Assembly (NCBI GenBank): GCA_016288795.1
Contig: JAEELI010000002.1
Span: 1-64,000, forward strand
Source: Caryophanales bacterium
Lineage (GTDB): Bacteria > Bacillota_I > Bacilli_A > RF39 > UBA660
Length of the DNA: 64,000 nucleotides
Reading direction: 5' to 3'
Part shown: positions 1 through 64,000 of the stretch, piece after piece
Layout of the letters: the number at the start of each line of letters is the position of its first letter
Numbering within the stretch: position 1 is the stretch's first letter
Translations under genes and position numbers: made by a program
The notes under the pieces: model-generated
Told to the model about the DNA's origin: nothing
The model's database searches: none
Seen by the model: only the letters and a program-made list of their open reading frames with translations

Positions 1-4616
<4,616 letters not shown>

Positions 4617-4704
4617 GATATCACCCCTATACATTTTTTTGGTTTTGGAAAATATAAATACGTCACCAATTTAAGATTTTAACAATAATTATAGGTAAAG
4701 TCAA

Positions 4705-5295
4705 CTAATTTTTGGCAGAAATTACCCAAAAACCTTTACTTTTGTCTATAATTTGGCAAAAACATACTTTTTCTAATTCTTTTATAGCACTTTTTGCCCC
4801 TTGATCTTTGGAAATTACAAACCATAATTCCCCATCTTTATTTAAATATTTCAATCCTCCTAAAAGAAATTCTTTCAAAACTTCTTTTCCTACTCTAATT
4901 GGAGGGTTGGTAATAATTAAATCATATTTTTTATCAATTGAACTATATATATTACTTTCTTTTACTTCACAATCAACTTTATTTATATCTACATTCATTT
5001 TGCACAAGTGCAGTGCTCTTTTATTAATATCTACCATATCAACATGGACTTTTAATATTTTAGATAACACTATACCAATAAACCCATAGCCACAGCCAAC
5101 ATCTAAAATACTTTGAATATTATTTTTAGAACTGCTTAAAAAAGTTTTCACCAAAAATAAACTAGCAAAATCAATTCTATTTTTAGAAAAAACTCCATTA
5201 TCACTTTTAAACACAAAATCATATTCATCTAAAGAGACATTTATGTCTCTAAGCTCACTTTTTAATTCTTTATTATTGGTCCAATAATGTTCCAA
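4705..5295 (-). CDS. Class I SAM-dependent methyltransferase, YbxB/RsmC-like
   Basis: A 196-residue methyltransferase of the small RsmC-like type, which methylate guanine N2 in 16S rRNA in characterised relatives. The SAM-binding motif DVGCGYGFIG is near residue 65 and the catalytic NPP motif (TNPPIRVG) near residue 130, typical of N-methyltransferases of this fold. B. subtilis has ybxB immediately before rpoB, and the same order is seen here, which supports orthology. It is the first gene of the rpoB-rpoC transcript, behind a SigA promoter at 5325-5353. The exact target base is inferred, not shown. Confidence 0.85.
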   Translation of the reverse strand: MEHYWTNNKELKSELRDINVSLDEYDFVFKSDNGVFSKNRIDFASLFLVKTFLSSSKNNIQSILDVGCGYGFIGIVLSKILKVHVDMVDINKRALHLCKMNVDINKVDCEVKESNIYSSIDKKYDLIITNPPIRVGKEVLKEFLLGGLKYLNKDGELWFVISKDQGAKSAIKELEKVCFCQIIDKSKGFWVISAKN

Positions 5296-5324
5296 ATATT
5301 ATTCCCCGTTTCCCGTATGCAACT

Positions 5325-5353
5325 AGTATAGCACAATTAAAAAGGCGAAACAA
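5325..5353 (-). promoter_or_regulatory. SigA promoter of the ybxB-rpoB-rpoC operon
   Basis: On the minus strand TTGTTT (5353-5348), a 17-base spacer and TATACT (5330-5325), about 30 bases before the ybxB start. Confidence 0.7.
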
Positions 5354-5402
5354 GAAAGAATTGGACATTATTTTCGATATTTACACAATTCATTTTTTAT
5401 TA

Positions 5403-5430
5403 CAAAAAAAAGTTAGCTTTCGCTAACTTA
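5403..5430 (-). terminator. Rho-independent terminator of hup
   Basis: Minus-strand hairpin AGTTAGC-GAAA-GCTAACT followed by eight T, just after the HU stop codon. Confidence 0.9.
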
Positions 5431-5447
5431 TTTTCCTAATTAAAATA

Positions 5448-5720
5448 TTAGTTTAATTTGTCTTTTAATTTGCTTCCAGCTTTGAATGAAGCAACTGTCT
5501 TAGCAGGAATCTTTAATGGTTCTTTAGTTAAAGGATTAATTCCTTCTCTAGCAGCTCTTTTTTTAGCACTAAATGTACCAAAACCAACTAAAGTAACTTT
5601 TCCTTCCTTCTTTAATCCAGTAGAAATTCCTTCTAGAACTGCATCTAAAGCTCTACCAGCATCAGCCTTTGTTAAATTAGCTTTTTTTGCAACATATTCT
5701 ACTAATTCTGTTTTAGACAT
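5448..5720 (-). CDS. hup: DNA-binding protein HU
   Basis: Nucleoid-associated histone-like protein of 90 residues, the standard HU length. It contains the alpha-helical dimerisation part (residues 1-45), VGFGTFSAKKRAAREG at the start of the DNA-binding arm and the PAKTVASFKAGSKLKDKL end. HU dimers bend and compact DNA with little sequence preference. It is monocistronic, with its own SigA-type promoter and a strong terminator, and an AGAGGAGG-type ribosome-binding site, consistent with high expression. Confidence 0.97.
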   Translation of the reverse strand: MSKTELVEYVAKKANLTKADAGRALDAVLEGISTGLKKEGKVTLVGFGTFSAKKRAAREGINPLTKEPLKIPAKTVASFKAGSKLKDKLN

Positions 5721-5776
5721 GTTTCTTTACCTCCTCTAGTAACATAATCTTAAGGACCTATTGTCCTCACATAATA

Positions 5777-5805
5777 AGAGTAGCAAAAAAGCACGATAAA
5801 ATCAA
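5777..5805 (-). promoter_or_regulatory. SigA promoter of hup
   Basis: Minus strand TTGATT (5805-5800), 17 bases, TACTCT (5782-5777). The transcript would have a leader of about 50 bases. Confidence 0.55.
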
Positions 5806-5806
5806 C

Positions 5807-5843
5807 AAAAAATAGTGAAATTAATTAATATTTCACTATTTTT
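5807..5843 (-). terminator. Terminator of spoIVA
   Basis: Minus-strand hairpin AAATAGTGAAATATT/AATTTCACTATTT followed by a T run. It lies about 50 bases beyond the spoIVA stop. Confidence 0.8.
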
Positions 5844-5894
5844 ATAAAAACTGGACTATTTTTAACATCTAAATGTGTAAAATAAAGTCAAATA

Positions 5895-7373
5895 TTATAG
5901 AACTATAGCTATTAAATTATTGCTTCCCTTATTAACTATCTTAGTTACTGTATTAGATAATTTAAAGCGAGTATTCTCTGGCATCATATTTAATTTAGCT
6001 TGAATACCTTCCTGAACAATAACTTCTAAACTACGCCCAAATATTTCACTCTTCCAAATACTTCCCGGATCACTTTCATAATCTTTCATCAAATAACTTA
6101 TTAATTCTTTGCTTTGTAGTTCAGTGCCTATTATTGGTTCAAATGTATATTCAACATCTACCTTCATCAAGTGTAGTGATGACGCCAGTGCTTTTAGTTT
6201 AACTCCATATCTACTGCCCTGTTTAACAATCTCTGGCGTCTCTAAAGTTAAATCTTTTAATACGGGACTCACTATACCATATCCAGTTGTTTTAGCTTGC
6301 TTCAATGCTGATCTAATCGAATCTGTTTCTGCTTTGTTCTCTTTATATGTTGCAAATATTTTTAACAATCCTGCTTTAGTAGTAGCACTTTCTCCCATTA
6401 GTGACTTCAATGTCTCATCATATAGTTCATTTGGACTTTCAAGGGTAATTGTTATAATTCCTGAGGCGCTATCAAGTTCACTAATGAAAGCTTTAGATAT
6501 ATATTCACTATCTTCGAAATGATTGACTATATCATCAACATCTTTTAATTTTTCAACAGTTATAACGCTTTCCTTAATCTTATCAAGGTAATGCATTTTA
6601 ATGCTATTACTGTTTGGTAAAACGTGAACCCACTCAGGCATATTTACTAAAATATCTAGAACTGGAAATTCATATAATGCCTTTTTTAATATACTCATTA
6701 TTTCTTTTTCATTCATATTCTCCACATTTATTGGCATAACAGGAACATCATATTTTTCTTCTAAAGACTGTCTTAACTCCAAAGTCTCTGTATTAGTTGG
6801 ATGAACTGTATTTAAGATGACAATGAATGGCTTACCAATACCCTTTAATTCTGAAATTACTTTTTCTTCAGCCTCTACATAATTATCTCTTTTTATTTCT
6901 CCAAACGAACCATCAGTCGTTACGACTAAGCCTATGGTTGAATGATCTTTTATAACTTTTTCGGTTCCTATTTCTGCTGCTTCTACAAAAGGAACTGCAT
7001 CAGGAAACCATGGGGTCTTTACCATTCTAGGATTTCCATCTTCATCCTCATATCCGTTTGAGCCAGGGATTATATAGCCCACACAATCTACTAATTTAAT
7101 TTCGGTTTCAAATGAATCAACCACTATTCTTGCTCCATTTGAAGGAACGAACTTCGGCTCTGTGGTCATGATTGTTTTACCTTCGGCGCTTTGTGGTATC
7201 TCATCTAAACACTTTTTCTTATCAAAATCATCAGTTATATTTGGGACAACCAAGTTCTCTATAAATCTTTTTATAAAAGTTGATTTACCTGTTCTAACCG
7301 CTCCTACTACACCCAAATATATTTCGCCATTTCCTCTTTTTGATATCGAAGAGATAATATTTTCCTTTTCCAT
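5895..7373 (-). CDS. spoIVA: Stage IV sporulation protein A, spore coat ATPase
   Basis: Morphogenetic ATPase that polymerises on the outer forespore membrane and forms the platform on which the spore coat is built; made in the mother cell. Length 492 is exactly that of the B. subtilis protein. The Walker A motif GAVRTGKST is at residues 24-32 and the N-terminal GTPase-like domain runs to about residue 240, followed by the middle and C-terminal domains that drive assembly. The start has an AAAGGTGAA ribosome-binding site. A SigE-like promoter lies upstream at 7395-7423. Together with cotE and sigK in this window it shows that the organism makes spores. Confidence 0.98.
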   Translation of the reverse strand: MEKENIISSISKRGNGEIYLGVVGAVRTGKSTFIKRFIENLVVPNITDDFDKKKCLDEIPQSAEGKTIMTTEPKFVPSNGARIVVDSFETEIKLVDCVGYIIPGSNGYEDEDGNPRMVKTPWFPDAVPFVEAAEIGTEKVIKDHSTIGLVVTTDGSFGEIKRDNYVEAEEKVISELKGIGKPFIVILNTVHPTNTETLELRQSLEEKYDVPVMPINVENMNEKEIMSILKKALYEFPVLDILVNMPEWVHVLPNSNSIKMHYLDKIKESVITVEKLKDVDDIVNHFEDSEYISKAFISELDSASGIITITLESPNELYDETLKSLMGESATTKAGLLKIFATYKENKAETDSIRSALKQAKTTGYGIVSPVLKDLTLETPEIVKQGSRYGVKLKALASSLHLMKVDVEYTFEPIIGTELQSKELISYLMKDYESDPGSIWKSEIFGRSLEVIVQEGIQAKLNMMPENTRFKLSNTVTKIVNKGSNNLIAIVL

Positions 7374-7394
7374 TAATTCACCTTTTTCTACTTA

Positions 7395-7423
7395 ATGCTA
7401 TGAGAACTATAAAAACTTTATAC
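7395..7423 (-). promoter_or_regulatory. Possible SigE promoter of spoIVA
   Basis: Minus strand GTATAAA (7423-7417), 14 bases, CATAGCAT (7402-7395), close to the SigE pattern of an ATA-type -35 and CATACAnT -10. Early mother-cell expression of spoIVA is known in B. subtilis; the assignment here is by motif only. Confidence 0.45.
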
Positions 7424-7456
7424 CAAAAAATGCACAATCAATTAAGATTGTGCATG
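7424..7456 (-). terminator. Terminator upstream of spoIVA
   Basis: Minus-strand hairpin TGCACAATC/GATTGTGCA followed by TTTTTT. It probably ends transcription of the secreted-protein gene at 7564-8433, about 110 bases away. Confidence 0.8.
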
Positions 7457-7563
7457 TCTTTCTTGCAGTTTTTGTCGCGACTCTTAAGATTAACTCATAA
7501 TATTCCAGAGTCAAAAAATATTAGAGTTTTTTAGACATTTTTTTAAAATATTTTTGTTCGTTT

Positions 7564-8433
7564 TTAATATGATAGGCTAACGCCGCTCATACCGTCGTAT
7601 TTTGTAGAAATGTTATACGGATATGAGAATACGCTTCCCAACCCAGCGCCAGATAAAGTATAATTTTGTGAATCTGCTAACGATAAATTAGTTACGGCAT
7701 GTTGATAAGAAGCAAATATATCAGGATGAGTAATAGTCGGCGATACATCAGCATCAATTATCAATTGCAACTCAGTAATCGTGCTATTAACAATATTCAT
7801 TGATATACCAAAGCCATTACTAAACTTCTTTATATTAGTTCCATTCCATGCATAATTGATTGTATGATATGTTCCGCTTGAATCTTTATATATTTGTCTC
7901 CCAATTTGAGATCCGTTTCTAAAGTTAAAACCGTACCCGCGAAAACCAATTACATCATAAGACCTCGTTACCGGAATGCCTTTCCATGTTGCTGTAAATG
8001 TAACATAATTATATGTTGTTCCGCCAACTAATATTAATGTTATTTTTTTGGCACCAGTTTCATAGGAACTTGAACCACTAGGTAAAGATTTCTCTCCACC
8101 TGAAGTTTCATTATTCGGTTTGATGTAGTTTTCATATTCTTCTTCCGTCATTTCTCTTTCAGTAGTAAGGTTTAAACTACTGTTATATGTTGTCTCAATA
8201 TATTTTGTTTCTTTAATGATATTAGAATAATCCAAACTCAATAGTTTTTCATATTGTGATTCATCCATTGTCATAATATATTCATGGCTGTGAACTTGTA
8301 TGAAATTTGCATATTCTTCTTCGCTAATAATAATACCATTATAATTAGTAATTGATTTTGCAAAAGTTATAATTGGAAAAAAAGCTAACAAACCAACAAA
8401 CATATATATTATTGTTTTCCAATTTTTCAACAT
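7564..8433 (-). CDS. Secreted protein of unknown function
   Basis: About 289 residues from an ATG at 8433, chosen because AAAGGAG precedes it by 5 bases; a longer reading from a TTG is possible. A hydrophobic signal segment ending in FAKS suggests Sec export. Residues about 30-110 carry three similar short acidic units (SEEEYANFI, DESQYEKLL, TEEEYENYI), then a Gly/Ser linker and a beta-rich domain of about 160 residues. No catalytic motif was recognised. It has its own SigA promoter at 8454-8482. I do not recognise the family and give no function. Confidence 0.8.
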   Translation of the reverse strand: MLKNWKTIIYMFVGLLAFFPIITFAKSITNYNGIIISEEEYANFIQVHSHEYIMTMDESQYEKLLSLDYSNIIKETKYIETTYNSSLNLTTEREMTEEEYENYIKPNNETSGGEKSLPSGSSSYETGAKKITLILVGGTTYNYVTFTATWKGIPVTRSYDVIGFRGYGFNFRNGSQIGRQIYKDSSGTYHTINYAWNGTNIKKFSNGFGISMNIVNSTITELQLIIDADVSPTITHPDIFASYQHAVTNLSLADSQNYTLSGAGLGSVFSYPYNISTKYDGMSGVSLSY

Positions 8434-8453
8434 CTCAACTCCTTTCCAACTCA

Positions 8454-8482
8454 ATTCTAAAAATCGTGTCGAAAAGTAGCAA
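8454..8482 (-). promoter_or_regulatory. SigA promoter of the secreted-protein gene
   Basis: Minus strand TTGCTA (8482-8477), 17 bases, TAGAAT (8459-8454). The leader would be only about 15 bases, just enough for the ribosome-binding site. Confidence 0.5.
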
Positions 8483-8495
8483 CCTATTTTGCCGA

Positions 8496-8529
8496 GAGAA
8501 AAGCCTTCTCAATTATTGAGAAGGCTTTA
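8496..8529 (-). terminator. Terminator of the membrane-anchored HTH gene
   Basis: Minus-strand hairpin AAGCCTTCTCAA/TTGAGAAGGCTT followed by TTCTCTC. The gene's stop codon lies inside the upstream arm. Confidence 0.75.
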
Positions 8530-9654
8530 ATTAATATGCTTCAAAATGTTATTGTTTAAAAAATCCATAGCCTCTTTATAATTGTTACATTTGCCAATGT
8601 TACAGCTTGTTACTTTGCTCTTGCCATAATCATAAATGTAGTTTTCCACTTCAATATTCTCTGAATTGAAAATCTTGACTTCGAGTGAATTTGTATTTAA
8701 TAATAGAACATAATTATACACAAATGATTCTTTCTTGTAGTATGCATTAATTATTTTTGAATCAATAAAAAAATTTATATATCCAGCATTTAACTTTTTT
8801 TGATAAAAAGTATTATTAATTAACTTAAATCCTTGTTGTTTTAATATTGAATCTGTACTGTAACTATCACCATCTTCACTGTTGGATATTACTAATTCAT
8901 TTTTGATGTTTTTTTCAATTAATTTATTATTAGTAAAGTTCATTTTAAAATCCAATTTAGCAATATATTCTTTTGCATTACTACTATTAATAACTCTAAC
9001 TCTTAAATATAGGTTATTAAAATATTTACTTAAATCATCTACCACACTATAGCCAGCATAGTTAGAAAAACGAATTTCGTCTAAACTAGTAAAACTTTGT
9101 AAAATATGTTCTTTATTATTATCTAAGTAGAACAAATCAACGTTTACTATATCATTTTGTTTTATGACATCATTTCTAAACTTTATTTCTTTTAAGTATA
9201 ACTCATCCTTTATTCTAGTTTCTATATAGACTCCAACTTTACTTCTTAAATCTTTACTTTCTAAGTAGACATCATAAACCTTAAATCTATTATATGATTT
9301 AGTAAAGATAATTGATGTTATAAGAATTATAACTATTAGTAGGGCTACTACAGTAATAATCTTAATTGCATCTGATTTTTCTTTATCTCTTTTTGTGAAT
9401 TCTTTAATAACATCATGAACTAAAGACTCATCACCTTCTAGATCAGCTGATGCAACTATTAAATCTTGTAACGGAACTTTAAAAAGTTTACTAATTCTTA
9501 CTAAGGTCTCAACATGAGGTATACTTATTCCTGTTTCCCATCTAGATATAGCTTTATCACTAACATTTATTTTATTAGCTAAATCTTTTTGAGTCCAATG
9601 GTTTTTATTTCTAATCTCTACTAGTATTTTTCCAAACTTATTATCCATACACAT
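8527..9654 (-). CDS. Membrane-anchored XRE-family regulator
   Basis: A 375-residue protein with an N-terminal Cro/CI-type helix-turn-helix (residues about 8-62, with TQKDLANKINVSDKAISRWE), a linker, one membrane span near residues 99-121 and an outer domain of about 250 residues with no recognised fold. It probably binds DNA from the membrane and senses something outside. The start is ATG at 9654 or 9648. The -10 box ends 8 bases before the first ATG and there is no Shine-Dalgarno site, so the message looks leaderless. A second protein of the same architecture is at 17568-18245. Confidence 0.8.
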   Translation of the reverse strand: MCMDNKFGKILVEIRNKNHWTQKDLANKINVSDKAISRWETGISIPHVETLVRISKLFKVPLQDLIVASADLEGDESLVHDVIKEFTKRDKEKSDAIKIITVVALLIVIILITSIIFTKSYNRFKVYDVYLESKDLRSKVGVYIETRIKDELYLKEIKFRNDVIKQNDIVNVDLFYLDNNKEHILQSFTSLDEIRFSNYAGYSVVDDLSKYFNNLYLRVRVINSSNAKEYIAKLDFKMNFTNNKLIEKNIKNELVISNSEDGDSYSTDSILKQQGFKLINNTFYQKKLNAGYINFFIDSKIINAYYKKESFVYNYVLLLNTNSLEVKIFNSENIEVENYIYDYGKSKVTSCNIGKCNNYKEAMDFLNNNILKHIN

Positions 9655-9662
9655 CCAAATTT

Positions 9663-9690
9663 ATTATAACAAACAAAAAGAAAATAACAA
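9663..9690 (-). promoter_or_regulatory. SigA promoter of the membrane-anchored HTH gene, within the nth terminator
   Basis: Minus strand TTGTTA (9690-9685), 16 bases, TATAAT (9668-9663). The -35 lies in the downstream arm of the nth terminator hairpin. The -10 to ATG distance of 8 bases implies a 5' leader of 0-3 bases for the first ATG. Confidence 0.55.
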
Positions 9691-9705
9691 CCTTAGTTGT
9701 TATTA
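9676..9705 (-). terminator. Terminator of the nth operon
   Basis: Minus-strand hairpin AATAACAAC-TAAG-GTTGTTATT followed by TTCTTTTTG, overlapping the nth stop codon. Confidence 0.75.
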
Positions 9706-10310
9706 TATGAGCATTTATCTTTAAAAGGACATTCTTGACATTTAGGTTTTATACTTAAACAAGTATATCTTCCAAAGAGAACTAATTGATGATGTAATCT
9801 ACTCCATTTATCTTTTGGAAAAAATTTCATTAATTTCTTTTCCACTATCAAAACATCATCACTATTGTTAGCAATACCTAATCTTTTAGATACTCGATTA
9901 ACATGAGTATCTACTGCTATTGCTGGTTCATTAAATAGATTGGCTAAAACCACATTTGTAGTCTTTCTTCCTACTCCAGGTAAACTTTCTAAGTATTCTC
10001 TATCATTAGGAACTATTCCATTATAATCTTTTATTAATCTCTTACAAATATCTTTTACATATTGAGCTTTTCTTTTACTTGTTCCTATAGATTTAATAAT
10101 TTTTTCTATTGCCTCTACATCTAAATTACTTAGATTATTGATATTATATTTAAATAGTTCTTTAGTTACACTATTTACTCTTTTATCTGTAGTTTGAGCA
10201 GATAAGACTGTAGCTAATAACAACTCATAATCTTTATCATAATCTAATTCACACTTAGGATTGGGTATTAATATATCTAAATTATTAATAATTTCTTTAC
10301 TACTTATCAT
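9693..10310 (-). CDS. nth: Endonuclease III
   Basis: Base-excision repair glycosylase/AP lyase for oxidised pyrimidines, 205 residues. The helix-hairpin-helix LPGVGRKT holds the catalytic lysine, the catalytic aspartate is in VDTHVNRVSKRLG, and the C-terminal 4Fe-4S cluster cysteines are in the CLSIKPKCQECPFKDKC segment. It overlaps dnaD by 11 bases; the dnaD-nth pair is conserved in Bacilli. Confidence 0.97.
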   Translation of the reverse strand: MISSKEIINNLDILIPNPKCELDYDKDYELLLATVLSAQTTDKRVNSVTKELFKYNINNLSNLDVEAIEKIIKSIGTSKRKAQYVKDICKRLIKDYNGIVPNDREYLESLPGVGRKTTNVVLANLFNEPAIAVDTHVNRVSKRLGIANNSDDVLIVEKKLMKFFPKDKWSRLHHQLVLFGRYTCLSIKPKCQECPFKDKCSYNNN

Positions 10311-10929
10311 AATCTTCTAACCAATTATAATTATAAATATTTGTTTCATCTAATTTGGGATTATCATATCTATTTTCCATTAATTTATCTACATCTTTAC
10401 TTGTCTTAATACCTTTTTTACTCCATTCATATAATATAGTATCAATATATCTTATATTAGTAGCACCATTATATACGGCTTCTTGTAAGGCTCTTATTAT
10501 TAACTCTTCATCATACATTTTATCTATCCATACTTTTATTATTTCAAATTCAGTTCCATTTAATGGTCTTCTAAATTCTTTTTCAAATGTAGTAAATATA
10601 TCATCTTTTAGTCTTTTATTATTTTCTTCTTTTTTCTTATCTAAAATCATCTTATAAAATTTATCTAGAGATACTTTATCAACTATTTTATTATTATTAT
10701 CTTTCTCACTATTTATTGATATTACTCCCTTAGTTAATAAACCATTATAAGCCTCTAATATTTCTTCTTTATTTATTTTTAATCTATTACATATTTTATC
10801 TAAATCAAAAGTCAAATCATCGGAATTTTCAAAAAATATTAATAACAAAAATTCAGTCAAAGTTAATTTTAATTTATTGGCTTCTTCTATAAAATTTGCT
10901 TCAACTACAAACTTTTTGTTATTTCCCAT
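10300..10929 (-). CDS. dnaD: Primosome protein DnaD
   Basis: Replication-initiation and restart protein of low-GC Gram-positives that works with DnaB and DnaI to load the replicative helicase. 209 residues: an N-terminal winged-helix part (to about residue 95, EANKLKLTLTEFLLLIFF) and a C-terminal DnaD domain with the YNGATNIRYIDTILYEW segment typical of this family. It starts at an ATG with a GGAGGG site and is followed directly by nth. Its partners DnaI and DnaB are encoded at 59.8-62.0 kb of the same window. Confidence 0.93.
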   Translation of the reverse strand: MGNNKKFVVEANFIEEANKLKLTLTEFLLLIFFENSDDLTFDLDKICNRLKINKEEILEAYNGLLTKGVISINSEKDNNNKIVDKVSLDKFYKMILDKKKEENNKRLKDDIFTTFEKEFRRPLNGTEFEIIKVWIDKMYDEELIIRALQEAVYNGATNIRYIDTILYEWSKKGIKTSKDVDKLMENRYDNPKLDETNIYNYNWLEDYDK

Positions 10930-10931
10930 GA

Positions 10932-12017
10932 TTATCCCTCCTTTAATTTTATAATAGCTTTCTTTAAATCATTATTTTTATTCTTTATTTTTTTATCTAA
11001 AATCAAGTATACTAATTCTTTTTTTACTTCATTAATCTTTTTTGAAGGCTCAATGTTTAATAAATTAATAATTTCTTGACTACTTATTTGTAATTCTTTA
11101 ACAGATTTAATAGGTAATTTTTGGGCCATTTTATACACTGATTTTTTATTAATATTTAATATATCAGCAGCGACTGAAGATACATATAGACCATATTTAT
11201 AAATAGTCTTATTATCTATAACTCCAGCATCAATTATTTGCCTAATGTTTATTATATTAGTTAATTCTTGTTTTGTCCATGCAAAGTTCTTTTCTAAATT
11301 TAATTGAGCCCACATTCCACAAATATCATTAACATAATCAATTCTATCATAGCTAATTCCTAATAATTCTAATATATGATATTTCTTTAATAGTTCTAAC
11401 CCTATTAAATAATTCTTAGATAATAATATTTTACTTATTTCTTCTTTTACTCTTATATCTGATAAAGTTTTAACTAACTCATAGTTTTTCTTTATACATT
11501 CATCTAACTCTTCATCTATTTCAAAGTTCAAAACCGCGGCAAATCTAATTGCTCTAAGGATCCTTAATGGATCTTCTTCAAGTTTCTCTTGAGCATTGCC
11601 AACCATTTTAATTTTTCTTAATCTTAAATCTTTAACTCCATCTAATAAATCTATTATCTTTTCTTTACTATCCATACATATAGTATTAATAGTAAAATCT
11701 CTTCTAATAATATCTTCTTCTAAATTATCTATATAGAGAATTTCTGTAGGTTTTCTTTTATCATACTTTAATTCTTTTCTAAAAGTCGTTATATCTATAT
11801 TGTATTTATTAATTTTAAGATTAAAACCACCATAAGTATTACTATTATAATTATTAGGAAATAATGCATGTAAATCTTTAGGTAATGCATTAGTACATAT
11901 ATCTATATCATAAGACTTTATTCCTAATAAATGATCTCTTACATATCCTCCAACTAAATATGCTTTATAACCAGAAGATTCTAATGAAACTAAAACTTTT
12001 TTAATTATTTTATCCAT
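10932..12017 (-). CDS. cca: CCA-adding tRNA nucleotidyltransferase
   Basis: Adds or repairs the 3' CCA end of tRNAs. 361 residues with the class II polymerase head: GGYVRD at about 22-27, the metal-binding DID pair at about 39-41, RRDFTINT near 110 and the neck motif DPLRILRAIRFA near 145. Lies 2 bases upstream of dnaD and 17 bases downstream of mutM, so it is probably in one transcript with them. Whether CCA-adding or only CC- or A-adding cannot be told from sequence alone. Confidence 0.95.
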   Translation of the reverse strand: MDKIIKKVLVSLESSGYKAYLVGGYVRDHLLGIKSYDIDICTNALPKDLHALFPNNYNSNTYGGFNLKINKYNIDITTFRKELKYDKRKPTEILYIDNLEEDIIRRDFTINTICMDSKEKIIDLLDGVKDLRLRKIKMVGNAQEKLEEDPLRILRAIRFAAVLNFEIDEELDECIKKNYELVKTLSDIRVKEEISKILLSKNYLIGLELLKKYHILELLGISYDRIDYVNDICGMWAQLNLEKNFAWTKQELTNIINIRQIIDAGVIDNKTIYKYGLYVSSVAADILNINKKSVYKMAQKLPIKSVKELQISSQEIINLLNIEPSKKINEVKKELVYLILDKKIKNKNNDLKKAIIKLKEG

Positions 12018-12034
12018 ATAACCACCTTATTAAG

Positions 12035-12853
12035 TTATTTTTGACATTTTTCACAATAATAAGTACTTCTTCCTCCAATTTTTATTCTTTTAATAATCTC
12101 ACCACAATTATAACATTTTTCTCCTTCTCTTTTATGAACTTTTAAATATTTTTGATAATTACCTATAACTCCTAAACTAGAAGTATAACTCTTAATTGTA
12201 GTTCCCCCTTCTTCTATTGCTTTTTCTAATATTATTTTAGCACCATTTATTATTCTTTCACACTCTTTTTTATTAATAGAACTTGTTTTTCTTAAGGGAT
12301 TAATCTTGGATAAATATAAGACTTCATCTACATAAATATTTCCTAGGCCACTAATAATTTCTTGATCTAATAAACAAGTTTTAATTGGGTTCTTTTTGTT
12401 TTTAAACTTATCTAATAAATAACTTGGTGTTAACTCTTTAGAAAACGGTTCATATCCTTGTTTTTTTATTTCTGGAGTCTCATATAAATCCTTTTTTTCT
12501 ATTATCTTCATTCTTCCAAATTTTCTAGTATCATGATATCTTAAATCGGTATTGTCATCAAATGAAATAATTATATGTTCATGTTTAGATATTTCATCTA
12601 AACTATTCTTAATAAAATACTTGCCTTCCATACGAAGATGACTCAACAAATAATGTTCTTTTAATTCAAATATTAACCATTTACCCACTCTCAATATATC
12701 TATAAACTCATTATTTATTAATATCTTTTTAAAATATTCTTCTTCGTTATCTAGCATCTTGTTATATAAAACTTTAACCCCCACGATTTTTTTGTGCAAT
12801 ATTCTATTGTTTAAAGTTCTTCTAACTGTTTCTACTTCAGCAAGTTCTGGCAT
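12035..12853 (-). CDS. mutM: Formamidopyrimidine-DNA glycosylase
   Basis: Removes 8-oxoguanine and Fapy lesions and cuts the strand by beta,delta-elimination. The start is the ATG at 12853 giving MPELAEVE, because the second residue, proline, is the catalytic nucleophile of this family; AGGTGATAAT precedes it. The frame also extends 10 codons further upstream, but that extension would bury the proline. 272 residues, with the C-terminal zinc finger (CYNCG and CEKC). Followed by cca. Confidence 0.96.
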   Translation of the reverse strand: MPELAEVETVRRTLNNRILHKKIVGVKVLYNKMLDNEEEYFKKILINNEFIDILRVGKWLIFELKEHYLLSHLRMEGKYFIKNSLDEISKHEHIIISFDDNTDLRYHDTRKFGRMKIIEKKDLYETPEIKKQGYEPFSKELTPSYLLDKFKNKKNPIKTCLLDQEIISGLGNIYVDEVLYLSKINPLRKTSSINKKECERIINGAKIILEKAIEEGGTTIKSYTSSLGVIGNYQKYLKVHKREGEKCYNCGEIIKRIKIGGRSTYYCEKCQK

Positions 12854-12886
12854 ATTATCACCTAAATATATCTTATCATACATTAT

Positions 12887-12915
12887 ATAAAAAGTAATGA
12901 TTAAAAATCATTACT
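12887..12915 (-). terminator. Terminator of the candidate small RNA
   Basis: Minus-strand hairpin AGTAATGAT-TTTTA-ATCATTACT followed by TTTT. It lies 116 bases beyond a separate polA terminator, which implies a transcript of its own. Confidence 0.8.
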
Positions 12916-12988
12916 GATTAACTTGAATATTTAGCAACTTGATATGGGGTGCTTCAGTTGAGCTACTAATATTTCTATTAAAATTATG
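12893..12988 (-). ncRNA. Candidate small RNA between polA and mutM
   Basis: About 80-95 bases of non-coding sequence lying between two rho-independent terminators. A possible promoter is TTGATC (13010-13005), 16 bases, CATAAT (12988-12983). The transcript would contain an imperfect stem (arms 12973-12956 and 12940-12926) whose loop presents GCACCCC, and would end in the terminator hairpin. C-rich loops complementary to Shine-Dalgarno sites are a feature of several Bacillota small RNAs. The family is not recognised. Confidence 0.5.
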
Positions 12989-13024
12989 CTATATGACCCT
13001 ATTGGATCAACACATATAAAGACA

Positions 13025-13054
13025 ATTAAAAAGTAGATTTATATAAATCTACTT
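13025..13054 (-). terminator. Terminator of polA
   Basis: Minus-strand hairpin AAGTAGATTTA/TAAATCTACTT followed by TTTAATTG, starting at the polA stop codon. Confidence 0.8.
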
Positions 13055-15610
13055 AGTTTTAAACCAATCTTCTCCAGTTGATATTTCAACTTTTAAAGGG
13101 ACTTTAAGCTTTACTATATTTTCCATAGCATCTTTAACTATTTTTTGAAGCTTTTCTATCTCATCTTTTTTTGCATCTATAATAATTTCATCATGAACTT
13201 GTAATATCATTTTACTTTCTAAATTATTCTCTTTTAACTTATTATATACTTCAATCATAGCCATTTTCATTATATCAGCACTAGTTCCTTGAATTGGAGT
13301 ATTTAATGCCATTCTTTCACCCATTGTTCTAACATTATAATTGGTATCTTTTAATTCTTTTATTTTTCTAATTCTACCAAACATAGTTTTAACTTCCCCA
13401 GTTTCATAAGCACTTTTAACTATGTTATCCATATAATGTTTTACTCCAGGATATAATTCATAATATTTATCGATAAATCTTTTGGCTTCACTAGGAGGTA
13501 TATTTAAGTTTTCTCCTAAGCCAAAGCCGCTTATGCCATAGACAATTCCAAATATAACTGCTTTAGCTGTAGAACGCATATGCTTTGTAACTTCACTTTC
13601 TTCAATTCCATTAATGTCCGCGGCTACTTTAGTGTGGATATCTTGATTATTGACAAAAGCATCGATTAATTCTTTAGAATCAGATATGTGAGCAAGTATT
13701 CTTAACTCTATTTGGGAATAATCTGCACTTAATAATAAATCATATGATGGAACAAAAGCTAATCTTATTCTCTTTCCATATTCTTCTCTTGCTGGAATGT
13801 TTTGTAAATTTGGCTCCATAGAAGAAAGTCTTCCAGTTCTAGTTAATGTTTGATTAAAAATAGTTCTAATTTTACCATCTTCTAAAACGTAATTTTCTAA
13901 TGTCTCTAAATATGTATTATATAATTTATTTAAGTTTCTAAATTCTAAAACTTTTTGAATAATTGGATAATCTGAAGCAAACTTTTGCAATGTTTTAACA
14001 TCAGTTTTTGGCTTTAATTTTTTAGATGCAGAGCCAATATTTAAATCTTCAAATAAAACTTTAGCAAGTTGTTTAGGACTAGCTATATTGAACTCACTAC
14101 CAGCTAGTTCATGTATTTCTTTAGTTAAAGCATCAATTTTCTTAGATACTTCTTCTTTCATTTCTAAGATCTTATTATTATCAAATTTAAATCCATTGCA
14201 TTCCATATCTGCTAAAACATATATTAAAGGCATTTCTATTTTATTGAATATATCTTCTTGTTTCTCTTTTACTAAACGTTCTTTAAAGAATTCAAAATAA
14301 TCAAATATGAACTTACTCTTTTTACAAAGGATATTCTCCATATTATCAAAACTTTTCTTTTTGAATTCATCATAACTAATCATTGGAACATTTAAACTAT
14401 TCATTAATGGAGCAATATCCAAGGGAGCTGGCTCATCAACAAGATAAGATGCAACCATCATATCAAAAGAACATGTAATATTTTTATCTAAAACTACCAA
14501 ACTCTTTTTTAAATCATATGTAATTAAATTCTTGGCTTTTAAAACATCTAAGGCTTCTTTTATTAATTCTTTATCAACAAAATAAGTATTATTTTTATCA
14601 GTAATAGATAAGCCTAATGGAGATCCCATATGATAATTTTCATCATCAACTTCTAGATAGAAAGCTACATCTCCATCTAGTTTTAAATCCTCAATTTTAC
14701 TAATTTTAATATATTCATTATCCTTAGCATTTGCTTGCAATGCGTTAATATTATTAACGCTCTTTAACATAGAATAAAACTCTAAGTCTTCATAAATATT
14801 CTTTAAATCATTAATTTTTGGTCCAGAATACTTAAAAGATTCAAAATTTATATCTATTGGAACTTCTCTATATATGGTTGCTATTTCGTAACTCATATAA
14901 GCATCATTTTTACCTTCAATTAATTTTTCTTGTAACTTTCCTTTAATACTATCTATATTATTATAAATACCATCTAAAGAACCATACTCTTGTAATAGCT
15001 TTAAAGCCGTCTTTTCGCCAATTCCTTTAACCCCAGGAATATTATCTGAAGAATCCCCCATCAATGCTTTTAAGTCAATTATTTTAAGCGGGTCAATTCC
15101 CCATTCACTTTTAAATGATTTTTCATTATATCTAATAAATCCAGATTGTTTTAATAATTTAATCTCAGTCTCAAAGCTAATTAATTGTAATAAATCTTTA
15201 TCACTAGAAACAATCAACGAATAATAATCTTTATCTTCCTCGGCTTTCTTAGCTATGGTTCCAATTATATCATCAGCTTCATAAGGAGCAAGTTCTTGAT
15301 AACATATTCCCATAGCATCCAATATTTTTCTTGCTATAGGCATTTGCATTTTTAATTCATCTGGAGTTTCACTTCTTCCTTCTTTATAAAAATCATATTT
15401 TTCTTTTCTAAAATTTTTGCCTATATCAAATGCCACGACTATATATTCTGGTGTTTCTTCAGCTAATATTTTATTAATCATCAAAGCAAAACCATACAAA
15501 GCATTAGTTGGAAAATTCTTGCTATTACGCATAATATTTCCTGTATATGCCGTTGCATAATAAGATCTAAATAATAAATTATTACCATCAATTAGAACTA
15601 CTTTCTTCAT
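13049..15610 (-). CDS. polA: DNA polymerase I
   Basis: Repair and Okazaki-fragment polymerase, 853 residues. An N-terminal 5'-3' exonuclease domain (to about residue 290, with GVKGIGEKTA helix-hairpin-helix) is followed by a 3'-5' exonuclease-like domain and the polymerase domain with motif A DYSQIELR, motif B KAVIFGIVYG and motif C QVHDE. The middle domain lacks the DxE metal ligands, as in other Bacillus-type Pol I, so proofreading is probably absent. Start ATG is preceded by AGGTGAT. Confidence 0.97.
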   Translation of the reverse strand: MKKVVLIDGNNLLFRSYYATAYTGNIMRNSKNFPTNALYGFALMINKILAEETPEYIVVAFDIGKNFRKEKYDFYKEGRSETPDELKMQMPIARKILDAMGICYQELAPYEADDIIGTIAKKAEEDKDYYSLIVSSDKDLLQLISFETEIKLLKQSGFIRYNEKSFKSEWGIDPLKIIDLKALMGDSSDNIPGVKGIGEKTALKLLQEYGSLDGIYNNIDSIKGKLQEKLIEGKNDAYMSYEIATIYREVPIDINFESFKYSGPKINDLKNIYEDLEFYSMLKSVNNINALQANAKDNEYIKISKIEDLKLDGDVAFYLEVDDENYHMGSPLGLSITDKNNTYFVDKELIKEALDVLKAKNLITYDLKKSLVVLDKNITCSFDMMVASYLVDEPAPLDIAPLMNSLNVPMISYDEFKKKSFDNMENILCKKSKFIFDYFEFFKERLVKEKQEDIFNKIEMPLIYVLADMECNGFKFDNNKILEMKEEVSKKIDALTKEIHELAGSEFNIASPKQLAKVLFEDLNIGSASKKLKPKTDVKTLQKFASDYPIIQKVLEFRNLNKLYNTYLETLENYVLEDGKIRTIFNQTLTRTGRLSSMEPNLQNIPAREEYGKRIRLAFVPSYDLLLSADYSQIELRILAHISDSKELIDAFVNNQDIHTKVAADINGIEESEVTKHMRSTAKAVIFGIVYGISGFGLGENLNIPPSEAKRFIDKYYELYPGVKHYMDNIVKSAYETGEVKTMFGRIRKIKELKDTNYNVRTMGERMALNTPIQGTSADIMKMAMIEVYNKLKENNLESKMILQVHDEIIIDAKKDEIEKLQKIVKDAMENIVKLKVPLKVEISTGEDWFKTK

Positions 15611-15720
15611 TAGATATCACCTAAAATTATTATAACTAAAAAAGACTATATTTAAAAGATTAATCTTAAATATACTCTTAATATTAGTTGATTTAAAAAT
15701 GTTGAATTCTAGGTTATTTC

Positions 15721-16743
15721 TTAATGCCAGCTGCATACTGCATCTCCACTTCCGGTCATACTACACGAAACCGAAGAAAGAAATGAGTCAATCGCCGCAT
15801 CTCCATATGAAGAGACATAATAACTAAACGAATCATCGTCACATCTTAGAAGATTATCAGTTAAATATGTTGAATTACATGTTGCTCCTAAGGCAGTCAA
15901 TTCACTATAGTATGTGCTTGCGTTACTCCATGTGTTTGGTTGCAAACAATACTCTGTTGAATTAGATACTCTACATACTTCACTATAAACTCCAGTTGTT
16001 CCATATCCTTTTATGTAATGGTTTAATCCATCATTGCTTGTTAATGGCTCTGATAACCATGGCCAGTCCGTATTTGAATTAAATGTATAATAGTATGTTT
16101 GAGGTGTCTCGGCTATACTACATGTAAATGATGTTGCTGTGATTGTTATTGTGATATCTTTATTTGCTAATGCACTTTGGTTTAATGAATAATAATTTAA
16201 CATTCTTATTGATGCTGTTATTTGTTTTGGAGTGCTTCTTGATACCCCATTCATTGCTCCAGGAATTGTTATTGGAAATAAGTTTTGGGCATTAAAATCA
16301 TAATCTATTCCATTGATATTTAATACTATTTGGCCTGTTGATTTTCCACTCCACCCTTGAAATGCTGTATACAAGTTATTTGTTCCTGTCGCTGTTACAT
16401 TCAATGTATAGTTACAATTAAAGAATCCCAGGCCATTTACTGTTGTATGGGCTATTTCTATTACATTTTCACTTGTTGTCGGTGTTCCATCTGTTGTTCC
16501 ATAGTACGTAACATCTCCACTTTTTCTCATCATATCTCCAGCACCCAAATTAAGAGACAAAGCATTTGTCCCACTAGCTAATGTAACACTTCCTACCTCA
16601 GGTGCTGATGCGCTTATTGTTTTTGAACCAAAACTATTTGTAGCAGTTATACTAAAATAAGCATATGATGCTCCGATGACTAGGGCCAACAAAATTAGAA
16701 CTACTACAACTATAGATATTATTGCTTTCTTTTTATTTTCCAT
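15721..16743 (-). CDS. Surface protein with SipW/TasA-type signal anchor, paralogue 1
   Basis: About 340 residues from ATG 16743 (AGGTGATAAT site; three upstream codons are untranslated). A hydrophobic segment ends in GASYAYF, the pattern of signal sequences processed by SipW-type peptidases in TasA/CalY proteins. Residues about 30-225 are a beta-rich domain closely similar to the protein at 57592-58605 (FGSKTISA, TNNLYTAFQGW, DITITITATSF). The C-terminal 110 residues are cysteine-rich and unlike the paralogue, though both contain an EYCL segment. Probable extracellular fibre or biofilm component; this is inference. No sipW is in the window. Confidence 0.75.
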   Translation of the reverse strand: MENKKKAIISIVVVVLILLALVIGASYAYFSITATNSFGSKTISASAPEVGSVTLASGTNALSLNLGAGDMMRKSGDVTYYGTTDGTPTTSENVIEIAHTTVNGLGFFNCNYTLNVTATGTNNLYTAFQGWSGKSTGQIVLNINGIDYDFNAQNLFPITIPGAMNGVSRSTPKQITASIRMLNYYSLNQSALANKDITITITATSFTCSIAETPQTYYYTFNSNTDWPWLSEPLTSNDGLNHYIKGYGTTGVYSEVCRVSNSTEYCLQPNTWSNASTYYSELTALGATCNSTYLTDNLLRCDDDSFSYYVSSYGDAAIDSFLSSVSCSMTGSGDAVCSWH

Positions 16744-16868
16744 TATTATCACCTATATACTATCTTATATATTTAGAATACTACAATCTACTTACTATAG
16801 TCAATCGTTTAATATTATTAATTAGTAATACTTTAACTTATATACATATATTTTATTAAGGTGATGTA

Positions 16869-17561
16869 ATGTTTAATTTGTTATTATCTTTAATTAAAGG
16901 AATGGTTTTTTGGACTGGGAGTTATGGAAATAATGTTTTCCCAGAGCCACTTTCGGAAAAAGAAGAAGAAAAATATGTTAATTTAATGATTGATGGAAAT
17001 AATGAAGCTAGAAACATTTTAATAGAACATAATCTTAGATTAGTGGCTCACATAGTCAAAAAAATTGAAAGTCCTGGAATAGATACAGATGATTTAATAT
17101 CCATTGGCACCATTGGGTTAATTAAAGGCATTGATACTTATAAAAAGAATCATAAGGTTAAGATAACTACTTATGCTGCTAGGTGCATTCAAAATGAAAT
17201 ACTAATGTTTTATAGGAGTAATAAAAAAAATCAAAATACAATATCATTGAATGATTCAATTGGTTATGATAAAGAAGGTAATGAAATAAACCTTGGAGAT
17301 CTATTAGAAGATAAAGACGATGATATATTAGATAAGATTGAAGTAAAAGATAATATTAATCTATTATCTAAATATCTCAAAACATTAAATAAAAGAGAAA
17401 AAGAAATAATAATTAAGAGATATGGACTAAATAATAAAAAAGATTTAACTCAAAAAGAAATTGCAGATAACTTAGGAATATCTAGAAGTTATGTATCAAG
17501 AATAGAAAAAAGAGCTTTAACTAAGATACTAAGAGAATTCATAAAAAATAAGAGGATATAA
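16869..17561 (+). CDS. sigK: Late mother-cell sigma factor SigK (pro-form)
   Basis: RNA polymerase sigma factor for late mother-cell genes of sporulation, 230 residues. The hydrophobic N-terminus (to about GS-YGNN, residues 17-22) matches the pro-sequence removed by SpoIVFB in B. subtilis. Region 2 (NEARNILIEHNLRLVAHIVKK, given in part) and region 4 (LGISRSYVSRIEKRA) match SigK closely. The gene is continuous, with no skin-type interrupting element. An AAGGTGATG site precedes the ATG. It is alone in its transcription unit and is terminated by a bidirectional hairpin. Confidence 0.95.
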   Translation: MFNLLLSLIKGMVFWTGSYGNNVFPEPLSEKEEEKYVNLMIDGNNEARNILIEHNLRLVAHIVKKIESPGIDTDDLISIGTIGLIKGIDTYKKNHKVKITTYAARCIQNEILMFYRSNKKNQNTISLNDSIGYDKEGNEINLGDLLEDKDDDILDKIEVKDNINLLSKYLKTLNKREKEIIIKRYGLNNKKDLTQKEIADNLGISRSYVSRIEKRALTKILREFIKNKRI

Positions 17562-17575
17562 ATCCTCTTATTTGC
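17547..17575. terminator. Bidirectional terminator between sigK and the XRE gene
   Basis: Hairpin AATAAGAGGAT-ATAA-ATCCTCTTATT between convergent stops at 17561 and 17568; A and T tails on both sides are short. Confidence 0.75.
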
Positions 17576-18245
17576 AATTGTCTACTAATTTTAATGGAAC
17601 TATATAAGCATTTGTTTTTTTGTTCTTAGTCACTTCTATTTCTAAATAAAGACTATTTTCAGTATAGTTTTTACATGTTGCAGCATAATTATCAATATGA
17701 AAATTTATATTCTTTAAAAAGTCTTTAATTGACATATTCTCTTTAGGCTGACATTTTTCTATAACTTTTTTTGTATCACCACTATCTTCATAGAATGTAC
17801 ATACTATATCATCATATACTTTATCTTCATCTTCTCCACAGTAATTAACTTCAGATATATATATAGATGTTTTGTCTTTATTGTATGCCATACTACCAGT
17901 GACTTTAAAATCATGACAATTAGAAGTAATTTGTTTAAATTCAAAATTATTATTAGATTTAGTTAATATAATTAGTAATGTAATTATACTAATCATCAAA
18001 ACTCCCCCGATAAGAATAAATATCCATTTATTCTTACTTGGTTTATTATTTAATAATTCATCTAAACTCAAATCATATTCTTGACATATTTCTTTAATAA
18101 TTGCAATATCAGGAATATTTTTACCATTTTCCCATTTAGATACTGCTTGATAAGTAACACCAAATTTTTCAGCAAAATCTTTTTGACTTAAATTATTTTT
18201 TAATCTAATGTCCTTTATTACTTTTCCAATATCATCATTGTTCAT
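17568..18245 (-). CDS. Membrane-anchored XRE-family regulator, small
   Basis: 225 residues: N-terminal helix-turn-helix (residues about 8-62, LSQKDFAEKFGVTYQAVSKWENGK), one membrane span near residues 74-92 (WIFILIGGVLMISIITLLI) and an outer domain of about 130 residues with several cysteines. It lies 2 bases after the IspH/prenyltransferase fusion and is probably co-transcribed with it. The layout is the same as the regulator at 8527-9654. DNA target and signal are unknown. Confidence 0.8.
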   Translation of the reverse strand: MNNDDIGKVIKDIRLKNNLSQKDFAEKFGVTYQAVSKWENGKNIPDIAIIKEICQEYDLSLDELLNNKPSKNKWIFILIGGVLMISIITLLIILTKSNNNFEFKQITSNCHDFKVTGSMAYNKDKTSIYISEVNYCGEDEDKVYDDIVCTFYEDSGDTKKVIEKCQPKENMSIKDFLKNINFHIDNYAATCKNYTENSLYLEIEVTKNKKTNAYIVPLKLVDNCK

Positions 18246-18247
18246 AA

Positions 18248-20152
18248 TTACTTCTCTCTAATATTAATAAATATTAATAAACCTTTCAATATATCTTGAA
18301 CTTTATCATCTATTTCCAGTTCACTAATATCATTAAAACACTCAAATGATAATTCATCAAGTCTATTTAAAGCATAATTGTAACTTCCGCTTGTTTTTAA
18401 TAAATCTTGGACTTTTAAAATATCTTTTTCTTCTAAGTTTTTAGAACCATATAATTTTAAGAATTCTTGTTTATATGGTGTGTTAATTATATGAGAATAT
18501 AAAATAGTTTGTTTAAATTCCTCAATATCACTAATATTAGATTTACCTAATTCATTCTTATTACCAAATATTCCTAATAAATCATCTTTAATTTGGAAAG
18601 AAACGCCAATTCTATTTAAAACATTAACTAAATCTTGAGGTATTTCTTTATTATTTAATAAATAACCCAAAGTAACTGGTCCAATTAAAGTATAATAACT
18701 AGTTTTTAAATTATATATATTTAGAACTTCTTCTTCAGATGTGTTGTATGCAAAGTATTTACCTTTAAATGGTAAATACACATCTAACATTTCTCCTTTT
18801 ATAGTTTTAATTACAATATCATTAAAAACTTTTAAAATAGCACTTAAATTCTTATGATTTTTATATTTATTAACAATAATATTATTGGCTTCATAAAAGC
18901 CTAAGTCACCAGTGCAAATTCCAATAGAATTTGCTAATTTTAATGTTTTTTCTTGATATTCTTTATCACTAATAACATTTAAATAATTGTGACATATTCT
19001 TCTAGGTATTGTTTCTTTACCACGACGAATTTTGGCATTATCTATAATATCATCATGAATTAAAACTGAAGTTTGAAACATTTCATAAGCATAAGCTAAA
19101 TCTAAGTAGTCTTTATTCATTTTTGAATTAGACATATATGAACCTAAGGCAATTAACACTCCTCTTATATACTTACCATCTTTATTTAAATCAATAAAAT
19201 CTTTTACTATGCCTTGGATAATTTCATTATCATTATCTTTTAATAATTCATTATTAACTTTATCTTGATTTTTTTCTAATTCTTTAACTATTTTTTTATA
19301 AAATAATAAATACTCCAATAAATATTTATAATTATAAATTTCTTTAACTGGAGTCCATATAGAACCAGTAATACCTATCTTAGTTGAATCATCTATATCT
19401 TTAATTGATACAAATTTTATTAAATCTCTAATATTTTTAAAGACATAAGTTTCTGTTCGGGCACTAACGCGATTAAATAATTCTTGATCATCATCAACTA
19501 TAATCATTAAATCGCTTTTTTTAGCTAAAGCTTCACTACTATCATAATTTCTATTTAAAGATAAACAATATGAATTATTGATATCCAAATTATAATTATC
19601 ATATAAAGTCTTTAGTTTTTTTGTTAAGTCAGTAAATAATGATTTACTGACATTTTGACCACTCATAATATATTTGTTTTTATTATCACTTAATTTAAGA
19701 AAATCACTATCACTTTTAATAAATACTATTTCATTATTAAAATATTCATTAATTTCTTTAGTTTCAAAATAATTATAATCGCCAATAATAACTATTTCAT
19801 AACCCAAATCAATTTTTTCTTGAATAGTGGCTCTAATCTTATCAATATTAGAACATGTAGAATCATAATACTCTATATTATTATTATCTAAGTATTCATA
19901 AACTTCTCTACTAGAGCCATATGGGCTTAGTATAACAATATCATCATATGATACATCTCTAATATCATTAACCACTTTAATACCTATATCATTTAATTCT
20001 TTTAAAACTTTATTATTATTTAAATAATTATGATATAAATAGATATTCTTAGGATTCTCCTTTTTTATTTCTTTTTCATATATTTCATAAATTGTTGTTA
20101 ATGTTTTTGTTAAACCCTTACAACTTCCACATACACTTGCTATTTCAATCAT
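18248..20152 (-). CDS. IspH-like iron-sulfur domain fused to a trans-prenyl diphosphate synthase
   Basis: 634 residues in two parts. Residues 1-275 resemble IspH (HMBPP reductase, last step of the MEP pathway): the three cluster cysteines are present (C11 in CKGL, C100 in DSTC, C196), as are H41 and the catalytic-glutamate equivalent E130. By-eye alignment puts Tyr where IspH has His74 and His124 (Y78, Y128), Asn for Thr167, Trp for Ser269, and no Ser225-x-Asn227. Residues 310-634 are a polyprenyl synthase with first Asp-rich motif DDIID (367-371), the following RRGKETIP and second motif KDDLLG. The C-terminal half should be an active chain-elongating synthase; the reaction of the N-terminal half is uncertain. 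Confidence 0.85.
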   Translation of the reverse strand: MIEIASVCGSCKGLTKTLTTIYEIYEKEIKKENPKNIYLYHNYLNNNKVLKELNDIGIKVVNDIRDVSYDDIVILSPYGSSREVYEYLDNNNIEYYDSTCSNIDKIRATIQEKIDLGYEIVIIGDYNYFETKEINEYFNNEIVFIKSDSDFLKLSDNKNKYIMSGQNVSKSLFTDLTKKLKTLYDNYNLDINNSYCLSLNRNYDSSEALAKKSDLMIIVDDDQELFNRVSARTETYVFKNIRDLIKFVSIKDIDDSTKIGITGSIWTPVKEIYNYKYLLEYLLFYKKIVKELEKNQDKVNNELLKDNDNEIIQGIVKDFIDLNKDGKYIRGVLIALGSYMSNSKMNKDYLDLAYAYEMFQTSVLIHDDIIDNAKIRRGKETIPRRICHNYLNVISDKEYQEKTLKLANSIGICTGDLGFYEANNIIVNKYKNHKNLSAILKVFNDIVIKTIKGEMLDVYLPFKGKYFAYNTSEEEVLNIYNLKTSYYTLIGPVTLGYLLNNKEIPQDLVNVLNRIGVSFQIKDDLLGIFGNKNELGKSNISDIEEFKQTILYSHIINTPYKQEFLKLYGSKNLEEKDILKVQDLLKTSGSYNYALNRLDELSFECFNDISELEIDDKVQDILKGLLIFINIREK

Positions 20153-20170
20153 CTAAAACCCATCCAATCT

Positions 20171-20199
20171 AAAAAAAGAAATAGACGCCTATTTCTTAA
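20171..20199 (-). terminator. Terminator of rpsP-khpA
   Basis: Minus-strand hairpin AAGAAATAG-GCGT-CTATTTCTT followed by TTTTT, at the khpA stop codon. Confidence 0.85.
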
Positions 20200-20441
20200 A
20201 AAGAATCAATATTAATTTTAACTTTTGGCATATTATTAATAGCCGCGAAAGCTTGAATTAATGTTCTAATAGATGTAGACATTTTACCATTTCTTCCAAT
20301 TACTCTTCCCATATCTGATTCAGGAACTAGTATTTCTAAAATAGTTACATCTTCATCTGCTTGAAATTCTGATACTTTTACAAGTTCAGGTTCTTTAACA
20401 ATACTTTTAACTAAATATTCAGCAAATTCTACTACAGACAT
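20196..20441 (-). CDS. khpA: KH-domain RNA-binding protein KhpA
   Basis: 81-residue single KH domain with the RNA-binding GxxG loop (GRNGK) in VIGRNGKMSTSIRTLI. KhpA pairs with KhpB/Jag and affects cell elongation and small-RNA function in Gram-positives. It follows rpsP by 8 bases, the conserved order in Bacilli; ffh, rimM and trmD, often next to this pair, are not adjacent here. Confidence 0.93.
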   Translation of the reverse strand: MSVVEFAEYLVKSIVKEPELVKVSEFQADEDVTILEILVPESDMGRVIGRNGKMSTSIRTLIQAFAAINNMPKVKINIDSF

Positions 20442-20449
20442 AATAACCT

Positions 20450-20725
20450 CTATTTAGTTTTCTTTTTGCTTTCAGCATATTTTGCCATAATACCAGCACG
20501 AGATAATATGTTTTTTACTGTATCTGTTGGTTGAGCACCATTCTTTAACCATGAAAGTGCCTTTTCCTCATCGATTGTAAAAACATCTTCTCCCTTTATT
20601 GGATTATAAGTTCCAACTGTTTCAATGAATCTTCCATCTCTTGGGAATCTTGAATCAGCTGCCACTATTCTATAAAATGGTTTTTGTTTAGATCCCATTC
20701 TTTTTAATCTTAATTTTACTGCCAT
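20450..20725 (-). CDS. rpsP: 30S ribosomal protein S16
   Basis: 91-residue ribosomal protein needed for 30S assembly. It has the family pattern [20 protein letters not shown] at the N-terminus and GTYNPI and [11 protein letters not shown] further on. An AAAGGAGG site precedes the ATG and a SigA promoter lies at 20753-20781. Operon with khpA. Confidence 0.98.
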
Positions 20726-20752
20726 AATTGGTCCTCCTTTTAAACTAGAGTT

Positions 20753-20781
20753 AGTATAACATATCTTATAGTAGTCGTCAA
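20753..20781 (-). promoter_or_regulatory. SigA promoter of rpsP-khpA, within the cotE hairpin
   Basis: Minus strand TTGACG (20781-20776), 17 bases, TATACT (20758-20753). The -35 is part of the downstream arm of the hairpin that follows cotE. Confidence 0.7.
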
Positions 20782-20802
20782 CAATTTTTGTTGACGACTA
20801 CT
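20771..20802 (-). terminator. Hairpin at the end of cotE
   Basis: A 13-base-pair stem, GTAGTCGTCAACA paired with its complement around AAAAT, containing the cotE stop codon. It lacks a T run, so termination is less certain than stem strength suggests. Confidence 0.55.
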
Positions 20803-21325
20803 CGTTTTCTAAATAATCTTCATTAATACTATCTATTTCATTAGATAATTCTTCATCAAGAACTTCTTCATAGTCATCTTCGATGTCTTCGACAGATATT
20901 TTTACTTTAGTATTGCCAACTATTTCTACTCCCATTTCTTTTTCAATTGTTAATTCAATATCATTACCTTTAATATCTGCTTTAGATACAGTTGGCTGTT
21001 TTAAACTTCTAACTATTATTTCATTCGTATTATCTAATAGATTTCCATTTTTAATTGGCACGGTTATTTTATCTAAATAGCTAAATCTTTTGGTAGATAC
21101 TGCAGTCTTAGTATCATTATCATATGAATACCAAACGTTAACGTCATAAGATCCAGATACATCTACTACACCATTATTATTAGTTCCATTAAATGAATTA
21201 TTTATTACCCAACAACCTAGAATAGTATTAGGAATTTCCTCAGGTGAAAAACTAAAAACATTAGTGCTGGATTTTTTAGCTTTTCCCACCACTGCTTTAG
21301 TAACAATTTCCCGATAATTAGTCAA
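20798..21325 (-). CDS. cotE: Spore coat morphogenetic protein CotE
   Basis: Organises the outer spore coat on top of the SpoIVA layer in the mother cell. About 175 residues. The sequence NYREIVTKAVVGKAKK, SPEEIPNTILGCWVINN, YDVNVWYSYDNDTKT and the glutamate-rich C-terminal tail match Bacillus CotE closely. A TTG at 21325 is preferred as start: AGGAG lies 7 bases upstream and it gives the same N-terminus as B. subtilis; a GTG 3 codons earlier overlaps that site. A CATAGATTA box upstream fits a mother-cell promoter. Confidence 0.95.
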   Translation of the reverse strand: MTNYREIVTKAVVGKAKKSSTNVFSFSPEEIPNTILGCWVINNSFNGTNNNGVVDVSGSYDVNVWYSYDNDTKTAVSTKRFSYLDKITVPIKNGNLLDNTNEIIVRSLKQPTVSKADIKGNDIELTIEKEMGVEIVGNTKVKISVEDIEDDYEEVLDEELSNEIDSINEDYLENE

Positions 21326-21344
21326 ATTAATCACTCCTCTAATT

Positions 21345-21353
21345 TAATCTATG
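21345..21353 (-). promoter_or_regulatory. Possible SigK/SigE -10 box upstream of cotE
   Basis: Minus strand CATAGATTA matches the SigK -10 pattern CATAnnnTA. It lies 20 bases before the TTG start. No clear -35 was chosen. Confidence 0.35.
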
Positions 21354-21386
21354 CGTATTTTCATAAAATGAACACAATTATTTTTA

Positions 21387-21415
21387 ATGACTTAATTCTT
21401 GGTAAATGCTATAAT
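21387..21415 (+). promoter_or_regulatory. SigA promoter of hit-capA
   Basis: ATGACT (21387-21392), 17 bases, TATAAT (21410-21415), followed by the HIT start at 21432. Confidence 0.6.
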
Positions 21416-21431
21416 GAAGATGGTGAGTAGT

Positions 21432-21797
21432 ATGGATTGTATATTTTGTAAAATTGTTAAGGGAGAGCTTCCTTCTTATAGATTATATGAAGATGATTTA
21501 ATAATAGTTTTAATGGATGCCTATCCAAATGTTGATGGCCATGTTTTAATTATTCCTAAAGAACATTATGAAACATTTAAAGATATTCCTGATGAATTAC
21601 TAAATCATATTAATAAATTTGCTAAGGAATGGACAGATAAAATAATGGAAAGATTAAATGCTAAAGAATTAACTTTATTAGTTAACTATGGTGCATCGCA
21701 AATGATTAAGCATTATCATCTTCATTTATTACCTAATTTTGGAACTAGGGCTGAAAAAGAAGCCAAAGATGTTTATGAGGTGTTAAAAAATGGCTAA
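21432..21797 (+). CDS. HIT-family nucleotide hydrolase
   Basis: 121-residue histidine-triad protein from the ATG at 21432, which gives the usual MDCIFCKIVKGE start and has GGTGAG upstream; earlier in-frame starts are too long. It contains the zinc-like CxxC (CIFC), the NVDGHVLIIPKEH segment and the catalytic triad HYHLHLLP near the end. HIT proteins of this branch hydrolyse nucleoside phosphoramidates or dinucleotides. It overlaps capA by 8 bases. Confidence 0.93.
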   Translation: MDCIFCKIVKGELPSYRLYEDDLIIVLMDAYPNVDGHVLIIPKEHYETFKDIPDELLNHINKFAKEWTDKIMERLNAKELTLLVNYGASQMIKHYHLHLLPNFGTRAEKEAKDVYEVLKNG

Positions 21798-23043
21798 GTT
21801 AAGAAAAAAAGCCAAAAGAAAGTTATTATTAATATTTGTATTATTAGTGGTTTTAATTGGATTCTTTGGCTATAAGTTTTTATTGAAGGATGATAATCCA
21901 ATTAAGAAAAAAATTGATGAAATAGTTGAGCCAGTTAATCCCATTAAAACATACACAGCAAAATTAATTGCCACTGGCGATACAGTTATTCACTCTGGTC
22001 TTTATAGAGCAGCTTATAAAAGCGATACTAAAACATATGATTTTAGTGGAATGCTTACATATACAAAAGAATTATTAAAAGACTATGATATTAAATATTA
22101 TAATCAAGAAACTATATTTGATGATAGTAAAAGTCCAGTTAGTTATCCTAGATTTAATACTCCTTCAGCCTTTGGAGATGCAATGATCGATGCTGGATTT
22201 AATGTAGTATCTTTAGCTACTAACCATTCTATGGATATGGGAGGCACTAGTGCAAAGGTTAGTGCTAGTTATTGGGAAAGTAAAGATAATATATTGACAC
22301 ATGGTATGGCTTCTAGTGCTGAGGCTAGAGAAAACTATCAAATAATGGATGCAAATGGTATTACTTATACAATGTTATCATACACTTATGGCACTAATGG
22401 TTTAGGAGCTGGAGAGATTAATAAAGAACCATTTATAGTAAATCTATATAATGAAGATACTGTTTTAAAGGATATTGAAGCGGTTAGAGATAAAGTTGAT
22501 ATCTTAATAGTTGCAATGCACTGGGGAAATGAATACCAACAAGTTGCATCAGAAACGCAAAAAAACCAAGCTCAGTTTTTAGCAGAACATGGTGTTGACA
22601 TAGTTTTAGGTAATCATTCCCATTCAGTTCAACCTTGGGAGAAGATTGGTGATACGGTAGTATTCTACTCTTTTGGTAATTTTATATCTAATCAAATGGG
22701 AGCTGAACAATCAATAGTCAGAAAAGTTGGTGTTATAGGATTATTTGGAACGCTAGATATTACTAAAACATTAGATACTAGAGACAATACTAAAACTATC
22801 ACTATAGATAACATTGGAGCTGAATTCAATTACACTTATCGTTACTATGATTCAAGTATTGGTAAGAATAATTATGTAGTTATTCCTTTTAGTAAAATGG
22901 AAAATAAATATTTAAATGTTTATTATCAAGGAAAAGACTTACAAAGTGTCTATGATGAATTTAGTGCAGTTTTAAAAAAGTATGATGATTCAATTAATAT
23001 TAAACCATTAAGTATAAGTGAAGAATCAAATACAACTGGATAA
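21790..23043 (+). CDS. CapA-family membrane-anchored phosphoesterase-like protein
   Basis: 417 residues, with an N-terminal membrane anchor (about residues 9-29) and an outer PGA_cap domain. Metal-site motifs of the calcineurin-like fold are visible: ATGDTVIH, NQETIF, ATNHSMDMG, AMHWGNEY and GNHSHSVQPWE. CapA/PgsA homologues act in poly-gamma-glutamate export or anchoring, but no capBC genes are near, so that role is not supported here. GAGGTG precedes the ATG inside the HIT gene. Followed by a strong terminator. Confidence 0.88.
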   Translation: MAKLRKKAKRKLLLIFVLLVVLIGFFGYKFLLKDDNPIKKKIDEIVEPVNPIKTYTAKLIATGDTVIHSGLYRAAYKSDTKTYDFSGMLTYTKELLKDYDIKYYNQETIFDDSKSPVSYPRFNTPSAFGDAMIDAGFNVVSLATNHSMDMGGTSAKVSASYWESKDNILTHGMASSAEARENYQIMDANGITYTMLSYTYGTNGLGAGEINKEPFIVNLYNEDTVLKDIEAVRDKVDILIVAMHWGNEYQQVASETQKNQAQFLAEHGVDIVLGNHSHSVQPWEKIGDTVVFYSFGNFISNQMGAEQSIVRKVGVIGLFGTLDITKTLDTRDNTKTITIDNIGAEFNYTYRYYDSSIGKNNYVVIPFSKMENKYLNVYYQGKDLQSVYDEFSAVLKKYDDSINIKPLSISEESNTTG

Positions 23044-23073
23044 AAACTTCGTTTTAAAAACGAAGTTTTTTTC
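23043..23073 (+). terminator. Terminator of hit-capA
   Basis: Hairpin AAAACTTCGTTTT-AAA-AACGAAGTTTT followed by TTT, right after the capA stop. Confidence 0.9.
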
Positions 23074-23119
23074 AGCAATAATATAAATATTGAAACCAAA
23101 AAGAAGCTTATAGCTTCAT

Positions 23120-23251
23120 TTAATAATATATTGGACCACCTATTATAATAGCCAATAATATAAATAGCACTATGACTAAGAATATGTGGTTATCATTAAA
23201 ATTATTATGTCCTTTTTTTACAGGACATTCTTCTTTTTTAGAACAATTCAT
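23120..23251 (-). CDS. YjcZ-like sporulation micro-protein, 43 residues
   Basis: A 43-residue membrane protein. It begins MNCSKKEECPVKKGH, followed by a single hydrophobic span (FLVIVLFILLAIIIGG) and IYY. The span is the hallmark of the YjcZ/SscA family of tiny Bacilli spore proteins. AGGAGG precedes the ATG. It follows the 28-residue gene at 23273-23359 by 21 bases and probably shares its SigK-like promoter. The first 20 residues with two cysteines are an extension relative to the usual 25-30 residue members. Confidence 0.75.
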   Translation of the reverse strand: MNCSKKEECPVKKGHNNFNDNHIFLVIVLFILLAIIIGGPIYY

Positions 23252-23272
23252 TTTATTCCTCCTTTATTCTAT

Positions 23273-23359
23273 TTATATATAAGCTCCTACAATTATAATT
23301 AGTAATATAAATAATACTAAAATAATAGCAGCGCCCATTCCGTTATTTCCACAATTCAT
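23273..23359 (-). CDS. YjcZ-like sporulation micro-protein, 28 residues
   Basis: A 28-residue protein starting MNCGNNGMGAAIILVLFILL, a near-typical YjcZ family sequence with a short Gly/Asn head and one membrane span. AAAGGAGGAG lies 6 bases before the ATG. A good SigK-type promoter lies upstream at 23391-23417, which fits expression late in the mother cell. YjcZ-family proteins have been found in Bacilli spores; their job is not clearly known. Confidence 0.85.
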   Translation of the reverse strand: MNCGNNGMGAAIILVLFILLIIIVGAYI

Positions 23360-23390
23360 AATTCACTCCTCCTTTATATCTATTCATTAA

Positions 23391-23417
23391 TAATTTATGG
23401 TAATTATTTATAAATGT
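23391..23417 (-). promoter_or_regulatory. Probable SigK promoter of the yjcZ-like pair
   Basis: Minus strand AC (23417-23416), 16 bases, CATAAATTA (23399-23391), an exact match to the SigK pattern AC-N16-CATAnnnTA. It lies about 31 bases before the first ATG. Confidence 0.6.
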
Positions 23418-23431
23418 GAGTGTTTAATTTA

Positions 23432-23459
23432 TTGTATTTAATAGTTTATGTGCTATAAT
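23432..23459 (+). promoter_or_regulatory. SigA promoter of prsA
   Basis: TTGTAT (23432-23437), 16 bases, TATAAT (23454-23459), then an AGGAGG site and the ATG at 23477. Confidence 0.65.
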
Positions 23460-23476
23460 ACTACTTAGGAGGAAAA

Positions 23477-24484
23477 ATGAAAAAGAAAATAATATTAAGT
23501 ATGCTTTGCCTTTTTTTACTTTGTGGATGTGGTAAAATCCCTAAATTAAAGAATGGCGAAGAAGCAGTTATCACATTTGCTAAAGATGGCAAAAAACATA
23601 AAATTAGTGCTGATGATTTATATCAAGAATTAAAAAACAATTTTGGATTAGAAGCTACAGTTAAATTAATTAATAGCTATATTTTAGAAAATGAATTTGC
23701 TAGTTATAAGGAAAAGGCAGAATCTGATGCTAAAAATTATATGGATGGTTTAATTGAGGCTTATGGAGATGAAACAAAGTTACTTGAAGCAGTTCAAAGT
23801 AATACTAACTACTCTACTTTAGAGGCTTATCAAGACTATTTATATTTAAGCTTTATGGAAACCCATGCAACTAAAGAATATGCTAAGACATTAGTTACAG
23901 ATAAAGAGATTGATGCTTATTATAAAGATGAAGTTAAAGGCGATGTTGAAATTTATCATATTTTAGTAACACCTAAGGTTACTGATGGTATGAAAGATGA
24001 AGAAAAAACAAAAGCTGAAGATACTGCTAAAGAAACTATTAATAAGATTATTAAAGAATTAGATGAATCTAAAGATAAACTAGATACATTTAAGAAGTTA
24101 GTTAAAAAATATACTGAAGATGAAAGCACTAAGAGTAAAGATGGTAATTTAGGATATATTAATTATGGTGATCTATCTGATAAATATGATGAATTAATTG
24201 ATGCAGCATATAAATTAAAAGATGGTGAATATAGTAAAAGTATTATCACTACAGAAATGGGATACCATGTAATATATAGAAAATCTATTAAAGAAAAAGA
24301 CAAATTAAAAGATATAAAAGATGAAATAATTGAATCTTTAGCAGAAAGAAAAATGCAACAAGGTAATTTAGCTGTTGATTCATTAAAATATTATAGAAAA
24401 CTATATAATATGGAAATTATAGATTCAACACTTAATAGACAATATGGCATTTATTTGAATAATTTAGCAAATAAAGGAAATTAA
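23477..24484 (+). CDS. prsA: Foldase lipoprotein PrsA (parvulin-type peptidyl-prolyl isomerase)
   Basis: 335-residue lipoprotein that helps exported proteins fold outside the membrane. The lipobox LLCGC ends at Cys19. An N-terminal helical chaperone part (to about 150) is followed by a PpiC rotamase domain (about 155-250; VEIYHILV, GNLGYINYGDL, TEMGYHVIYRK) and a C-terminal helix. Only one prsA copy is in the window. Monocistronic, SigA promoter and a shared terminator with recX. Confidence 0.93.
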   Translation: MKKKIILSMLCLFLLCGCGKIPKLKNGEEAVITFAKDGKKHKISADDLYQELKNNFGLEATVKLINSYILENEFASYKEKAESDAKNYMDGLIEAYGDETKLLEAVQSNTNYSTLEAYQDYLYLSFMETHATKEYAKTLVTDKEIDAYYKDEVKGDVEIYHILVTPKVTDGMKDEEKTKAEDTAKETINKIIKELDESKDKLDTFKKLVKKYTEDESTKSKDGNLGYINYGDLSDKYDELIDAAYKLKDGEYSKSIITTEMGYHVIYRKSIKEKDKLKDIKDEIIESLAERKMQQGNLAVDSLKYYRKLYNMEIIDSTLNRQYGIYLNNLANKGN

Positions 24485-24516
24485 AAAAAATTCAGAAATT
24501 ATTCTGAATTTTTTTT
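24484..24516. terminator. Bidirectional terminator between prsA and recX
   Basis: Hairpin AAAATTCAGAA-ATTA-TTCTGAATTTT with A and T runs on both sides, between convergent stops. Confidence 0.9.
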
Positions 24517-25242
24517 AAACCCTTTTTTTAATAAAGAAATCTTTATTCTATATTCTAATTCTTCTCCACTATACTTTCTTGATAATTTATTTTTTACTTT
24601 ATTATATTCTTTTTGATAAATACTATCATCATCAGATATATTATAATTATCCATAATAGATAAGATATCTTCTTTATAAAATCCTTTATTAATTAAGTCT
24701 TGAGTTATTTTTTGCTTTAAAAATAAAGATGATAAATTATGATTAGTTTCTATTTTCTTTTTTATATATTTATTTATCTTATTATTCCATACTTCCTTAG
24801 GAATACTATTTAAATAAGTTAATACTTCTTCATCTTTAAATCCAAGTTTATTTAAATCAAATAATATTTTCTTGGGACCAACTAATTTTAAATTTATTTC
24901 ATCATTTACATAAGATTTAATATATAAACTATTATTTATATATCCTTCTTTTTTTAATCTATCAATTGTCCAATTTATATTACTAGAGCTATAATCTTTA
25001 AGTTTTTTTCTTATTTCCTTTTCAGTCCTTAACTTAGTATTTAAAAACTTTAAAGCTACATGATAGCTTTCATAATTATTATTTTCATTTAAAATATTCT
25101 TTAATTCTTTTTCATTTATTTCTTTTTTGACTAATAACTCATATTTTAAAATGATATCATCATATAATAAATATTTTTCTTTATTATCTAATTCTATTTC
25201 ATAAATAGAACTCTTTTTCTTCTTATAACTATTTATTTTCAT
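24499..25242 (-). CDS. recX: RecX-family regulator of RecA
   Basis: About 247 residues, in the range of long Bacilli RecX. Repeated three-helix units are visible (LRTEKEIRKKLKDY, WTIDRLKKEGYINNSLYIKSYVND in part, KKILFDLNKLGF). RecX proteins modulate RecA filaments. The ATG at 25242 is preferred because MKINSYKKKK resembles other RecX starts; an ATG 5 codons upstream is possible, and neither has a clear ribosome-binding site. It overlaps the DHH gene by 14 bases, which suggests coupled translation. recA itself is at 58.7 kb. Confidence 0.85.
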   Translation of the reverse strand: MKINSYKKKKSSIYEIELDNKEKYLLYDDIILKYELLVKKEINEKELKNILNENNNYESYHVALKFLNTKLRTEKEIRKKLKDYSSSNINWTIDRLKKEGYINNSLYIKSYVNDEINLKLVGPKKILFDLNKLGFKDEEVLTYLNSIPKEVWNNKINKYIKKKIETNHNLSSLFLKQKITQDLINKGFYKEDILSIMDNYNISDDDSIYQKEYNKVKNKLSRKYSGEELEYRIKISLLKKGFKKNSE

Positions 25243-26194
25243 ATTCACGACAAGCATCGCTTAATTCTTTAATAAACTTATCTACTTCTTCCATGGTGTT
25301 AACCCTAGCCCCAGCAGCATACTTGTGTCCTCCTCCGTTGTATTTACTAGCTATTGTGTTAACAATGGGGCCACGACTACGAATACTTATTTTATATTGA
25401 TTATTTTTTATATCTTCAGTAATAAACGTCCATACAAGTAATTCCTCAATAAAATTATAACCATTTATTAAATTTGATGGTGTTGCTAAATCAACATTAA
25501 ATGCTTTTAAATCTTCATCACTTATTTTTATATATCCTAATTTATTTTCATCAATTACTAAATTATTTGTAATAAAAGCGATAAACTTATGTTCACTAAA
25601 AGGTCTTGTATATAAAACATCATATAAAGAAGTAAAATCTATTTGACTATACTCTAATAAATATTTAAGAGTCGCGATTGTTTCAACTGTAGTGTTTTTC
25701 AAAGAAAATCTTTCACTATCTGAAACCATTCCTAAGAAAAGATTTTCTGCGACTTTTTTATTCATTTTTAATTTAGTATTTAATATTAATTCAGTAACCA
25801 TTTGACTAGCACTGGATTTCTTTTCATCAATCCAAGAGAAAGAAGCTTTTATATCTTCTTTAGGATGATGATCTATTATCATAATATCTTTATATTTTAA
25901 TCCTTCAATACCATCTACTCGTGCTAAATTAGGAACATCTACTACAATTAATAAAGCATTGTTCAATTCTTCATAATTAACCTTATCCATTATTCCATAA
26001 GATTTAAATTTAGCTACTCCTACACCAACAGCAAAGACTTTTTTACTAGGGAAAGTTAGTCTAATTGAATCTCTTAATGCTATTTGAGCACCAATTGCAT
26101 CAGGATCAGGCCCTATATGACGCGCTACTACTATATTAGATGCTTTTTTTATTTCACGATATAGTTTATTTAAAATGCGTTTATTTATTATAAT
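25229..26194 (-). CDS. DHH/DHHA1 phosphoesterase (NrnA-like) with non-canonical start codon
   Basis: About 322 residues. The first DHH motif RHIGPDPDAIGAQ is near residue 25, the DHH triad DHHP near residue 101 and the DHHA1 motif GGGHKYAAGARV near the end. This matches NrnA-type nano-RNase/pAp phosphatases. The first in-frame ATG (25990) would remove the DPDA metal ligands, so the gene must begin upstream. Between the last stop and that motif there is no ATG, GTG, TTG or CTG. An AGGAG site at 26203-26199 points to ATT at 26194 or ATA at 26191 as start. It lies between ackA and recX in one operon. Confidence 0.88.
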   Translation of the reverse strand: MIINKRILNKLYREIKKASNIVVARHIGPDPDAIGAQIALRDSIRLTFPSKKVFAVGVGVAKFKSYGIMDKVNYEELNNALLIVVDVPNLARVDGIEGLKYKDIMIIDHHPKEDIKASFSWIDEKKSSASQMVTELILNTKLKMNKKVAENLFLGMVSDSERFSLKNTTVETIATLKYLLEYSQIDFTSLYDVLYTRPFSEHKFIAFITNNLVIDENKLGYIKISDEDLKAFNVDLATPSNLINGYNFIEELLVWTFITEDIKNNQYKISIRSRGPIVNTIASKYNGGGHKYAAGARVNTMEEVDKFIKELSDACREYENK

Positions 26195-26201
26195 ATCACT
26201 C

Positions 26202-27392
26202 CTAACTAATAAACTTCATTGTATCAAGAGCAATCATTACTTCTTCATTAGTTGGAACAACCATAACTGGAATTTTAGATTCAGGACTACTTATAACACC
26301 TTCAGTAGTTTCTTTATAACTAGCTATGCTTGCATTCAAATCTTCATCTTCTACTATTCCTATTGGTTTTAGTCTTTTCATTACTTCACTACGAGCTAAG
26401 ATACCATTTTCACCAACACCAGCAGTCCAAACAATTGCATCTACTTTGCCTTCTAATTCAATATAATAATCTACTATATATTTAGCAATGCGATCACAAT
26501 ACATTTTGAATCCCATTTTTGCTCTTTCATTACCTTTATTCATTTCTATTTCAACATCGCGGTTATCTGAAACACCACATATTCCTAAACAACCACTCTT
26601 TTTATTTAATTCATTAGTTACTTCGCTAATATTCATACCAGATTCTTTACATACATACTCTAAGATAGATGGATCGATTGAACCAGAACGTGTTCCCATC
26701 ATTAAACCATCCAACGGAGTAATACCCATTGTTGTATCATAACATACACCATCTTTAATAGCAGCAATAGATGAACCACTTCCAATATGGCAACTAATAA
26801 TATTAATTTTATTTTTCTTTAATATTTTTTTCATCTTCTCAGTTATATATTTATGGCTAGTTCCATGGAATCCATATTTTCTAACTCCATATTTTTCATA
26901 CCATTCATAAGGAACTGGATAAATATAGTTATAATCTGGCATAGTTTGATGAAATGCAGTATCAAATACCGCTACATTTGGAACATCTAATTTTTCCATC
27001 ATTGCTTCAATACCAGCTAAATTACCTGGATGATGTAGTGGACCTAACTTAGTCAAATCTTTAATATCCTTTATAACTTCATCATTTATTAATACAGAAT
27101 CAGAATATTTTTCTCCCCCGTGTAAAACACGATGTCCTACACCTTTTATTTCTTTCAATGATTTAACTATTTTATTTTCTAATAGTTCTTCAAATACTAC
27201 AGAAACAGCGTCAGCATGATTCTTTAAATATCTTTCTTTTTTGATTTTTTCTCCATTAACTTTAATGGTCCAAAAAGAATCTTCTAAACCTATTTTTTCT
27301 ACATAACCACTTATTAATACTTTTTCTTCTGGCATTTCTAATAATTGAAATTTCAAAGAAGAACTACCAGCATTTACAGATAAAATTTTCAT
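26202..27392 (-). CDS. ackA: Acetate kinase
   Basis: Converts acetyl phosphate and ADP to acetate and ATP, a fermentation step. 396 residues from ATG 27392 (AGAGGTG site; a GTG 3 codons upstream lies inside that site). Family motifs: ILSVNAGSSSLKFQL at the N-terminus, FDTAFHQTMP, RKYGFHGTSH and CHIGSGSS. pta is not in the window. Strong SigA promoter at 27413-27441. Confidence 0.98.
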   Translation of the reverse strand: MKILSVNAGSSSLKFQLLEMPEEKVLISGYVEKIGLEDSFWTIKVNGEKIKKERYLKNHADAVSVVFEELLENKIVKSLKEIKGVGHRVLHGGEKYSDSVLINDEVIKDIKDLTKLGPLHHPGNLAGIEAMMEKLDVPNVAVFDTAFHQTMPDYNYIYPVPYEWYEKYGVRKYGFHGTSHKYITEKMKKILKKNKINIISCHIGSGSSIAAIKDGVCYDTTMGITPLDGLMMGTRSGSIDPSILEYVCKESGMNISEVTNELNKKSGCLGICGVSDNRDVEIEMNKGNERAKMGFKMYCDRIAKYIVDYYIELEGKVDAIVWTAGVGENGILARSEVMKRLKPIGIVEDEDLNASIASYKETTEGVISSPESKIPVMVVPTNEEVMIALDTMKFIS

Positions 27393-27412
27393 AATTAACA
27401 CCTCTAGTTACA

Positions 27413-27441
27413 ATTATAAAGGACTAATTATAATTTATCAA
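27413..27441 (-). promoter_or_regulatory. SigA promoter of ackA-DHH-recX
   Basis: Minus strand TTGATA (27441-27436), 17 bases, TATAAT (27418-27413). Confidence 0.75.
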
Positions 27442-27506
27442 GTTCTAGTATTTTTAATATTTATTTTAAATAGTTTTTGAACCTAAGCTCACTTATAATA
27501 ATAAAA

Positions 27507-28010
27507 TTATTTCACTCTCGATATCACAAACTTAGGCTGTTCACCAACAATAACTGAATCTGTAACGTCAATTACCTCACATTCATCTTTAGAGTATTCT
27601 TTTATAAAATCTTCTTCACTATCAAAGATTAACTCTTTTCCATACCATGGTTTAGAAAACTCTGGAGTTAATTCCAAATATATTGTTTTACCCTCCAAAT
27701 AAAAAGTTAGGACTGTATGATATTTATCACGATGAACATCATGTTGAAGCCATATTTTACTTGGAATATTATGATCTGCTAATAGTTTTCTCATCAAAAC
27801 TACAGTATCATGGCATATTGCTATTTTATGTTTCATTGTTACTTCAGGTTCTTGAACACGATATATAGTAAATAATTGATCAAAAAATACTGTATCAAAT
27901 ATTCCACTTTGATCTGGCAAATACTTTCTACCATCACAATAGAATCCATACTTATAACCATTATTTAATAATTCTTTTTTTAAAAAATCACATGCTTCTT
28001 TAATATTCAT
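27507..28010 (-). CDS. Transglutaminase-like cysteine protein, cytoplasmic
   Basis: 167 residues without signal peptide. A Cys in ICHDTVVLMRKLL (about residue 66), a His in KYHTVLTFYLEG (about 98) and an acidic residue in ELTPEF (about 113) are arranged as in the catalytic triad of transglutaminase/protease-fold proteins. Start ATGA overlaps the alkD stop. Substrate unknown. The assignment rests on the spacing of three residues and short flanking motifs, so it is moderate. Confidence 0.6.
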   Translation of the reverse strand: MNIKEACDFLKKELLNNGYKYGFYCDGRKYLPDQSGIFDTVFFDQLFTIYRVQEPEVTMKHKIAICHDTVVLMRKLLADHNIPSKIWLQHDVHRDKYHTVLTFYLEGKTIYLELTPEFSKPWYGKELIFDSEEDFIKEYSKDECEVIDVTDSVIVGEQPKFVISRVK

Positions 28011-28699
28011 TTCTTTTTCTCCTTTATCTTAAGCTTTCTTAAATACTCTTTTTGCTCTTCAGTTATACGATAACTTTCAATCGCTTTTTGAATTGTTTTA
28101 TTGTGTGTCCATACATCTAATACTTTGTTTTCTAAATATGATATTGTATCATTATATTGTTTAGCTAAAGCTGTAGCAAAAAACCAAGCAACCATCATAT
28201 TTACATAGTATTCATTAGATTTTACTTGAGAAACCATTTTTAAATAATTTGGATTATAATTATCATCTAAGTAATGTTGCATAAGCATTCCAATACCAAA
28301 ACGAATAGTATAAGTATCTCTAGACTTTATCCATACTTTGATATGCTCGAGCAACTCCCCTGGGTGTTTTTTAAACACCTTAGGAGTCATTTGGTCACAA
28401 GTTGCCCAGTTATCTACATATGGCAAAAACTTATTAATATAAGATATACACTCATCATAATCTTTTATTTCAGAAATAATAAATGCATGTAATTGGTTCT
28501 CATCAAAATACTTATGTGGCAAATTATTCAAAAATGAGGAATAATCTTCTGTTTTAACCATTTCTTTAGCTAGTTTTCTAAGCACTGGGGTTCTAACTCC
28601 AATTATAGTCTCTGTATCAACATTGGGGATGATTTTATATTGCATAGCTTGATAAGTCTTGTCTTGGAGTTTATACAATTTATCCACTATATTATCCAT
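28007..28699 (-). CDS. AlkD-like DNA alkylation repair glycosylase
   Basis: About 230 residues of HEAT-like repeats, family of AlkD, which removes bulky alkylated bases without base flipping. GVRTPVLRKLAKEM, YVDNWATCDQM and FGIGMLMQHYLDD are characteristic, and the ATCD segment carries the conserved Asp. The ATG at 28699 is chosen because AAAGGAA lies 6-7 bases upstream. It follows the methyltransferase gene by 2 bases. Confidence 0.87.
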   Translation of the reverse strand: MDNIVDKLYKLQDKTYQAMQYKIIPNVDTETIIGVRTPVLRKLAKEMVKTEDYSSFLNNLPHKYFDENQLHAFIISEIKDYDECISYINKFLPYVDNWATCDQMTPKVFKKHPGELLEHIKVWIKSRDTYTIRFGIGMLMQHYLDDNYNPNYLKMVSQVKSNEYYVNMMVAWFFATALAKQYNDTISYLENKVLDVWTHNKTIQKAIESYRITEEQKEYLRKLKIKEKKK

Positions 28700-28701
28700 A
28701 A

Positions 28702-29883
28702 TCATTTCCTTTCCAAAACACACAGTGTTTCCACATGTTCTGTCATAGGAAACATATCAAACAAAGTAATATCTTTTACTGAATAGTCATTTTCTAGTAT
28801 TTTTATATCTCTAGCCAAGGATATTGGAAAACAGGAAATATAAATAATCTTTTCTATTTTTTCAGATATTATTTTGTTAAGTATATCTTTATTAACTCCA
28901 CTTCTCGGTGGATCGAGTAAAATAGTTTTATAAGAATTATTTATCTTATCTATAATATCCTTAGCATCAGCACATATAAATTCTATATTATCTTTTTTAT
29001 TCAACAACTTATTTGAGTTGGCATCATTAATAGCATTTTCATTTATCTCTACTCCTAAGGTCAATTGATTATTCAAAACACTAAATGTTCCAACTCCACA
29101 GTAAAAATCTAACATACTTCCTTTATCTTCTTCTGCTATTCTTTTAAATATTTTTGAACATATGTCTTCATTAATTTGAAAAAAAGCATTATAACTTACT
29201 TTAAATAAATAATCATCTATTTTATCAATAAAATAATTATTCCCATATATAGTTTCCTCGTTTATTACTACTCCAACTACTTTATGATTCATGGTTATTC
29301 TATCAATATTATCAATCTTATCTTGAGAATTAATAATAATTAATAATTCATTTTTATAATTACTTCTAATAACTATTTCTCCATTAATAATATTTAACAA
29401 AGATAAATCTTTCAGAAGAGAGTTAATACTCTCTTTGCATAGTAAACACTTTCCAATTTCTACTAATTCATGGGTCTTTGTTTCATAATAACCAATTTTT
29501 TTATCTATTACTTTTAACGAAACTTTATTGCGATAATTATATTTATTTGAACTTTTAACTATTTTATCAACTGAATAATTAATTTTATTCATTTTAAATA
29601 TATCATTAACCTTATTTAATTTATATTCAAGACTATCACTATAACTAATATGTCCTAAATCACAACCACCACATCTATCGTAATATGGACATTTATATTC
29701 ACATCTTTTTTTAGAAGGAGTTTTAATATAATCTATATTACCTTCAATATAGTTCTTTTTTTCTTTAACATCTTTTAACTTGACTATATCACCAGGCACT
29801 GTCTTTGGAACAAAGACTATTTTATTATTTAAATAACCTATTCCCCGTCCCATATTATCAAATTTAACTATTTCTACTTCCAT
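28702..29883 (-). CDS. 23S rRNA (uracil-5-)-methyltransferase, RlmCD/TrmA type
   Basis: 393 residues. N-terminal TRAM domain (EVEIVKFDNMGRGIGYLNN in part), four iron-sulfur cysteines (CEYKC, CGGC and a later Cys), SAM-binding DFYCGVGTFS, LDPPRSG and the catalytic nucleophile Cys in YISCFPISLARD. This is the RumA/RlmD/TrmA family making 5-methyluridine. Whether the target is 23S rRNA or tRNA cannot be decided from sequence. ATG 29883 is preferred over a TTG 3 codons earlier. An extended -10 (TGATATAAT) is at 29909-29901, giving a short leader. Confidence 0.93.
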   Translation of the reverse strand: MEVEIVKFDNMGRGIGYLNNKIVFVPKTVPGDIVKLKDVKEKKNYIEGNIDYIKTPSKKRCEYKCPYYDRCGGCDLGHISYSDSLEYKLNKVNDIFKMNKINYSVDKIVKSSNKYNYRNKVSLKVIDKKIGYYETKTHELVEIGKCLLCKESINSLLKDLSLLNIINGEIVIRSNYKNELLIIINSQDKIDNIDRITMNHKVVGVVINEETIYGNNYFIDKIDDYLFKVSYNAFFQINEDICSKIFKRIAEEDKGSMLDFYCGVGTFSVLNNQLTLGVEINENAINDANSNKLLNKKDNIEFICADAKDIIDKINNSYKTILLDPPRSGVNKDILNKIISEKIEKIIYISCFPISLARDIKILENDYSVKDITLFDMFPMTEHVETLCVLERK

Positions 29884-29935
29884 ATATATCAACCAAGTAA
29901 ATTATATCAATAATTTACTATTTTTAAAATAAATA

Positions 29936-29966
29936 TGAATTATTAAATAGTTATTTAATCATAATA
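29936..29966 (+). promoter_or_regulatory. Probable SigG promoter of the ger operon
   Basis: TGAATT (29936-29941), 18 bases, CATAATA (29960-29966), close to SigG TGAATA-N17/18-CATACTA. Germinant receptors are forespore genes in Bacillus, which fits. Confidence 0.5.
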
Positions 29967-29980
29967 TAATTAGTGATTTT

Positions 29981-31393
29981 ATGAATAAATATTTAAAGAG
30001 ATTATTAATAGATTATAAAAATATTCCGGATTTAAAATATAAAGATATTAAAACAAATATATTTAAAAGAATTTATATTATCTATTTAGAATCTATTTGT
30101 GATAGTTCTAAAATAAATGATTTTATATTAAAAAATTTAACTAATCCCTTGGCAAAGCCTGATCTAAATAGTTCCATACCTGGTCCTAATACAATTAAAA
30201 TAAATAATTATAATGATATAAAGAAATATTTGCATAATGGCTTTGCCATAGTTCTATATTTAAATACTATATTAGCTATAGAAGTAAAAGCACCATTATC
30301 CAGAAGCATCCCTACTTCAAGCCGAGAACCTACTTTATATGGACCTGAGGATGCTTTCTGTGAAAACTATCAAACTAATTTAGGATTAATTAAAAGAAGA
30401 ATAAAGAGTTCTAGTTTAGAGACTAAAGAATTAACTATAGGAAAAAGAAGTTCTACTCTTGTTGGAGTTTGTTATATTAATGATATAATTAAAAAGAAAA
30501 ACTTAAACACAGTTATTGATAAACTAAATAAAATAGACACAGATAGCATCTTAGATGTAGGAATAATTGTTAATTATTTAGAAGAAGAATCTAAAAGTGT
30601 TTTTCCAACAATTAGAAGAACAGAAAGACCCGATGTAGTGGCATCAAGTTTATTAGAAGGTAAAATTGTTATCTTAGTAGATACTTCTCCATTTGCAATT
30701 ATTTTACCTACTTTCCTAGGGGATTTTATAAATCCCATTAGTGATAACTATGTTAAAAGCCCCAATGTAGCTTTTTTAAAGCTACTAAGACTATTTTGTT
30801 TTATTCTAGCTATCATTATGCCGTCTTTATTTGTAGCAGTTACAAATTATAATCAAGAAACTATACCGGCTAATTTATTGATTAATTTTAGTATTCAACA
30901 ATCTAGTGTTCCCTTTCCTGCCACTATTGAACTGTTAATATTAATAATAATCTGCGATATTTTAAGAGAAAGTGATTTAAGGTTCCCATCAAATTTTGGT
31001 TCAACCATATCCATTTTGGGAGCATTAATTATTGGTGAAGCTGCAGTTAATGCTGGCATTGTTTCTCCAATTATGATTATTATAACTTCTTTAACATATA
31101 TCTGTAGTCTCATATTTAATGATTTAGAAATAAACAATGCTATTAGATACTATAGATATTTATTTTTATTCCTAGGGGCCTTTTTAGGCCTATACGGCAT
31201 TTTTATTGCCTCAACCTTCTTACTAATTAACTTAGTATCTTTAAAATCTATAGGTTCTCCCTATCTTTTTCCCCTAGCGCCTTTTGACAAGAATTATTTC
31301 TTTAAAACTATTTTAAAGAAAAAAGAAGTTAATAATACTCAAAGAAGCGCTCTTTTAAGTGAAAATGATTTAACGAAGGGAGAAAATAAATGA
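29981..31393 (+). CDS. gerAA: Spore germination receptor subunit A
   Basis: 470-residue GerA-family subunit of an inner-membrane germinant receptor. A hydrophilic N-terminal half (to about residue 260) with the typical SKSVFPTIRRTERPD-type segment is followed by several membrane spans. Short for the family, with less N-terminal sequence than B. subtilis GerAA. It is the first gene of an A-C-B operon and overlaps gerAC by 4 bases (ATGA). Confidence 0.92.
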   Translation: MNKYLKRLLIDYKNIPDLKYKDIKTNIFKRIYIIYLESICDSSKINDFILKNLTNPLAKPDLNSSIPGPNTIKINNYNDIKKYLHNGFAIVLYLNTILAIEVKAPLSRSIPTSSREPTLYGPEDAFCENYQTNLGLIKRRIKSSSLETKELTIGKRSSTLVGVCYINDIIKKKNLNTVIDKLNKIDTDSILDVGIIVNYLEEESKSVFPTIRRTERPDVVASSLLEGKIVILVDTSPFAIILPTFLGDFINPISDNYVKSPNVAFLKLLRLFCFILAIIMPSLFVAVTNYNQETIPANLLINFSIQQSSVPFPATIELLILIIICDILRESDLRFPSNFGSTISILGALIIGEAAVNAGIVSPIMIIITSLTYICSLIFNDLEINNAIRYYRYLFLFLGAFLGLYGIFIASTFLLINLVSLKSIGSPYLFPLAPFDKNYFFKTILKKKEVNNTQRSALLSENDLTKGENK

Positions 31394-32463
31394 AAAAGAT
31401 TATTTTTTTAATAACTATTATTTTTCTTTTAGGAGGTTGTTACGACAATATAGAACTAAATGATTTATCGATAATTAGTGCGATGGGAATTGATTATATA
31501 AATAATAATTTCTATGTTACTTATGAAATATATAATGATAATAAATCAGAAAATACTCAAGAATTATTAAGCTATACTATATCGGGAATGGGTAATAGTA
31601 TTAGTTCAGCAATTACTGATGCTAATTATAAAACTGGAAAAAAAGCATACTTTGCTCATTTAAAAATAATAATTCTTAGTTCTAGTATTATAGAAAAACA
31701 CTTTAATGATATTACAGATTTTTTGTTTCGGAGCACTGATATTAGAGATGAATTTCAACTAGTTGTATCAGATAACTATTCTCCCAAAGAAATACTTGAA
31801 AGAAATAGCGAAAGGCACCCAGTAGTTGGAGATTTAATAAATACTTTGTTAAATCTTGAAAAATATAACAATGGAATTGCCACGAATGAAACTTTTAAAA
31901 GTATTATGTCAAAATTAATCGGAGCTAAACAAGATATTATTTTAAATTCCATCACTGTAAATGATGACCGACTAAGTTTAGGAAAATATTATATATTTAA
32001 TAAATATAAATGGGTAAATAATATTAGTAAAACTAAAACCAGTATATACAATATGCTAAGTCAAAATATATCTAATACTTTGTTAAGTAAGAAATACAAA
32101 GGCAAAAATTTTGCCATTGGGACTAAAAGTGTCAACTTTAAGTTAGATATTGATAAAGATAAAATAATAATTAAGGGTTCACTAGAAGGAATTATTAAAG
32201 AAAATAATCCTGGTTTAGATTTAAATAAAATCAAAACATATAAGAAAATAAATAAAGACTTTAGTAAACTAATTGAGGATGAAATTATTGCTTTAATTAA
32301 ACATTTACAAAATAGTCATAGTGATATTTTAGGATTTGAAGATATATATTATAAAAAATATAATCAAGATAATTATAATCTCTGGATAACTAATGAAGTT
32401 GAAGTAAATGTTGATTTAAGAATTAATAAACAAGGATATATATTTGAGGTGAATAATGAATAA
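31390..32463 (+). CDS. gerAC: Spore germination receptor lipoprotein subunit C
   Basis: 357-residue Ger(x)C lipoprotein; the lipobox LLGGC gives Cys17 after cleavage. The C-terminal domain with VEVNVDLRINKQGYIFEV is characteristic. It is anchored to the outer face of the spore inner membrane and completes the receptor. Lies between the A and B subunits, overlapping both. Confidence 0.9.
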   Translation: MKKIIFLITIIFLLGGCYDNIELNDLSIISAMGIDYINNNFYVTYEIYNDNKSENTQELLSYTISGMGNSISSAITDANYKTGKKAYFAHLKIIILSSSIIEKHFNDITDFLFRSTDIRDEFQLVVSDNYSPKEILERNSERHPVVGDLINTLLNLEKYNNGIATNETFKSIMSKLIGAKQDIILNSITVNDDRLSLGKYYIFNKYKWVNNISKTKTSIYNMLSQNISNTLLSKKYKGKNFAIGTKSVNFKLDIDKDKIIIKGSLEGIIKENNPGLDLNKIKTYKKINKDFSKLIEDEIIALIKHLQNSHSDILGFEDIYYKKYNQDNYNLWITNEVEVNVDLRINKQGYIFEVNNE

Positions 32464-33466
32464 GAAACTAGTTTATTTTATTAGTTCTGGTAGTATGTTT
32501 GGCATAGGTTTTTATATAATGTTACAAACTAATGGTAAAAATAGTTATATTAGTTTAGCTCTTGGAACTATTCTTGGAATAGCCATATTGTATATTTATA
32601 GTTTATTTAATAAATGTTTAAATAATAAAAAGTTAAAAGATGTTCTACCCAATTCATTTTTAGGAGTATTATTTAAAATAATTCTAATAATGTTTTATAT
32701 TACAATAATAACTATAGTTTTATTAGTCCTAGCTACTTTTGTTAATTCATTTTATTTAGTGAGAACTCCAATATATATAGTTTTATTATTTTTTGGACTA
32801 TTAAGTGTTTATTTAGTTAGTAAAGAAGAATATGTATTCTTTAGCATTAGTTCTATTTTATATTATTTAAATATCTTAGTGGTAGTTTTATTTGCCTTAG
32901 GACTTACTCCTTATATGAAAGTTAGTGAACTAATGCCGTGGTTTAATTTTAATAGTTTAAGTATCATAAAGGGATCTATAATATATGCTTTAATTACTAC
33001 CGTTCCTACTATATTAGTAATAGACTATAATTATAAGTTCAAAGACGTTTTAAAAGAATACCTAGGGGCTTCCTTAATAAACTTTATAATAATTATAAGT
33101 ATAATATTATCTTTAGGAAGCCCACTTATAAAAGTATATAAATTCCCTGAATATGATGCTTTAAAACAAATAAAAATATTAGATTTTATAGAAAATATAG
33201 AAAACATAAGTGCAATTAACTGGTATTTATCATTATTTATGATATTAAGTGTTGCTATACATGATATAAAAAGAATTACACCAAAAAAACATAATAAAAT
33301 ATACTTGTTTTTATTGTTACTGGTGCCTTTTTTATTAACTATTAATATATTTTATAAAAACTATATTAAAACTATCTATTTAGTTAATTATTACCCTCTT
33401 ACATTGTTTATATTCTTTATATTATTTATTTTATTATTTATTTATATAAAAATAAAAAAAGAATAA
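32456..33466 (+). CDS. gerAB: Spore germination receptor permease subunit B
   Basis: 336-residue integral membrane protein with about ten spans, of the endospore germination permease family (APC superfamily), the germinant-binding subunit. It overlaps gerAC by 8 bases with a GAGGTGA site inside that gene. The ligand cannot be told from sequence. No clear terminator follows. Confidence 0.9.
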   Translation: MNKKLVYFISSGSMFGIGFYIMLQTNGKNSYISLALGTILGIAILYIYSLFNKCLNNKKLKDVLPNSFLGVLFKIILIMFYITIITIVLLVLATFVNSFYLVRTPIYIVLLFFGLLSVYLVSKEEYVFFSISSILYYLNILVVVLFALGLTPYMKVSELMPWFNFNSLSIIKGSIIYALITTVPTILVIDYNYKFKDVLKEYLGASLINFIIIISIILSLGSPLIKVYKFPEYDALKQIKILDFIENIENISAINWYLSLFMILSVAIHDIKRITPKKHNKIYLFLLLLVPFLLTINIFYKNYIKTIYLVNYYPLTLFIFFILFILLFIYIKIKKE

Positions 33467-33477
33467 TTACTTATTCC

Positions 33478-33834
33478 TTAAATCCATTTACTAATATATA
33501 TTTTTCTAGTTGTATTTTCTTGATAATTGGCAAATATTTTAATTATATTATCAACAAAACTTCTTAATATATTATTATCTTTTTTTACTCTTATAGTTAG
33601 AATCTCTTCTTGAAGAGTACTTCTAAAAAGATAATCTTTTAAGTAACTGCCCAAAACTTTATCTAGTTTTTCAACTTTACTAATATCATCTTTATTATTA
33701 GTGTTGATAGAAAAAATATACTTTTTATAGATACTAACTATTTTTTCAGATAGAACATCATCATCTTGAAAATCAAAATTGACAATATTGTAATAGTTAG
33801 GGCAATATTTTAAAATTTCTTTTGCATTACTCAT
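33478..33834 (-). CDS. Small hypothetical protein
   Basis: 118-residue cytoplasmic protein, helical by composition, with no recognised motif. It has its own SigA promoter at 33860-33888 and ends 11 bases from the convergent ger operon. The AGAGAGTGATG region gives a weak ribosome-binding site. No function is proposed. Confidence 0.7.
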   Translation of the reverse strand: MSNAKEILKYCPNYYNIVNFDFQDDDVLSEKIVSIYKKYIFSINTNNKDDISKVEKLDKVLGSYLKDYLFRSTLQEEILTIRVKKDNNILRSFVDNIIKIFANYQENTTRKIYISKWI

Positions 33835-33859
33835 CTATCATCACTCTCTATTTAAATAA

Positions 33860-33888
33860 ATAATACTACAATAAGAGTTAGAAATCAA
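33860..33888 (-). promoter_or_regulatory. SigA promoter of the small hypothetical gene
   Basis: Minus strand TTGATT (33888-33883), 17 bases, TATTAT (33865-33860). Confidence 0.6.
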
Positions 33889-33930
33889 GATAAAAGCGAA
33901 CAAAAAAAGGCAAAAAATAATAATCATAAA

Positions 33931-34115
33931 GCAAAAAAAATAATCACTCTGATAAAATGACTATTCCTAGTTTTAATAACTCCTCACATCATTTAAAATC
34001 ACTCTCCATGATTTTAAATATTACAAATATTATCAGTATTCGTTGTGATTCGCTTATCTTTTTGAGTTTTCTTTCTCAATAAACAATTGTCTTGCTTAGC
34101 GCAGATAAGATTATT
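33931..34115 (-). ncRNA. Candidate structured RNA, 6S-like in size and layout
   Basis: A 525-base gap between efp and the gene at 33834 has no long reading frame. About 180 bases of it can form a closed structure. The ends pair as AATAATC...TCTG (34115-34102) with CAGA...GATTATT (33951-33939), followed by eight T. Inside lies a perfect 11-bp hairpin (33991-34019, loop TGGAGAG on the minus strand). Length and end-pairing resemble 6S RNA, but no conserved bubble sequence was recognised. A TATAAT lies just upstream of 34115, and a stronger promoter at 34274-34302. Confidence 0.5.
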
Positions 34116-34266
34116 ATATATAAAATATAACAATTTATTTAACTACATATAATTTTTAGCAAATATCACGTTATTAAATAATAAATTAAATATAATAAAT
34201 AAATTTAAAATATTAATAAAATAATAACTACTAGACACTTGATCCAAATTATAATATTTTACTAAG

Positions 34267-34302
34267 CAATTATAATATAACATGTTATATTATAATTGTC
34301 AA
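34267..34302 (-). promoter_or_regulatory. Strong promoter overlapping a 32-bp perfect palindrome
   Basis: Minus strand TTGACA (34302-34297), 17 bases, TATATT (34279-34274). The spacer and -10 lie within a perfect inverted repeat at 34267-34298 whose centre is ATAACATGTTAT. Such symmetry over a promoter suggests a repressor site. It reads towards the candidate RNA. Confidence 0.65.
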
Positions 34303-34334
34303 CAAAAAAAATACAATTTTTTCCGTTTTTTTAC

Positions 34335-34370
34335 AAAATAAAAAAGTAGAACTTTTTTATTAAGCTCTAC
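34335..34370 (-). terminator. Terminator of the rpmG-efp unit
   Basis: Minus-strand imperfect hairpin GTAGAGCTT/AAGTTCTAC with one G-T pair, followed by TTTTTT, over the efp stop. Confidence 0.65.
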
Positions 34371-34920
34371 CAGCATATTTTCCGTCTTTTGTTGAGACCA
34401 AAACAGTCTCTCCTTCATTGATAAATAAAGGAACTTTAATAACTTTGCCTGTTTCTATAGTTGCATCTTTTTGCGCATTTGTTGCAGTATTACCCTTTAC
34501 AGCTTCAGATGTTTCAATTATTTTATATTCAATTTTTTCTGGAAGAGTTATACCAATTATTTCTCCTTCATAAAAATCTATTGAAATATCTATGCCTTCT
34601 TTTACATAATTAGCATCTTCACCCAAAATACTACGAGGAACTTCTATTTGTTCATATGTCTCATTATTCATAAAAACAAAATTATCCCCACTAGCATATA
34701 AGTATTGAACACTATTTTTATCTATGTGAGCTTTTGTAATTTTAATATTAGTATTAAATGTTTGTTCAACTGTTGATCCTGTTTTTAAATTTTTAAGTTT
34801 TATTCTAACAAAAGCAGGGCCCTTTCCTGGTTTAACATGTTGAAATTCTTGAATTAAACATAGATTGCCATCTATTAAGACAGTCATACCATTTTTTATA
34901 TCATTAATATTTATATTCAT
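34360..34920 (-). CDS. efp: Elongation factor P
   Basis: 186-residue translation factor that relieves ribosome stalling at polyproline. The three beta-barrel domains are complete: HVKPGKGPAFVRIKLKNL with the lysine of the modified loop (KPGKGP), and the C-terminal OB folds ending VSTKDGKYAGRA. It follows rpmG by 18 bases. Confidence 0.97.
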   Translation of the reverse strand: MNININDIKNGMTVLIDGNLCLIQEFQHVKPGKGPAFVRIKLKNLKTGSTVEQTFNTNIKITKAHIDKNSVQYLYASGDNFVFMNNETYEQIEVPRSILGEDANYVKEGIDISIDFYEGEIIGITLPEKIEYKIIETSEAVKGNTATNAQKDATIETGKVIKVPLFINEGETVLVSTKDGKYAGRA

Positions 34921-34938
34921 GATTACCCTCCTTATTTA

Positions 34939-35103
34939 TTATTTTTTTTCTTTTACAAGAACACTTTTACGACATTTAGGACAATATTTTTTTAATTCTA
35001 AACGTTCAGGATTATTCTTTTTATTTTTGCTAGTTGGACGTAATTCAGTTCCACATTCTGTACATCTCATATTAACAAAGTTACGATTTTCATTTTTAGC
35101 CAT
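34939..35103 (-). CDS. rpmG: 50S ribosomal protein L33, zinc-ribbon type
   Basis: 54-residue protein beginning MAKNENRNFVNMRCTECG and containing YCPKCRKSVLV. Both CxxC pairs are present, so this is the zinc-binding form. GGAGGGTGATT precedes the ATG. It lies between efp and the PBP gene on the same strand. Confidence 0.93.
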   Translation of the reverse strand: MAKNENRNFVNMRCTECGTELRPTSKNKKNNPERLELKKYCPKCRKSVLVKEKK

Positions 35104-35146
35104 TAAAAATCACCCTCCAATTCCTTCCTATTATATCAAACTTTTG

Positions 35147-37072
35147 TTATTTTTCAAATAAAAAGTTCATAATACCTCGGGAAACATATTTAGTCCAATA
35201 AACTTTACTATAATTATATTTCTGAGTCTTATATATATTGGGTGCTAAAATAATAATACTAAACCTAGGATTATCGTAGGGGGCAAAACCAACAAATCCA
35301 ATTGAAGTTGTTTTTGTATCCATTAAACCATCATTATTTGTATCCACAAATGTTTCACTAGTGCCTGTTTTGCCCGCCGGGTTATATTTCTTGTCAATAT
35401 AAGTTCTAGCAGTTCCCTTAGTAGTAGCTAAATGCATAGCTTCCTTTAATCTTTCAATATATTTATCTTCTAAAGTTATTTTCTTTATTGTTTTATATTC
35501 ATTTCCTTTACCATTGATACTTTTCATTAGCTGAGGCCTTTTTTTATTACCATTATTAGCTAACGTATTAACATATTGAAATAATTCCATTGGTGTATAA
35601 GTGTCATATTGGCCAATAGTCAAGTTAAGTAACAAATCTCCACTTTTTTTCGAACCTATTATACCTATTTTTTCATCAGGCAAATCGATACCAGTCAAAT
35701 CTCCCAAACCATACTCTTTATACATATTTCTTAATTTATTAAAAGCATCTTCAGTTTTATTTAAATGCATATTAAACTTATACCTTTCATTAGTAAGTCC
35801 CAAAGCAATTCTGAATTGATAATAATTACTGCTCTTACTAATGGCCGTCAAATCATTGACGCGCCCAAGTCGTTTATAACTACACTTTATTGGCACTTGA
35901 TACAGTTTTATACAACCATCATTAACAGATGTTCCAATATCTATAACATTATTTTTATAGCCTGTGCTTAAAGTGGCCATTTTAACTATTGAACCTACTG
36001 TCCAAGAGGTATTAATCAAACTCGTATTAACATTTTCAAAAGTTCCATTGCTTTTTATTCTTTGGCCGCTTAAAGCAATAATTTCTCCTGTTTGGGGATT
36101 TCCTACAATACTAAACATTTCTTGAAAATAATCTGTATTAGAACGCTTCTTAGCTTTTATAATATTTTCTTTCAATAATCTTTCTAATTCTTGTTGAGCA
36201 TCTATATCTATCGATAAAACTAAATCACTTCCCCTTTTTCCTTCTTTTATTAATTCTAATTTATTATCTTTAGTAACTTTATATAAATCTTTTTCTCCTT
36301 TTAAAACACTATCATATTCTTTTTCTAAGTAGCTTAGACCTACTATATCATCCAGATTATAACCAAGATTTAAATACTCTTCTTTATTTTCTTTAGGAAT
36401 ACTTCCTATTCTTCCAAATATATCCTTAAGAGAATTGCCATAATTATAAACTCTTTCCCAAGATATTTCCGTAGTTATTCCTTGTATATTATTATTTATA
36501 AGCTCTTTATATTCTTCATCATTAATATTCTTTTTTATTAATTTATTAGCATAGGAATAGCCTTGGTTCATTAAGTAATATATGCTTGCACTTTTCTTAT
36601 CTAGTATCGATAGTTTATCTAGCATATCATCAGTTATTCTTTTATTCTTTAAATCCTCTATATCCTTAAGAGTTAGTTTCCTTTCTTTATATAATCTATA
36701 CTCATCTTTAGTAATTAAATCATCTCCATTATTGTTCAGAATTAGCCAAAATTTTTTATAACTATTTTCATTTAAATTAACATTTATAATTTTGGCTAAT
36801 TCATAGGCTATTTTTATTTCATCATCCCTTTTAATACTATTTAGTTTATGATAATAAACACTTTTAACTCCTATATTATCTACCAATACTTTATTATTTC
36901 GATCTAATATTCTCCCTCTAGGAGCGCTTTCGCCATAAACATAATTATTTGTCTTTTGATCTAATAACAATAACCATTTATTCTTCTCTATGACATTTAT
37001 ATATATAAGCCTTAAAACTATAACAAGAAAAATAAAAATTAAATATCCATATTTCTTTATCATAATAATCAT
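35147..37072 (-). CDS. Class B penicillin-binding protein (transpeptidase)
   Basis: 641 residues: N-terminal membrane anchor (about 8-26), dimerisation domain with RGRILDRNNKVL, and a transpeptidase domain with SIVK (SxxK), SSN (SxN) and KTGTSE (KTG) motifs. It cross-links peptidoglycan in elongation, division or spore cortex; the exact PBP2, PBP3 or SpoVD role cannot be assigned. No C-terminal PASTA domains, unlike many SpoVD/PBP2x. The start is uncertain between 37072 and the ATG at 37063; neither has a clear ribosome-binding site. Confidence 0.9.
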   Translation of the reverse strand: MIIMIKKYGYLIFIFLVIVLRLIYINVIEKNKWLLLLDQKTNNYVYGESAPRGRILDRNNKVLVDNIGVKSVYYHKLNSIKRDDEIKIAYELAKIINVNLNENSYKKFWLILNNNGDDLITKDEYRLYKERKLTLKDIEDLKNKRITDDMLDKLSILDKKSASIYYLMNQGYSYANKLIKKNINDEEYKELINNNIQGITTEISWERVYNYGNSLKDIFGRIGSIPKENKEEYLNLGYNLDDIVGLSYLEKEYDSVLKGEKDLYKVTKDNKLELIKEGKRGSDLVLSIDIDAQQELERLLKENIIKAKKRSNTDYFQEMFSIVGNPQTGEIIALSGQRIKSNGTFENVNTSLINTSWTVGSIVKMATLSTGYKNNVIDIGTSVNDGCIKLYQVPIKCSYKRLGRVNDLTAISKSSNYYQFRIALGLTNERYKFNMHLNKTEDAFNKLRNMYKEYGLGDLTGIDLPDEKIGIIGSKKSGDLLLNLTIGQYDTYTPMELFQYVNTLANNGNKKRPQLMKSINGKGNEYKTIKKITLEDKYIERLKEAMHLATTKGTARTYIDKKYNPAGKTGTSETFVDTNNDGLMDTKTTSIGFVGFAPYDNPRFSIIILAPNIYKTQKYNYSKVYWTKYVSRGIMNFLFEK

Positions 37073-37142
37073 TATTATTATGGGATAATTAGTATTTAGT
37101 ATTCATTTATAATAAGAAGAATAAACTATATTAGGTGATTTT

Positions 37143-37403
37143 ATGTTTAATATAATAGAAAAATTTATTAATAAGATGTCTATAGATGATGTGAATAATT
37201 TTGCCTTAAGTAAAAATATTCATTTATCTAATGATGAATTGATATGGACATATAACTTTATTAAAAAGAATTATAAGAATTATTTTTCTAACCCCAAAGC
37301 TTTTAATATAGATTTATATAAAAATAACTATTCAAAAGAAAACTTTAACAAAATTGTTAAAGTTTTCAATGAGTATTCTCAAAAGTATTCTAATTACTTA
37401 TAA
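37143..37403 (+). CDS. DUF2624-like small protein (YqfT-like)
   Basis: 86 residues beginning MFNIIEKFINKMSIDD, helical. B. subtilis has yqfT (DUF2624) beside the endonuclease IV gene, and this gene is likewise next to nfo, here convergent with the 3' ends overlapping by 10 bases. The family call rests mainly on position and size. Function unknown. Confidence 0.6.
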   Translation: MFNIIEKFINKMSIDDVNNFALSKNIHLSNDELIWTYNFIKKNYKNYFSNPKAFNIDLYKNNYSKENFNKIVKVFNEYSQKYSNYL

Positions 37404-38296
37404 TAATCTCTAATATCTGCAATTAAATTATTATTAAATTTTCCCTTTTTTAGCATATCTATTTCAAATTTATATGGAGGATATGATAATTCTTTATCGT
37501 TATCACTTTTACTAACATATGGTGTTTCTAGTATCTTAGGAACATTTTTTAATCTTGTGTTATTAACTATTTTTAATAATGTTTCAAATCCAATATGGCC
37601 AAGTCCAATATTTTCATGACGATCTTTATGGCTTGCTAATGGATTTTTACTATCATTAACATGAACACATTTTATTTTATTAACACCAATTATTTTATCA
37701 AAATTATCTAAGTAATCATCAAAATGATTCATATCAACGCCTGAATCATTTAAATGACAAGTATCTAAACAAATACCAATATTATTGGATTTAACGCCAT
37801 CTAAAATGGTTTTTATTTCCTCCAATGTTTTTCCACATTCACTACCTTTTCCAGCCATTGTCTCTAAAATAACCATACATTTATCGTTATCATCAATAAC
37901 AAAGTTTAACGCCTCAATAATATTGTTAATTCCTTCTTCAGTTGTTAGTTTAACACTAGATCCTGGATGCAAAACAATGTATTTTATTCCCATTTCTTCG
38001 CATCTGCTTATTTCCTTTTTTAAAAAGCTAATAGAAAAATTCCAGGCATCTATTTTTTCTTTGTTTGCTAAATTTATTATATATGGAGCATGACAAATAA
38101 CGTTATTTAATTCTATGTTATTTTGTTTCATTAATTCAATAGCATCACTTGTCCATTTTTTAGATATTTCGCTTCTAATAGTATTTTGTGGTGCCCCAGT
38201 ATAAATCATAAATGCATTAGCTCCATAACTAATTGCTTCTTTTGTTGAACCAAGTAATTGCTCATTATTAAAATGAACATGACTGCCTATAATCAT
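37394..38296 (-). CDS. nfo: Endonuclease IV (AP endonuclease)
   Basis: 300 residues of the xylose-isomerase-like TIM barrel fold. Zinc-ligand motifs: GSHVHF at the N-terminus, HAPYIIN, YIVLHPG, ETMAGKGSE, LDTCHLNDSG, HVNDSKNPLASHKDRHENIG in part, and ILETPY. Cleaves abasic sites in base-excision repair, and in Bacillus spores is important for germinating cells. AGGAGTG precedes the ATG. Confidence 0.97.
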   Translation of the reverse strand: MIIGSHVHFNNEQLLGSTKEAISYGANAFMIYTGAPQNTIRSEISKKWTSDAIELMKQNNIELNNVICHAPYIINLANKEKIDAWNFSISFLKKEISRCEEMGIKYIVLHPGSSVKLTTEEGINNIIEALNFVIDDNDKCMVILETMAGKGSECGKTLEEIKTILDGVKSNNIGICLDTCHLNDSGVDMNHFDDYLDNFDKIIGVNKIKCVHVNDSKNPLASHKDRHENIGLGHIGFETLLKIVNNTRLKNVPKILETPYVSKSDNDKELSYPPYKFEIDMLKKGKFNNNLIADIRDYYK

Positions 38297-38324
38297 AATT
38301 TCACTCCTAATTAAATTATAACAT

Positions 38325-38350
38325 AAAAAAATCTCGCTTTCACGAGATTT
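38325..38350 (-). terminator. Terminator of the tandem prepilin operon
   Basis: Minus-strand hairpin AAATCTCG-TGAA-GCGAGATTT followed by a T run, after the last prepilin gene. Confidence 0.85.
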
Positions 38351-38368
38351 AATTAACTATTATATAGC

Positions 38369-38827
38369 TTAACACTTAGCGTGTGTGCTTGCTGTCCAAG
38401 TCGCTGTGCTAAATGCGGTGAAACCAGTATAATCCTCTCTTGTTCCTCCGATAATCTTAAACTCATCATTTTTCTTTAAGTTTAATGTAAAAGTATAAGC
38501 ATTTGTAGAAGTGTTAACTAATACTTTTCCAGAATAAGCAGATGTGTTTCCATCATATATTCCTAAGTTTGCTAATTCTTCAACTGTAAAGCAATACTCA
38601 CTTCCAGAATGATAACTTTTATCAGTTGTAAAAGTTATTTTTCCTAGACCATCTAAGCTTACGGCTTCTCTAGCAGCTTTAACAACTTCAGTAGCTTCAA
38701 CATTGAATGCGTCTCTACGAGCATTTTGCATATATGGAAGTATTGTTGTAACACCAATTACTGTTACAATTGCAAGTATTACGATTACTGCTAGTAATTC
38801 GATTAATGTAAAACCTTTCTTATTCAT
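38369..38827 (-). CDS. Type IV prepilin-like protein, third of tandem
   Basis: 152 residues with the class III signal MNKKG-FTLIELLAVIVILAI; cleavage after Gly by a prepilin peptidase and methylation of the Phe are predicted. Glu at position +5 is present. The globular part is 110 residues with two cysteines (YCFTVEEL and the C-terminal AKC), probably a disulphide. It is 17 bases after the next copy and shares the first 40 residues almost exactly with it. No pilus motor or platform genes are in the window. Confidence 0.85.
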   Translation of the reverse strand: MNKKGFTLIELLAVIVILAIVTVIGVTTILPYMQNARRDAFNVEATEVVKAAREAVSLDGLGKITFTTDKSYHSGSEYCFTVEELANLGIYDGNTSAYSGKVLVNTSTNAYTFTLNLKKNDEFKIIGGTREDYTGFTAFSTATWTASTHAKC

Positions 38828-38844
38828 TATTAAACCCTATTTCA

Positions 38845-39312
38845 TTAACTACATGCTACAGTAGCAGATGTTGACTCTGTTATAGATATAGATCCGGTTG
38901 TAGCTTTAGTAGCAAGATATTTCTTTCCATCAGTCATACTTAATTGATATACATATCCGTTACCAGAAGATGCTTTAGTTACTCGAACCGTTCCTGAATA
39001 CTTGTTACTTGCTGCAGTAGCTGATACAACATTAGCGTCTTTATTCCATAATCCTAAATCAACTAGATTCTTTAAAGTGAAGCAATAACCATTTGTGATG
39101 CTTGTATAATTATTTGTTATTGAATTAATTTGAATTAAACTTACTGCGTTTGAAGCAGCATCAATAACATAGTTAGCTTCATCAGTAAATGCATCTTTTC
39201 CTGCATTTTGAATGTAAGGTAATATTGTAGTTGCACCAATTACTGTTACAATTGCAAGTATTACGATTACTGCTAATAATTCGATTAATGTAAAACCTTT
39301 TTTATTATCCAT
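38845..39312 (-). CDS. Type IV prepilin-like protein, second of tandem
   Basis: About 155 residues from the second ATG (39312, spaced 6 bases from GGAGG). Signal KKG-FTLIELLAVIVILAI, then a globular domain very similar to its neighbour at 39331 (DEANYVIDAASNAVSLIQI, YCFTLKNLVDLGLWNKDA). The copies differ in the tips, where only the Cys and LGLWNKDA blocks are kept. Probably a recent duplication. Confidence 0.85.
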   Translation of the reverse strand: MDNKKGFTLIELLAVIVILAIVTVIGATTILPYIQNAGKDAFTDEANYVIDAASNAVSLIQINSITNNYTSITNGYCFTLKNLVDLGLWNKDANVVSATAASNKYSGTVRVTKASSGNGYVYQLSMTDGKKYLATKATTGSISITESTSATVACS

Positions 39313-39330
39313 CATTATCCTCCGCTTCTA

Positions 39331-39816
39331 TTAACTACAGATATTAGTTGTTGTTGTTGATTCACTTACTGAAATAGCTCCATCAATTGCTTTAGTAGCA
39401 AGGAACTTCTTTCCATCAGTCATGTTTAGTTGGTAAGTATAAGCACTTCCACTTTTCATAACTTTAACTTTTCCAGAATACTTGTTGGTTGCTGCAGTAT
39501 CTGATACAACAGTAGCATCCTTATTCCATAATCCTAAATCAACTAGATTTTTTAAAGTGAAGCAATATCCTGTTACAGTAGTTCCACTTTTTACTTCTGT
39601 ATAGTTAGTTGTTACAGAACCAATTTGAATTAAACTAACTGCATTTGAAGCTGCTTCAACAACGTAATTAGCTTCATCAGAAAATGCATCTCTTCCTGCG
39701 TTTTGAATGTAAGGTAATATTGTAGTTGCACCAATTACTGTTACAATTGCAAGTATTACGATTACTGCTAATAATTCGATTAATGTAAAACCTTTCTTTT
39801 CGTTTAAAATATTCAT
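39331..39816 (-). CDS. Type IV prepilin-like protein, first of tandem
   Basis: About 161 residues from ATG 39816, with AGGTGA 8 bases upstream; a GTG at 39828 is an alternative. EKKG-FTLIELLAVIVILAI signal, and the same body as the gene at 38845 with different tip residues. It follows a good SigA promoter and starts the three-gene unit. Function as major or minor pilin is not known. Confidence 0.85.
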   Translation of the reverse strand: MNILNEKKGFTLIELLAVIVILAIVTVIGATTILPYIQNAGRDAFSDEANYVVEAASNAVSLIQIGSVTTNYTEVKSGTTVTGYCFTLKNLVDLGLWNKDATVVSDTAATNKYSGKVKVMKSGSAYTYQLNMTDGKKFLATKAIDGAISVSESTTTTNICS

Positions 39817-39842
39817 TCCTCTTTTCACCTATCCTTATTCTA

Positions 39843-39871
39843 ATCTTACAATAATTACATTTTAATGTCAA
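39843..39871 (-). promoter_or_regulatory. SigA promoter of the three-prepilin unit
   Basis: Minus strand TTGACA (39871-39866), 17 bases, TAAGAT (39848-39843). Confidence 0.6.
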
Positions 39872-39908
39872 TTATATAAATATTATTTTTTTGAGTTTAC
39901 ATTTCTAT

Positions 39909-40754
39909 TTATCCGCTATGAGTATATGAAGTTTGATTTCCTAATTTATCTTTTATTGTCACTGTTTGACCACTATTAAGGGTTACATCTACTTCAGTGT
40001 TATTAACTGATACCCAAGAACCATTTCCTATTTTATAACTATCTATTCCACTACCCATATCAGCAAATATTGCTTTATTAGCTGATTTAGATACTACTTG
40101 AGGACCTTTATTATCTATTTTCATTGTAATAGTTTTAGAATACATTTTATTATCTTTTATATAAGTAAATTTTACTGTATCTCTATACTCATTTTGTGAA
40201 GTAATATTAATTGAACTATTACCTTTTTGATCTATTCCACTTGTAGATGACCACAAGCAAGTTGTAGTTGAACAACCACTAATCGTGCTATTACCGTTAT
40301 ATGCTGTTAAAGTAACTGTTCCATTAGCGGGTCTAATCCAGTCGCCATTATTTTTTTCAACACCATTTTGTCTAATAACTATTCTTAGTTGCACTAAACC
40401 ACTGGATGAATTATCACACTTGACTGTTGCAACATAATAACTACCCTTTAATTGCATATATACATTACAATCATTTAATGGAGTATTTGTTGTAGGATCT
40501 ATTACTTGATTAGAATCATTATCACTTTCTAAATAACCAGATAAAACTAATTCTTGAACTGTAACGCTTTCTATTTTTGTATCAAAAGCATATTTTGCGC
40601 CAGCGATTTCAATATTAGATATAATTTGTTCTTTATTCTTTTCTTTAATATTGCTACTTAAACTAGTCATCGATACTACTCCTAGAGTAACTATAACACC
40701 TAAAATAAATATTGCTGCTAGAAGTTCAACTAAAGTGAAACCTTTTTTATTCAT
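39909..40754 (-). CDS. Large prepilin-like protein with Ig-like C-terminal region
   Basis: 281 residues with signal MNKKG-FTLVELLAAIFILGV. After a stalk of about 60 residues the protein has cysteine pairs (CNVYMQLKGSYYVATVKC; CSTTTC) and a C-terminal domain ending NGSWVSVNNTEVDV...TIKDKLGNQTSY, which resembles bacterial Ig-like repeats of surface proteins. Its size suggests a minor, adhesive pilin. It has its own SigA promoter (40771-40799) and a separate unit from the three small pilins. Confidence 0.75.
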   Translation of the reverse strand: MNKKGFTLVELLAAIFILGVIVTLGVVSMTSLSSNIKEKNKEQIISNIEIAGAKYAFDTKIESVTVQELVLSGYLESDNDSNQVIDPTTNTPLNDCNVYMQLKGSYYVATVKCDNSSSGLVQLRIVIRQNGVEKNNGDWIRPANGTVTLTAYNGNSTISGCSTTTCLWSSTSGIDQKGNSSINITSQNEYRDTVKFTYIKDNKMYSKTITMKIDNKGPQVVSKSANKAIFADMGSGIDSYKIGNGSWVSVNNTEVDVTLNSGQTVTIKDKLGNQTSYTHSG

Positions 40755-40770
40755 ATTATCACCTATAATA

Positions 40771-40799
40771 ATTTTAACTTATTTTATTTTTTTTTACAA
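40771..40799 (-). promoter_or_regulatory. SigA-like promoter of the large prepilin gene
   Basis: Minus strand TTGTAA (40799-40794), 17 bases, TAAAAT (40776-40771). AT-rich context makes this moderate. Confidence 0.4.
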
Positions 40800-40805
40800 T
40801 AATAA

Positions 40806-41600
40806 TTAACCTAGAGCGATGTCTAAAACCATCATTATTGTAAAGCCCAGCATTGTTAAAAAGGAAATAAAATTTGATGAAGTATTTTTTTGACTTTCAG
40901 GAATCAATTCACTAACAGCAACATAGATCATTGCTCCGGCGGCAAAGGATAAGAAAAAAGGTAATATATTTTGAATGTGCAATACTAGTATACAGCCAAC
41001 TACTCCAGCAATTGGTTCAACTAAACCACTAGATATGCCATATAAAAAAGATTTGGTACGTGATAGTTTTTCTCTTCGAAGTGGTAGACTAACCGCACAC
41101 CCTTCCGGAAAATTTTGAATAGCTATACCTACTGCTAGCATAAAGGCTCCCAATAAGGTGGCATCAGGAAGATTTTTTGCGATGGATCCAAAGGCTACAC
41201 CTATAGCTAAACCTTCGGGAATATTATGAAGGGTAATTGAAAATATTAACATTGCACTTCTTCTTATACTATTATTATTATTTTTATGAACCAACAATCT
41301 TGCAAATATTCTATCGCTTATAATTAAAAATAATCCACCAGCAAAAAATCCCAAAGAAACAACTAACCATGGATTTAACTTTAGGCTTTCAGCCCCTTGG
41401 ATTGCAGGATTAAGTAAAGAAAAAAATGATGCCGCAATCATCACTCCTGCTGAAAGTCCTAACATTCCATCTAATATCTTTTCATTAACTCTTTTAAACA
41501 TAAAGACTACAGATGCTCCTAGGGCTGTAACAAAAAAAGTCATTAAGGTGGCAATAATTGTTTGGACTATAACATTGGAATTAATATAAAAATTTATCAT
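40806..41600 (-). CDS. ZIP-family divalent metal transporter
   Basis: 264 residues from ATG 41600. Eight membrane spans; metal-binding motifs HNIPEGLAIG and QNFPEG in spans 4 and 5 are the ZIP signature (the second has Gln in place of the usual His). Imports zinc or a similar metal, close to ZupT or gufA-type members. No metal regulator is adjacent. Confidence 0.88.
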   Translation of the reverse strand: MINFYINSNVIVQTIIATLMTFFVTALGASVVFMFKRVNEKILDGMLGLSAGVMIAASFFSLLNPAIQGAESLKLNPWLVVSLGFFAGGLFLIISDRIFARLLVHKNNNNSIRRSAMLIFSITLHNIPEGLAIGVAFGSIAKNLPDATLLGAFMLAVGIAIQNFPEGCAVSLPLRREKLSRTKSFLYGISSGLVEPIAGVVGCILVLHIQNILPFFLSFAAGAMIYVAVSELIPESQKNTSSNFISFLTMLGFTIMMVLDIALG

Positions 41601-41654
41601 AAAAAAATACACCCTATTATATTAAATAAACAATAATTAATAAGGTGTAGGCAC

Positions 41655-41682
41655 AAAAAAAGAAGATAATACTTCTTTTTTA
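41655..41682 (-). terminator. Terminator of the small SipW-type gene
   Basis: Minus-strand hairpin AAAAAGAAG-TATTAT-CTTCTTTTT followed by TTG. A second small palindrome, AGAGAATTCTCT, lies nearby. Confidence 0.7.
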
Positions 41683-41722
41683 ATAGAGAATTCTCTTCTC
41701 AAAAAATAATGGATACTATCTA

Positions 41723-42406
41723 TTAACTAATAGATGAAGTACAAGTAAAGTCCGCAAATGAAATAGATACATTAAAGTTTGCACCCTTTAAGTCATTTTG
41801 ATCTGTTGTTTGAAGATTTTTGAAAGTCATTTGAGCTGTTATGTTAACATTAGCGTCTCCACTAATTGTAGCAGTTCCAGCTTTTGTTCCAAAATTCTTA
41901 AGAGTTGCAAAACCTATACCAGTTCCAGATGTTACATCAGTAATAGTTACTCCACTAGGTAATGTAAGAATTAATTCACCATCATCATCTCCTAATGCAG
42001 CATAAGTTCCAGTTTCACCATTGTTATCAGCCATAGTTATTGTAGTATTAAATGTACAATTATATGTTTGACCTTGAGCGCTATTGGTTGATGTAATATT
42101 TGCTATATTATGAGTAGCCTCAGTTTTTGTTGATACAGCACAGGTTCCGCCATTAGTAGCTGCATAATATGTTCCATATGCAGATGATGCATTAGCCATA
42201 TTATTAACAGGCATGTTAATACATAAAGTATTAGCACTAGAAGACATGGCAATTGTACCAGTAGTTCCTGTTTGAGTATTAATTGCTGTTGAATTTGTTA
42301 AAGTAGATGATGTAACTGAATAATATGCAAATGTTGCACCAACTACAGCAACTAATAAAGTAGCAATAGCAACAACTGTTAATAACATTGTATTTTTCTT
42401 ATCCAT
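41723..42406 (-). CDS. Surface protein with SipW/TasA-type signal anchor, small
   Basis: About 227 residues from ATG 42406, preceded by GAGGAGGG. A hydrophobic segment ending VGATFAYYSV is typical of SipW-processed secretory proteins. The rest is a Thr/Ser/Asn-rich beta domain with four cysteines, unlike the two long paralogues at 15721 and 57592 except at the signal. Probably exported and surface-exposed. Function unknown. Confidence 0.75.
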   Translation of the reverse strand: MDKKNTMLLTVVAIATLLVAVVGATFAYYSVTSSTLTNSTAINTQTGTTGTIAMSSSANTLCINMPVNNMANASSAYGTYYAATNGGTCAVSTKTEATHNIANITSTNSAQGQTYNCTFNTTITMADNNGETGTYAALGDDDGELILTLPSGVTITDVTSGTGIGFATLKNFGTKAGTATISGDANVNITAQMTFKNLQTTDQNDLKGANFNVSISFADFTCTSSIS

Positions 42407-42503
42407 TATTTCCCTCCTCTCATTTTTCATATTCCGAAATACTATCTTCTATATTTCTATAATCATTTTACAAAACTATTTTTTTAGTGTCAATATTTTT
42501 TAT

Positions 42504-42535
42504 AAAAAAATGATGAAATTTATTCATCATTTTTG
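42504..42535 (-). terminator. Terminator of der
   Basis: Minus-strand hairpin AAATGATGAA-TAAA-TTTCATCATTT followed by a T run, at the der stop. Confidence 0.8.
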
Positions 42536-43824
42536 TTCTTAAATTGTAATATAATAGGTGTTCCTTCCAAGTCTATAGCCTCTCTTATTTTGTTTTCTAA
42601 ATACCTTTCATAACTGAAATGAACCAAGGATTTATTATTAACATTGAATGTAAACTTTGGAGGCACTATATCAGTTTGACTAACAAAATATATTTTTAAT
42701 CTTTTGCCTTTATAAGAAGGTGGTTCATGTAATGAAACTGCCTCACTTATAATATCATTTAACAAGCTTGTTTTTACTTCTTTTCGATTATTTTCATAAG
42801 CTTTAATTATTTCTGGCATTAATGTTCCTAATCTTTTTTTAGTCTTTGCTGAAACAAAAACAAAATTGATATATGGAACAAATTTAAAATATACTTCTAA
42901 TTCTTTTTTCCATCTTTTTAAATCTTCATTAGGATCTTTTATTGTATCCCATTTATTAACTGCAATAACTATTCCTTTTCCAGAATCTATTGCATAAGAC
43001 AAAATATGTTTATCGTGCTCTATAATACCTTCTTTAGCATCTAAAACTAAAACACATACATTACTTCTTTCTATAGCTTTCATGCTTCTAAGAAGGCTGT
43101 ATTTTTCAACGGTTTCGTAGATGCGTCCCTTTTTTCTCATACCTGCAGTATCAATAACTATATAATCTTTATTATCATATCTAAATTTAGTATCAATTGC
43201 ATCTCTAGTAGTCCCAGCTTGGGGAGAGACAATGACTCTCTCTTCGTTTAATAAAGCATTTATTAAACTACTTTTTCCAACATTAGGTCTTCCGATAAAA
43301 GAAAACTTTAATATATTATCCTCAATAGTTTCTTCTTCTTTAATATCTTTAGTTAAATACTCTAATAATTCTTTAAAACCTAGGTTATGTTCAGCTGAAA
43401 CTGACATAACATTATCGAAGCCCAATTCATAAAAACTATAGATATTCTCTTTTCTTTTTTCATTATCTATTTTATTAACTACAACGACTACTTCTTTATT
43501 AGATTTTTTTAACATATTACGGATTTTCTTATCTCCATCAGTAATACCTTCTAAACCATCTACAACAAATAAAATAGTATCTGCTTCGTCAATAGCAAGC
43601 TCTGCTTGCATTATTATATCTTTTTCGAAGAGATTATCATCTCCGTGGATACCACCAGTATCTATAACATTAAACTTTTTATTATTGTAATTACATACTC
43701 CATAAATACGATCTCTAGTAATTCCAGGCACATCTAAAATAATCGATTTTTTCTCGCGAATCAATCGATTAAATATACTACTTTTTCCAACATTAGGTTT
43801 ACCAATTAAAGAAATCGTTTTCAT
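42520..43824 (-). CDS. der: Ribosome-assembly GTPase Der (EngA)
   Basis: 434-residue tandem GTPase for 50S assembly. First G domain with GKPNVGKSS (residues 7-15), DTGG and NKID; second with GRPNVGKSS near 179, DTAGMRKK and NKWD; C-terminal KH-like domain ending with LEGTPIILQFKNKN. All motifs are intact. The prepilin gene follows upstream by 11 bases on the same strand. Confidence 0.97.
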   Translation of the reverse strand: MKTISLIGKPNVGKSSIFNRLIREKKSIILDVPGITRDRIYGVCNYNNKKFNVIDTGGIHGDDNLFEKDIIMQAELAIDEADTILFVVDGLEGITDGDKKIRNMLKKSNKEVVVVVNKIDNEKRKENIYSFYELGFDNVMSVSAEHNLGFKELLEYLTKDIKEEETIEDNILKFSFIGRPNVGKSSLINALLNEERVIVSPQAGTTRDAIDTKFRYDNKDYIVIDTAGMRKKGRIYETVEKYSLLRSMKAIERSNVCVLVLDAKEGIIEHDKHILSYAIDSGKGIVIAVNKWDTIKDPNEDLKRWKKELEVYFKFVPYINFVFVSAKTKKRLGTLMPEIIKAYENNRKEVKTSLLNDIISEAVSLHEPPSYKGKRLKIYFVSQTDIVPPKFTFNVNNKSLVHFSYERYLENKIREAIDLEGTPIILQFKNKNDE

Positions 43825-43835
43825 AAAACTCCCTA

Positions 43836-44249
43836 CTAACTACACCTATCGCTTGTTCCAGCCACCTTAGCATATACTCTCTTATTTTTATAATAAACTA
43901 TAACAGTATTATTATCTAAATAAGAACTTTTGCCACTTGGGTCAACAATACAACCACTTCCACAGTTAACATCTTTATCTTTGTCTAAGTAATCTGGGAC
44001 AAAATCTTTAACTGTTTTAGATACACATTTATTATTATTATATTTTTTTGATGATGCAATTAATTCATTACGGAAATCCTCTCCCCATAAAACTGCAGCC
44101 TCTTGAATTAAATCATATTTTTTTTCTAACATCTTATCTTTTATAGCTTGATTTTGTCCAGTTATAGATGTAAATGATATTGTTGCTATAATTGCAAGTA
44201 TTGCTATAACTGCTAATAACTCAATTAATGTAAATCCCTTTTTTTCCAC
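43836..44249 (-). CDS. Type IV prepilin-like protein, isolated copy
   Basis: 137 residues with signal KKG-FTLIELLAVIAILAIIA, followed by a globular part with four cysteines (CVSKTVKDF, CGSGC and the C-terminal Cys). Its sequence is distinct from the four prepilins at 38-41 kb. It lies between engB and der on the same strand, with gaps of 2 and 11 bases, so it is probably carried in a housekeeping transcript. The four cysteines suggest two disulphides. Confidence 0.8.
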   Translation of the reverse strand: MEKKGFTLIELLAVIAILAIIATISFTSITGQNQAIKDKMLEKKYDLIQEAAVLWGEDFRNELIASSKKYNNNKCVSKTVKDFVPDYLDKDKDVNCGSGCIVDPSGKSSYLDNNTVIVYYKNKRVYAKVAGTSDRCS

Positions 44250-44251
44250 AT

Positions 44252-44836
44252 TTAATTTCCTTTCAAATACTTTTCTATTATTTCTAATACCTCTTGTCTA
44301 CCTTTTTTAGTAATTGTAGACCAAGGTAGAAAATCATCTTCTAATTTTAGAGTATCTTTAATTAATCTATCTTGCTTTGCTCTACTATTCTTAGTTACTT
44401 TATCATATTTAGTCGCGACTACCGTAATATTTAATTTATAGTATTTCAAAAATGAATACATTAATATATCATCTTCAGTTGGTTTATGACGATAATCAAT
44501 TAGTAAAAATACATGACATAAGTTTTTTCTATTGATTAAGTAATCCTCAATCATAATTCCAAATTTCTTTTGCATTTCCTTAGAAACATTAGCAAAACCA
44601 TAACCTGGAACATCTACTAAATAAAAATTATTATTTATGTGATAAAAGTTCAAAGTTTGGGTTTTGCCCGGCTTTGATGATACTCGAGCAAAATTTTTTC
44701 TTTCAATTAAAGTGTTAATAAAACTACTTTTACCAACATTACTACGGCCCAAAAGTAAAAACTCAGGATTATTATCCTCGGGATATTGACTGACTCTAAT
44801 GGCCGAGATTGGTTCTTCTACAGATTCAATTTGCAT
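44252..44836 (-). CDS. engB: Ribosome-assembly GTPase EngB (YsxC)
   Basis: 194-residue GTPase for 50S assembly. Motifs LGRSNVGKSS, SSKPGKTQT, DVPGYGFA, TKYDK. The start is ATG 44836 with GGTGA upstream; the frame continues 35 codons further, but that part lies over the promoter at 44855-44883. Confidence 0.95.
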   Translation of the reverse strand: MQIESVEEPISAIRVSQYPEDNNPEFLLLGRSNVGKSSFINTLIERKNFARVSSKPGKTQTLNFYHINNNFYLVDVPGYGFANVSKEMQKKFGIMIEDYLINRKNLCHVFLLIDYRHKPTEDDILMYSFLKYYKLNITVVATKYDKVTKNSRAKQDRLIKDTLKLEDDFLPWSTITKKGRQEVLEIIEKYLKGN

Positions 44837-44854
44837 ATTTGTTTCACCGGTTTT

Positions 44855-44883
44855 ATTATATATTAAAAATTTGTTATTTGCAA
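44855..44883 (-). promoter_or_regulatory. SigA promoter of engB
   Basis: Minus strand TTGCAA (44883-44878), 17 bases, TATAAT (44860-44855), supporting the shorter engB start. Confidence 0.65.
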
Positions 44884-44933
44884 ATAATTGGATTAGTGTT
44901 AGAATATAAACTACGGTTTTAGGAGGATTGGAA

Positions 44934-46046
44934 ATGAGCAAATATAATTGGACAGAAGATGATTTAAGGAATTGCCTTAATAAATTACATAGACTTTTAA
45001 AAAAGGAAAAAGATCCCGATAGAATCGAATTAATAAATGTTGATATTAATTCATTAAATTCTCTTTTAAGTGATGAGATGAATAAAAAAGATAATACACC
45101 TAAGTTATTGGAATTATATAGATGGGCTAAAGAAGATTATCACGAGTTTGAATTCTTAAAACCAGCTTTTGTTGAATTCTATGATGTGGTTTCTAAAAAT
45201 AACGGCTATGATGAAGTGAATTTCAAAAAAATCAGTTTATCAAAGAAAGATATACTTTCTATTACTCACGATTTTTATAAAAGTTTAGGTCATTACTTTT
45301 TTAGCAACTTCATGAGAGTTTTTTACAGAAGAAAAGATCATACTCGTTTTAATAATTCTCTTGAAGATTATGACTACCGAGGCGCAACTTTCTACGTTCT
45401 ATCATTAAAAGAATCTTTTATTGAAATTAATCGTGATTTTTCTGCCCTAGATATTTTAACTTCAATTCATGAATATATGCATGCCACTAGCGCAGTTATT
45501 AATCCTGGACATATGTCAGATGAAAAAAACATATATTCCGAAATAGACCCTTTATTTATCGAATTGATTGCTTATGATTATTTAGAAGATTTATTTAATG
45601 ATGGAACTGCTACTAAATTAAGATATCTAACTCATTTAGATAGAGTTGAAGAAAGTTATGACTTACAATCTTTATTTAAAGTGATGGATTATGAAAAAGG
45701 ATTAAAAAAAGAATTTACAACAAATAAAGAATTAAAAGATGCAGGAATGGAATGTAATATATTGGATGTTGAATTAGAAAATATTTTATATTATCCAAAT
45801 GTTGATTCTGAAAAATATGTAACAAGTTATATGTTTGCTGTGGAACTATATAGTTTATATAAAGAAGATAAAGAAAAAGCATTGAATTATTTAAAACAAA
45901 TACTTTTAATGAAGAAAATGAGTCCAGAGCAATATTATTCAAGAATTAAAAGTTTAGGATTATATCCAAATAATTCTATTAGAACTTTTCATAAAGAATT
46001 AATTGCTGAGACTAATAGATTAGTCAGAACAAAAAAACAGGATTAA
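44934..46046 (+). CDS. HExxH zinc metallopeptidase-like protein, cytoplasmic
   Basis: 370 residues from ATG 44934 (AGGAGG, 7 bases). HEYMH at residues 179-183, with a downstream acidic SEIDPLFIELIAYDY that can supply the third zinc ligand, gives a gluzincin-like layout similar to M3 oligopeptidases, but smaller and without a clear M3 signature. No signal sequence. Highly charged N-terminal helices. Substrate unknown; the family is not firmly recognised. Transcribed divergently from engB and terminated against glmS. Confidence 0.7.
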   Translation: MSKYNWTEDDLRNCLNKLHRLLKKEKDPDRIELINVDINSLNSLLSDEMNKKDNTPKLLELYRWAKEDYHEFEFLKPAFVEFYDVVSKNNGYDEVNFKKISLSKKDILSITHDFYKSLGHYFFSNFMRVFYRRKDHTRFNNSLEDYDYRGATFYVLSLKESFIEINRDFSALDILTSIHEYMHATSAVINPGHMSDEKNIYSEIDPLFIELIAYDYLEDLFNDGTATKLRYLTHLDRVEESYDLQSLFKVMDYEKGLKKEFTTNKELKDAGMECNILDVELENILYYPNVDSEKYVTSYMFAVELYSLYKEDKEKALNYLKQILLMKKMSPEQYYSRIKSLGLYPNNSIRTFHKELIAETNRLVRTKKQD

Positions 46047-46059
46047 ATCCTGTTTTTTT
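46030..46059. terminator. Bidirectional terminator between the metallopeptidase and glmS
   Basis: Hairpin AAACAGGATT-AA-ATCCTGTTT with A and T runs on both sides. Confidence 0.85.
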
Positions 46060-47821
46060 ATTCTACGGTAACTGATTTAGCTAAATTTCTTGGTTTATCA
46101 ATATCACATTTACGTAATTTAGCTACTTCATAAGCAAGTAATTGCAATGGAATTACGGTTACTATAGGTTGAACTATATCATGAACTTTAGGTATAACTA
46201 TTTTTTGATTATAGAAATCATCTTCTATATCTTCATTGGTTACTAATAAAACATAAGCATGTCTTGCTTTAACCTCTTTTAAATTACTAATAGTTTTGCC
46301 AATAATGCTTTCTTTAGTACAAACACCAATAACTGGAGTTCCTTCATCAATTAAAGATATTGTTCCATGTTTTAATTCTCCAGCTTGGAAAGCTATGCTA
46401 TTGATATAAGAAGTCTCTTTTAATTTTAAACTTCCTTCTAAACATAAAACATAATCTACTAATCTACCAATAAAGAATACATTATCGTGTTTATAAATTG
46501 TTTTAGCAATCCTTTTATAATCTTTTTCTAAAACTATATCTAATTCTTTATCAATATCAAATTCTTTCAATAATTCTGTTTTATTAGATAGTTTTATAGC
46601 AAGCAATGCTAGAAGCGTTGCTTGCGCAACAAACGCTTTTGTTGTTGCAACTGCAATCTCAGGTCCAGCTTTTATGTATAAAGTCCATAAAGCTTCTCTT
46701 GCAATAGATGATCCCACTACATTAACTATAGCCAAAGTATCAATACCATCTTCTTTAGCTTTCCTTAGGGCTGCAAGTGAATCAGCAGTTTCTCCAGATT
46801 GACTAATAATTATTACTAAGGTTTCTTTATCATAAAAGTTATCTTTATAACGATATTCACTAGCAACCTCTACATATACTGGAATATGGGCATATTCTTC
46901 AATTAAATATTTAGCTATATAACCAACATAATAAGCAGATCCACAGCCCACTATATGAATGTTTTTATACTTTTTAAAATCTGGCATAGTTTTCTTAAAA
47001 CTATTTTTTTCTACATAATAATTAAAAGTATCTTGAACAACTTTTTTGCTTTCATGAATTTCCTTTAACATGTAATGTTCATATCCATTTAATTCAGCAG
47101 CATTTCTACTTCCTTCAAATGTATAAATATCTTTCTTTTGCTTAACTAAATCTTTATTATAAACTTCATAATTATCTTTAGTTAATTTAACTATTTCATC
47201 TTCATCTAATAAAACATATTTATTTGTCCAATCTAAGATTGCAGGAACATCACTAGCTAAGTAATAACCATTTTTATCTTTAGCTACGATTAATGGACTT
47301 CCACATCTAGTCGCATAAATACTATTTAAATCATCATCACAAATAATTCCTAAAGCATATGAACCAGTTAATTCGCCAATAGTCTTAGATATAGTTTTCA
47401 ATATATCTTTTTCTTTTTTATAATTATAATCTAATAATCCTGCAACTATTTCTGAATCAGTTTCTGTTTGAAAACTATATCCTTCCTTGATTAATTTTTC
47501 TTTAATTGAAACATAATTTTCAACAATACCATTATGAACTATTGTCCATTTACCTACACGATGAGGATGTGAATTAACTTTACTAACTTCTCCATGAGTA
47601 GCCCATCTAGTATGGCCTATACCCATATTAGTATTTTCATCTAGATTGATCTTCTCCTCTAGATTTTTAATTCTTCCTATTTCTTTTTCGATAAATACTT
47701 TGTTATCTTTAACGAAAGATAACCCAGCAGAATCATACCCCCTATATTCTAATAGCTTCAAGCCATTAATAATTCTAGGTAAAGCTTTATCTTCACCTAT
47801 ATAACCAACAATTCCACACAT
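46058..47821 (-). CDS. glmS: Glutamine:fructose-6-phosphate aminotransferase
   Basis: Makes glucosamine 6-phosphate for cell-wall synthesis. 587 residues: Cys2 nucleophile (MCGIVGYIG) of the glutaminase domain, then two SIS domains (SQSGETADS, TTKAFVAQ) and the C-terminal KSVTVE. Only 27 bases separate it from ffh upstream, too little for a glmS ribozyme, so control by that ribozyme is absent here. Confidence 0.98.
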   Translation of the reverse strand: MCGIVGYIGEDKALPRIINGLKLLEYRGYDSAGLSFVKDNKVFIEKEIGRIKNLEEKINLDENTNMGIGHTRWATHGEVSKVNSHPHRVGKWTIVHNGIVENYVSIKEKLIKEGYSFQTETDSEIVAGLLDYNYKKEKDILKTISKTIGELTGSYALGIICDDDLNSIYATRCGSPLIVAKDKNGYYLASDVPAILDWTNKYVLLDEDEIVKLTKDNYEVYNKDLVKQKKDIYTFEGSRNAAELNGYEHYMLKEIHESKKVVQDTFNYYVEKNSFKKTMPDFKKYKNIHIVGCGSAYYVGYIAKYLIEEYAHIPVYVEVASEYRYKDNFYDKETLVIIISQSGETADSLAALRKAKEDGIDTLAIVNVVGSSIAREALWTLYIKAGPEIAVATTKAFVAQATLLALLAIKLSNKTELLKEFDIDKELDIVLEKDYKRIAKTIYKHDNVFFIGRLVDYVLCLEGSLKLKETSYINSIAFQAGELKHGTISLIDEGTPVIGVCTKESIIGKTISNLKEVKARHAYVLLVTNEDIEDDFYNQKIVIPKVHDIVQPIVTVIPLQLLAYEVAKLRKCDIDKPRNLAKSVTVE

Positions 47822-47848
47822 ATATACTCCTTCTAGATGAATAAGTGA

Positions 47849-49156
47849 CTAAAATGGTAATTTCATTTTACCATTACTCATATTTTTCATCATATCCTTC
47901 ATCATATCAAATTGTTTTAATAATTTATTTACTTCTTCAACCGATCTACCACTACCCTTAGCAATTCTTTGCTTACGAGTTGCTTTTAGAACCTCTGGAT
48001 GCCTTCTTTCATAAGGGGTCATAGATAATATAATTGCTTCAATATGAGCCATATCTTTTGGATCTATAGAAACATTATTAAGTCCCATATTACGAGCCCC
48101 AGGCATCATTTTTAACAAATTTTCTAGTGGCCCAAGTTTTTTTATTTGTTTTAAATTTGTTAAGAAATCTTCTAAGTTATAAGTCCCTTTTTTCAATTTA
48201 TCAGTTTGGGCCTTAGCGTCATCTTCCGAGACAACCCCTTCAACTTTTTCAGCAATAGAAAGAATATCTCCCATATCTAAAATTCTTTCCGCCATTCTTT
48301 CAGGATAGAATTCAGATAATCCATCCATTTTTTCAGAATCACCAACAAATTTAATTGGGACATTTGTAAGATGTCTTAATGATAAAGCTACACCACCTTT
48401 AGTATTTCCATCCATTTTAGTTAGAATACATCCAGTTAATTTTAAAGTATCATTAAAACCATTAATAACATTTATAGCGTCTTGTCCCATCATTGCGTCC
48501 AACACTAAAATTGTTTCATTTAATTCTATATTATCTGCAATAGAAACTAACTCTTGCATTAATTCTTCATCTATTTGTAATCTACCAGCTGTATCGATAA
48601 TTACATAATCCAAATTATTTTCTTTTGCGTGCTCAATACCATTTTTTACTATTTGTAAAACATCTTTGCTGTCCTCTTTCCAAACAGGAATATTTAAAGA
48701 ATCTCCTATTTGTTGTAATTGAGTTATTGCCGCAGGACGATAAACGTCTCCTGCTATTAAAAGAGGTTTACGATTATACTTTTTACGTAGTAAATTAGCA
48801 AGTTTACCAGCTGTAGTAGTTTTACCACTACCCTGTAATCCACATAACATAACTATAGCAAACTTTGAAGAAGTATCTAAAGGTGCCCATTCTTCACCTA
48901 ACAATGCTACTAATTCATCTTTTACTATCTTTATAAATAATTCATCTGGTTTTAAACTTTTAGATACTTCACTACCTAAAGCTTTTTCTTTTACCTTACT
49001 AGTAAACTCTTTAACAACATTGTAGTTTACATCCGCTTCTAATAATGCCATTCTAATTTCTTTCATCGCATCATTTATATTAGCTTCAGTTATTTTCCCC
49101 ATTCCTCTAATCGACTTAATCGCATTAGATAGTCTATCTCCCATATATTCGAACAT
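47849..49156 (-). CDS. ffh: Signal recognition particle GTPase Ffh
   Basis: 435-residue SRP protein. NG domain with GLQGSGKTTTAGKLA, DTAGRLQID, TKMDGNTKGG; C-terminal M domain rich in methionine (MMPGARNMG, KATRKQRIAKGSGRS). Delivers ribosomes making membrane proteins to FtsY. It follows ylxM by 2 bases; ftsY-ylxM-ffh is the conserved Bacilli order. Confidence 0.98.
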   Translation of the reverse strand: MFEYMGDRLSNAIKSIRGMGKITEANINDAMKEIRMALLEADVNYNVVKEFTSKVKEKALGSEVSKSLKPDELFIKIVKDELVALLGEEWAPLDTSSKFAIVMLCGLQGSGKTTTAGKLANLLRKKYNRKPLLIAGDVYRPAAITQLQQIGDSLNIPVWKEDSKDVLQIVKNGIEHAKENNLDYVIIDTAGRLQIDEELMQELVSIADNIELNETILVLDAMMGQDAINVINGFNDTLKLTGCILTKMDGNTKGGVALSLRHLTNVPIKFVGDSEKMDGLSEFYPERMAERILDMGDILSIAEKVEGVVSEDDAKAQTDKLKKGTYNLEDFLTNLKQIKKLGPLENLLKMMPGARNMGLNNVSIDPKDMAHIEAIILSMTPYERRHPEVLKATRKQRIAKGSGRSVEEVNKLLKQFDMMKDMMKNMSNGKMKLPF

Positions 49157-49158
49157 AA

Positions 49159-49461
49159 TTATTCTCCTTTAATTATCAGATTAATTCTTTCTTTTATTGT
49201 ATCAATATTATCCAAATTAATTATATCCATTAAAATACTCTTATTTTTATATATATTCAATACTTTTTCATAATTTTCTAATTGCTTTTCACTATTTTTA
49301 ATAATGATTCCTACCCTAGATTTAGATATATTCTTTATGTCTGCAATCTCTTGCATAGATAAGTTTTCGCCATAATATAAATCAAATATATCTCTAGCAT
49401 TATCTTTTAACAAATCCTTATATATTAAATATAATTCATTATAGTATACAAACTTTTCCAT
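49159..49461 (-). CDS. ylxM: YlxM-family SRP-associated HTH protein
   Basis: 100-residue helix-turn-helix protein with YYGENLSMQEIADIKNISKSRVG, the YlxM pattern. It affects SRP activity in streptococci. It overlaps ftsY by one base, and lies directly upstream of ffh. Confidence 0.93.
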   Translation of the reverse strand: MEKFVYYNELYLIYKDLLKDNARDIFDLYYGENLSMQEIADIKNISKSRVGIIIKNSEKQLENYEKVLNIYKNKSILMDIINLDNIDTIKERINLIIKGE

Positions 49462-50453
49462 TAAACCATATCCTTAAATAAACCATAAATATAATTTTCT
49501 ATATCAAATGGTTTTAAATCCGTCATTTTTTCCCCAAGGCCAATAAATTTAACCGGAATATTAACTTCTTCTTTAATAGCTAAAACTATTCCTCCTTTAG
49601 CAGTTCCATCAAGCTTTGTTAAAACTATTCCTGTAATATCAGTAATCTCTTTAAAAGCCTCAGCTTGCATAATTCCGTTTTGACCAGTTGAAGCATCAAT
49701 TACTAAAAGAGTTTCATGAGGAGCTCCCTTAATATGAGTTCCAATTACTTTATTTATTTTTTCTAATTCTTTCATTAAATTAACTTTATTTTGCAATCTA
49801 CCAGCAGTATCTATTAGTACAATATCAACATTTTCCTCTTTAGCTTTAACTAAGCCATCATAAATTACACTTGCAGGATCACTGCCTTCTTTCCCGTAGA
49901 AAAGAGATTTAGTTCTTTCGGCCCAAATTTCCAATTGCGAAACTGCTCCTGCTCTAAAAGTATCACCAGCAATCATCATTACTTTTTTGCCTTCAGATAT
50001 ATATTTATGAGCAAGTTTCGCTATGGTAGTGGTTTTGCCAACTCCATTTACGCCAACCATTAAAATTACAGTTGGACCATCTTCACTAATATTAATTTTA
50101 TCTGATAAAGATTCTCCCTCAACATATATAACTAATAATTCATCTACTATGACTTCTTTTAAATATTCTGTATCAGAAATACTCTCTTTTTTTACTCTAT
50201 CACGTAATTTTTCCATGAACTTCATAACTGTATTAACACCAATATCAGCCATGATTAAAAGATTTTCTAGTTCTTCAAAGTATTCTTCAGATACCTTAGT
50301 ATACTTTATTCCTAATATATTTAATGAAGAAACAAAGTTATCTCTAGTCTTTTTTAAACCTTCATCATAATCTTTTATTTCCTCTAATTCTTCTTTATCC
50401 TTTACACTTTCTTTTTTTATTACAATACTTTTTAATTTATCAAATAATCCCAT
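49461..50453 (-). CDS. ftsY: Signal recognition particle receptor FtsY
   Basis: 330 residues from ATG 50453, which has AGGAGG 9 bases upstream and gives MGLFDKLK; ten upstream codons are not needed. NG domain motifs GVNGVGKTTTIAKLA, DTAGRLQNK and TKLDGTAKGG. It has a short acidic A region. First gene of ftsY-ylxM-ffh-glmS. Confidence 0.97.
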   Translation of the reverse strand: MGLFDKLKSIVIKKESVKDKEELEEIKDYDEGLKKTRDNFVSSLNILGIKYTKVSEEYFEELENLLIMADIGVNTVMKFMEKLRDRVKKESISDTEYLKEVIVDELLVIYVEGESLSDKINISEDGPTVILMVGVNGVGKTTTIAKLAHKYISEGKKVMMIAGDTFRAGAVSQLEIWAERTKSLFYGKEGSDPASVIYDGLVKAKEENVDIVLIDTAGRLQNKVNLMKELEKINKVIGTHIKGAPHETLLVIDASTGQNGIMQAEAFKEITDITGIVLTKLDGTAKGGIVLAIKEEVNIPVKFIGLGEKMTDLKPFDIENYIYGLFKDMV

Positions 50454-50483
50454 AATAAGTATCCTCCTAATTAATAATAACAA

Positions 50484-50513
50484 ATTTTACATTATTTTAC
50501 TACATTTTTACAA
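50484..50513 (-). promoter_or_regulatory. SigA-like promoter of ftsY-ylxM-ffh-glmS
   Basis: Minus strand TTGTAA (50513-50508), 18 bases, TAAAAT (50489-50484). The region is divergent with rnj and AT-rich. Confidence 0.4.
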
Positions 50514-50648
50514 AATAAAATAGTTACAAAACAAGTAATTATTCTTTTGAAATGATTATAAAAATGATAATTTATGGACTTTTTTCATATTTTGTTGTAT
50601 ACTATTTAGTAGTTAAAGAACTTTTATATTAAAAGAAAGAGGGAAATT

Positions 50649-52325
50649 ATGAAAGATTCTCGCGCAACAAGCGTAGTGGCTTTAGGTGGTCTTGGTGAAG
50701 TTGGTAAAAACATGTATGTTATTACTCATGAAGACGAAATAATTATTATTGATGCTGGAGTAATGTTTCCAGAAGTAGGTCTTTTAGGAGTTGACTATGT
50801 TATTCAAGATGTCACCTATTTAAAACAAAATGAAAAGAAAATTAAAGCATTATTTATAACGCATGGTCATGAAGACCATATTGGGGGAATACCATTTTTA
50901 TTAGCTCAAGTTCATATTCCAGTTATTTATGCTCCCAAAATAGCTAAAGATCTAATAGATAAAAAATTAGAAGAAAGAAATATTAAATACGATAATATTG
51001 AAGTTATAACTAAAGATTTAACAGTCAAATTTAAACACTTCCAATTAGAATTTGTTAATACTACTCACTCTATTCCAGATAGTTATGCTATTGTTATTAG
51101 AACTCCAAATGGAATTATTTTTGAAACAGGAGATTTTAAATTTGACTTAACTCCTATAGGGCCTATGGCTGATATTCATAAAATGGCTAGTTTAGGAAGC
51201 GAAGGAGTTGCACTACTATTAAGCGATTCAACCAATGCCTTATCTACTGGTTTTTCTAATAGTGAGTCTATAGTTGATGATACTTTAAATGATATAATTG
51301 GAAAGCATGTTGGTAGAGTTATTATTGCTACATTTGCTTCAAATATATATAGAATTAAACATATTGTTGAAACTTGTAAAAAATATAATCGTAAGATTGT
51401 AGCTTTTGGTAGAAGTATGGATGCTGCTATTGAACTAGCTTTAAATAATGGACTTATTACTGATAAATCTATATTTATAGATGCTAATCAAGCTAAAAGT
51501 TTGAAAAGAACAGAGATTTGTATATTATGCACAGGTTCTCAAGGAGAACCATTGGCTGCTTTATCTAGGATAGCTAATGGAACTCATAAACAAGTATCCT
51601 TACTACCTGATGATTTAGTTATATTCTCCTCTAGTCCTATTCCTGGTAATGCTGAAAGTATTAATAGAACAATTAATAAATTATATTTAAAGGGAGTAAG
51701 AGTTTATACTAATACAGAATTTAGTGATGTTCATACTTCAGGACATGCTAAATTAGAGGAATTAAAATGGATGTTAAGAATTATTAAGCCAAAATTCTTT
51801 ATGCCTATGCATGGTGAATTTAGAATGTTACAACAGCATACAAAGATTGCTGAAATGTGTGATATTCCAATAGAAAATACATTTATTTGTTCAAATGGTG
51901 AAGTTGTTGAATTATTAGATGGAAAAGCATATAAAAAAGGAACAGTTCCAGCCGGAGATGTATATGTTGATGGCTCAAGAGTTGGTGATGTTGGTTCTAT
52001 AGTTATTAAAGATAGAAAGTTAATGAGTCAAGATGGTATATTAATTTCAATATTAAATATTAATACTTTAACTAGAAAATTATTAATTAAACCTAATGTT
52101 ACCGCTAGAGGCTTTGTTTTAGTAAATGAAAATCAAGAATTAATGAATAAAATTGAAAATAAAATTGCTGACATTGTTAATAATTTCTTAAAAAACTCTA
52201 TATATAACTATACTGACTTAAAAAATCAAATTATTTTAGAATTGTTACCTTTTATTAATGATTTAACTGGTAGAAGACCTATTATTCTTCCTGTTATAAT
52301 GGAAGTTAATAAAAAAGAAGAATAA
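50649..52325 (+). CDS. rnj: Ribonuclease J
   Basis: 558-residue metallo-beta-lactamase nuclease with 5'-3' exonuclease and endonuclease activity on mRNA. Catalytic motif HGHEDHIGG near residue 77, the beta-CASP segment with DSTNA and GSQGEPLAAL, and the C-terminal domain. Only one copy is in the window. It acts together with RNase Y (55817) in the Gram-positive RNA degradation system. SigA-like promoter with TATACT near 50600. Confidence 0.95.
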   Translation: MKDSRATSVVALGGLGEVGKNMYVITHEDEIIIIDAGVMFPEVGLLGVDYVIQDVTYLKQNEKKIKALFITHGHEDHIGGIPFLLAQVHIPVIYAPKIAKDLIDKKLEERNIKYDNIEVITKDLTVKFKHFQLEFVNTTHSIPDSYAIVIRTPNGIIFETGDFKFDLTPIGPMADIHKMASLGSEGVALLLSDSTNALSTGFSNSESIVDDTLNDIIGKHVGRVIIATFASNIYRIKHIVETCKKYNRKIVAFGRSMDAAIELALNNGLITDKSIFIDANQAKSLKRTEICILCTGSQGEPLAALSRIANGTHKQVSLLPDDLVIFSSSPIPGNAESINRTINKLYLKGVRVYTNTEFSDVHTSGHAKLEELKWMLRIIKPKFFMPMHGEFRMLQQHTKIAEMCDIPIENTFICSNGEVVELLDGKAYKKGTVPAGDVYVDGSRVGDVGSIVIKDRKLMSQDGILISILNINTLTRKLLIKPNVTARGFVLVNENQELMNKIENKIADIVNNFLKNSIYNYTDLKNQIILELLPFINDLTGRRPIILPVIMEVNKKEE

Positions 52326-52357
52326 AAACTGATAAAAAAATAATATCAGTTTTTTTA
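52325..52357 (+). terminator. Terminator of rnj
   Basis: Hairpin AAAACTGATA-N9-TATCAGTTTT followed by a T run. Confidence 0.85.
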
Positions 52358-52429
52358 CTATATATATAATATATATAGTAATATGCAAAATATATGATAT
52401 AATACTATTATGAATAATAGGAGCAATGT

Positions 52430-55400
52430 ATGAAGAAGAGAAATAAAGGAAAAGAAAAAAAGCTTAATTCTACTCTACTAATTACTATTTTAGTTTTATT
52501 TTGTTGTGTCCTATTATCTTTAGGTTTTTCTTCATTTCAGGCAAATTTAGATATAAGTGGTATTGGTGCTTATTTCCGTATTCAAAAAGATATTAGAATT
52601 ACTAATATAAGCGCTTCTAGTTTTGCTTCATCAGCTTATACCAACTGGGAAGAATTCAATGTTAGTAATATTAATGCTAGTATTGTTTTACCTAATCAAA
52701 ACTCTACTGTTACTTATGACATTCCTGTTATAAATGTTGGTAATGTAGAAATGGGAATATTAGATATAACTGGATTACCAAATAATTTAACATATTCTAT
52801 TTCAAATTATAATTTAAAAGATACTTTATGTGATGACACAAATACTAATCAATGTAAATTAGGATCAACTACTACTCTTCAAGTTACAATTGGTTATGCT
52901 CCTAATGGATATAATAGTAGTAATATTACTTATAATGTAAATATGGATTTTGATTTTAGACAAGTATATTCACTAAATTATGTAGGTTTTTCAAACACTT
53001 CTAGTTTGCCTTCTACTATTTTAGATGGTGAAACTAAAAATATTACATTTACTAATTCTACTGGTATTCCTGCCGATACTACAGTAACTAATGCTTCAGC
53101 GACTTATTCAAGTCCTACTCTAACGTTATCTAATGCTTCTGATAATGTTGTGGTTACAAGGAAGTTCTCTGTAACATATGTTGATTTTACTGGTGATACT
53201 TCAGGACTTATTTCAAGAATAGGACCTGAAGGTGGAACTATCGCATTCAATAGCACTACTGGTATTCCTGAATTTGTTTTAGTTAGTGGTGCTATAGGAA
53301 ATTATAACTCAACCAATAATATATTAACTATATCTGATGTTACATCTAATGTTGTAGTTACTATGGCAACTGATGGAAATGTAGAGATTGTATCTATATC
53401 AAGGACTGATATATCTAATGTTACTGAAAATAATGCCCCAGTAATAACTAGCGATGGCCAAGGAATAACGTTTGATTTAGGTGTTACGGTTAACCAAAGC
53501 AACTATAATCAAGATTTCTTTATTAAATATGCTATTGATATCAATAATGATTCAGTATCAGAGCAAAAACTATTAGCGACTAATTTTACTCCAAGAATTG
53601 TTGGATCAGGTAATGTTCCTAACGTAACCTACACAATAACTGATGCTAATGGTAATCAAGTATTAAATTCTACGATACCACCTAAGACTACCGAAACATA
53701 TTACTTAACTATTAACATTTATCCACAAGAACAAGGATCTTGGGGCGTTGAAGGAGAAACTTCTGTTGATACTGTAAAAAATGGTATCGTATCTGGTTCT
53801 ATAGATGGAAGTAATCAAGGAAACTTAACCGGTTCTAATACTACTGCTCATTTTGTAGCTTCTGTAGTTAATTCATTCGACGAAACTAAAAGTTTCACAC
53901 TTTCAATAGATGATAATAGATTTAGTATTGTAGACTCAAATGGAAATGCTATTTCGGCAATGAGCATTACTGCAAATACAACTGATACATACGATTTCTA
54001 TATTAAAAACAATAATGGCAACAACTTTATGTCATCGCCATGTGATTTAAACGTTAATATTAATTATGATAGTAATGTTTCAAGTATTGGTGTTTTAAGC
54101 TTAAGTGTTGATGTTGATCCATCTCTTACTGATAGCACTCCACCAGTTATTAATAATGTTACTGCTACTATTACAAGCACTCAAAAAGAAATACGAGTTT
54201 CTTGGAGTGGCTACGATGATAATCCTATAGATAAATACTATTTACAAATATATTCTTCTGATGGAAATAATAATGATACATTTATTGATGAAGTAACTAT
54301 AAATGGTGCTGCAAATAATACAGTTGTTAATTATACAGTTACGGTTCCAACCGATGATACCTACTATTTCTTTAAAGTTTATGGCGAAGATAGAGCCCAA
54401 GCTCATAATAAAGCTTCAGCTTCCGACATTTCAGGATGTTCACCAAGTTCAGGATATTGTTCAAAAACTACTACTGAAAAATATAAATGGAACTTTGAAG
54501 TTACTTTAGTTCTAACTAACGCTACATCAACAAATGGAACTACTACTACAAATAATAATGTAAGAACCGTAAAATTTAATGTTCCATATGATGGTAATAT
54601 CAATACTACCTTAAATGGTGCTGGAAATGATTATAACTCTCCATCATCTATAAGTTCTGCGACTATTACCTATGCAAATGGAACTACTTCTAACCTTCGA
54701 AGTGGTTCTTCTTCCCAAACAGCTTATAACTATAATACTAACTCACACGTTTTAAATGTTTACCATGTAATTGGAGATATAACAATTGAAGCATCCGGTG
54801 TTCAAACTCAAACCTGTTTAGCCGAAGGAACAAAAATACTACTGGCTAATGGTTCATCTAAAAACATTGAGGATATAGGATATGATGATTTGCTGGCGGT
54901 ATGGAACTATGATACTGGAGAATTAACTTATGAATATCCATTATGGATTGAAAGCGAGCATATTTCCGATCAAGTTACAAGGGTTACATTCTCTGATCAT
55001 TCTTATATAGACTTTGTTGGAAACCATGCTATTTATAATTCAGACATAGATCTATTTGTTAATATTCTTGATAATGAAAACTTTAAAATAGGAACTCATG
55101 TAGCAAAAATTAAAAACAATAAATTAGTTAATGTTTCTGTAACCAATATTGAAACTATTTATAAAAAGGTAAAATACTATTTTGTTGGTTCAACAACATA
55201 CTATAATATTTTCGCAAATAATATTTTAACAACTGATAGAACCCTTATGATATCTAACTTATATGGATTTGATAAAAATGCCAAGTGGCCAAAAGAAAAA
55301 CATCAAATTCTCGCAAATAAAAACAATTTATTAGATTACTCGTATTTTGAAGATGTTCTCCCATATTATTTATATAAAGGATTCAGAGTTCAAGAAGCAG

Positions 55401-55777
55401 GTTATTTAATTAATAATAAATTAGTAGATTTAGATACATTTAAGAAGTATATATATGGATTTATTATTAATCCTTCAATGATTACACCACCAATAACTAA
55501 GAATAATGACCGCTATTGGATGGTTACAACTAGTGAAGATATAATAACTGAAAATAATAAAGAAAAATATTTGAAAAAAGAAGGAAGCAAATATAAAGTT
55601 CCTAAGATTAATAAAAAGAACTTTAAAGGTTGGTTAAATACTGCTGACAACTTGATTTATAAGCCTGGTGATAAAATAGTTGTTAGTCACGGAATTCATT
55701 TAAAAGCAGTATATGATACAAAATTACATTTTGAAAAGAATTTACAAAAGAAAACAAATTATAAAATATTAAAATAA
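52430..55777 (+). CDS. Large surface protein with C-terminal Hint (Hedgehog/intein) domain
   Basis: 1115 residues. A membrane segment (about 14-36) ends LSLGFSSFQANLDISG, similar to SipW-type anchors. Residues 40-560 are Asn/Thr/Ser-rich beta repeats; a fibronectin type III-like unit lies at about 569-665; another beta unit to 790. Residues 796-936 fit a Hint domain: C796 in CLAEGTKILLANGSSKNIEDI, a block-B-like GNHAIYN with H866, and YYNIFANNILTTD at the end in place of the usual HN. A basic tail follows, with an InlB/Flg_new-type unit (about 1062-1096, FKGW...YKPGDKI...LKAVYD). N-terminal Cys and His suggest N-S shift chemistry without C-terminal cleavage. Confidence 0.85.
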   Translation: MKKRNKGKEKKLNSTLLITILVLFCCVLLSLGFSSFQANLDISGIGAYFRIQKDIRITNISASSFASSAYTNWEEFNVSNINASIVLPNQNSTVTYDIPVINVGNVEMGILDITGLPNNLTYSISNYNLKDTLCDDTNTNQCKLGSTTTLQVTIGYAPNGYNSSNITYNVNMDFDFRQVYSLNYVGFSNTSSLPSTILDGETKNITFTNSTGIPADTTVTNASATYSSPTLTLSNASDNVVVTRKFSVTYVDFTGDTSGLISRIGPEGGTIAFNSTTGIPEFVLVSGAIGNYNSTNNILTISDVTSNVVVTMATDGNVEIVSISRTDISNVTENNAPVITSDGQGITFDLGVTVNQSNYNQDFFIKYAIDINNDSVSEQKLLATNFTPRIVGSGNVPNVTYTITDANGNQVLNSTIPPKTTETYYLTINIYPQEQGSWGVEGETSVDTVKNGIVSGSIDGSNQGNLTGSNTTAHFVASVVNSFDETKSFTLSIDDNRFSIVDSNGNAISAMSITANTTDTYDFYIKNNNGNNFMSSPCDLNVNINYDSNVSSIGVLSLSVDVDPSLTDSTPPVINNVTATITSTQKEIRVSWSGYDDNPIDKYYLQIYSSDGNNNDTFIDEVTINGAANNTVVNYTVTVPTDDTYYFFKVYGEDRAQAHNKASASDISGCSPSSGYCSKTTTEKYKWNFEVTLVLTNATSTNGTTTTNNNVRTVKFNVPYDGNINTTLNGAGNDYNSPSSISSATITYANGTTSNLRSGSSSQTAYNYNTNSHVLNVYHVIGDITIEASGVQTQTCLAEGTKILLANGSSKNIEDIGYDDLLAVWNYDTGELTYEYPLWIESEHISDQVTRVTFSDHSYIDFVGNHAIYNSDIDLFVNILDNENFKIGTHVAKIKNNKLVNVSVTNIETIYKKVKYYFVGSTTYYNIFANNILTTDRTLMISNLYGFDKNAKWPKEKHQILANKNNLLDYSYFEDVLPYYLYKGFRVQEAGYLINNKLVDLDTFKKYIYGFIINPSMITPPITKNNDRYWMVTTSEDIITENNKEKYLKKEGSKYKVPKINKKNFKGWLNTADNLIYKPGDKIVVSHGIHLKAVYDTKLHFEKNLQKKTNYKILK
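54815..55237 (+). other. Hint domain of the surface protein (residues 796-936)
   Basis: Encodes Cys796 to Asp936. It begins with Cys and has the conserved hydrophobic spacing TKILLANG-N-IEDI seen in intein/Hog block A, GNHAI as block B, and an NIFANNIL end typical of block G without the final His-Asn. Activity is inferred from the fold family, not shown. Confidence 0.75.
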
Positions 55778-55801
55778 CCTAGATACTAGGTTATTTTTTT
55801 A
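55771..55801 (+). terminator. Terminator of the Hint protein gene
   Basis: Hairpin AAATAACCTAG-ATA-CTAGGTTATTT followed by TTTT. Confidence 0.9.
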
Positions 55802-55802
55802 T

Positions 55803-55831
55803 CAAAAAAAGAAGCATTATTTTGCTTCTTC
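55803..55831 (-). terminator. Terminator of rny
   Basis: Minus-strand hairpin AGAAGCAAAAT/ATGCTTCT followed by TTTTT, over the rny stop. Confidence 0.8.
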
Positions 55832-57370
55832 TTGTGCTCTAGTTTCTCTAATGACTGTAATTTTAATTGTTCCAGGATATTGCATCTCTGATTCAATCTT
55901 CTCTTTCATTTCTCTAGCAATCTTATAACTATTTGAATCATCAATTTCATCAGGTTTAACCATTACTCTAATTTCTCTTCCAGCTTGCATTGCATATGCT
56001 TTTTCAACGCCTTCAAATGATTGTCCGATTTCTTCTAGTTGTTCTAAACGTTTAATATAATTTTCTAATGAATCATTTCTAGCTCCAGGTCTTGCTGCAG
56101 ATAGTGTATCAGCGACTGAAACTAAAACCGCAATTACAGATTTAGCTTCTTTGTCACCATGATGAGAAACAATTCCATCAACTACTACTTCAGATTCATG
56201 ATATTTTTTAGCAATTTGTTCACCAATTTCAACATGGCTTCCTTCAACTTCAAAATCTATTGATTTACCAATATCATGTAATAATCCAGCTCTTTTTGCC
56301 AAAGTAACATTCTCGCCTAATTCTGAAGCCATTAATCCACAAAGGTTAGCAACCTCGATTGAATGCTTCAAAGCATTTTGACCATAACTAGTTCTAAAAT
56401 TTAATTTACCAACTAGATTTATTAATTCTGGATCCATTTTCGTAATACCTAAATCAGTAATTGCATTATTACCAATTTCGGTAATCTTATTCATAACATC
56501 CTTACATGTTTTATCATATACTTCTTCAATTCTACTTGGATGAATTCTTCCATCCTTAATTAAAGTTTCTATAGTTATTTTTGCTATTTCTCTTCTTAGT
56601 GGATCAAAAGAAGATAACACGATAGTTTCTGGAGTATCATCAATTATTAAATCTACTCCTGTAACACTTTCAAATGTTCTAATATTTCTTCCTTCTCTTC
56701 CAATTAATCTACCCTTTATTTCATCATTAGGTAAATCTATTGTTGAAACAGTTTGGGTTCCAACTACGTCATCAGCATATCTTTCCATGCTGCTTACTAT
56801 TAATTGCTTTGCTTTATCATTAGCAACTAATTTAGCTTTTGCTTCTTCATCTCGGATATATTCTGCTATTTCTAAAGACATTTCTGATTCAATTTTAGCC
56901 ATAATTAAATCATGTGCTTTTTCTTTGCTTAATCCCGAAATTTTTTCTAGTTCTTGAACTTCTTCTTTAAGAAGTTTATCCATCTTTTCTTCTTTTTCTT
57001 GTAAGCTTGCTTGCTTAACTAACAAATTATTTTCTTTTTCTTCTAAAGCCATGTCACGCTTTTGTAACATTTCTTCTCTTTTATCTAAGTTATTTTCACG
57101 AGACATAAGTCTGTCTTCGTTTTCTTTAATTTCTTTTTTCTTTTCTTTTATTTCTTCATTAGTTTGTTGTTTTAGTTTGTAAGATTCTTCCTTTAATTCA
57201 AGTAAAGTATCTCTTTTATGTTTATCAGCTTCTTTTTTAGCATTTTCCAATAATTTATTAGCATTATTTTGAGCATTAACGCCTTTTAATTTATTTACTA
57301 CAAAGACAATTACTGCTCCAATTATAATTCCAAGAAATAGAATCAAGATGGTTACGGCTACATTATCCAT
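55817..57370 (-). CDS. rny: Ribonuclease Y
   Basis: 517-residue membrane-anchored endoribonuclease that starts much mRNA turnover in Bacilli. N-terminal span (about 5-27), a long coiled coil (to about 200), KH domain (IKGRLIGREGRNIRTFE in part) and HD domain (AKRAGLLHDIGKS). SigA promoter at 57431-57459 and strong terminator. Confidence 0.97.
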   Translation of the reverse strand: MDNVAVTILILFLGIIIGAVIVFVVNKLKGVNAQNNANKLLENAKKEADKHKRDTLLELKEESYKLKQQTNEEIKEKKKEIKENEDRLMSRENNLDKREEMLQKRDMALEEKENNLLVKQASLQEKEEKMDKLLKEEVQELEKISGLSKEKAHDLIMAKIESEMSLEIAEYIRDEEAKAKLVANDKAKQLIVSSMERYADDVVGTQTVSTIDLPNDEIKGRLIGREGRNIRTFESVTGVDLIIDDTPETIVLSSFDPLRREIAKITIETLIKDGRIHPSRIEEVYDKTCKDVMNKITEIGNNAITDLGITKMDPELINLVGKLNFRTSYGQNALKHSIEVANLCGLMASELGENVTLAKRAGLLHDIGKSIDFEVEGSHVEIGEQIAKKYHESEVVVDGIVSHHGDKEAKSVIAVLVSVADTLSAARPGARNDSLENYIKRLEQLEEIGQSFEGVEKAYAMQAGREIRVMVKPDEIDDSNSYKIAREMKEKIESEMQYPGTIKITVIRETRAQEEAK

Positions 57371-57430
57371 CTTTCTCTCTCCATTTCTAATTTTTTATAG
57401 ATTACAATTAATATAATTATCTATAACTTC

Positions 57431-57459
57431 ATTATATATGCTATTATAACTTTTATCAA
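57431..57459 (-). promoter_or_regulatory. SigA promoter of rny
   Basis: Minus strand TTGATA (57459-57454), 17 bases, TATAAT (57436-57431). The leader of about 55 bases can form a hairpin (ATAGATAATTA/TAATCTAT). Confidence 0.7.
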
Positions 57460-57493
57460 GTTTAATTTTCTCGATTTGACCATTTGTTGAACA

Positions 57494-57527
57494 CAAAAAT
57501 CGTTATAAAAATCATTTTATAACGATT
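57494..57527 (-). terminator. Terminator of SipW-type paralogue 2
   Basis: Minus-strand hairpin ATCGTTATAAAA-TGA-TTTTTATAACGAT with a short T run after it, about 70 bases beyond the stop. Confidence 0.75.
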
Positions 57528-57591
57528 AGCAATTATTTTATTGTGTTAGTTTAATGATATTCACAGCAAAAATAATAGTTCAAAAATTAAA

Positions 57592-58605
57592 CTAAACTGA
57601 GGCATAAGAACATTCGCTGTTTTCACCTATTGCGCAAAGACTATGGCTAGAATAAGATCCACAAGATACAGTTCCATATATGTCAGCATTTACACTACAC
57701 CAGACTGAACTAAAACTTCCACACGTTATAGCATCTTCGTCATACATAGTGCACGTAAGGCCTAAAGCTTCCATTTCTGTTTTTGCCACATTTATTTTAT
57801 TTAAATAAGATGGGTCTAAACAATACTCTGTTCCACTAAATATACCACACACTTCATCATAAGAACTGCCAGAATATCCCATTATATAATAATCTAAACC
57901 ATTATTAGTTGTTAAAGGATCAGAAATTTTAGGGTAAGATTTATTTGCGTCATATACATAGTAGACAGGAGTTGCAACGCTGCAGCTAAAACTAGTTGCA
58001 GTTATTGTTATTGTTATATCTTTATTTTGTAATACATCTTGATTTAAAGAATACTTATTTACCATTCTAACGGATGCCTCTATATATTTTGGTTTGCTAC
58101 TTGATACTCCATTTAACGTTCCATTTATTGTTATGGGAAATAAATTAGTAGTTCTAAAATCATAATCAGTTCCATTTATATTTAATAATATTTGACCATA
58201 TGATTTACTACCCCATCCTTGGAATGCTGTATACAAATTATTGGTTCCAGTAGCTGCTACATTTAATGTATATGAACAATTAAATGTTCCTGCCCCACTT
58301 ACTGTTGTATGTGCAAGTTGAACACTTGTTACATCAGTAGTAGGAACTCCACTAGTTGTTCCATAATAAGTAACATCTCCTGTTTTTTTCATCATATCTG
58401 AGCCTCGTAAATTTAGTGATAATGAATTATTATCACCAACTAGAGATACACTTCCTAAGGCGGGTGTAGTTGCACTAATAGTTTTTGAACCAAAGCTATT
58501 TGTTGAAGAAACTTGGAAATAAGCATATGAAGCACCCAGAACTAAAATTAGAAGTACAACAAACACTATTGTCGAATATATTACTAGTTTTTTTCTATTA
58601 TCCAT
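57592..58605 (-). CDS. Surface protein with SipW/TasA-type signal anchor, paralogue 2
   Basis: 337 residues. The hydrophobic signal segment ends LGASYAYFQ. Residues 30-225 are about 60 per cent identical by eye with paralogue 1 (15721-16743), with shared blocks FGSKTISA, GDVTYYGTT, YTAFQGW and DITITITATSF. The C-terminal 110 residues are unrelated in detail and carry many cysteines. A strong SigA promoter lies upstream and a 14-bp palindrome abuts the ribosome-binding site. Likely an extracellular fibre-like protein. Confidence 0.75.
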   Translation of the reverse strand: MDNRKKLVIYSTIVFVVLLILVLGASYAYFQVSSTNSFGSKTISATTPALGSVSLVGDNNSLSLNLRGSDMMKKTGDVTYYGTTSGVPTTDVTSVQLAHTTVSGAGTFNCSYTLNVAATGTNNLYTAFQGWGSKSYGQILLNINGTDYDFRTTNLFPITINGTLNGVSSSKPKYIEASVRMVNKYSLNQDVLQNKDITITITATSFSCSVATPVYYVYDANKSYPKISDPLTTNNGLDYYIMGYSGSSYDEVCGIFSGTEYCLDPSYLNKINVAKTEMEALGLTCTMYDEDAITCGSFSSVWCSVNADIYGTVSCGSYSSHSLCAIGENSECSYASV

Positions 58606-58615
58606 ATTATTCTCC

Positions 58616-58629
58616 TACCAATATTGGTA
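58616..58629. repeat. 14-bp palindrome before the start of SipW-type paralogue 2
   Basis: TACCAATATTGGTA, a perfect inverted repeat in the leader, just upstream of the AGGAGAA site. It may be a regulator site or a small RNA hairpin. Confidence 0.4.
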
Positions 58630-58646
58630 TCCATTCTTACATATAA

Positions 58647-58675
58647 AGTATATCATCAAGTCCCATTGGGGTCAA
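58647..58675 (-). promoter_or_regulatory. SigA promoter of SipW-type paralogue 2
   Basis: Minus strand TTGACC (58675-58670), 17 bases, TATACT (58652-58647), one of the best matches in the window. Confidence 0.75.
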
Positions 58676-58702
58676 TGTGATATTAAAATGAAGCCTCATT
58701 AA

Positions 58703-58738
58703 TATAAAAAACAGAAGATTAATTAATCTTCTGTTTTA
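58703..58738 (-). terminator. Terminator of recA
   Basis: Minus-strand hairpin AAAACAGAAGATTA/TAATCTTCTGTTTT followed by a T-rich tail; overlaps the recA stop. Confidence 0.85.
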
Positions 58739-59751
58739 TTCTTTTTAGCTTTTTCAAATCCATAATGCTCATATATTTTATCTTCTATTTCCATTGCCAT
58801 TTCTGGATTTCCTCTTAGAACAGCTTTAACATTTTCTTTTCCTTGACCTATTTTTTCTCCTCTGTATGCATACCAGGCACCACTTTTTTCGATTATTCCT
58901 ATCTCACTACCAATATCTACAAGTTCTCCTTCATGAGATATTCCTTCGCCATACATAATGTCTACACATGCTGTTTTAAAAGGCGGCGCAACTTTGTTTT
59001 TAACAACTTTAATGTTAGTTCTATTTCCTAGAACTTGATCGCCTTGTTTAATCTGTTCACCACGACGAATATCTAAACGAACACTAGAATAGAACTTTAA
59101 TGCTCTTCCCCCTGGAGTAGTTTCTGGATTCCCAAATAGAACTCCAACCTTTTCTCTTAATTGATTTATAAATATTGCAGTTGTGCTTGTTTTATTAAGT
59201 GTTCCAGATAACTTTCTTAATGCTTGAGACATCAATCTTGCTTGCAAGCCAACATGACTATCTCCCATTTCTCCATCTATTTCAGCCTGAGGAACTAATG
59301 CTGCCACTGAGTCTATAACTATTATATCTATCGCTTCACTTTTAACTAATGCATCACATATTTCTAATGCTTGTTCTCCAGTATCTGGTTGAGATAATAG
59401 CAGTTCATTAATATCAACGCCTAAACTTCTAGCATAAACTGGATCTAATGCATGTTCAGCATCAATAAATGCTGCTCTTCCTCCTGCCTTTTGAGCTGCA
59501 GCTATGGCTTGTAAAGCTATAGTTGTCTTCCCTGAAGATTCAGGACCATATATTTCAATAATTCTTCCTTTAGGAAATCCCCCAACTCCTAAAGCAACGT
59601 CTAGTGCTATTGAGCCACTGCTAGTTACATCTATTTTAATATGTTCTTCAGCCCCTAATTTCATAATTGCACCAGCACCAAATTGTTTTTCTATGTCTTT
59701 TAAAACTTGTTCTAATGCTTTATCTGTATTTTTTTCTTCTTTTGCTTTCAT
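58723..59751 (-). CDS. recA: Recombinase RecA
   Basis: 342-residue strand-exchange and SOS coprotease protein. Walker A GPESSGKT, the loop [22 protein letters not shown] in part, and the C-terminal acidic tail. Standard length. SigA promoter TTGACA-17-TACAAT, with a LexA-type box just upstream. recX, its modulator, is at 24.5 kb. Confidence 0.98.
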
Positions 59752-59792
59752 TTTTTTCCTTTCTTATTATTAATACACTTTCTGATAAATTA

Positions 59793-59821
59793 ATTGTATC
59801 CTAAAGAAAAAATAATGTCAA
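59793..59821 (-). promoter_or_regulatory. SigA promoter of recA
   Basis: Minus strand TTGACA (59821-59816), 17 bases, TACAAT (59798-59793). Confidence 0.8.
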
Positions 59822-59829
59822 TACTAAAA

Positions 59830-59843
59830 CGAACAAATGTTTT
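59830..59843. promoter_or_regulatory. Probable LexA (SOS) box of recA
   Basis: CGAACAAATGTTTT fits the Bacillus SOS operator CGAAC-N4-GTTYG at all but the last position. It lies 8 bases upstream of the recA -35. Confidence 0.5.
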
Positions 59844-59872
59844 AAAAAATAACTACTCGCGGTAGTTATTCC
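59844..59872 (-). terminator. Terminator of dnaB-dnaI
   Basis: Minus-strand hairpin AATAACTAC-CGCGA-GTAGTTATT followed by TTTT. Confidence 0.85.
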
Positions 59873-60725
59873 CTAATAATTCAATATCATCTGTTAAATA
59901 CTTTATTCTTTCGATAAGCCTTTTAGCCTTAACTAAATCCTCATTTTCTTTAGTTAAGCTTAAGTGACGTTCTAATTCGCTTATGTTTAAATTTGATGTA
60001 AAGAATGTTGGCATTCCCTTATTCATTCTTGTTTGTAAGATAGTTCCTAATATTTCATCTCTACCCCAATCAGTAACTTTTTCAGCCCCAAGGTCATCCA
60101 ATAAAAGAATATCTACATTTTCTAAATAATATAGCTTATCTCCAACTAAACTTAGATTTTCTTTTAATCGCCTTAGTAATTCTGGAACATATACTATTTC
60201 TGTATTTACTTGATATTTATTCTTTAATTCATTTAATAGTGCTGCTAATAGAAATGTTTTTCCTGTTCCAAAATTACCATGCAAGTATAATCCTTTATTA
60301 GTTGTTATTGGATCATATTTATCATAATATTCCTTTATCCATTTAATAACTTCTAGTCTATTTTTAGTTGGTTTAATATCTTTAATTCTTGCTTTATCTA
60401 ATATACTTTCATTAGTTTCTTTAATTTTTTCAAATTCTTTCTTTTGATATTTGCAAGGAGTATAAGAAAAGGTTAAAAAACTAGTATTATTATCTGGAAA
60501 ATATACATGCCCTTTCACTTTATTTTTACAACTATATAAACTCTTACAATTTTTACAATTAGCTAATTCTTCTAAACAATCACTAATTTTAATTGCATTC
60601 TTTTTAGCCTCTTTTTCACTAATATGTAGTTTTTTAACCAAGGCTTTAAATTCATCTTTTTTTAATTCTTCTTCATATGTTTTATTTTGTTCTAAAACAT
60701 ACTCTTTACTACTAGCTACTTTCAT
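59853..60725 (-). CDS. dnaI: Helicase loader ATPase DnaI
   Basis: 290-residue AAA+ protein that loads the replicative helicase. N-terminal zinc-binding part with CKNCKSLYSCKNK (helicase-binding) and AAA+ domain with GNFGTGKTFLLAALL (Walker A), LLLDDLGAEK (Walker B) and TSNLNI. It overlaps dnaB by one base. Bacilli-specific partner of DnaB and DnaD. Confidence 0.95.
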   Translation of the reverse strand: MKVASSKEYVLEQNKTYEEELKKDEFKALVKKLHISEKEAKKNAIKISDCLEELANCKNCKSLYSCKNKVKGHVYFPDNNTSFLTFSYTPCKYQKKEFEKIKETNESILDKARIKDIKPTKNRLEVIKWIKEYYDKYDPITTNKGLYLHGNFGTGKTFLLAALLNELKNKYQVNTEIVYVPELLRRLKENLSLVGDKLYYLENVDILLLDDLGAEKVTDWGRDEILGTILQTRMNKGMPTFFTSNLNISELERHLSLTKENEDLVKAKRLIERIKYLTDDIELLGNNYRE

Positions 60726-62002
60726 TAATTAAACTCCTTCAATAAGTCTTTTAAATACTTTTCTTCCTCTTCATTTAGATTTTCATCTTGTATTTTCTTT
60801 TCAAACCAAATTGGGGTTCCAACTGTTTTCTTCTCTTTAACTTTTGGAGGCATCTTTTGTTGCGTTTTCTTATAGTCTTTTTCAGCAAATTCCATAGCGT
60901 CTTTAGCAGTTTTAATACCAGCCCTTTTCCAATAAGCTCCAATTTGTTCTACATAATCTTCTACTAAGCGATTATTGTTTTTTATCAAAACATAGTCTAA
61001 CAAGACATTTACTACTGCGGGAGATAATTCCAAATCAAGAATTAATTTTTCTAATAGTTTTAAATCTTTGGCAGTAGGTTTAGCACCATGATATTTATGT
61101 CTCAAAAAATCATAAGGAGATGTATTTTCAAAAATATTAATAATTCTCCCTTTACGGGAATTATCTCCCAAGGGATTTTTCAAATAATCAGGTTGAGTTC
61201 TATAAACTAAAGTTGGTAATGTTCCTTTTATATATTGATAGTCTTTTCTTGCTAATATTCTTAAACCATTTTTATCTATATTTCCATACTCATTTAAAAC
61301 ACTTCTAATTAATTCAGTCATCTTTAAAGTATCTATGTTGTATATAAAAGCTAAATTATTAATAAACTCCCTAGTTTTTTTATTAAATGCTCTTTCATTA
61401 ATCATATTTTTAGAAATACTAGCCATAATTTCATCAAAATTTATTCTTGAATCAACCATTATACTATTGGTAGTCTTATCCCGTAGGTCGTTAGATAATG
61501 TCCATTTAGAAGTATCATATACATCATCTAACTTTTTAGTTATTTCATGATATTCCTTTAAATCGGCCTTAGGTAGTTTATATTTTGTTTTTAACATTTC
61601 ATATTCTTTTTCACCAATATTATTATATAAAACTATATTTAAGATTGGATGATTAAAGAATTCTTGAGGAGTTAATGGTGAATATAATTCATATACATAA
61701 TCATTAACGCTTCCCTCTTTTATATAAGTTTTTAATAAACCAAAAGCCTCAAGAGATTCTCTGGCTAATTTTATTCCCCCAATTCCACTTTTTAAAACTG
61801 TCATTAAATGATGATGAATTAAATCATTGCTCATCATAGTTAAAGTATCTATATCATTCCAAAAAGTAAAGTATAGGGATACCGCTAAAGAACCTAGTAA
61901 AGGTTCATATAAATTAATTATAATTTGTCTATCGGTATCTGATAGAACACTTTTATTAATAACAATGTATCTATCTGCCGGCAATAAGTTTCCTGTTTCC
62001 AT
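60725..62002 (-). CDS. dnaB: Replication initiation and membrane attachment protein DnaB
   Basis: About 425 residues from ATG 62002 with AAAGGTGA upstream. Bacilli primosome protein with the DnaB/DnaD-type winged helix N-terminus (LPADRYIVINKSVLSDTDRQ in part) and the DDBH2 domain near 320-390 (YWKRAGIKTAKDAMEFAEKDY). Not the helicase. Coupled to dnaI by a one-base TAATG overlap. Confidence 0.93.
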   Translation of the reverse strand: METGNLLPADRYIVINKSVLSDTDRQIIINLYEPLLGSLAVSLYFTFWNDIDTLTMMSNDLIHHHLMTVLKSGIGGIKLARESLEAFGLLKTYIKEGSVNDYVYELYSPLTPQEFFNHPILNIVLYNNIGEKEYEMLKTKYKLPKADLKEYHEITKKLDDVYDTSKWTLSNDLRDKTTNSIMVDSRINFDEIMASISKNMINERAFNKKTREFINNLAFIYNIDTLKMTELIRSVLNEYGNIDKNGLRILARKDYQYIKGTLPTLVYRTQPDYLKNPLGDNSRKGRIINIFENTSPYDFLRHKYHGAKPTAKDLKLLEKLILDLELSPAVVNVLLDYVLIKNNNRLVEDYVEQIGAYWKRAGIKTAKDAMEFAEKDYKKTQQKMPPKVKEKKTVGTPIWFEKKIQDENLNEEEEKYLKDLLKEFN

Positions 62003-62092
62003 ATGCTTCACCTTTCATTTAATTATTATAAATTAAGATTATTTTATACACAAGATTATTCTCAAAAATGTTGAAAACTTATTGCTTTTGTT

Positions 62093-62119
62093 GAAAAAAG
62101 AAAAGCATATGCTTTTCTA
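62093..62119 (-). terminator. Terminator of the D,D-carboxypeptidase gene
   Basis: Minus-strand hairpin AGAAAAGCATATGCTTTTCT followed by TTTTTC. Confidence 0.8.
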
Positions 62120-63559
62120 TTTGTATTGACTTGTTATTCCAAAATAAGACTCTAAAGTTATCCAATTACCATCATTATATAATTTAGTTGCTAAATCCTC
62201 CCCAACATATCTTAAATGCCATGATTCATACTTATAACCTGTTTCATTACTTTTTCCCTGAGGATATCTAATAATAAATCCATATTTATATGCATTATCA
62301 TTTAACCATATTGCTGGAGGCGTTCCATCAAATGCACTAGTTATACAAGAGTATCCTTTGTGGCAAATGTCCACGGCTAATCCTGTTTGATGCTCAGAAT
62401 GACCAGGACGTGCTGAATATGTATCTGCTTTTGTTTGGCCATCTCTTTTAACATAACTATTATAAAGGCTCTTTTGGGTTTTATAAGATCTAAAACCACT
62501 TCCTATAGACATAGAATCAAATCCAGCTTCCTTAGCAGCAGCAAACAATTCATCAACTTTATTTTTAACAGTTGAGTTTAAACCTGGATTATATGAATCT
62601 GGTAAAGAATAAGTTTTATTAACAACTAAAACTCCATTTATATAGGTAATACCATTTTTAGTCACTGCACTATACCCCTTGGAAGTTGTCCAACTTTTAT
62701 CTTCATTTTTTGGAGGTTTTATCTCAACTTTCTTGGGCTCTACCACTAAGGTAAAATCAACTTCCTTAGAATTTCCACTAGAATCCTTTGCTACATATTT
62801 CAATTTATAGGTTCCAGCTTTTTTAATATTGTATTTACCATCTATTTTAGCTTCTATTTTTTCTTTAGAATTATCAGTAACTATAACACCTTTTAATAAG
62901 TCAACTTTATCTCCTTCAGTAACAGTTATCTTATCTTTAAACTTTATTTCTGGTGGATTAGTATCTACAACTTTAACTTTAGCCTCTTTAGTAATATTAT
63001 TTTTATTTTTATCTTTAAAACTTAAAGTTATTTTATTTTCCCCCAAACTATCAAAACTTACTTTTTTATTCTTATTTATTTGTTCACAATTGACAACACT
63101 TTCCACAAATGATGATAGTGCATATTTTTCATTAATTTCTAACACATTTTCTTTTTTTAAATTAACTTCAACCTTAGATTGATTAAAATATGCCAAGGAA
63201 GAAGTTGATATTATTCCTAAAGCCGATAAAATAATAATTATCATTCTTAAAGGATTTTTTTCTTTTTTTATTTCCTCTATAGTTGTTTCTATATTAATAT
63301 TCTCTTTTTTAGGCACACTTTTTTTAGCAGTATTTTTCTTTTTAACTGTCTTAGAACTAGTTTTTGTTTGCGTAGTTTTGCCTTTATTTTTAGAACTAAC
63401 ATTTTTATTAGTTCCGGTTTTCTTCTTTGTTTTAGTAGTGCCTTTACTTGTTACCTTTTTAGAACTAGAACTTTTCTTTTTAGGTGACTTGCTATTATTA
63501 TTTTTAGGTGAACTACTTTTTTTAGTCTTATTTACTTTCTTTTTAACATTTTCAGCCAT
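62117..63559 (-). CDS. VanY/M15B-type D-alanyl-D-alanine carboxypeptidase with Ig-like domain
   Basis: 480 residues. A lysine/serine-rich cytoplasmic tail (1-100), one membrane span (about 105-125), an Ig-like unit (about 205-275, VTEGDKVDLLKGVIVTDNS in part) and a C-terminal M15B peptidase domain with GFRSYKTQKSLYN, the zinc site SEHQTGLAVDIC and ESWHLRYVG. It trims D-Ala from peptidoglycan stem peptides outside the membrane. Follows the L,D-transpeptidase gene by 43 bases and has a promoter overlapping that stop. Confidence 0.9.
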   Translation of the reverse strand: MAENVKKKVNKTKKSSSPKNNNSKSPKKKSSSSKKVTSKGTTKTKKKTGTNKNVSSKNKGKTTQTKTSSKTVKKKNTAKKSVPKKENINIETTIEEIKKEKNPLRMIIIILSALGIISTSSLAYFNQSKVEVNLKKENVLEINEKYALSSFVESVVNCEQINKNKKVSFDSLGENKITLSFKDKNKNNITKEAKVKVVDTNPPEIKFKDKITVTEGDKVDLLKGVIVTDNSKEKIEAKIDGKYNIKKAGTYKLKYVAKDSSGNSKEVDFTLVVEPKKVEIKPPKNEDKSWTTSKGYSAVTKNGITYINGVLVVNKTYSLPDSYNPGLNSTVKNKVDELFAAAKEAGFDSMSIGSGFRSYKTQKSLYNSYVKRDGQTKADTYSARPGHSEHQTGLAVDICHKGYSCITSAFDGTPPAIWLNDNAYKYGFIIRYPQGKSNETGYKYESWHLRYVGEDLATKLYNDGNWITLESYFGITSQYK

Positions 63560-63581
63560 AATGTCCCTCTAATCAAAATTT

Positions 63582-63610
63582 AATATAACAAAATAACTAT
63601 CATTAATCAA
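63582..63610 (-). promoter_or_regulatory. SigA promoter of the D,D-carboxypeptidase gene
   Basis: Minus strand TTGATT (63610-63605), 17 bases, TATATT (63587-63582), over the end of the upstream gene. Confidence 0.55.
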
Positions 63611-64000
63611 TATCATTATTCCAAGGATTTTTTGGAGACGGATCAGTCGGATCCCAACCGCGAGAGGAACTATCAACATCTATTTTTATTGCTGCAGGTT
63701 TTGTTACTCCTTCAGGTAAAGAATCGCTTTCAATTATTTCTATTGTAGTTCCTGGAGCTATATTTTCATATATCCACTTTGCATCTTTTACTGCCAAACG
63801 AACACATCCATGCGATGCCAAATCACCTAGTTTATTATATTCTTTATAGCTAAGCATGTTCCAATCCCCACCCTTTGCAGGTCTACCATTATAAGGAACT
63901 GAATGAAACCAAATAGATTTATAGATTCGAGTCGCATATCTTCCATATGCCCCACCCGAGAAAGAAATTACTTCTGTTTTAGTGCTAGTAGTAAATACCC
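63603..64000 (-). CDS. L,D-transpeptidase (C-terminal part, cut by window edge)
   Basis: The frame is open to base 64000, so only the last 131 residues are seen. They contain the YkuD catalytic domain end: the conserved His in FHSVPY and the catalytic Cys in SHGCVRL, followed by a proline-rich C-terminal tail. It forms 3-3 peptide cross-links or attaches proteins in the wall. Next to a D,D-carboxypeptidase, whose product (tetrapeptide stems) is its substrate. Confidence 0.93.
   Translation of the reverse strand, partial: VFTTSTKTEVISFSGGAYGRYATRIYKSIWFHSVPYNGRPAKGGDWNMLSYKEYNKLGDLASHGCVRLAVKDAKWIYENIAPGTTIEIIESDSLPEGVTKPAAIKIDVDSSSRGWDPTDPSPKNPWNNDID

What the first reader, a model, noticed from the sequence alone, without database searches (positions are those of the whole stretch)
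18248..20152. IspH-like domain fused to a prenyl diphosphate synthase, with a remodelled IspH active site
Seen: one 634-codon frame joins an IspH-like domain to a complete trans-prenyl synthase with both Asp-rich motifs. The three cluster cysteines (C11, C100, C196), H41 and E130 are retained. By eye, residues that hold HMBPP in IspH are changed: His74 to Tyr, His124 to Tyr, Thr167 to Asn, Ser269 to Trp, and Ser225-x-Asn227 is lost. Known: those residues bind the substrate diphosphate and deliver protons. Inference: the domain keeps a 4Fe-4S centre but may act on another substrate (such as a longer allylic diphosphate made next door), sense redox state, or regulate chain length.
Basis: partly seen in the sequence, partly recalled or inferred. 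Interest (0 to 1): 0.75.

Follow-up and report, generated by a model that had tools for sequence, protein, structure and literature searches.

The report
Decayed IspH domain on prenyl synthase
In a family of uncultured gut bacteria whose isoprenoid-building pathways appear to be missing, the last enzyme of one pathway (IspH) survives welded to a prenyl-chain-making enzyme; some relatives keep a complete IspH active site although they appear unable to make its substrate, while in this species the IspH half has lost its substrate site but kept its three iron-sulfur cysteines.

Summary
The 634-aa ORF is real (minus strand): an IspH/LytB domain (2-271) and a trans-prenyl diphosphate synthase (323-581) with its catalytic motifs. 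AlphaFold2 (pLDDT 90.7) gives both folds, joined by one helix (269-301). Only the three Cys and E126 remain.

The fusion is a family trait: 34 of 38 same-genus genomes, plus other lineages. IspG and IspF were found in none of 49 family genomes; DXR and MEP or mevalonate kinases are absent from the searched genus members; type-2 IDI was not found. Yet 22 fusions keep the IspH active site, with dN/dS (0.08-0.24) near the synthase's. Others, including the window, decayed repeatedly. Pocket histidines are kept in 0 of 22 degenerate genus members; all three cysteines together in 15. In four the middle IspH domain is gone.

Best reading: the window's IspH half is a dead, probably cluster-bearing module on a working synthase fed by imported C5 units. 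The intact relatives suggest scavenging of HMBPP. Both functional steps are inference.

The parts
18248..20152 (-). Fusion gene: IspH-like domain plus trans-prenyl diphosphate synthase, 634 aa
   Evidence: ORF; Pfam; full-length relatives in 34 of 38 same-genus genomes
19340..20149 (-). IspH/LytB-like domain (residues 2-271), catalytically degenerate: Cys11, Cys100, Cys196 and Glu130 kept; H41, H74, H124, T167, T168, S225, S226, N227 and S269 replaced or deleted
   Evidence: PF02401 111.6 bits, below the TIGR00216 equivalog cut-off (94.8 against 187.85); site table; IspH fold in the AlphaFold2 model
19250..19348 (-). Predicted continuous helix (residues 269-301) joining the two domains
   Evidence: AlphaFold2 model, pLDDT about 91-96; also present in the model of the shortened relative
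18251..19303 (-). trans-prenyl diphosphate synthase domain (residues 284-634): DDIID 367-371, DDLLG 523-527, IPP-site G326-K327-x-x-R330
   Evidence: PF00348 139.3 bits; invariant columns; structural match to GGPP-type synthases, Z 38
20196..20441 (-). Upstream gene, 81-aa protein that looks like a KhpA-type KH protein (context only)
   Evidence: ORF; identification by eye
20450..20725 (-). Upstream gene, 91-aa protein that looks like ribosomal protein S16 (context only); a similar small gene precedes the fusion in many same-genus loci
   Evidence: ORF; neighbourhood clusters; identification by eye

Best explanation
The protein is a short-chain trans-prenyl diphosphate synthase that carries an IspH domain inherited from an ancestral bifunctional HMBPP reductase-prenyl synthase. 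Shown by sequence: in the window's species the IspH half keeps its fold and the three cluster cysteines but has lost the pocket that holds HMBPP, and no gene was found for IspG, IspE or another GHMP kinase, IspF, DXR or type-2 IDI. Inferred: it is not an HMBPP reductase; the synthase half is the working enzyme and makes the allylic primer for undecaprenyl phosphate from IPP and DMAPP that the cell must import; and the IspH half persists as a non-catalytic, probably [4Fe-4S]-bearing module that stabilises, or redox-tunes, the synthase through the shared helix 269-301. In relatives with an intact IspH half the fused enzyme is probably still an HMBPP reductase, fed with HMBPP from outside the cell.
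For: Loss of H41, H74, H124, T167, T168, S225/S226/N227 and S269; the polar pocket binding the HMBPP diphosphate is H41, H74, H124, S225, S269, T168, N227, Q166, and E126/H124 mutants have little or no activity (PMC8837944). Score below the IspH equivalog cut-off, whereas intact relatives L054 and L081 pass it. No IspG, GHMP kinase, IspF, type-2 IDI or DXR in the own genome; two UppS are present. Synthase motifs invariant, fold Z 38. Selective cysteine retention: in an 11-species degenerate clade C12 11/11, C96 10/11, C197 10/11, against a mean of 2.7/11 for the 54 intact-conserved columns of E. coli 93-245. SufB present. In other lineages the fusion, or a stand-alone relative of its synthase half, lies next to uppS.
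Against: No cluster, activity or import has been measured. E130 (= E126) is still present, so a residual or altered chemistry is not excluded. Cysteines could be kept for reasons other than a cluster. Genomes are metagenome assemblies (own: 93% complete), and absence rests on HMM searches. Type-1 IDI, DXS and IspD were not searched.
Confidence: 0.55

Rival explanations
1. The Fe-S cluster is kept as a true redox, iron or oxygen sensor that switches the prenyl synthase on or off.
For: All-or-none pattern: 15 of 22 degenerate genus members keep all three Cys, the others have lost one to three of them. The same idea has been proposed for IspH-RPS1 fusions (PMC4746011). A continuous helix links the domains.
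Against: Several lineages lost the cysteines and still keep the fusion (G015, G031, G019, G026, G029, G032, G006, L084-L087), so the cluster is not needed for the synthase in general. No signalling partner is known.
Confidence: 0.2
2. The IspH half is a purely structural relic; the cysteines linger by slow decay.
For: Lineages without cysteines or without the middle domain still fold well in the model (pLDDT 92) and keep domains 1 and 3; dN/dS is higher in degenerate than in most intact pairs.
Against: Two cysteines are among the four best kept of 54 columns in the rest of a strongly decayed region, over deep divergence.
Confidence: 0.2
3. One reading: the domain reduces another substrate, such as a longer allylic diphosphate.
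For: Cysteines and E130 remain; IspH is reported to accept some alternative substrates (PMC13001223).
Against: Replacements differ between lineages and include loss of E126 and of the whole middle domain; no conserved new pocket is seen.
Confidence: 0.07
4. The genomes do make HMBPP by a route without homologues of IspG, and the intact fusions finish an otherwise unknown pathway.
For: Intact IspH under purifying selection without IspG or IspF.
Against: A non-homologous replacement of the DXR, GHMP-kinase and IspF steps would be needed as well in the genus; a published survey of 4,400 species found no circumvention of IspG or IspH (PMC10663253).
Confidence: 0.08

Closest known systems
IspH / LytB, HMBPP reductase (EC 1.17.7.4; E. 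coli and Aquifex structures)
   Same: Fold of the N-terminal half and the three cluster cysteines; intact relatives of the window also share every active-site residue examined
   Different: Window version has lost all three pocket histidines and most other substrate contacts; fused to a prenyl synthase; no IspG in the genome
[quoted passage not shown]
   Same: IspH domain N-terminal to a second domain, in anaerobes; in IspH-UbiA the partner is also a prenyl enzyme
   Different: Partner here is a soluble trans-prenyl diphosphate synthase, a partner not named in the passages read; MEP pathway missing; domain decays repeatedly
Short-chain trans-prenyl diphosphate synthases, GGPP type (C. glutamicum 3qqv, M. 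tuberculosis Rv2173)
   Same: Fold (Z 38, rmsd 2.3 over 338-341 residues) and catalytic motifs
   Different: N-terminal IspH module; product length unknown
Isoprenoid auxotrophy of Rickettsia (PMC6854040)
   Same: Upstream MEP and mevalonate genes missing, downstream use of C5 units kept, scavenging proposed
   Different: Rickettsia lack IspH and lives in host cytoplasm; here free-living gut bacteria, several keeping an intact IspH

Membership tests
IspH / HMBPP reductase (TIGR00216, PF02401) | LYTB fold and domain score | tested here: met
   PF02401 111.6 bits against a cut-off of 24.5; Foldseek to 3dnf, TM 0.82 by target
IspH / HMBPP reductase (TIGR00216, PF02401) | Three cluster cysteines | tested here: met
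   Cys11, Cys100, Cys196
IspH / HMBPP reductase (TIGR00216, PF02401) | Substrate pocket H41, H74, H124, T167/T168, S225, N227, S269 and acid E126 | tested here: not met
   Only E126 kept in the window. Met in 22 intact relatives, apart from T167S in G016 and S226H in G040
IspH / HMBPP reductase (TIGR00216, PF02401) | Score above the curated equivalog cut-off | tested here: not met
   Window 94.8 against 187.85; relatives L054 197.7 and L081 211.1 pass
IspH / HMBPP reductase (TIGR00216, PF02401) | Endogenous HMBPP supply by IspG | tested here: not met
   No IspG in the own genome or in 49 of 49 family genomes
IspH / HMBPP reductase (TIGR00216, PF02401) | [4Fe-4S] cluster and reductase activity | not testable with these tools
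   Needs purified protein
trans-prenyl diphosphate synthase (PF00348) | Both Asp-rich motifs and the IPP-binding lysine/arginine | tested here: met
   Positions 367-371, 523-527, K327, R330 invariant in 35 fusions
trans-prenyl diphosphate synthase (PF00348) | Fold | tested here: met
   Z 38.3 to Rv2173, 38.0 to C. glutamicum GGPP synthase
trans-prenyl diphosphate synthase (PF00348) | Product chain length | not testable with these tools
   No NCBIfam synthase subfamily cut-off is reached
IspH-RPS1 / IspH-UbiA fusions | C-terminal S1 repeats or UbiA domain | tested here: not met
   Only LYTB and polyprenyl_synt in Pfam

The most novel reading that the evidence does not exclude
A family of gut Bacilli has given up making HMBPP but keeps IspH, fused to the prenyl synthase that consumes its products, in order to live on HMBPP released by neighbouring bacteria; lineages that turned to ready-made IPP/DMAPP let the IspH half decay stepwise, first the pocket, then the cluster, then a whole domain, leaving an Fe-S pseudoenzyme such as the window's.
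Probability: 0.35. Interest if true: 0.85.

Novelty: new variant of a known kind. Interest (0 to 1): 0.6.

Why it matters
[quoted passage not shown] Here is a whole genus, and further lineages, with IspH but no detectable IspG, in which IspH is either conserved with its full active site or taken apart in steps. That makes two things testable: whether HMBPP, best known as a signal to gamma-delta T cells, is also a traded nutrient in the gut; and what a [4Fe-4S] IspH fold does once its chemistry is gone. It also adds a third kind of partner to the known IspH fusions.

Tried and rejected
MEP genes missed through incompleteness: rejected for IspG (0 of 49 family genomes, 28 of 31 genomes of other families in the class). 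Mevalonate pathway as IPP source: GHMP kinases absent from the own genome; the three strong hits in the genus are sugar-kinase-like by eye. Type-2 IDI: no convincing hit in the family. Second, canonical ispH in the own genome: none. Literature on HMBPP release or exchange by commensals: nothing useful. VIA-align rows list only the synthase half, as that tool warns; the IspH half rests on Foldseek. Conserved electron-donor or transporter neighbours: none recognised. Whether G040's missing IspF and IspG are real or assembly gaps could not be settled.

Full report
OBSERVATION. The ORF lies on the minus strand at 18248-20152 and encodes 634 aa. Pfam finds LYTB at 2-271 (111.6 bits) and polyprenyl_synt at 323-581 (139.3 bits). 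AlphaFold2 with 35 family members gives mean pLDDT 90.7 and pTM 0.87; Foldseek matches the two halves to IspH (3dnf, TM by target 0.82) and to GGPP-type synthases (TM 0.80-0.84), and VIA-align gives Z 38 for the synthase half. One predicted helix, residues 269-301, runs from the last IspH element into the synthase.

ACTIVE SITE. In an alignment with E. coli IspH and about 50 relatives the window keeps C12, C96, C197 and E126 (as C11, C100, C196, E130) and loses H41 (Asn45), H74 (Tyr78), H124 (Tyr128), T167/T168 (Gln166/Asn167), S225/S226/N227 and S269 (Trp266). Those residues form the pocket for the HMBPP diphosphate, and E126 and H124 variants have almost no activity (PMC8837944). The window scores 94.8 bits against an equivalog cut-off of 187.85 for IspH.

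DISTRIBUTION. Of 38 same-genus genomes counted with the own one (G000-G037), 34 have a fusion match; G020, G024, G028 and G034 have none. Of 11 genomes of other genera in the family one, G040, has the fusion and G045 has the two halves as separate genes. A scan of named genome contigs gave 44 loci, from rabbit, goat, rumen and other gut samples, labelled uncultured Bacilli and the like; 14 of these loci carry the fusion outside the window's genus or at its edge, at 36-43% identity.

PATHWAY CONTEXT. IspG was found in 0 of 49 family genomes and in 28 of 31 genomes of other families of the class, and in 1 of 19 genomes behind the named loci, a 4.2-Mb outlier with a stand-alone synthase. IspF was found in 0 of 49. 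DXR was found in none of the 20 genus members searched and, in the family, only in G040, with a weak hit in G043 that reads as a sugar-nucleotide epimerase-like protein. GHMP kinases, which would include IspE and the mevalonate kinases, are absent from the own genome and from most of the genus; the strong genus hits (G004, G017, G030) look like sugar kinases by eye and the weak G031 hit was not examined. Type-2 IDI gave no convincing hit in the family. G040 keeps DXR and a true IspE (above cut-off) and may retain an MEP pathway; its IspF and IspG were not found. DXS, IspD and type-1 IDI were not searched. Two UppS genes in the own genome need IPP and an allylic primer, so an outside source of C5 units is the simplest reading; this is inference.

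THREE STATES OF THE IspH HALF. (1) Intact: 22 fusions (12 of the genus, G040 and 9 others) have the E. coli residue at every site tabulated except T167S in G016 and S226H in G040. (2) Pocket lost, cysteines kept: 15 genus members including the window. (3) Cysteines lost as well, wholly or in part: 7 genus members, plus L084-L087. H41, H74 and H124 are kept in 0 of 22 degenerate genus members. In four genus members (G019, G026, G029, G032) the stretch between about residues 103 and 200 is missing; the model of one of them (L074, 541 aa, pLDDT 92) shows the elements of the first and third IspH domains and the joining helix, with those of the middle domain gone. On a tree of the synthase half the degenerate label needs 7 changes, at least 4 if only starred branches are trusted (quick method; the place of G040 and L091 is unsure).

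SELECTION. NG86 dN/dS for close pairs: intact IspH halves 0.08-0.24, synthase halves of the same pairs 0.09-0.21; degenerate IspH halves 0.13-0.47, synthase halves 0.06-0.19. So the intact halves are conserved about as strongly as the synthase in genomes without a detectable HMBPP source, and the degenerate halves are looser but not free. In an 11-species degenerate clade, chosen from the tree and not by its cysteines, C12 is kept in 11, C96 and C197 in 10; among the 54 intact-conserved columns of E. coli 93-245 the mean is 2.7 and only D93, C96, C197 and I220 reach 10. These counts are not corrected for shared ancestry. The retention of cysteines without the pocket is what I would not expect from plain decay.

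MECHANISM. Shown: fold, residues, gene absence within the limits above, selection pattern. Inferred: (a) the window's IspH half does not reduce HMBPP; (b) it probably still holds a cluster (SufB is present) and serves as scaffold or redox-sensitive module of the synthase; (c) the synthase makes the primer for undecaprenyl phosphate: outside the genus the fusion or a stand-alone synthase lies beside uppS; (d) C5 units are imported. For intact relatives, import of HMBPP is the simplest way to explain a selected IspH without IspG; a non-homologous route to HMBPP or another substrate is not excluded.

COMPARISON. IspH fusions to ribosomal protein S1 and to UbiA are known, with an Fe/O2-sensor role suggested for the first and local supply of C5 units for the second (PMC4746011); the passages read name further single fusions but no prenyl diphosphate synthase. 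Isoprenoid scavenging with loss of the upstream pathway is known in Rickettsia (PMC6854040). A survey of 4,400 species found IspG and IspH rigid (PMC10663253). New here, to my knowledge, are the IspH-synthase fusion, IspH conserved without IspG, and stepwise decay to a cysteine-keeping pseudoenzyme. Absence from the searched literature is not proof of novelty.

Noticed in passing
L099 6728-8038 (-) and 15199-16478 (+), G000 contig C5 outside the window: Two uppS genes about 8 kb apart, each next to a 175-aa membrane protein gene and with patatin-like genes between them: looks like an inverted duplication.
   Followed up: no
L112 13224-14078 (G030:C29): A same-genus genome with a degenerate fusion also has a stand-alone IspH with all active-site residues, again without IspG; contamination of this 16.8-kb contig is not excluded.
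   Followed up: partly
L116 3176-4030 and L121 10078-11217 (G040); L127 62-958 (G044): G040 keeps IspE and DXR although IspF and IspG were not found; G044 has an IspE-like gene with no IspF, IspG or IspH found.
   Followed up: partly
window 20171-20197 (-): Terminator-like hairpin with a T run between the khpA-like gene and the fusion start.
   Followed up: no
L048 (G014) and L049 (G017): Two species have lost most of the middle IspH domain yet still keep a cysteine aligned at each of the three cluster positions.
   Followed up: no

Follow-up and report, generated by a model that had tools for sequence, protein, structure and literature searches.

Self-cutting Hint domains that attach proteins are established for Hedgehog, and the literature searched describes such attachment at a single ciliate locus. 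The open reading frame (ORF) at 52430–55777 (+) of the DNA analysed here raises the question of whether a bacterial stalk protein carries a domain of this kind and, if so, to what its stalk would be joined. The DNA originates from a Caryophanales bacterium, an uncultured gut bacterium with a genome of about 1 Mb (assembly GCA_016288795.1, contig JAEELI010000002.1, positions 1 to 64,000 of the forward strand), and this whole stretch of 64,000 nucleotides is referred to below as the window. An earlier note on the sequence had described a surface protein of 1115 amino acids with a Hint domain at residues 796–936, which might cut itself after residue 795 and attach its stalk to a wall or lipid nucleophile. 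The coordinates and the length of the ORF were confirmed.

Composition of the ORF and Distribution of Its Relatives

Homologues were found across both the stalk and the Hint domain, and the 1115-aa protein consists, in order, of a probable SipW-type signal, a stalk, a Hint domain, a helical extension and a beta unit, all encoded on the + strand. Residues 1–37 (52430–52540) comprise a hydrophobic stretch (residues 14–33) followed by LGFSSFQANLDISG, a motif that recurs in relatives and in those TasA-like subunits whose genes adjoin the gene of a SipW-type peptidase. Since the hydrophobic stretch precedes a motif like that of SipW-type subunits, the N-terminus, judging by hydropathy and sequence comparison, is probably a cleavable SipW-type signal rather than the permanent anchor proposed earlier. 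Near the Hint gene, 57592–58605 (− strand) encode a protein of 337 aa whose N-terminus is SipW-like (LILVLGASYAYFQ); no family above the cut-off was found for it in Pfam or NCBIfam, and it is likely another secreted surface protein.

The signal is followed by an extra N-terminal region (approximately residues 38–300, 52541–53329), which in sequence comparison was missing from most relatives and was matched by L094 and by ORFs in loci L017 and L023. The latter ORFs are located at L023:10753–12300 and in L017 from position 12252; the one in L023 ends without a Hint domain, and the L017 and L023 genomes contain one Hint copy each, located elsewhere. The window Hint gene may be a fusion. The core stalk (residues 310–795, 53357–54814) is conserved across the family, with 52% identity over 498 aa to L019 and 24–34% identity in most other relatives. 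Of the stalk of about 750 residues described in the earlier note, approximately residues 310–790 were retained as conserved stalk, whereas approximately residues 1–300 correspond to the extra N-terminal region. Cys796 is the only cysteine after residue 677, and no LPXTG motif (sortase substrate) was found in the window protein. At the other end, approximately residues 1020–1095 (55487–55714) form a beta unit, present in the full-length bacterial group after the helical extension and absent from phages; its earlier description as an InlB-type unit reflects no more than a resemblance in sequence to that repeat, and no Pfam match was obtained. The protein ends in a basic tail (residues 1096–1115, 55715–55774), which was modelled with low confidence. 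A 12-pair palindromic hairpin (55771–55797) lies between the Hint gene and the convergent next gene and is possibly a terminator shared by the two, and promoter-like sites around the Hint gene were no more numerous than expected by chance.

Within the same family, 11 of 193 genomes (one of them that of the window) contained relatives of the ORF, and at the phylum level, 19 of 392 genomes did. Further relatives came from the GTDB contig set (80 loci) and from 13 IMG/VR contigs. The record titles name MAGs of Bacilli, Tenericutes, Erysipelotrichaceae, Clostridia, Saccharibacteria and Bacteroidales (the last two being the labels of the titles), and they give gut and rumen as the source of many relatives. 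No tblastn match was found among the INPHARED phages with the window module and a phage relative as queries. Scans of the window protein against Pfam, NCBIfam and PHROGs gave nothing above the cut-off; below it, Hom_end_hint (E-value = 0.006) and intein_Nterm (E-value = 0.26) in the Pfam/NCBIfam scans both started exactly at residue 796. Weak matches of the protein to Birnavirus VP1, AXH and peroxidase were taken as chance.

Fold and Diagnostic Residues of the Hint Domain

The residues by which the Hint domain (54815–55237) had been recognized were found in place, namely, Cys at 796 (codon 54815–54817), GNHAI at 864–868 and NIFANNILTTD at 926–936. An AF2 model built with the alignment of 84 relatives (pLDDT 92.3, pTM 0.87) was compared with known structures, as the earlier note had proposed for Hog, BIL and intein structures; it had the Hint horseshoe fold, with Hint proteins as the top matches. 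In the Foldseek comparison with the PDB, the best folds included BIL2 of BUBL1 (6y75, E-value = 4e-10), CthBIL, the BIL of C. thermocellum (2lwy, TM = 0.87), Hedgehog (1at0, TM = 0.71, E-value = 6e-7) and mini-inteins, and BIL2 of BUBL1 was also the best PDB match by sequence profile (E-value = 1e-11). A profile made from the 12 phage relatives only had the window ORF as its sole match among 148 open frames (E-value = 1e-36, residues 794–1009). Judging by the model and the profiles, residues 796–936 are a Hint domain, and the likeness is not due to chance.

Residue counts were made in the same alignment of 84 relatives, in which three columns were exceptionless: Cys796, Glu814 and His866, the last being the block-B histidine (55025–55027). 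Cys1 was present in all 127 matches beginning at model position 1, and the 26 more divergent relatives had Cys in 25 cases (with one gap) and His in 24. The place of intein blocks F/G is taken by YNIFANNILTTD (55202–55237), without His-Asn, and the block-G His-Asn was found in none of the 84 aligned relatives; identification of the domain as an intein was rejected on this ground. The block-B Thr, located four residues before the His in 45 of the 84 relatives, is replaced by Phe862 in the window protein (F-V-G-N-H), and the TxxH motif of Hedgehog block B is not present in this protein. The counterpart of Hedgehog D46 is Glu841 by ungapped numbering and the neighbouring residue by hhalign, an ambiguity of one residue; near this position, Glu was found in 60 of the 84 relatives (the bacterial group) and Lys in 11 of the 12 phages.

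The C-Terminal Extension and Other Proteins Carrying the Unit

The Hint domain is followed by a helical extension of about 70 residues (approximately 937–1010, 55238–55459), and the two are kept together in bacteria and phages. The Hint domain is therefore part of a larger unit, Hint plus helical extension, located at or near the protein C-terminus: nearly all ORFs had at most 44 residues after the unit match, the exceptions being two loci with 85 to 90. Searches with the helical extension gave only sub-threshold epoxide hydrolase matches (E-value = 0.3–0.5), which were disregarded.

The same unit was found at the end of pilin-like proteins with an N-methylation motif (L025, E-value = 1e-8, and L015, E-value = 8e-8; L021 and L027 belong here by sequence) and fused to phage proteins, one with a laminin-G-like domain and another with tail-fibre-like stretches. 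In phage contig L101 (3552–6037), the Hint gene lies between the genes for the tail sheath stabiliser and the small terminase. Hint proteins of 350 aa resembling that of L101 are present in several IMG/VR contigs. The top match in the viral structure set was a protein of the giant virus Gaeavirus (210 columns, 30% identity), and since the match has this length and identity, the Gaeavirus protein probably includes the helical extension too. The Hint unit caps proteins of fibre type, pilin-like proteins, structural proteins of phages and, probably, one protein of a giant virus.

Gene Neighbourhood

Neighbouring genes were counted at 70 loci with at least 2.6 kb of upstream sequence, 62 from the full-length group and 8 from the short group. 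At 49 of the 70 loci, all of them in the full-length group (0 of 8 in the short group), the upstream sequence encoded, on the same strand, a signal peptidase of SipW type whose N-terminal part is polytopic (TIGR02228, E-value = 1.5e-22). The peptidase gene was preceded by a gene for a small secreted protein at 46 of the 70 loci, where the genes for subunit, peptidase and Hint protein invariably followed one another in this order, and a DUF5305 membrane protein was a third partner at 16 loci. When the model of the small protein was compared with the PDB, the three best matches were AbpA (archaeal bundling pili), the fibre of TasA and the cannula fibre of Pyrodictium, with E-values of 1.5e-4 to 5e-4 and a low TM of about 0.35; on these moderate values, the protein is a candidate TasA/AbpA-like fibre subunit.

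The window Hint gene is not in such an operon and stands by itself on contig C5; thus, the link of the window protein to a fibre operon comes from its relatives. In the genome of the window, genes for a TasA/AbpA-like subunit, a SipW-type peptidase and a DUF5305-type protein stand in a row without a Hint gene at L145:4986–8108 (contig C17). Three further SipW-type peptidase loci of this genome (L146, L147 and L148) were found on contigs C1, C3 and C18, those on C1 and C18 amid other small secreted-looking proteins, and SipW-type systems are numerous for a genome of 1 Mb. The genome also encodes three sortases. In the literature searched, which lay mostly outside subscription journals, Hint domains were not found described for systems of SipW/TasA type or pilin type.

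Comparison with Known Systems

The Hog domain of Hedgehog (PF01079, 1at0) resembles the Hint unit in its fold, Cys1, block-B His, C-terminal position, helical extension after Hint and lack of His-Asn, and the Hedgehog order of N-terminal part, Hint, recognition-type extension and C-terminus appears to match that of the unit, a likeness of arrangement only. However, the identity is 11%, the window protein is without the block-B Thr and has no clearly placed D46, and the N-terminal parts of the proteins with the Hint unit are of bacterial or phage fibre type. The window protein was not matched by PF01079 at E ≤ 1, and the best family member found was L015 (28.1 bits vs a cut-off of 29.7). The SRR of Hedgehog is a helix-loop-helix without a PDB homologue (PMC7906309).

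The best profile and fold match in the PDB, BIL2 of Tetrahymena BUBL1 (6y75, 6tmm), shares Cys1 and the block-B His but ends with an Asn of intein type (N143 according to the PDB title), is flanked by ubiquitin-like domains instead of closing the protein and was solved as a domain without a helical extension. Ciliate BIL2 forms lysine isopeptide bonds (PMC8616854). Bacterial intein-like domains of type B, set beside the unit by description, also have the Hint fold without block G and are reported to cleave without splicing (PMC4031507), whereas neither the extension nor a fixed C-terminal placement was found described for type B in the literature searched. Proteins of Myxococcus, Photorhabdus and Serratia (BMC Genomics 2008 9:127), likewise compared by description, are secreted bacterial proteins with a Hint-like domain at the C-terminus, but they belong to other taxa, and no counterpart was seen here of the upstream region, marked by two conserved Cys, that they share (PMC2362128).

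In its gene layout, the locus of the relatives resembles tapA-sipW-tasA of Bacillus subtilis, where a fibre subunit, a SipW-type peptidase and an accessory surface protein are encoded together and a role in anchoring and nucleating the TasA fibres is ascribed to TapA (PMC9674648). The accessory protein here, likened to TapA by this layout, is nevertheless a long stalk with a Hint domain, the peptidase has the extra polytopic N-terminal part, and the window gene lies apart from the operon.

Proposed Mechanism and Alternative Explanations

The Hedgehog-like position, the invariant Cys and His and the absence of the Asn machinery make thioester cleavage before Cys796 the best reading. The self-cleavage and attachment proposed earlier are thus in line with the C-terminal placement, the conserved extension, the loss of block G and the lack of LPXTG, but a wall or lipid nucleophile is not required. 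The window protein would be a SipW-exported, fibre-associated stalk with a Hedgehog-like autoprocessing module, in which a thioester would form and the stalk would then pass to an external nucleophile; we hold this reading tentatively, at somewhat under even confidence. Cleavage, ligation and the nature of the nucleophile we infer from the fold, the residues and the context. Outside the membrane, Cys796, aided by His866, would attack the bond after residue 795 to form the thioester, which, with Cys1 and the block-B His but without block G, would need resolving by something outside; as Asn cyclisation is not available, it would persist until an external nucleophile reached it. This nucleophile, most likely a protein amine, would be chosen or placed with the help of the helical extension, whose position is like that of the sterol-recognition region of Hedgehog. 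The stalk would thereby become linked through its C-terminus to a partner, either a fibre subunit or some surface protein, with release of the C-terminal 320 residues. If both ends of the stalk are cut, the stalk needs attachment, which argues for ligation and is not proof of it. Because phage proteins carry the Hint unit too, a protein amine or water is a more economical acceptor than a wall or lipid nucleophile. In its general form, the proposal would be that a Hedgehog-like ligase at the C-terminus (Hint plus helical recognition region) is common to bacteria and phages. It would need neither ATP nor sortase to couple the ends of extracellular fibre proteins, whether stalks of TasA type, type IV pilin-like proteins or structural proteins of phages, to an amine of a partner; this is possible, if on the doubtful side.

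With water as the acceptor, the thioester would merely be hydrolysed, and the Hint domain would be a removable cap or an export chaperone that frees the stalk without ligation. Such an outcome, which we consider unlikely without being far-fetched, requires only the conserved Cys796 and His866, suits bacteria and phages alike and has a parallel in the description of type B BILs as cleaving without splicing (PMC4031507), but by itself it leaves unexplained why phages and bacteria alike have kept a specific helical extension together with the Hint domain.

The attachment of the stalk to a cell-wall or lipid nucleophile, a sortase-independent anchoring device in the earlier note, appears improbable. 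The precedent of Hedgehog with its C-terminal recognition region (PMC7906309), the surface location, the lack of LPXTG in the window protein and the Glu near the D46 position of the bacterial group, where phages have Lys, are consistent with it, and for this group such a nucleophile is possible; however, the D46 equivalence itself is ambiguous by one residue. Moreover, phage structural proteins with the Hint unit own no wall or membrane, which makes a nucleophile of this kind less general, BIL2 forms its isopeptide bonds with lysine, and with sortases encoded in the genome, sortase-independent anchoring would be at most an additional route.

A Hint domain that has lost its reactivity and now has a structural role as an end-cap, or a role in binding, would be compatible with the missing block-B Thr of the window protein, but we consider this quite improbable, as Cys1 and the block-B His, without exception in the 84 relatives and nearly invariant in the 26 divergent ones, are hard to explain without a reaction. 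A polymorphic toxin, in which a long stalk and a pretoxin Hint precede a C-terminal toxin freed by self-cleavage, is suggested by the order of parts and by a weak PT-HINT match in a phage relative (E-value = 0.058), but it was rejected as very improbable, since the region after Hint is conserved rather than variable, the window protein has no toxin family match in Pfam or NCBIfam and no recurrent downstream gene was found as an immunity candidate.

Significance

In the literature searched, mostly outside subscription journals, no report of Hint-mediated attachment in the building of bacterial surface fibres or phage particles was found, which is weak evidence of absence. In the family of Hint unit proteins, the residues needed for the chemistry are present, the domain is suitably positioned and its extension is conserved; among relatives of the window protein, the family travels with a TasA-type subunit and a SipW-type peptidase. 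If active, the unit would represent a new covalent route of fibre assembly in gut Bacilli with small genomes. It would also be a natural reagent for conjugating proteins at their C-termini and would give studies on the origin of the Hedgehog recognition region a counterpart in bacteria and viruses.
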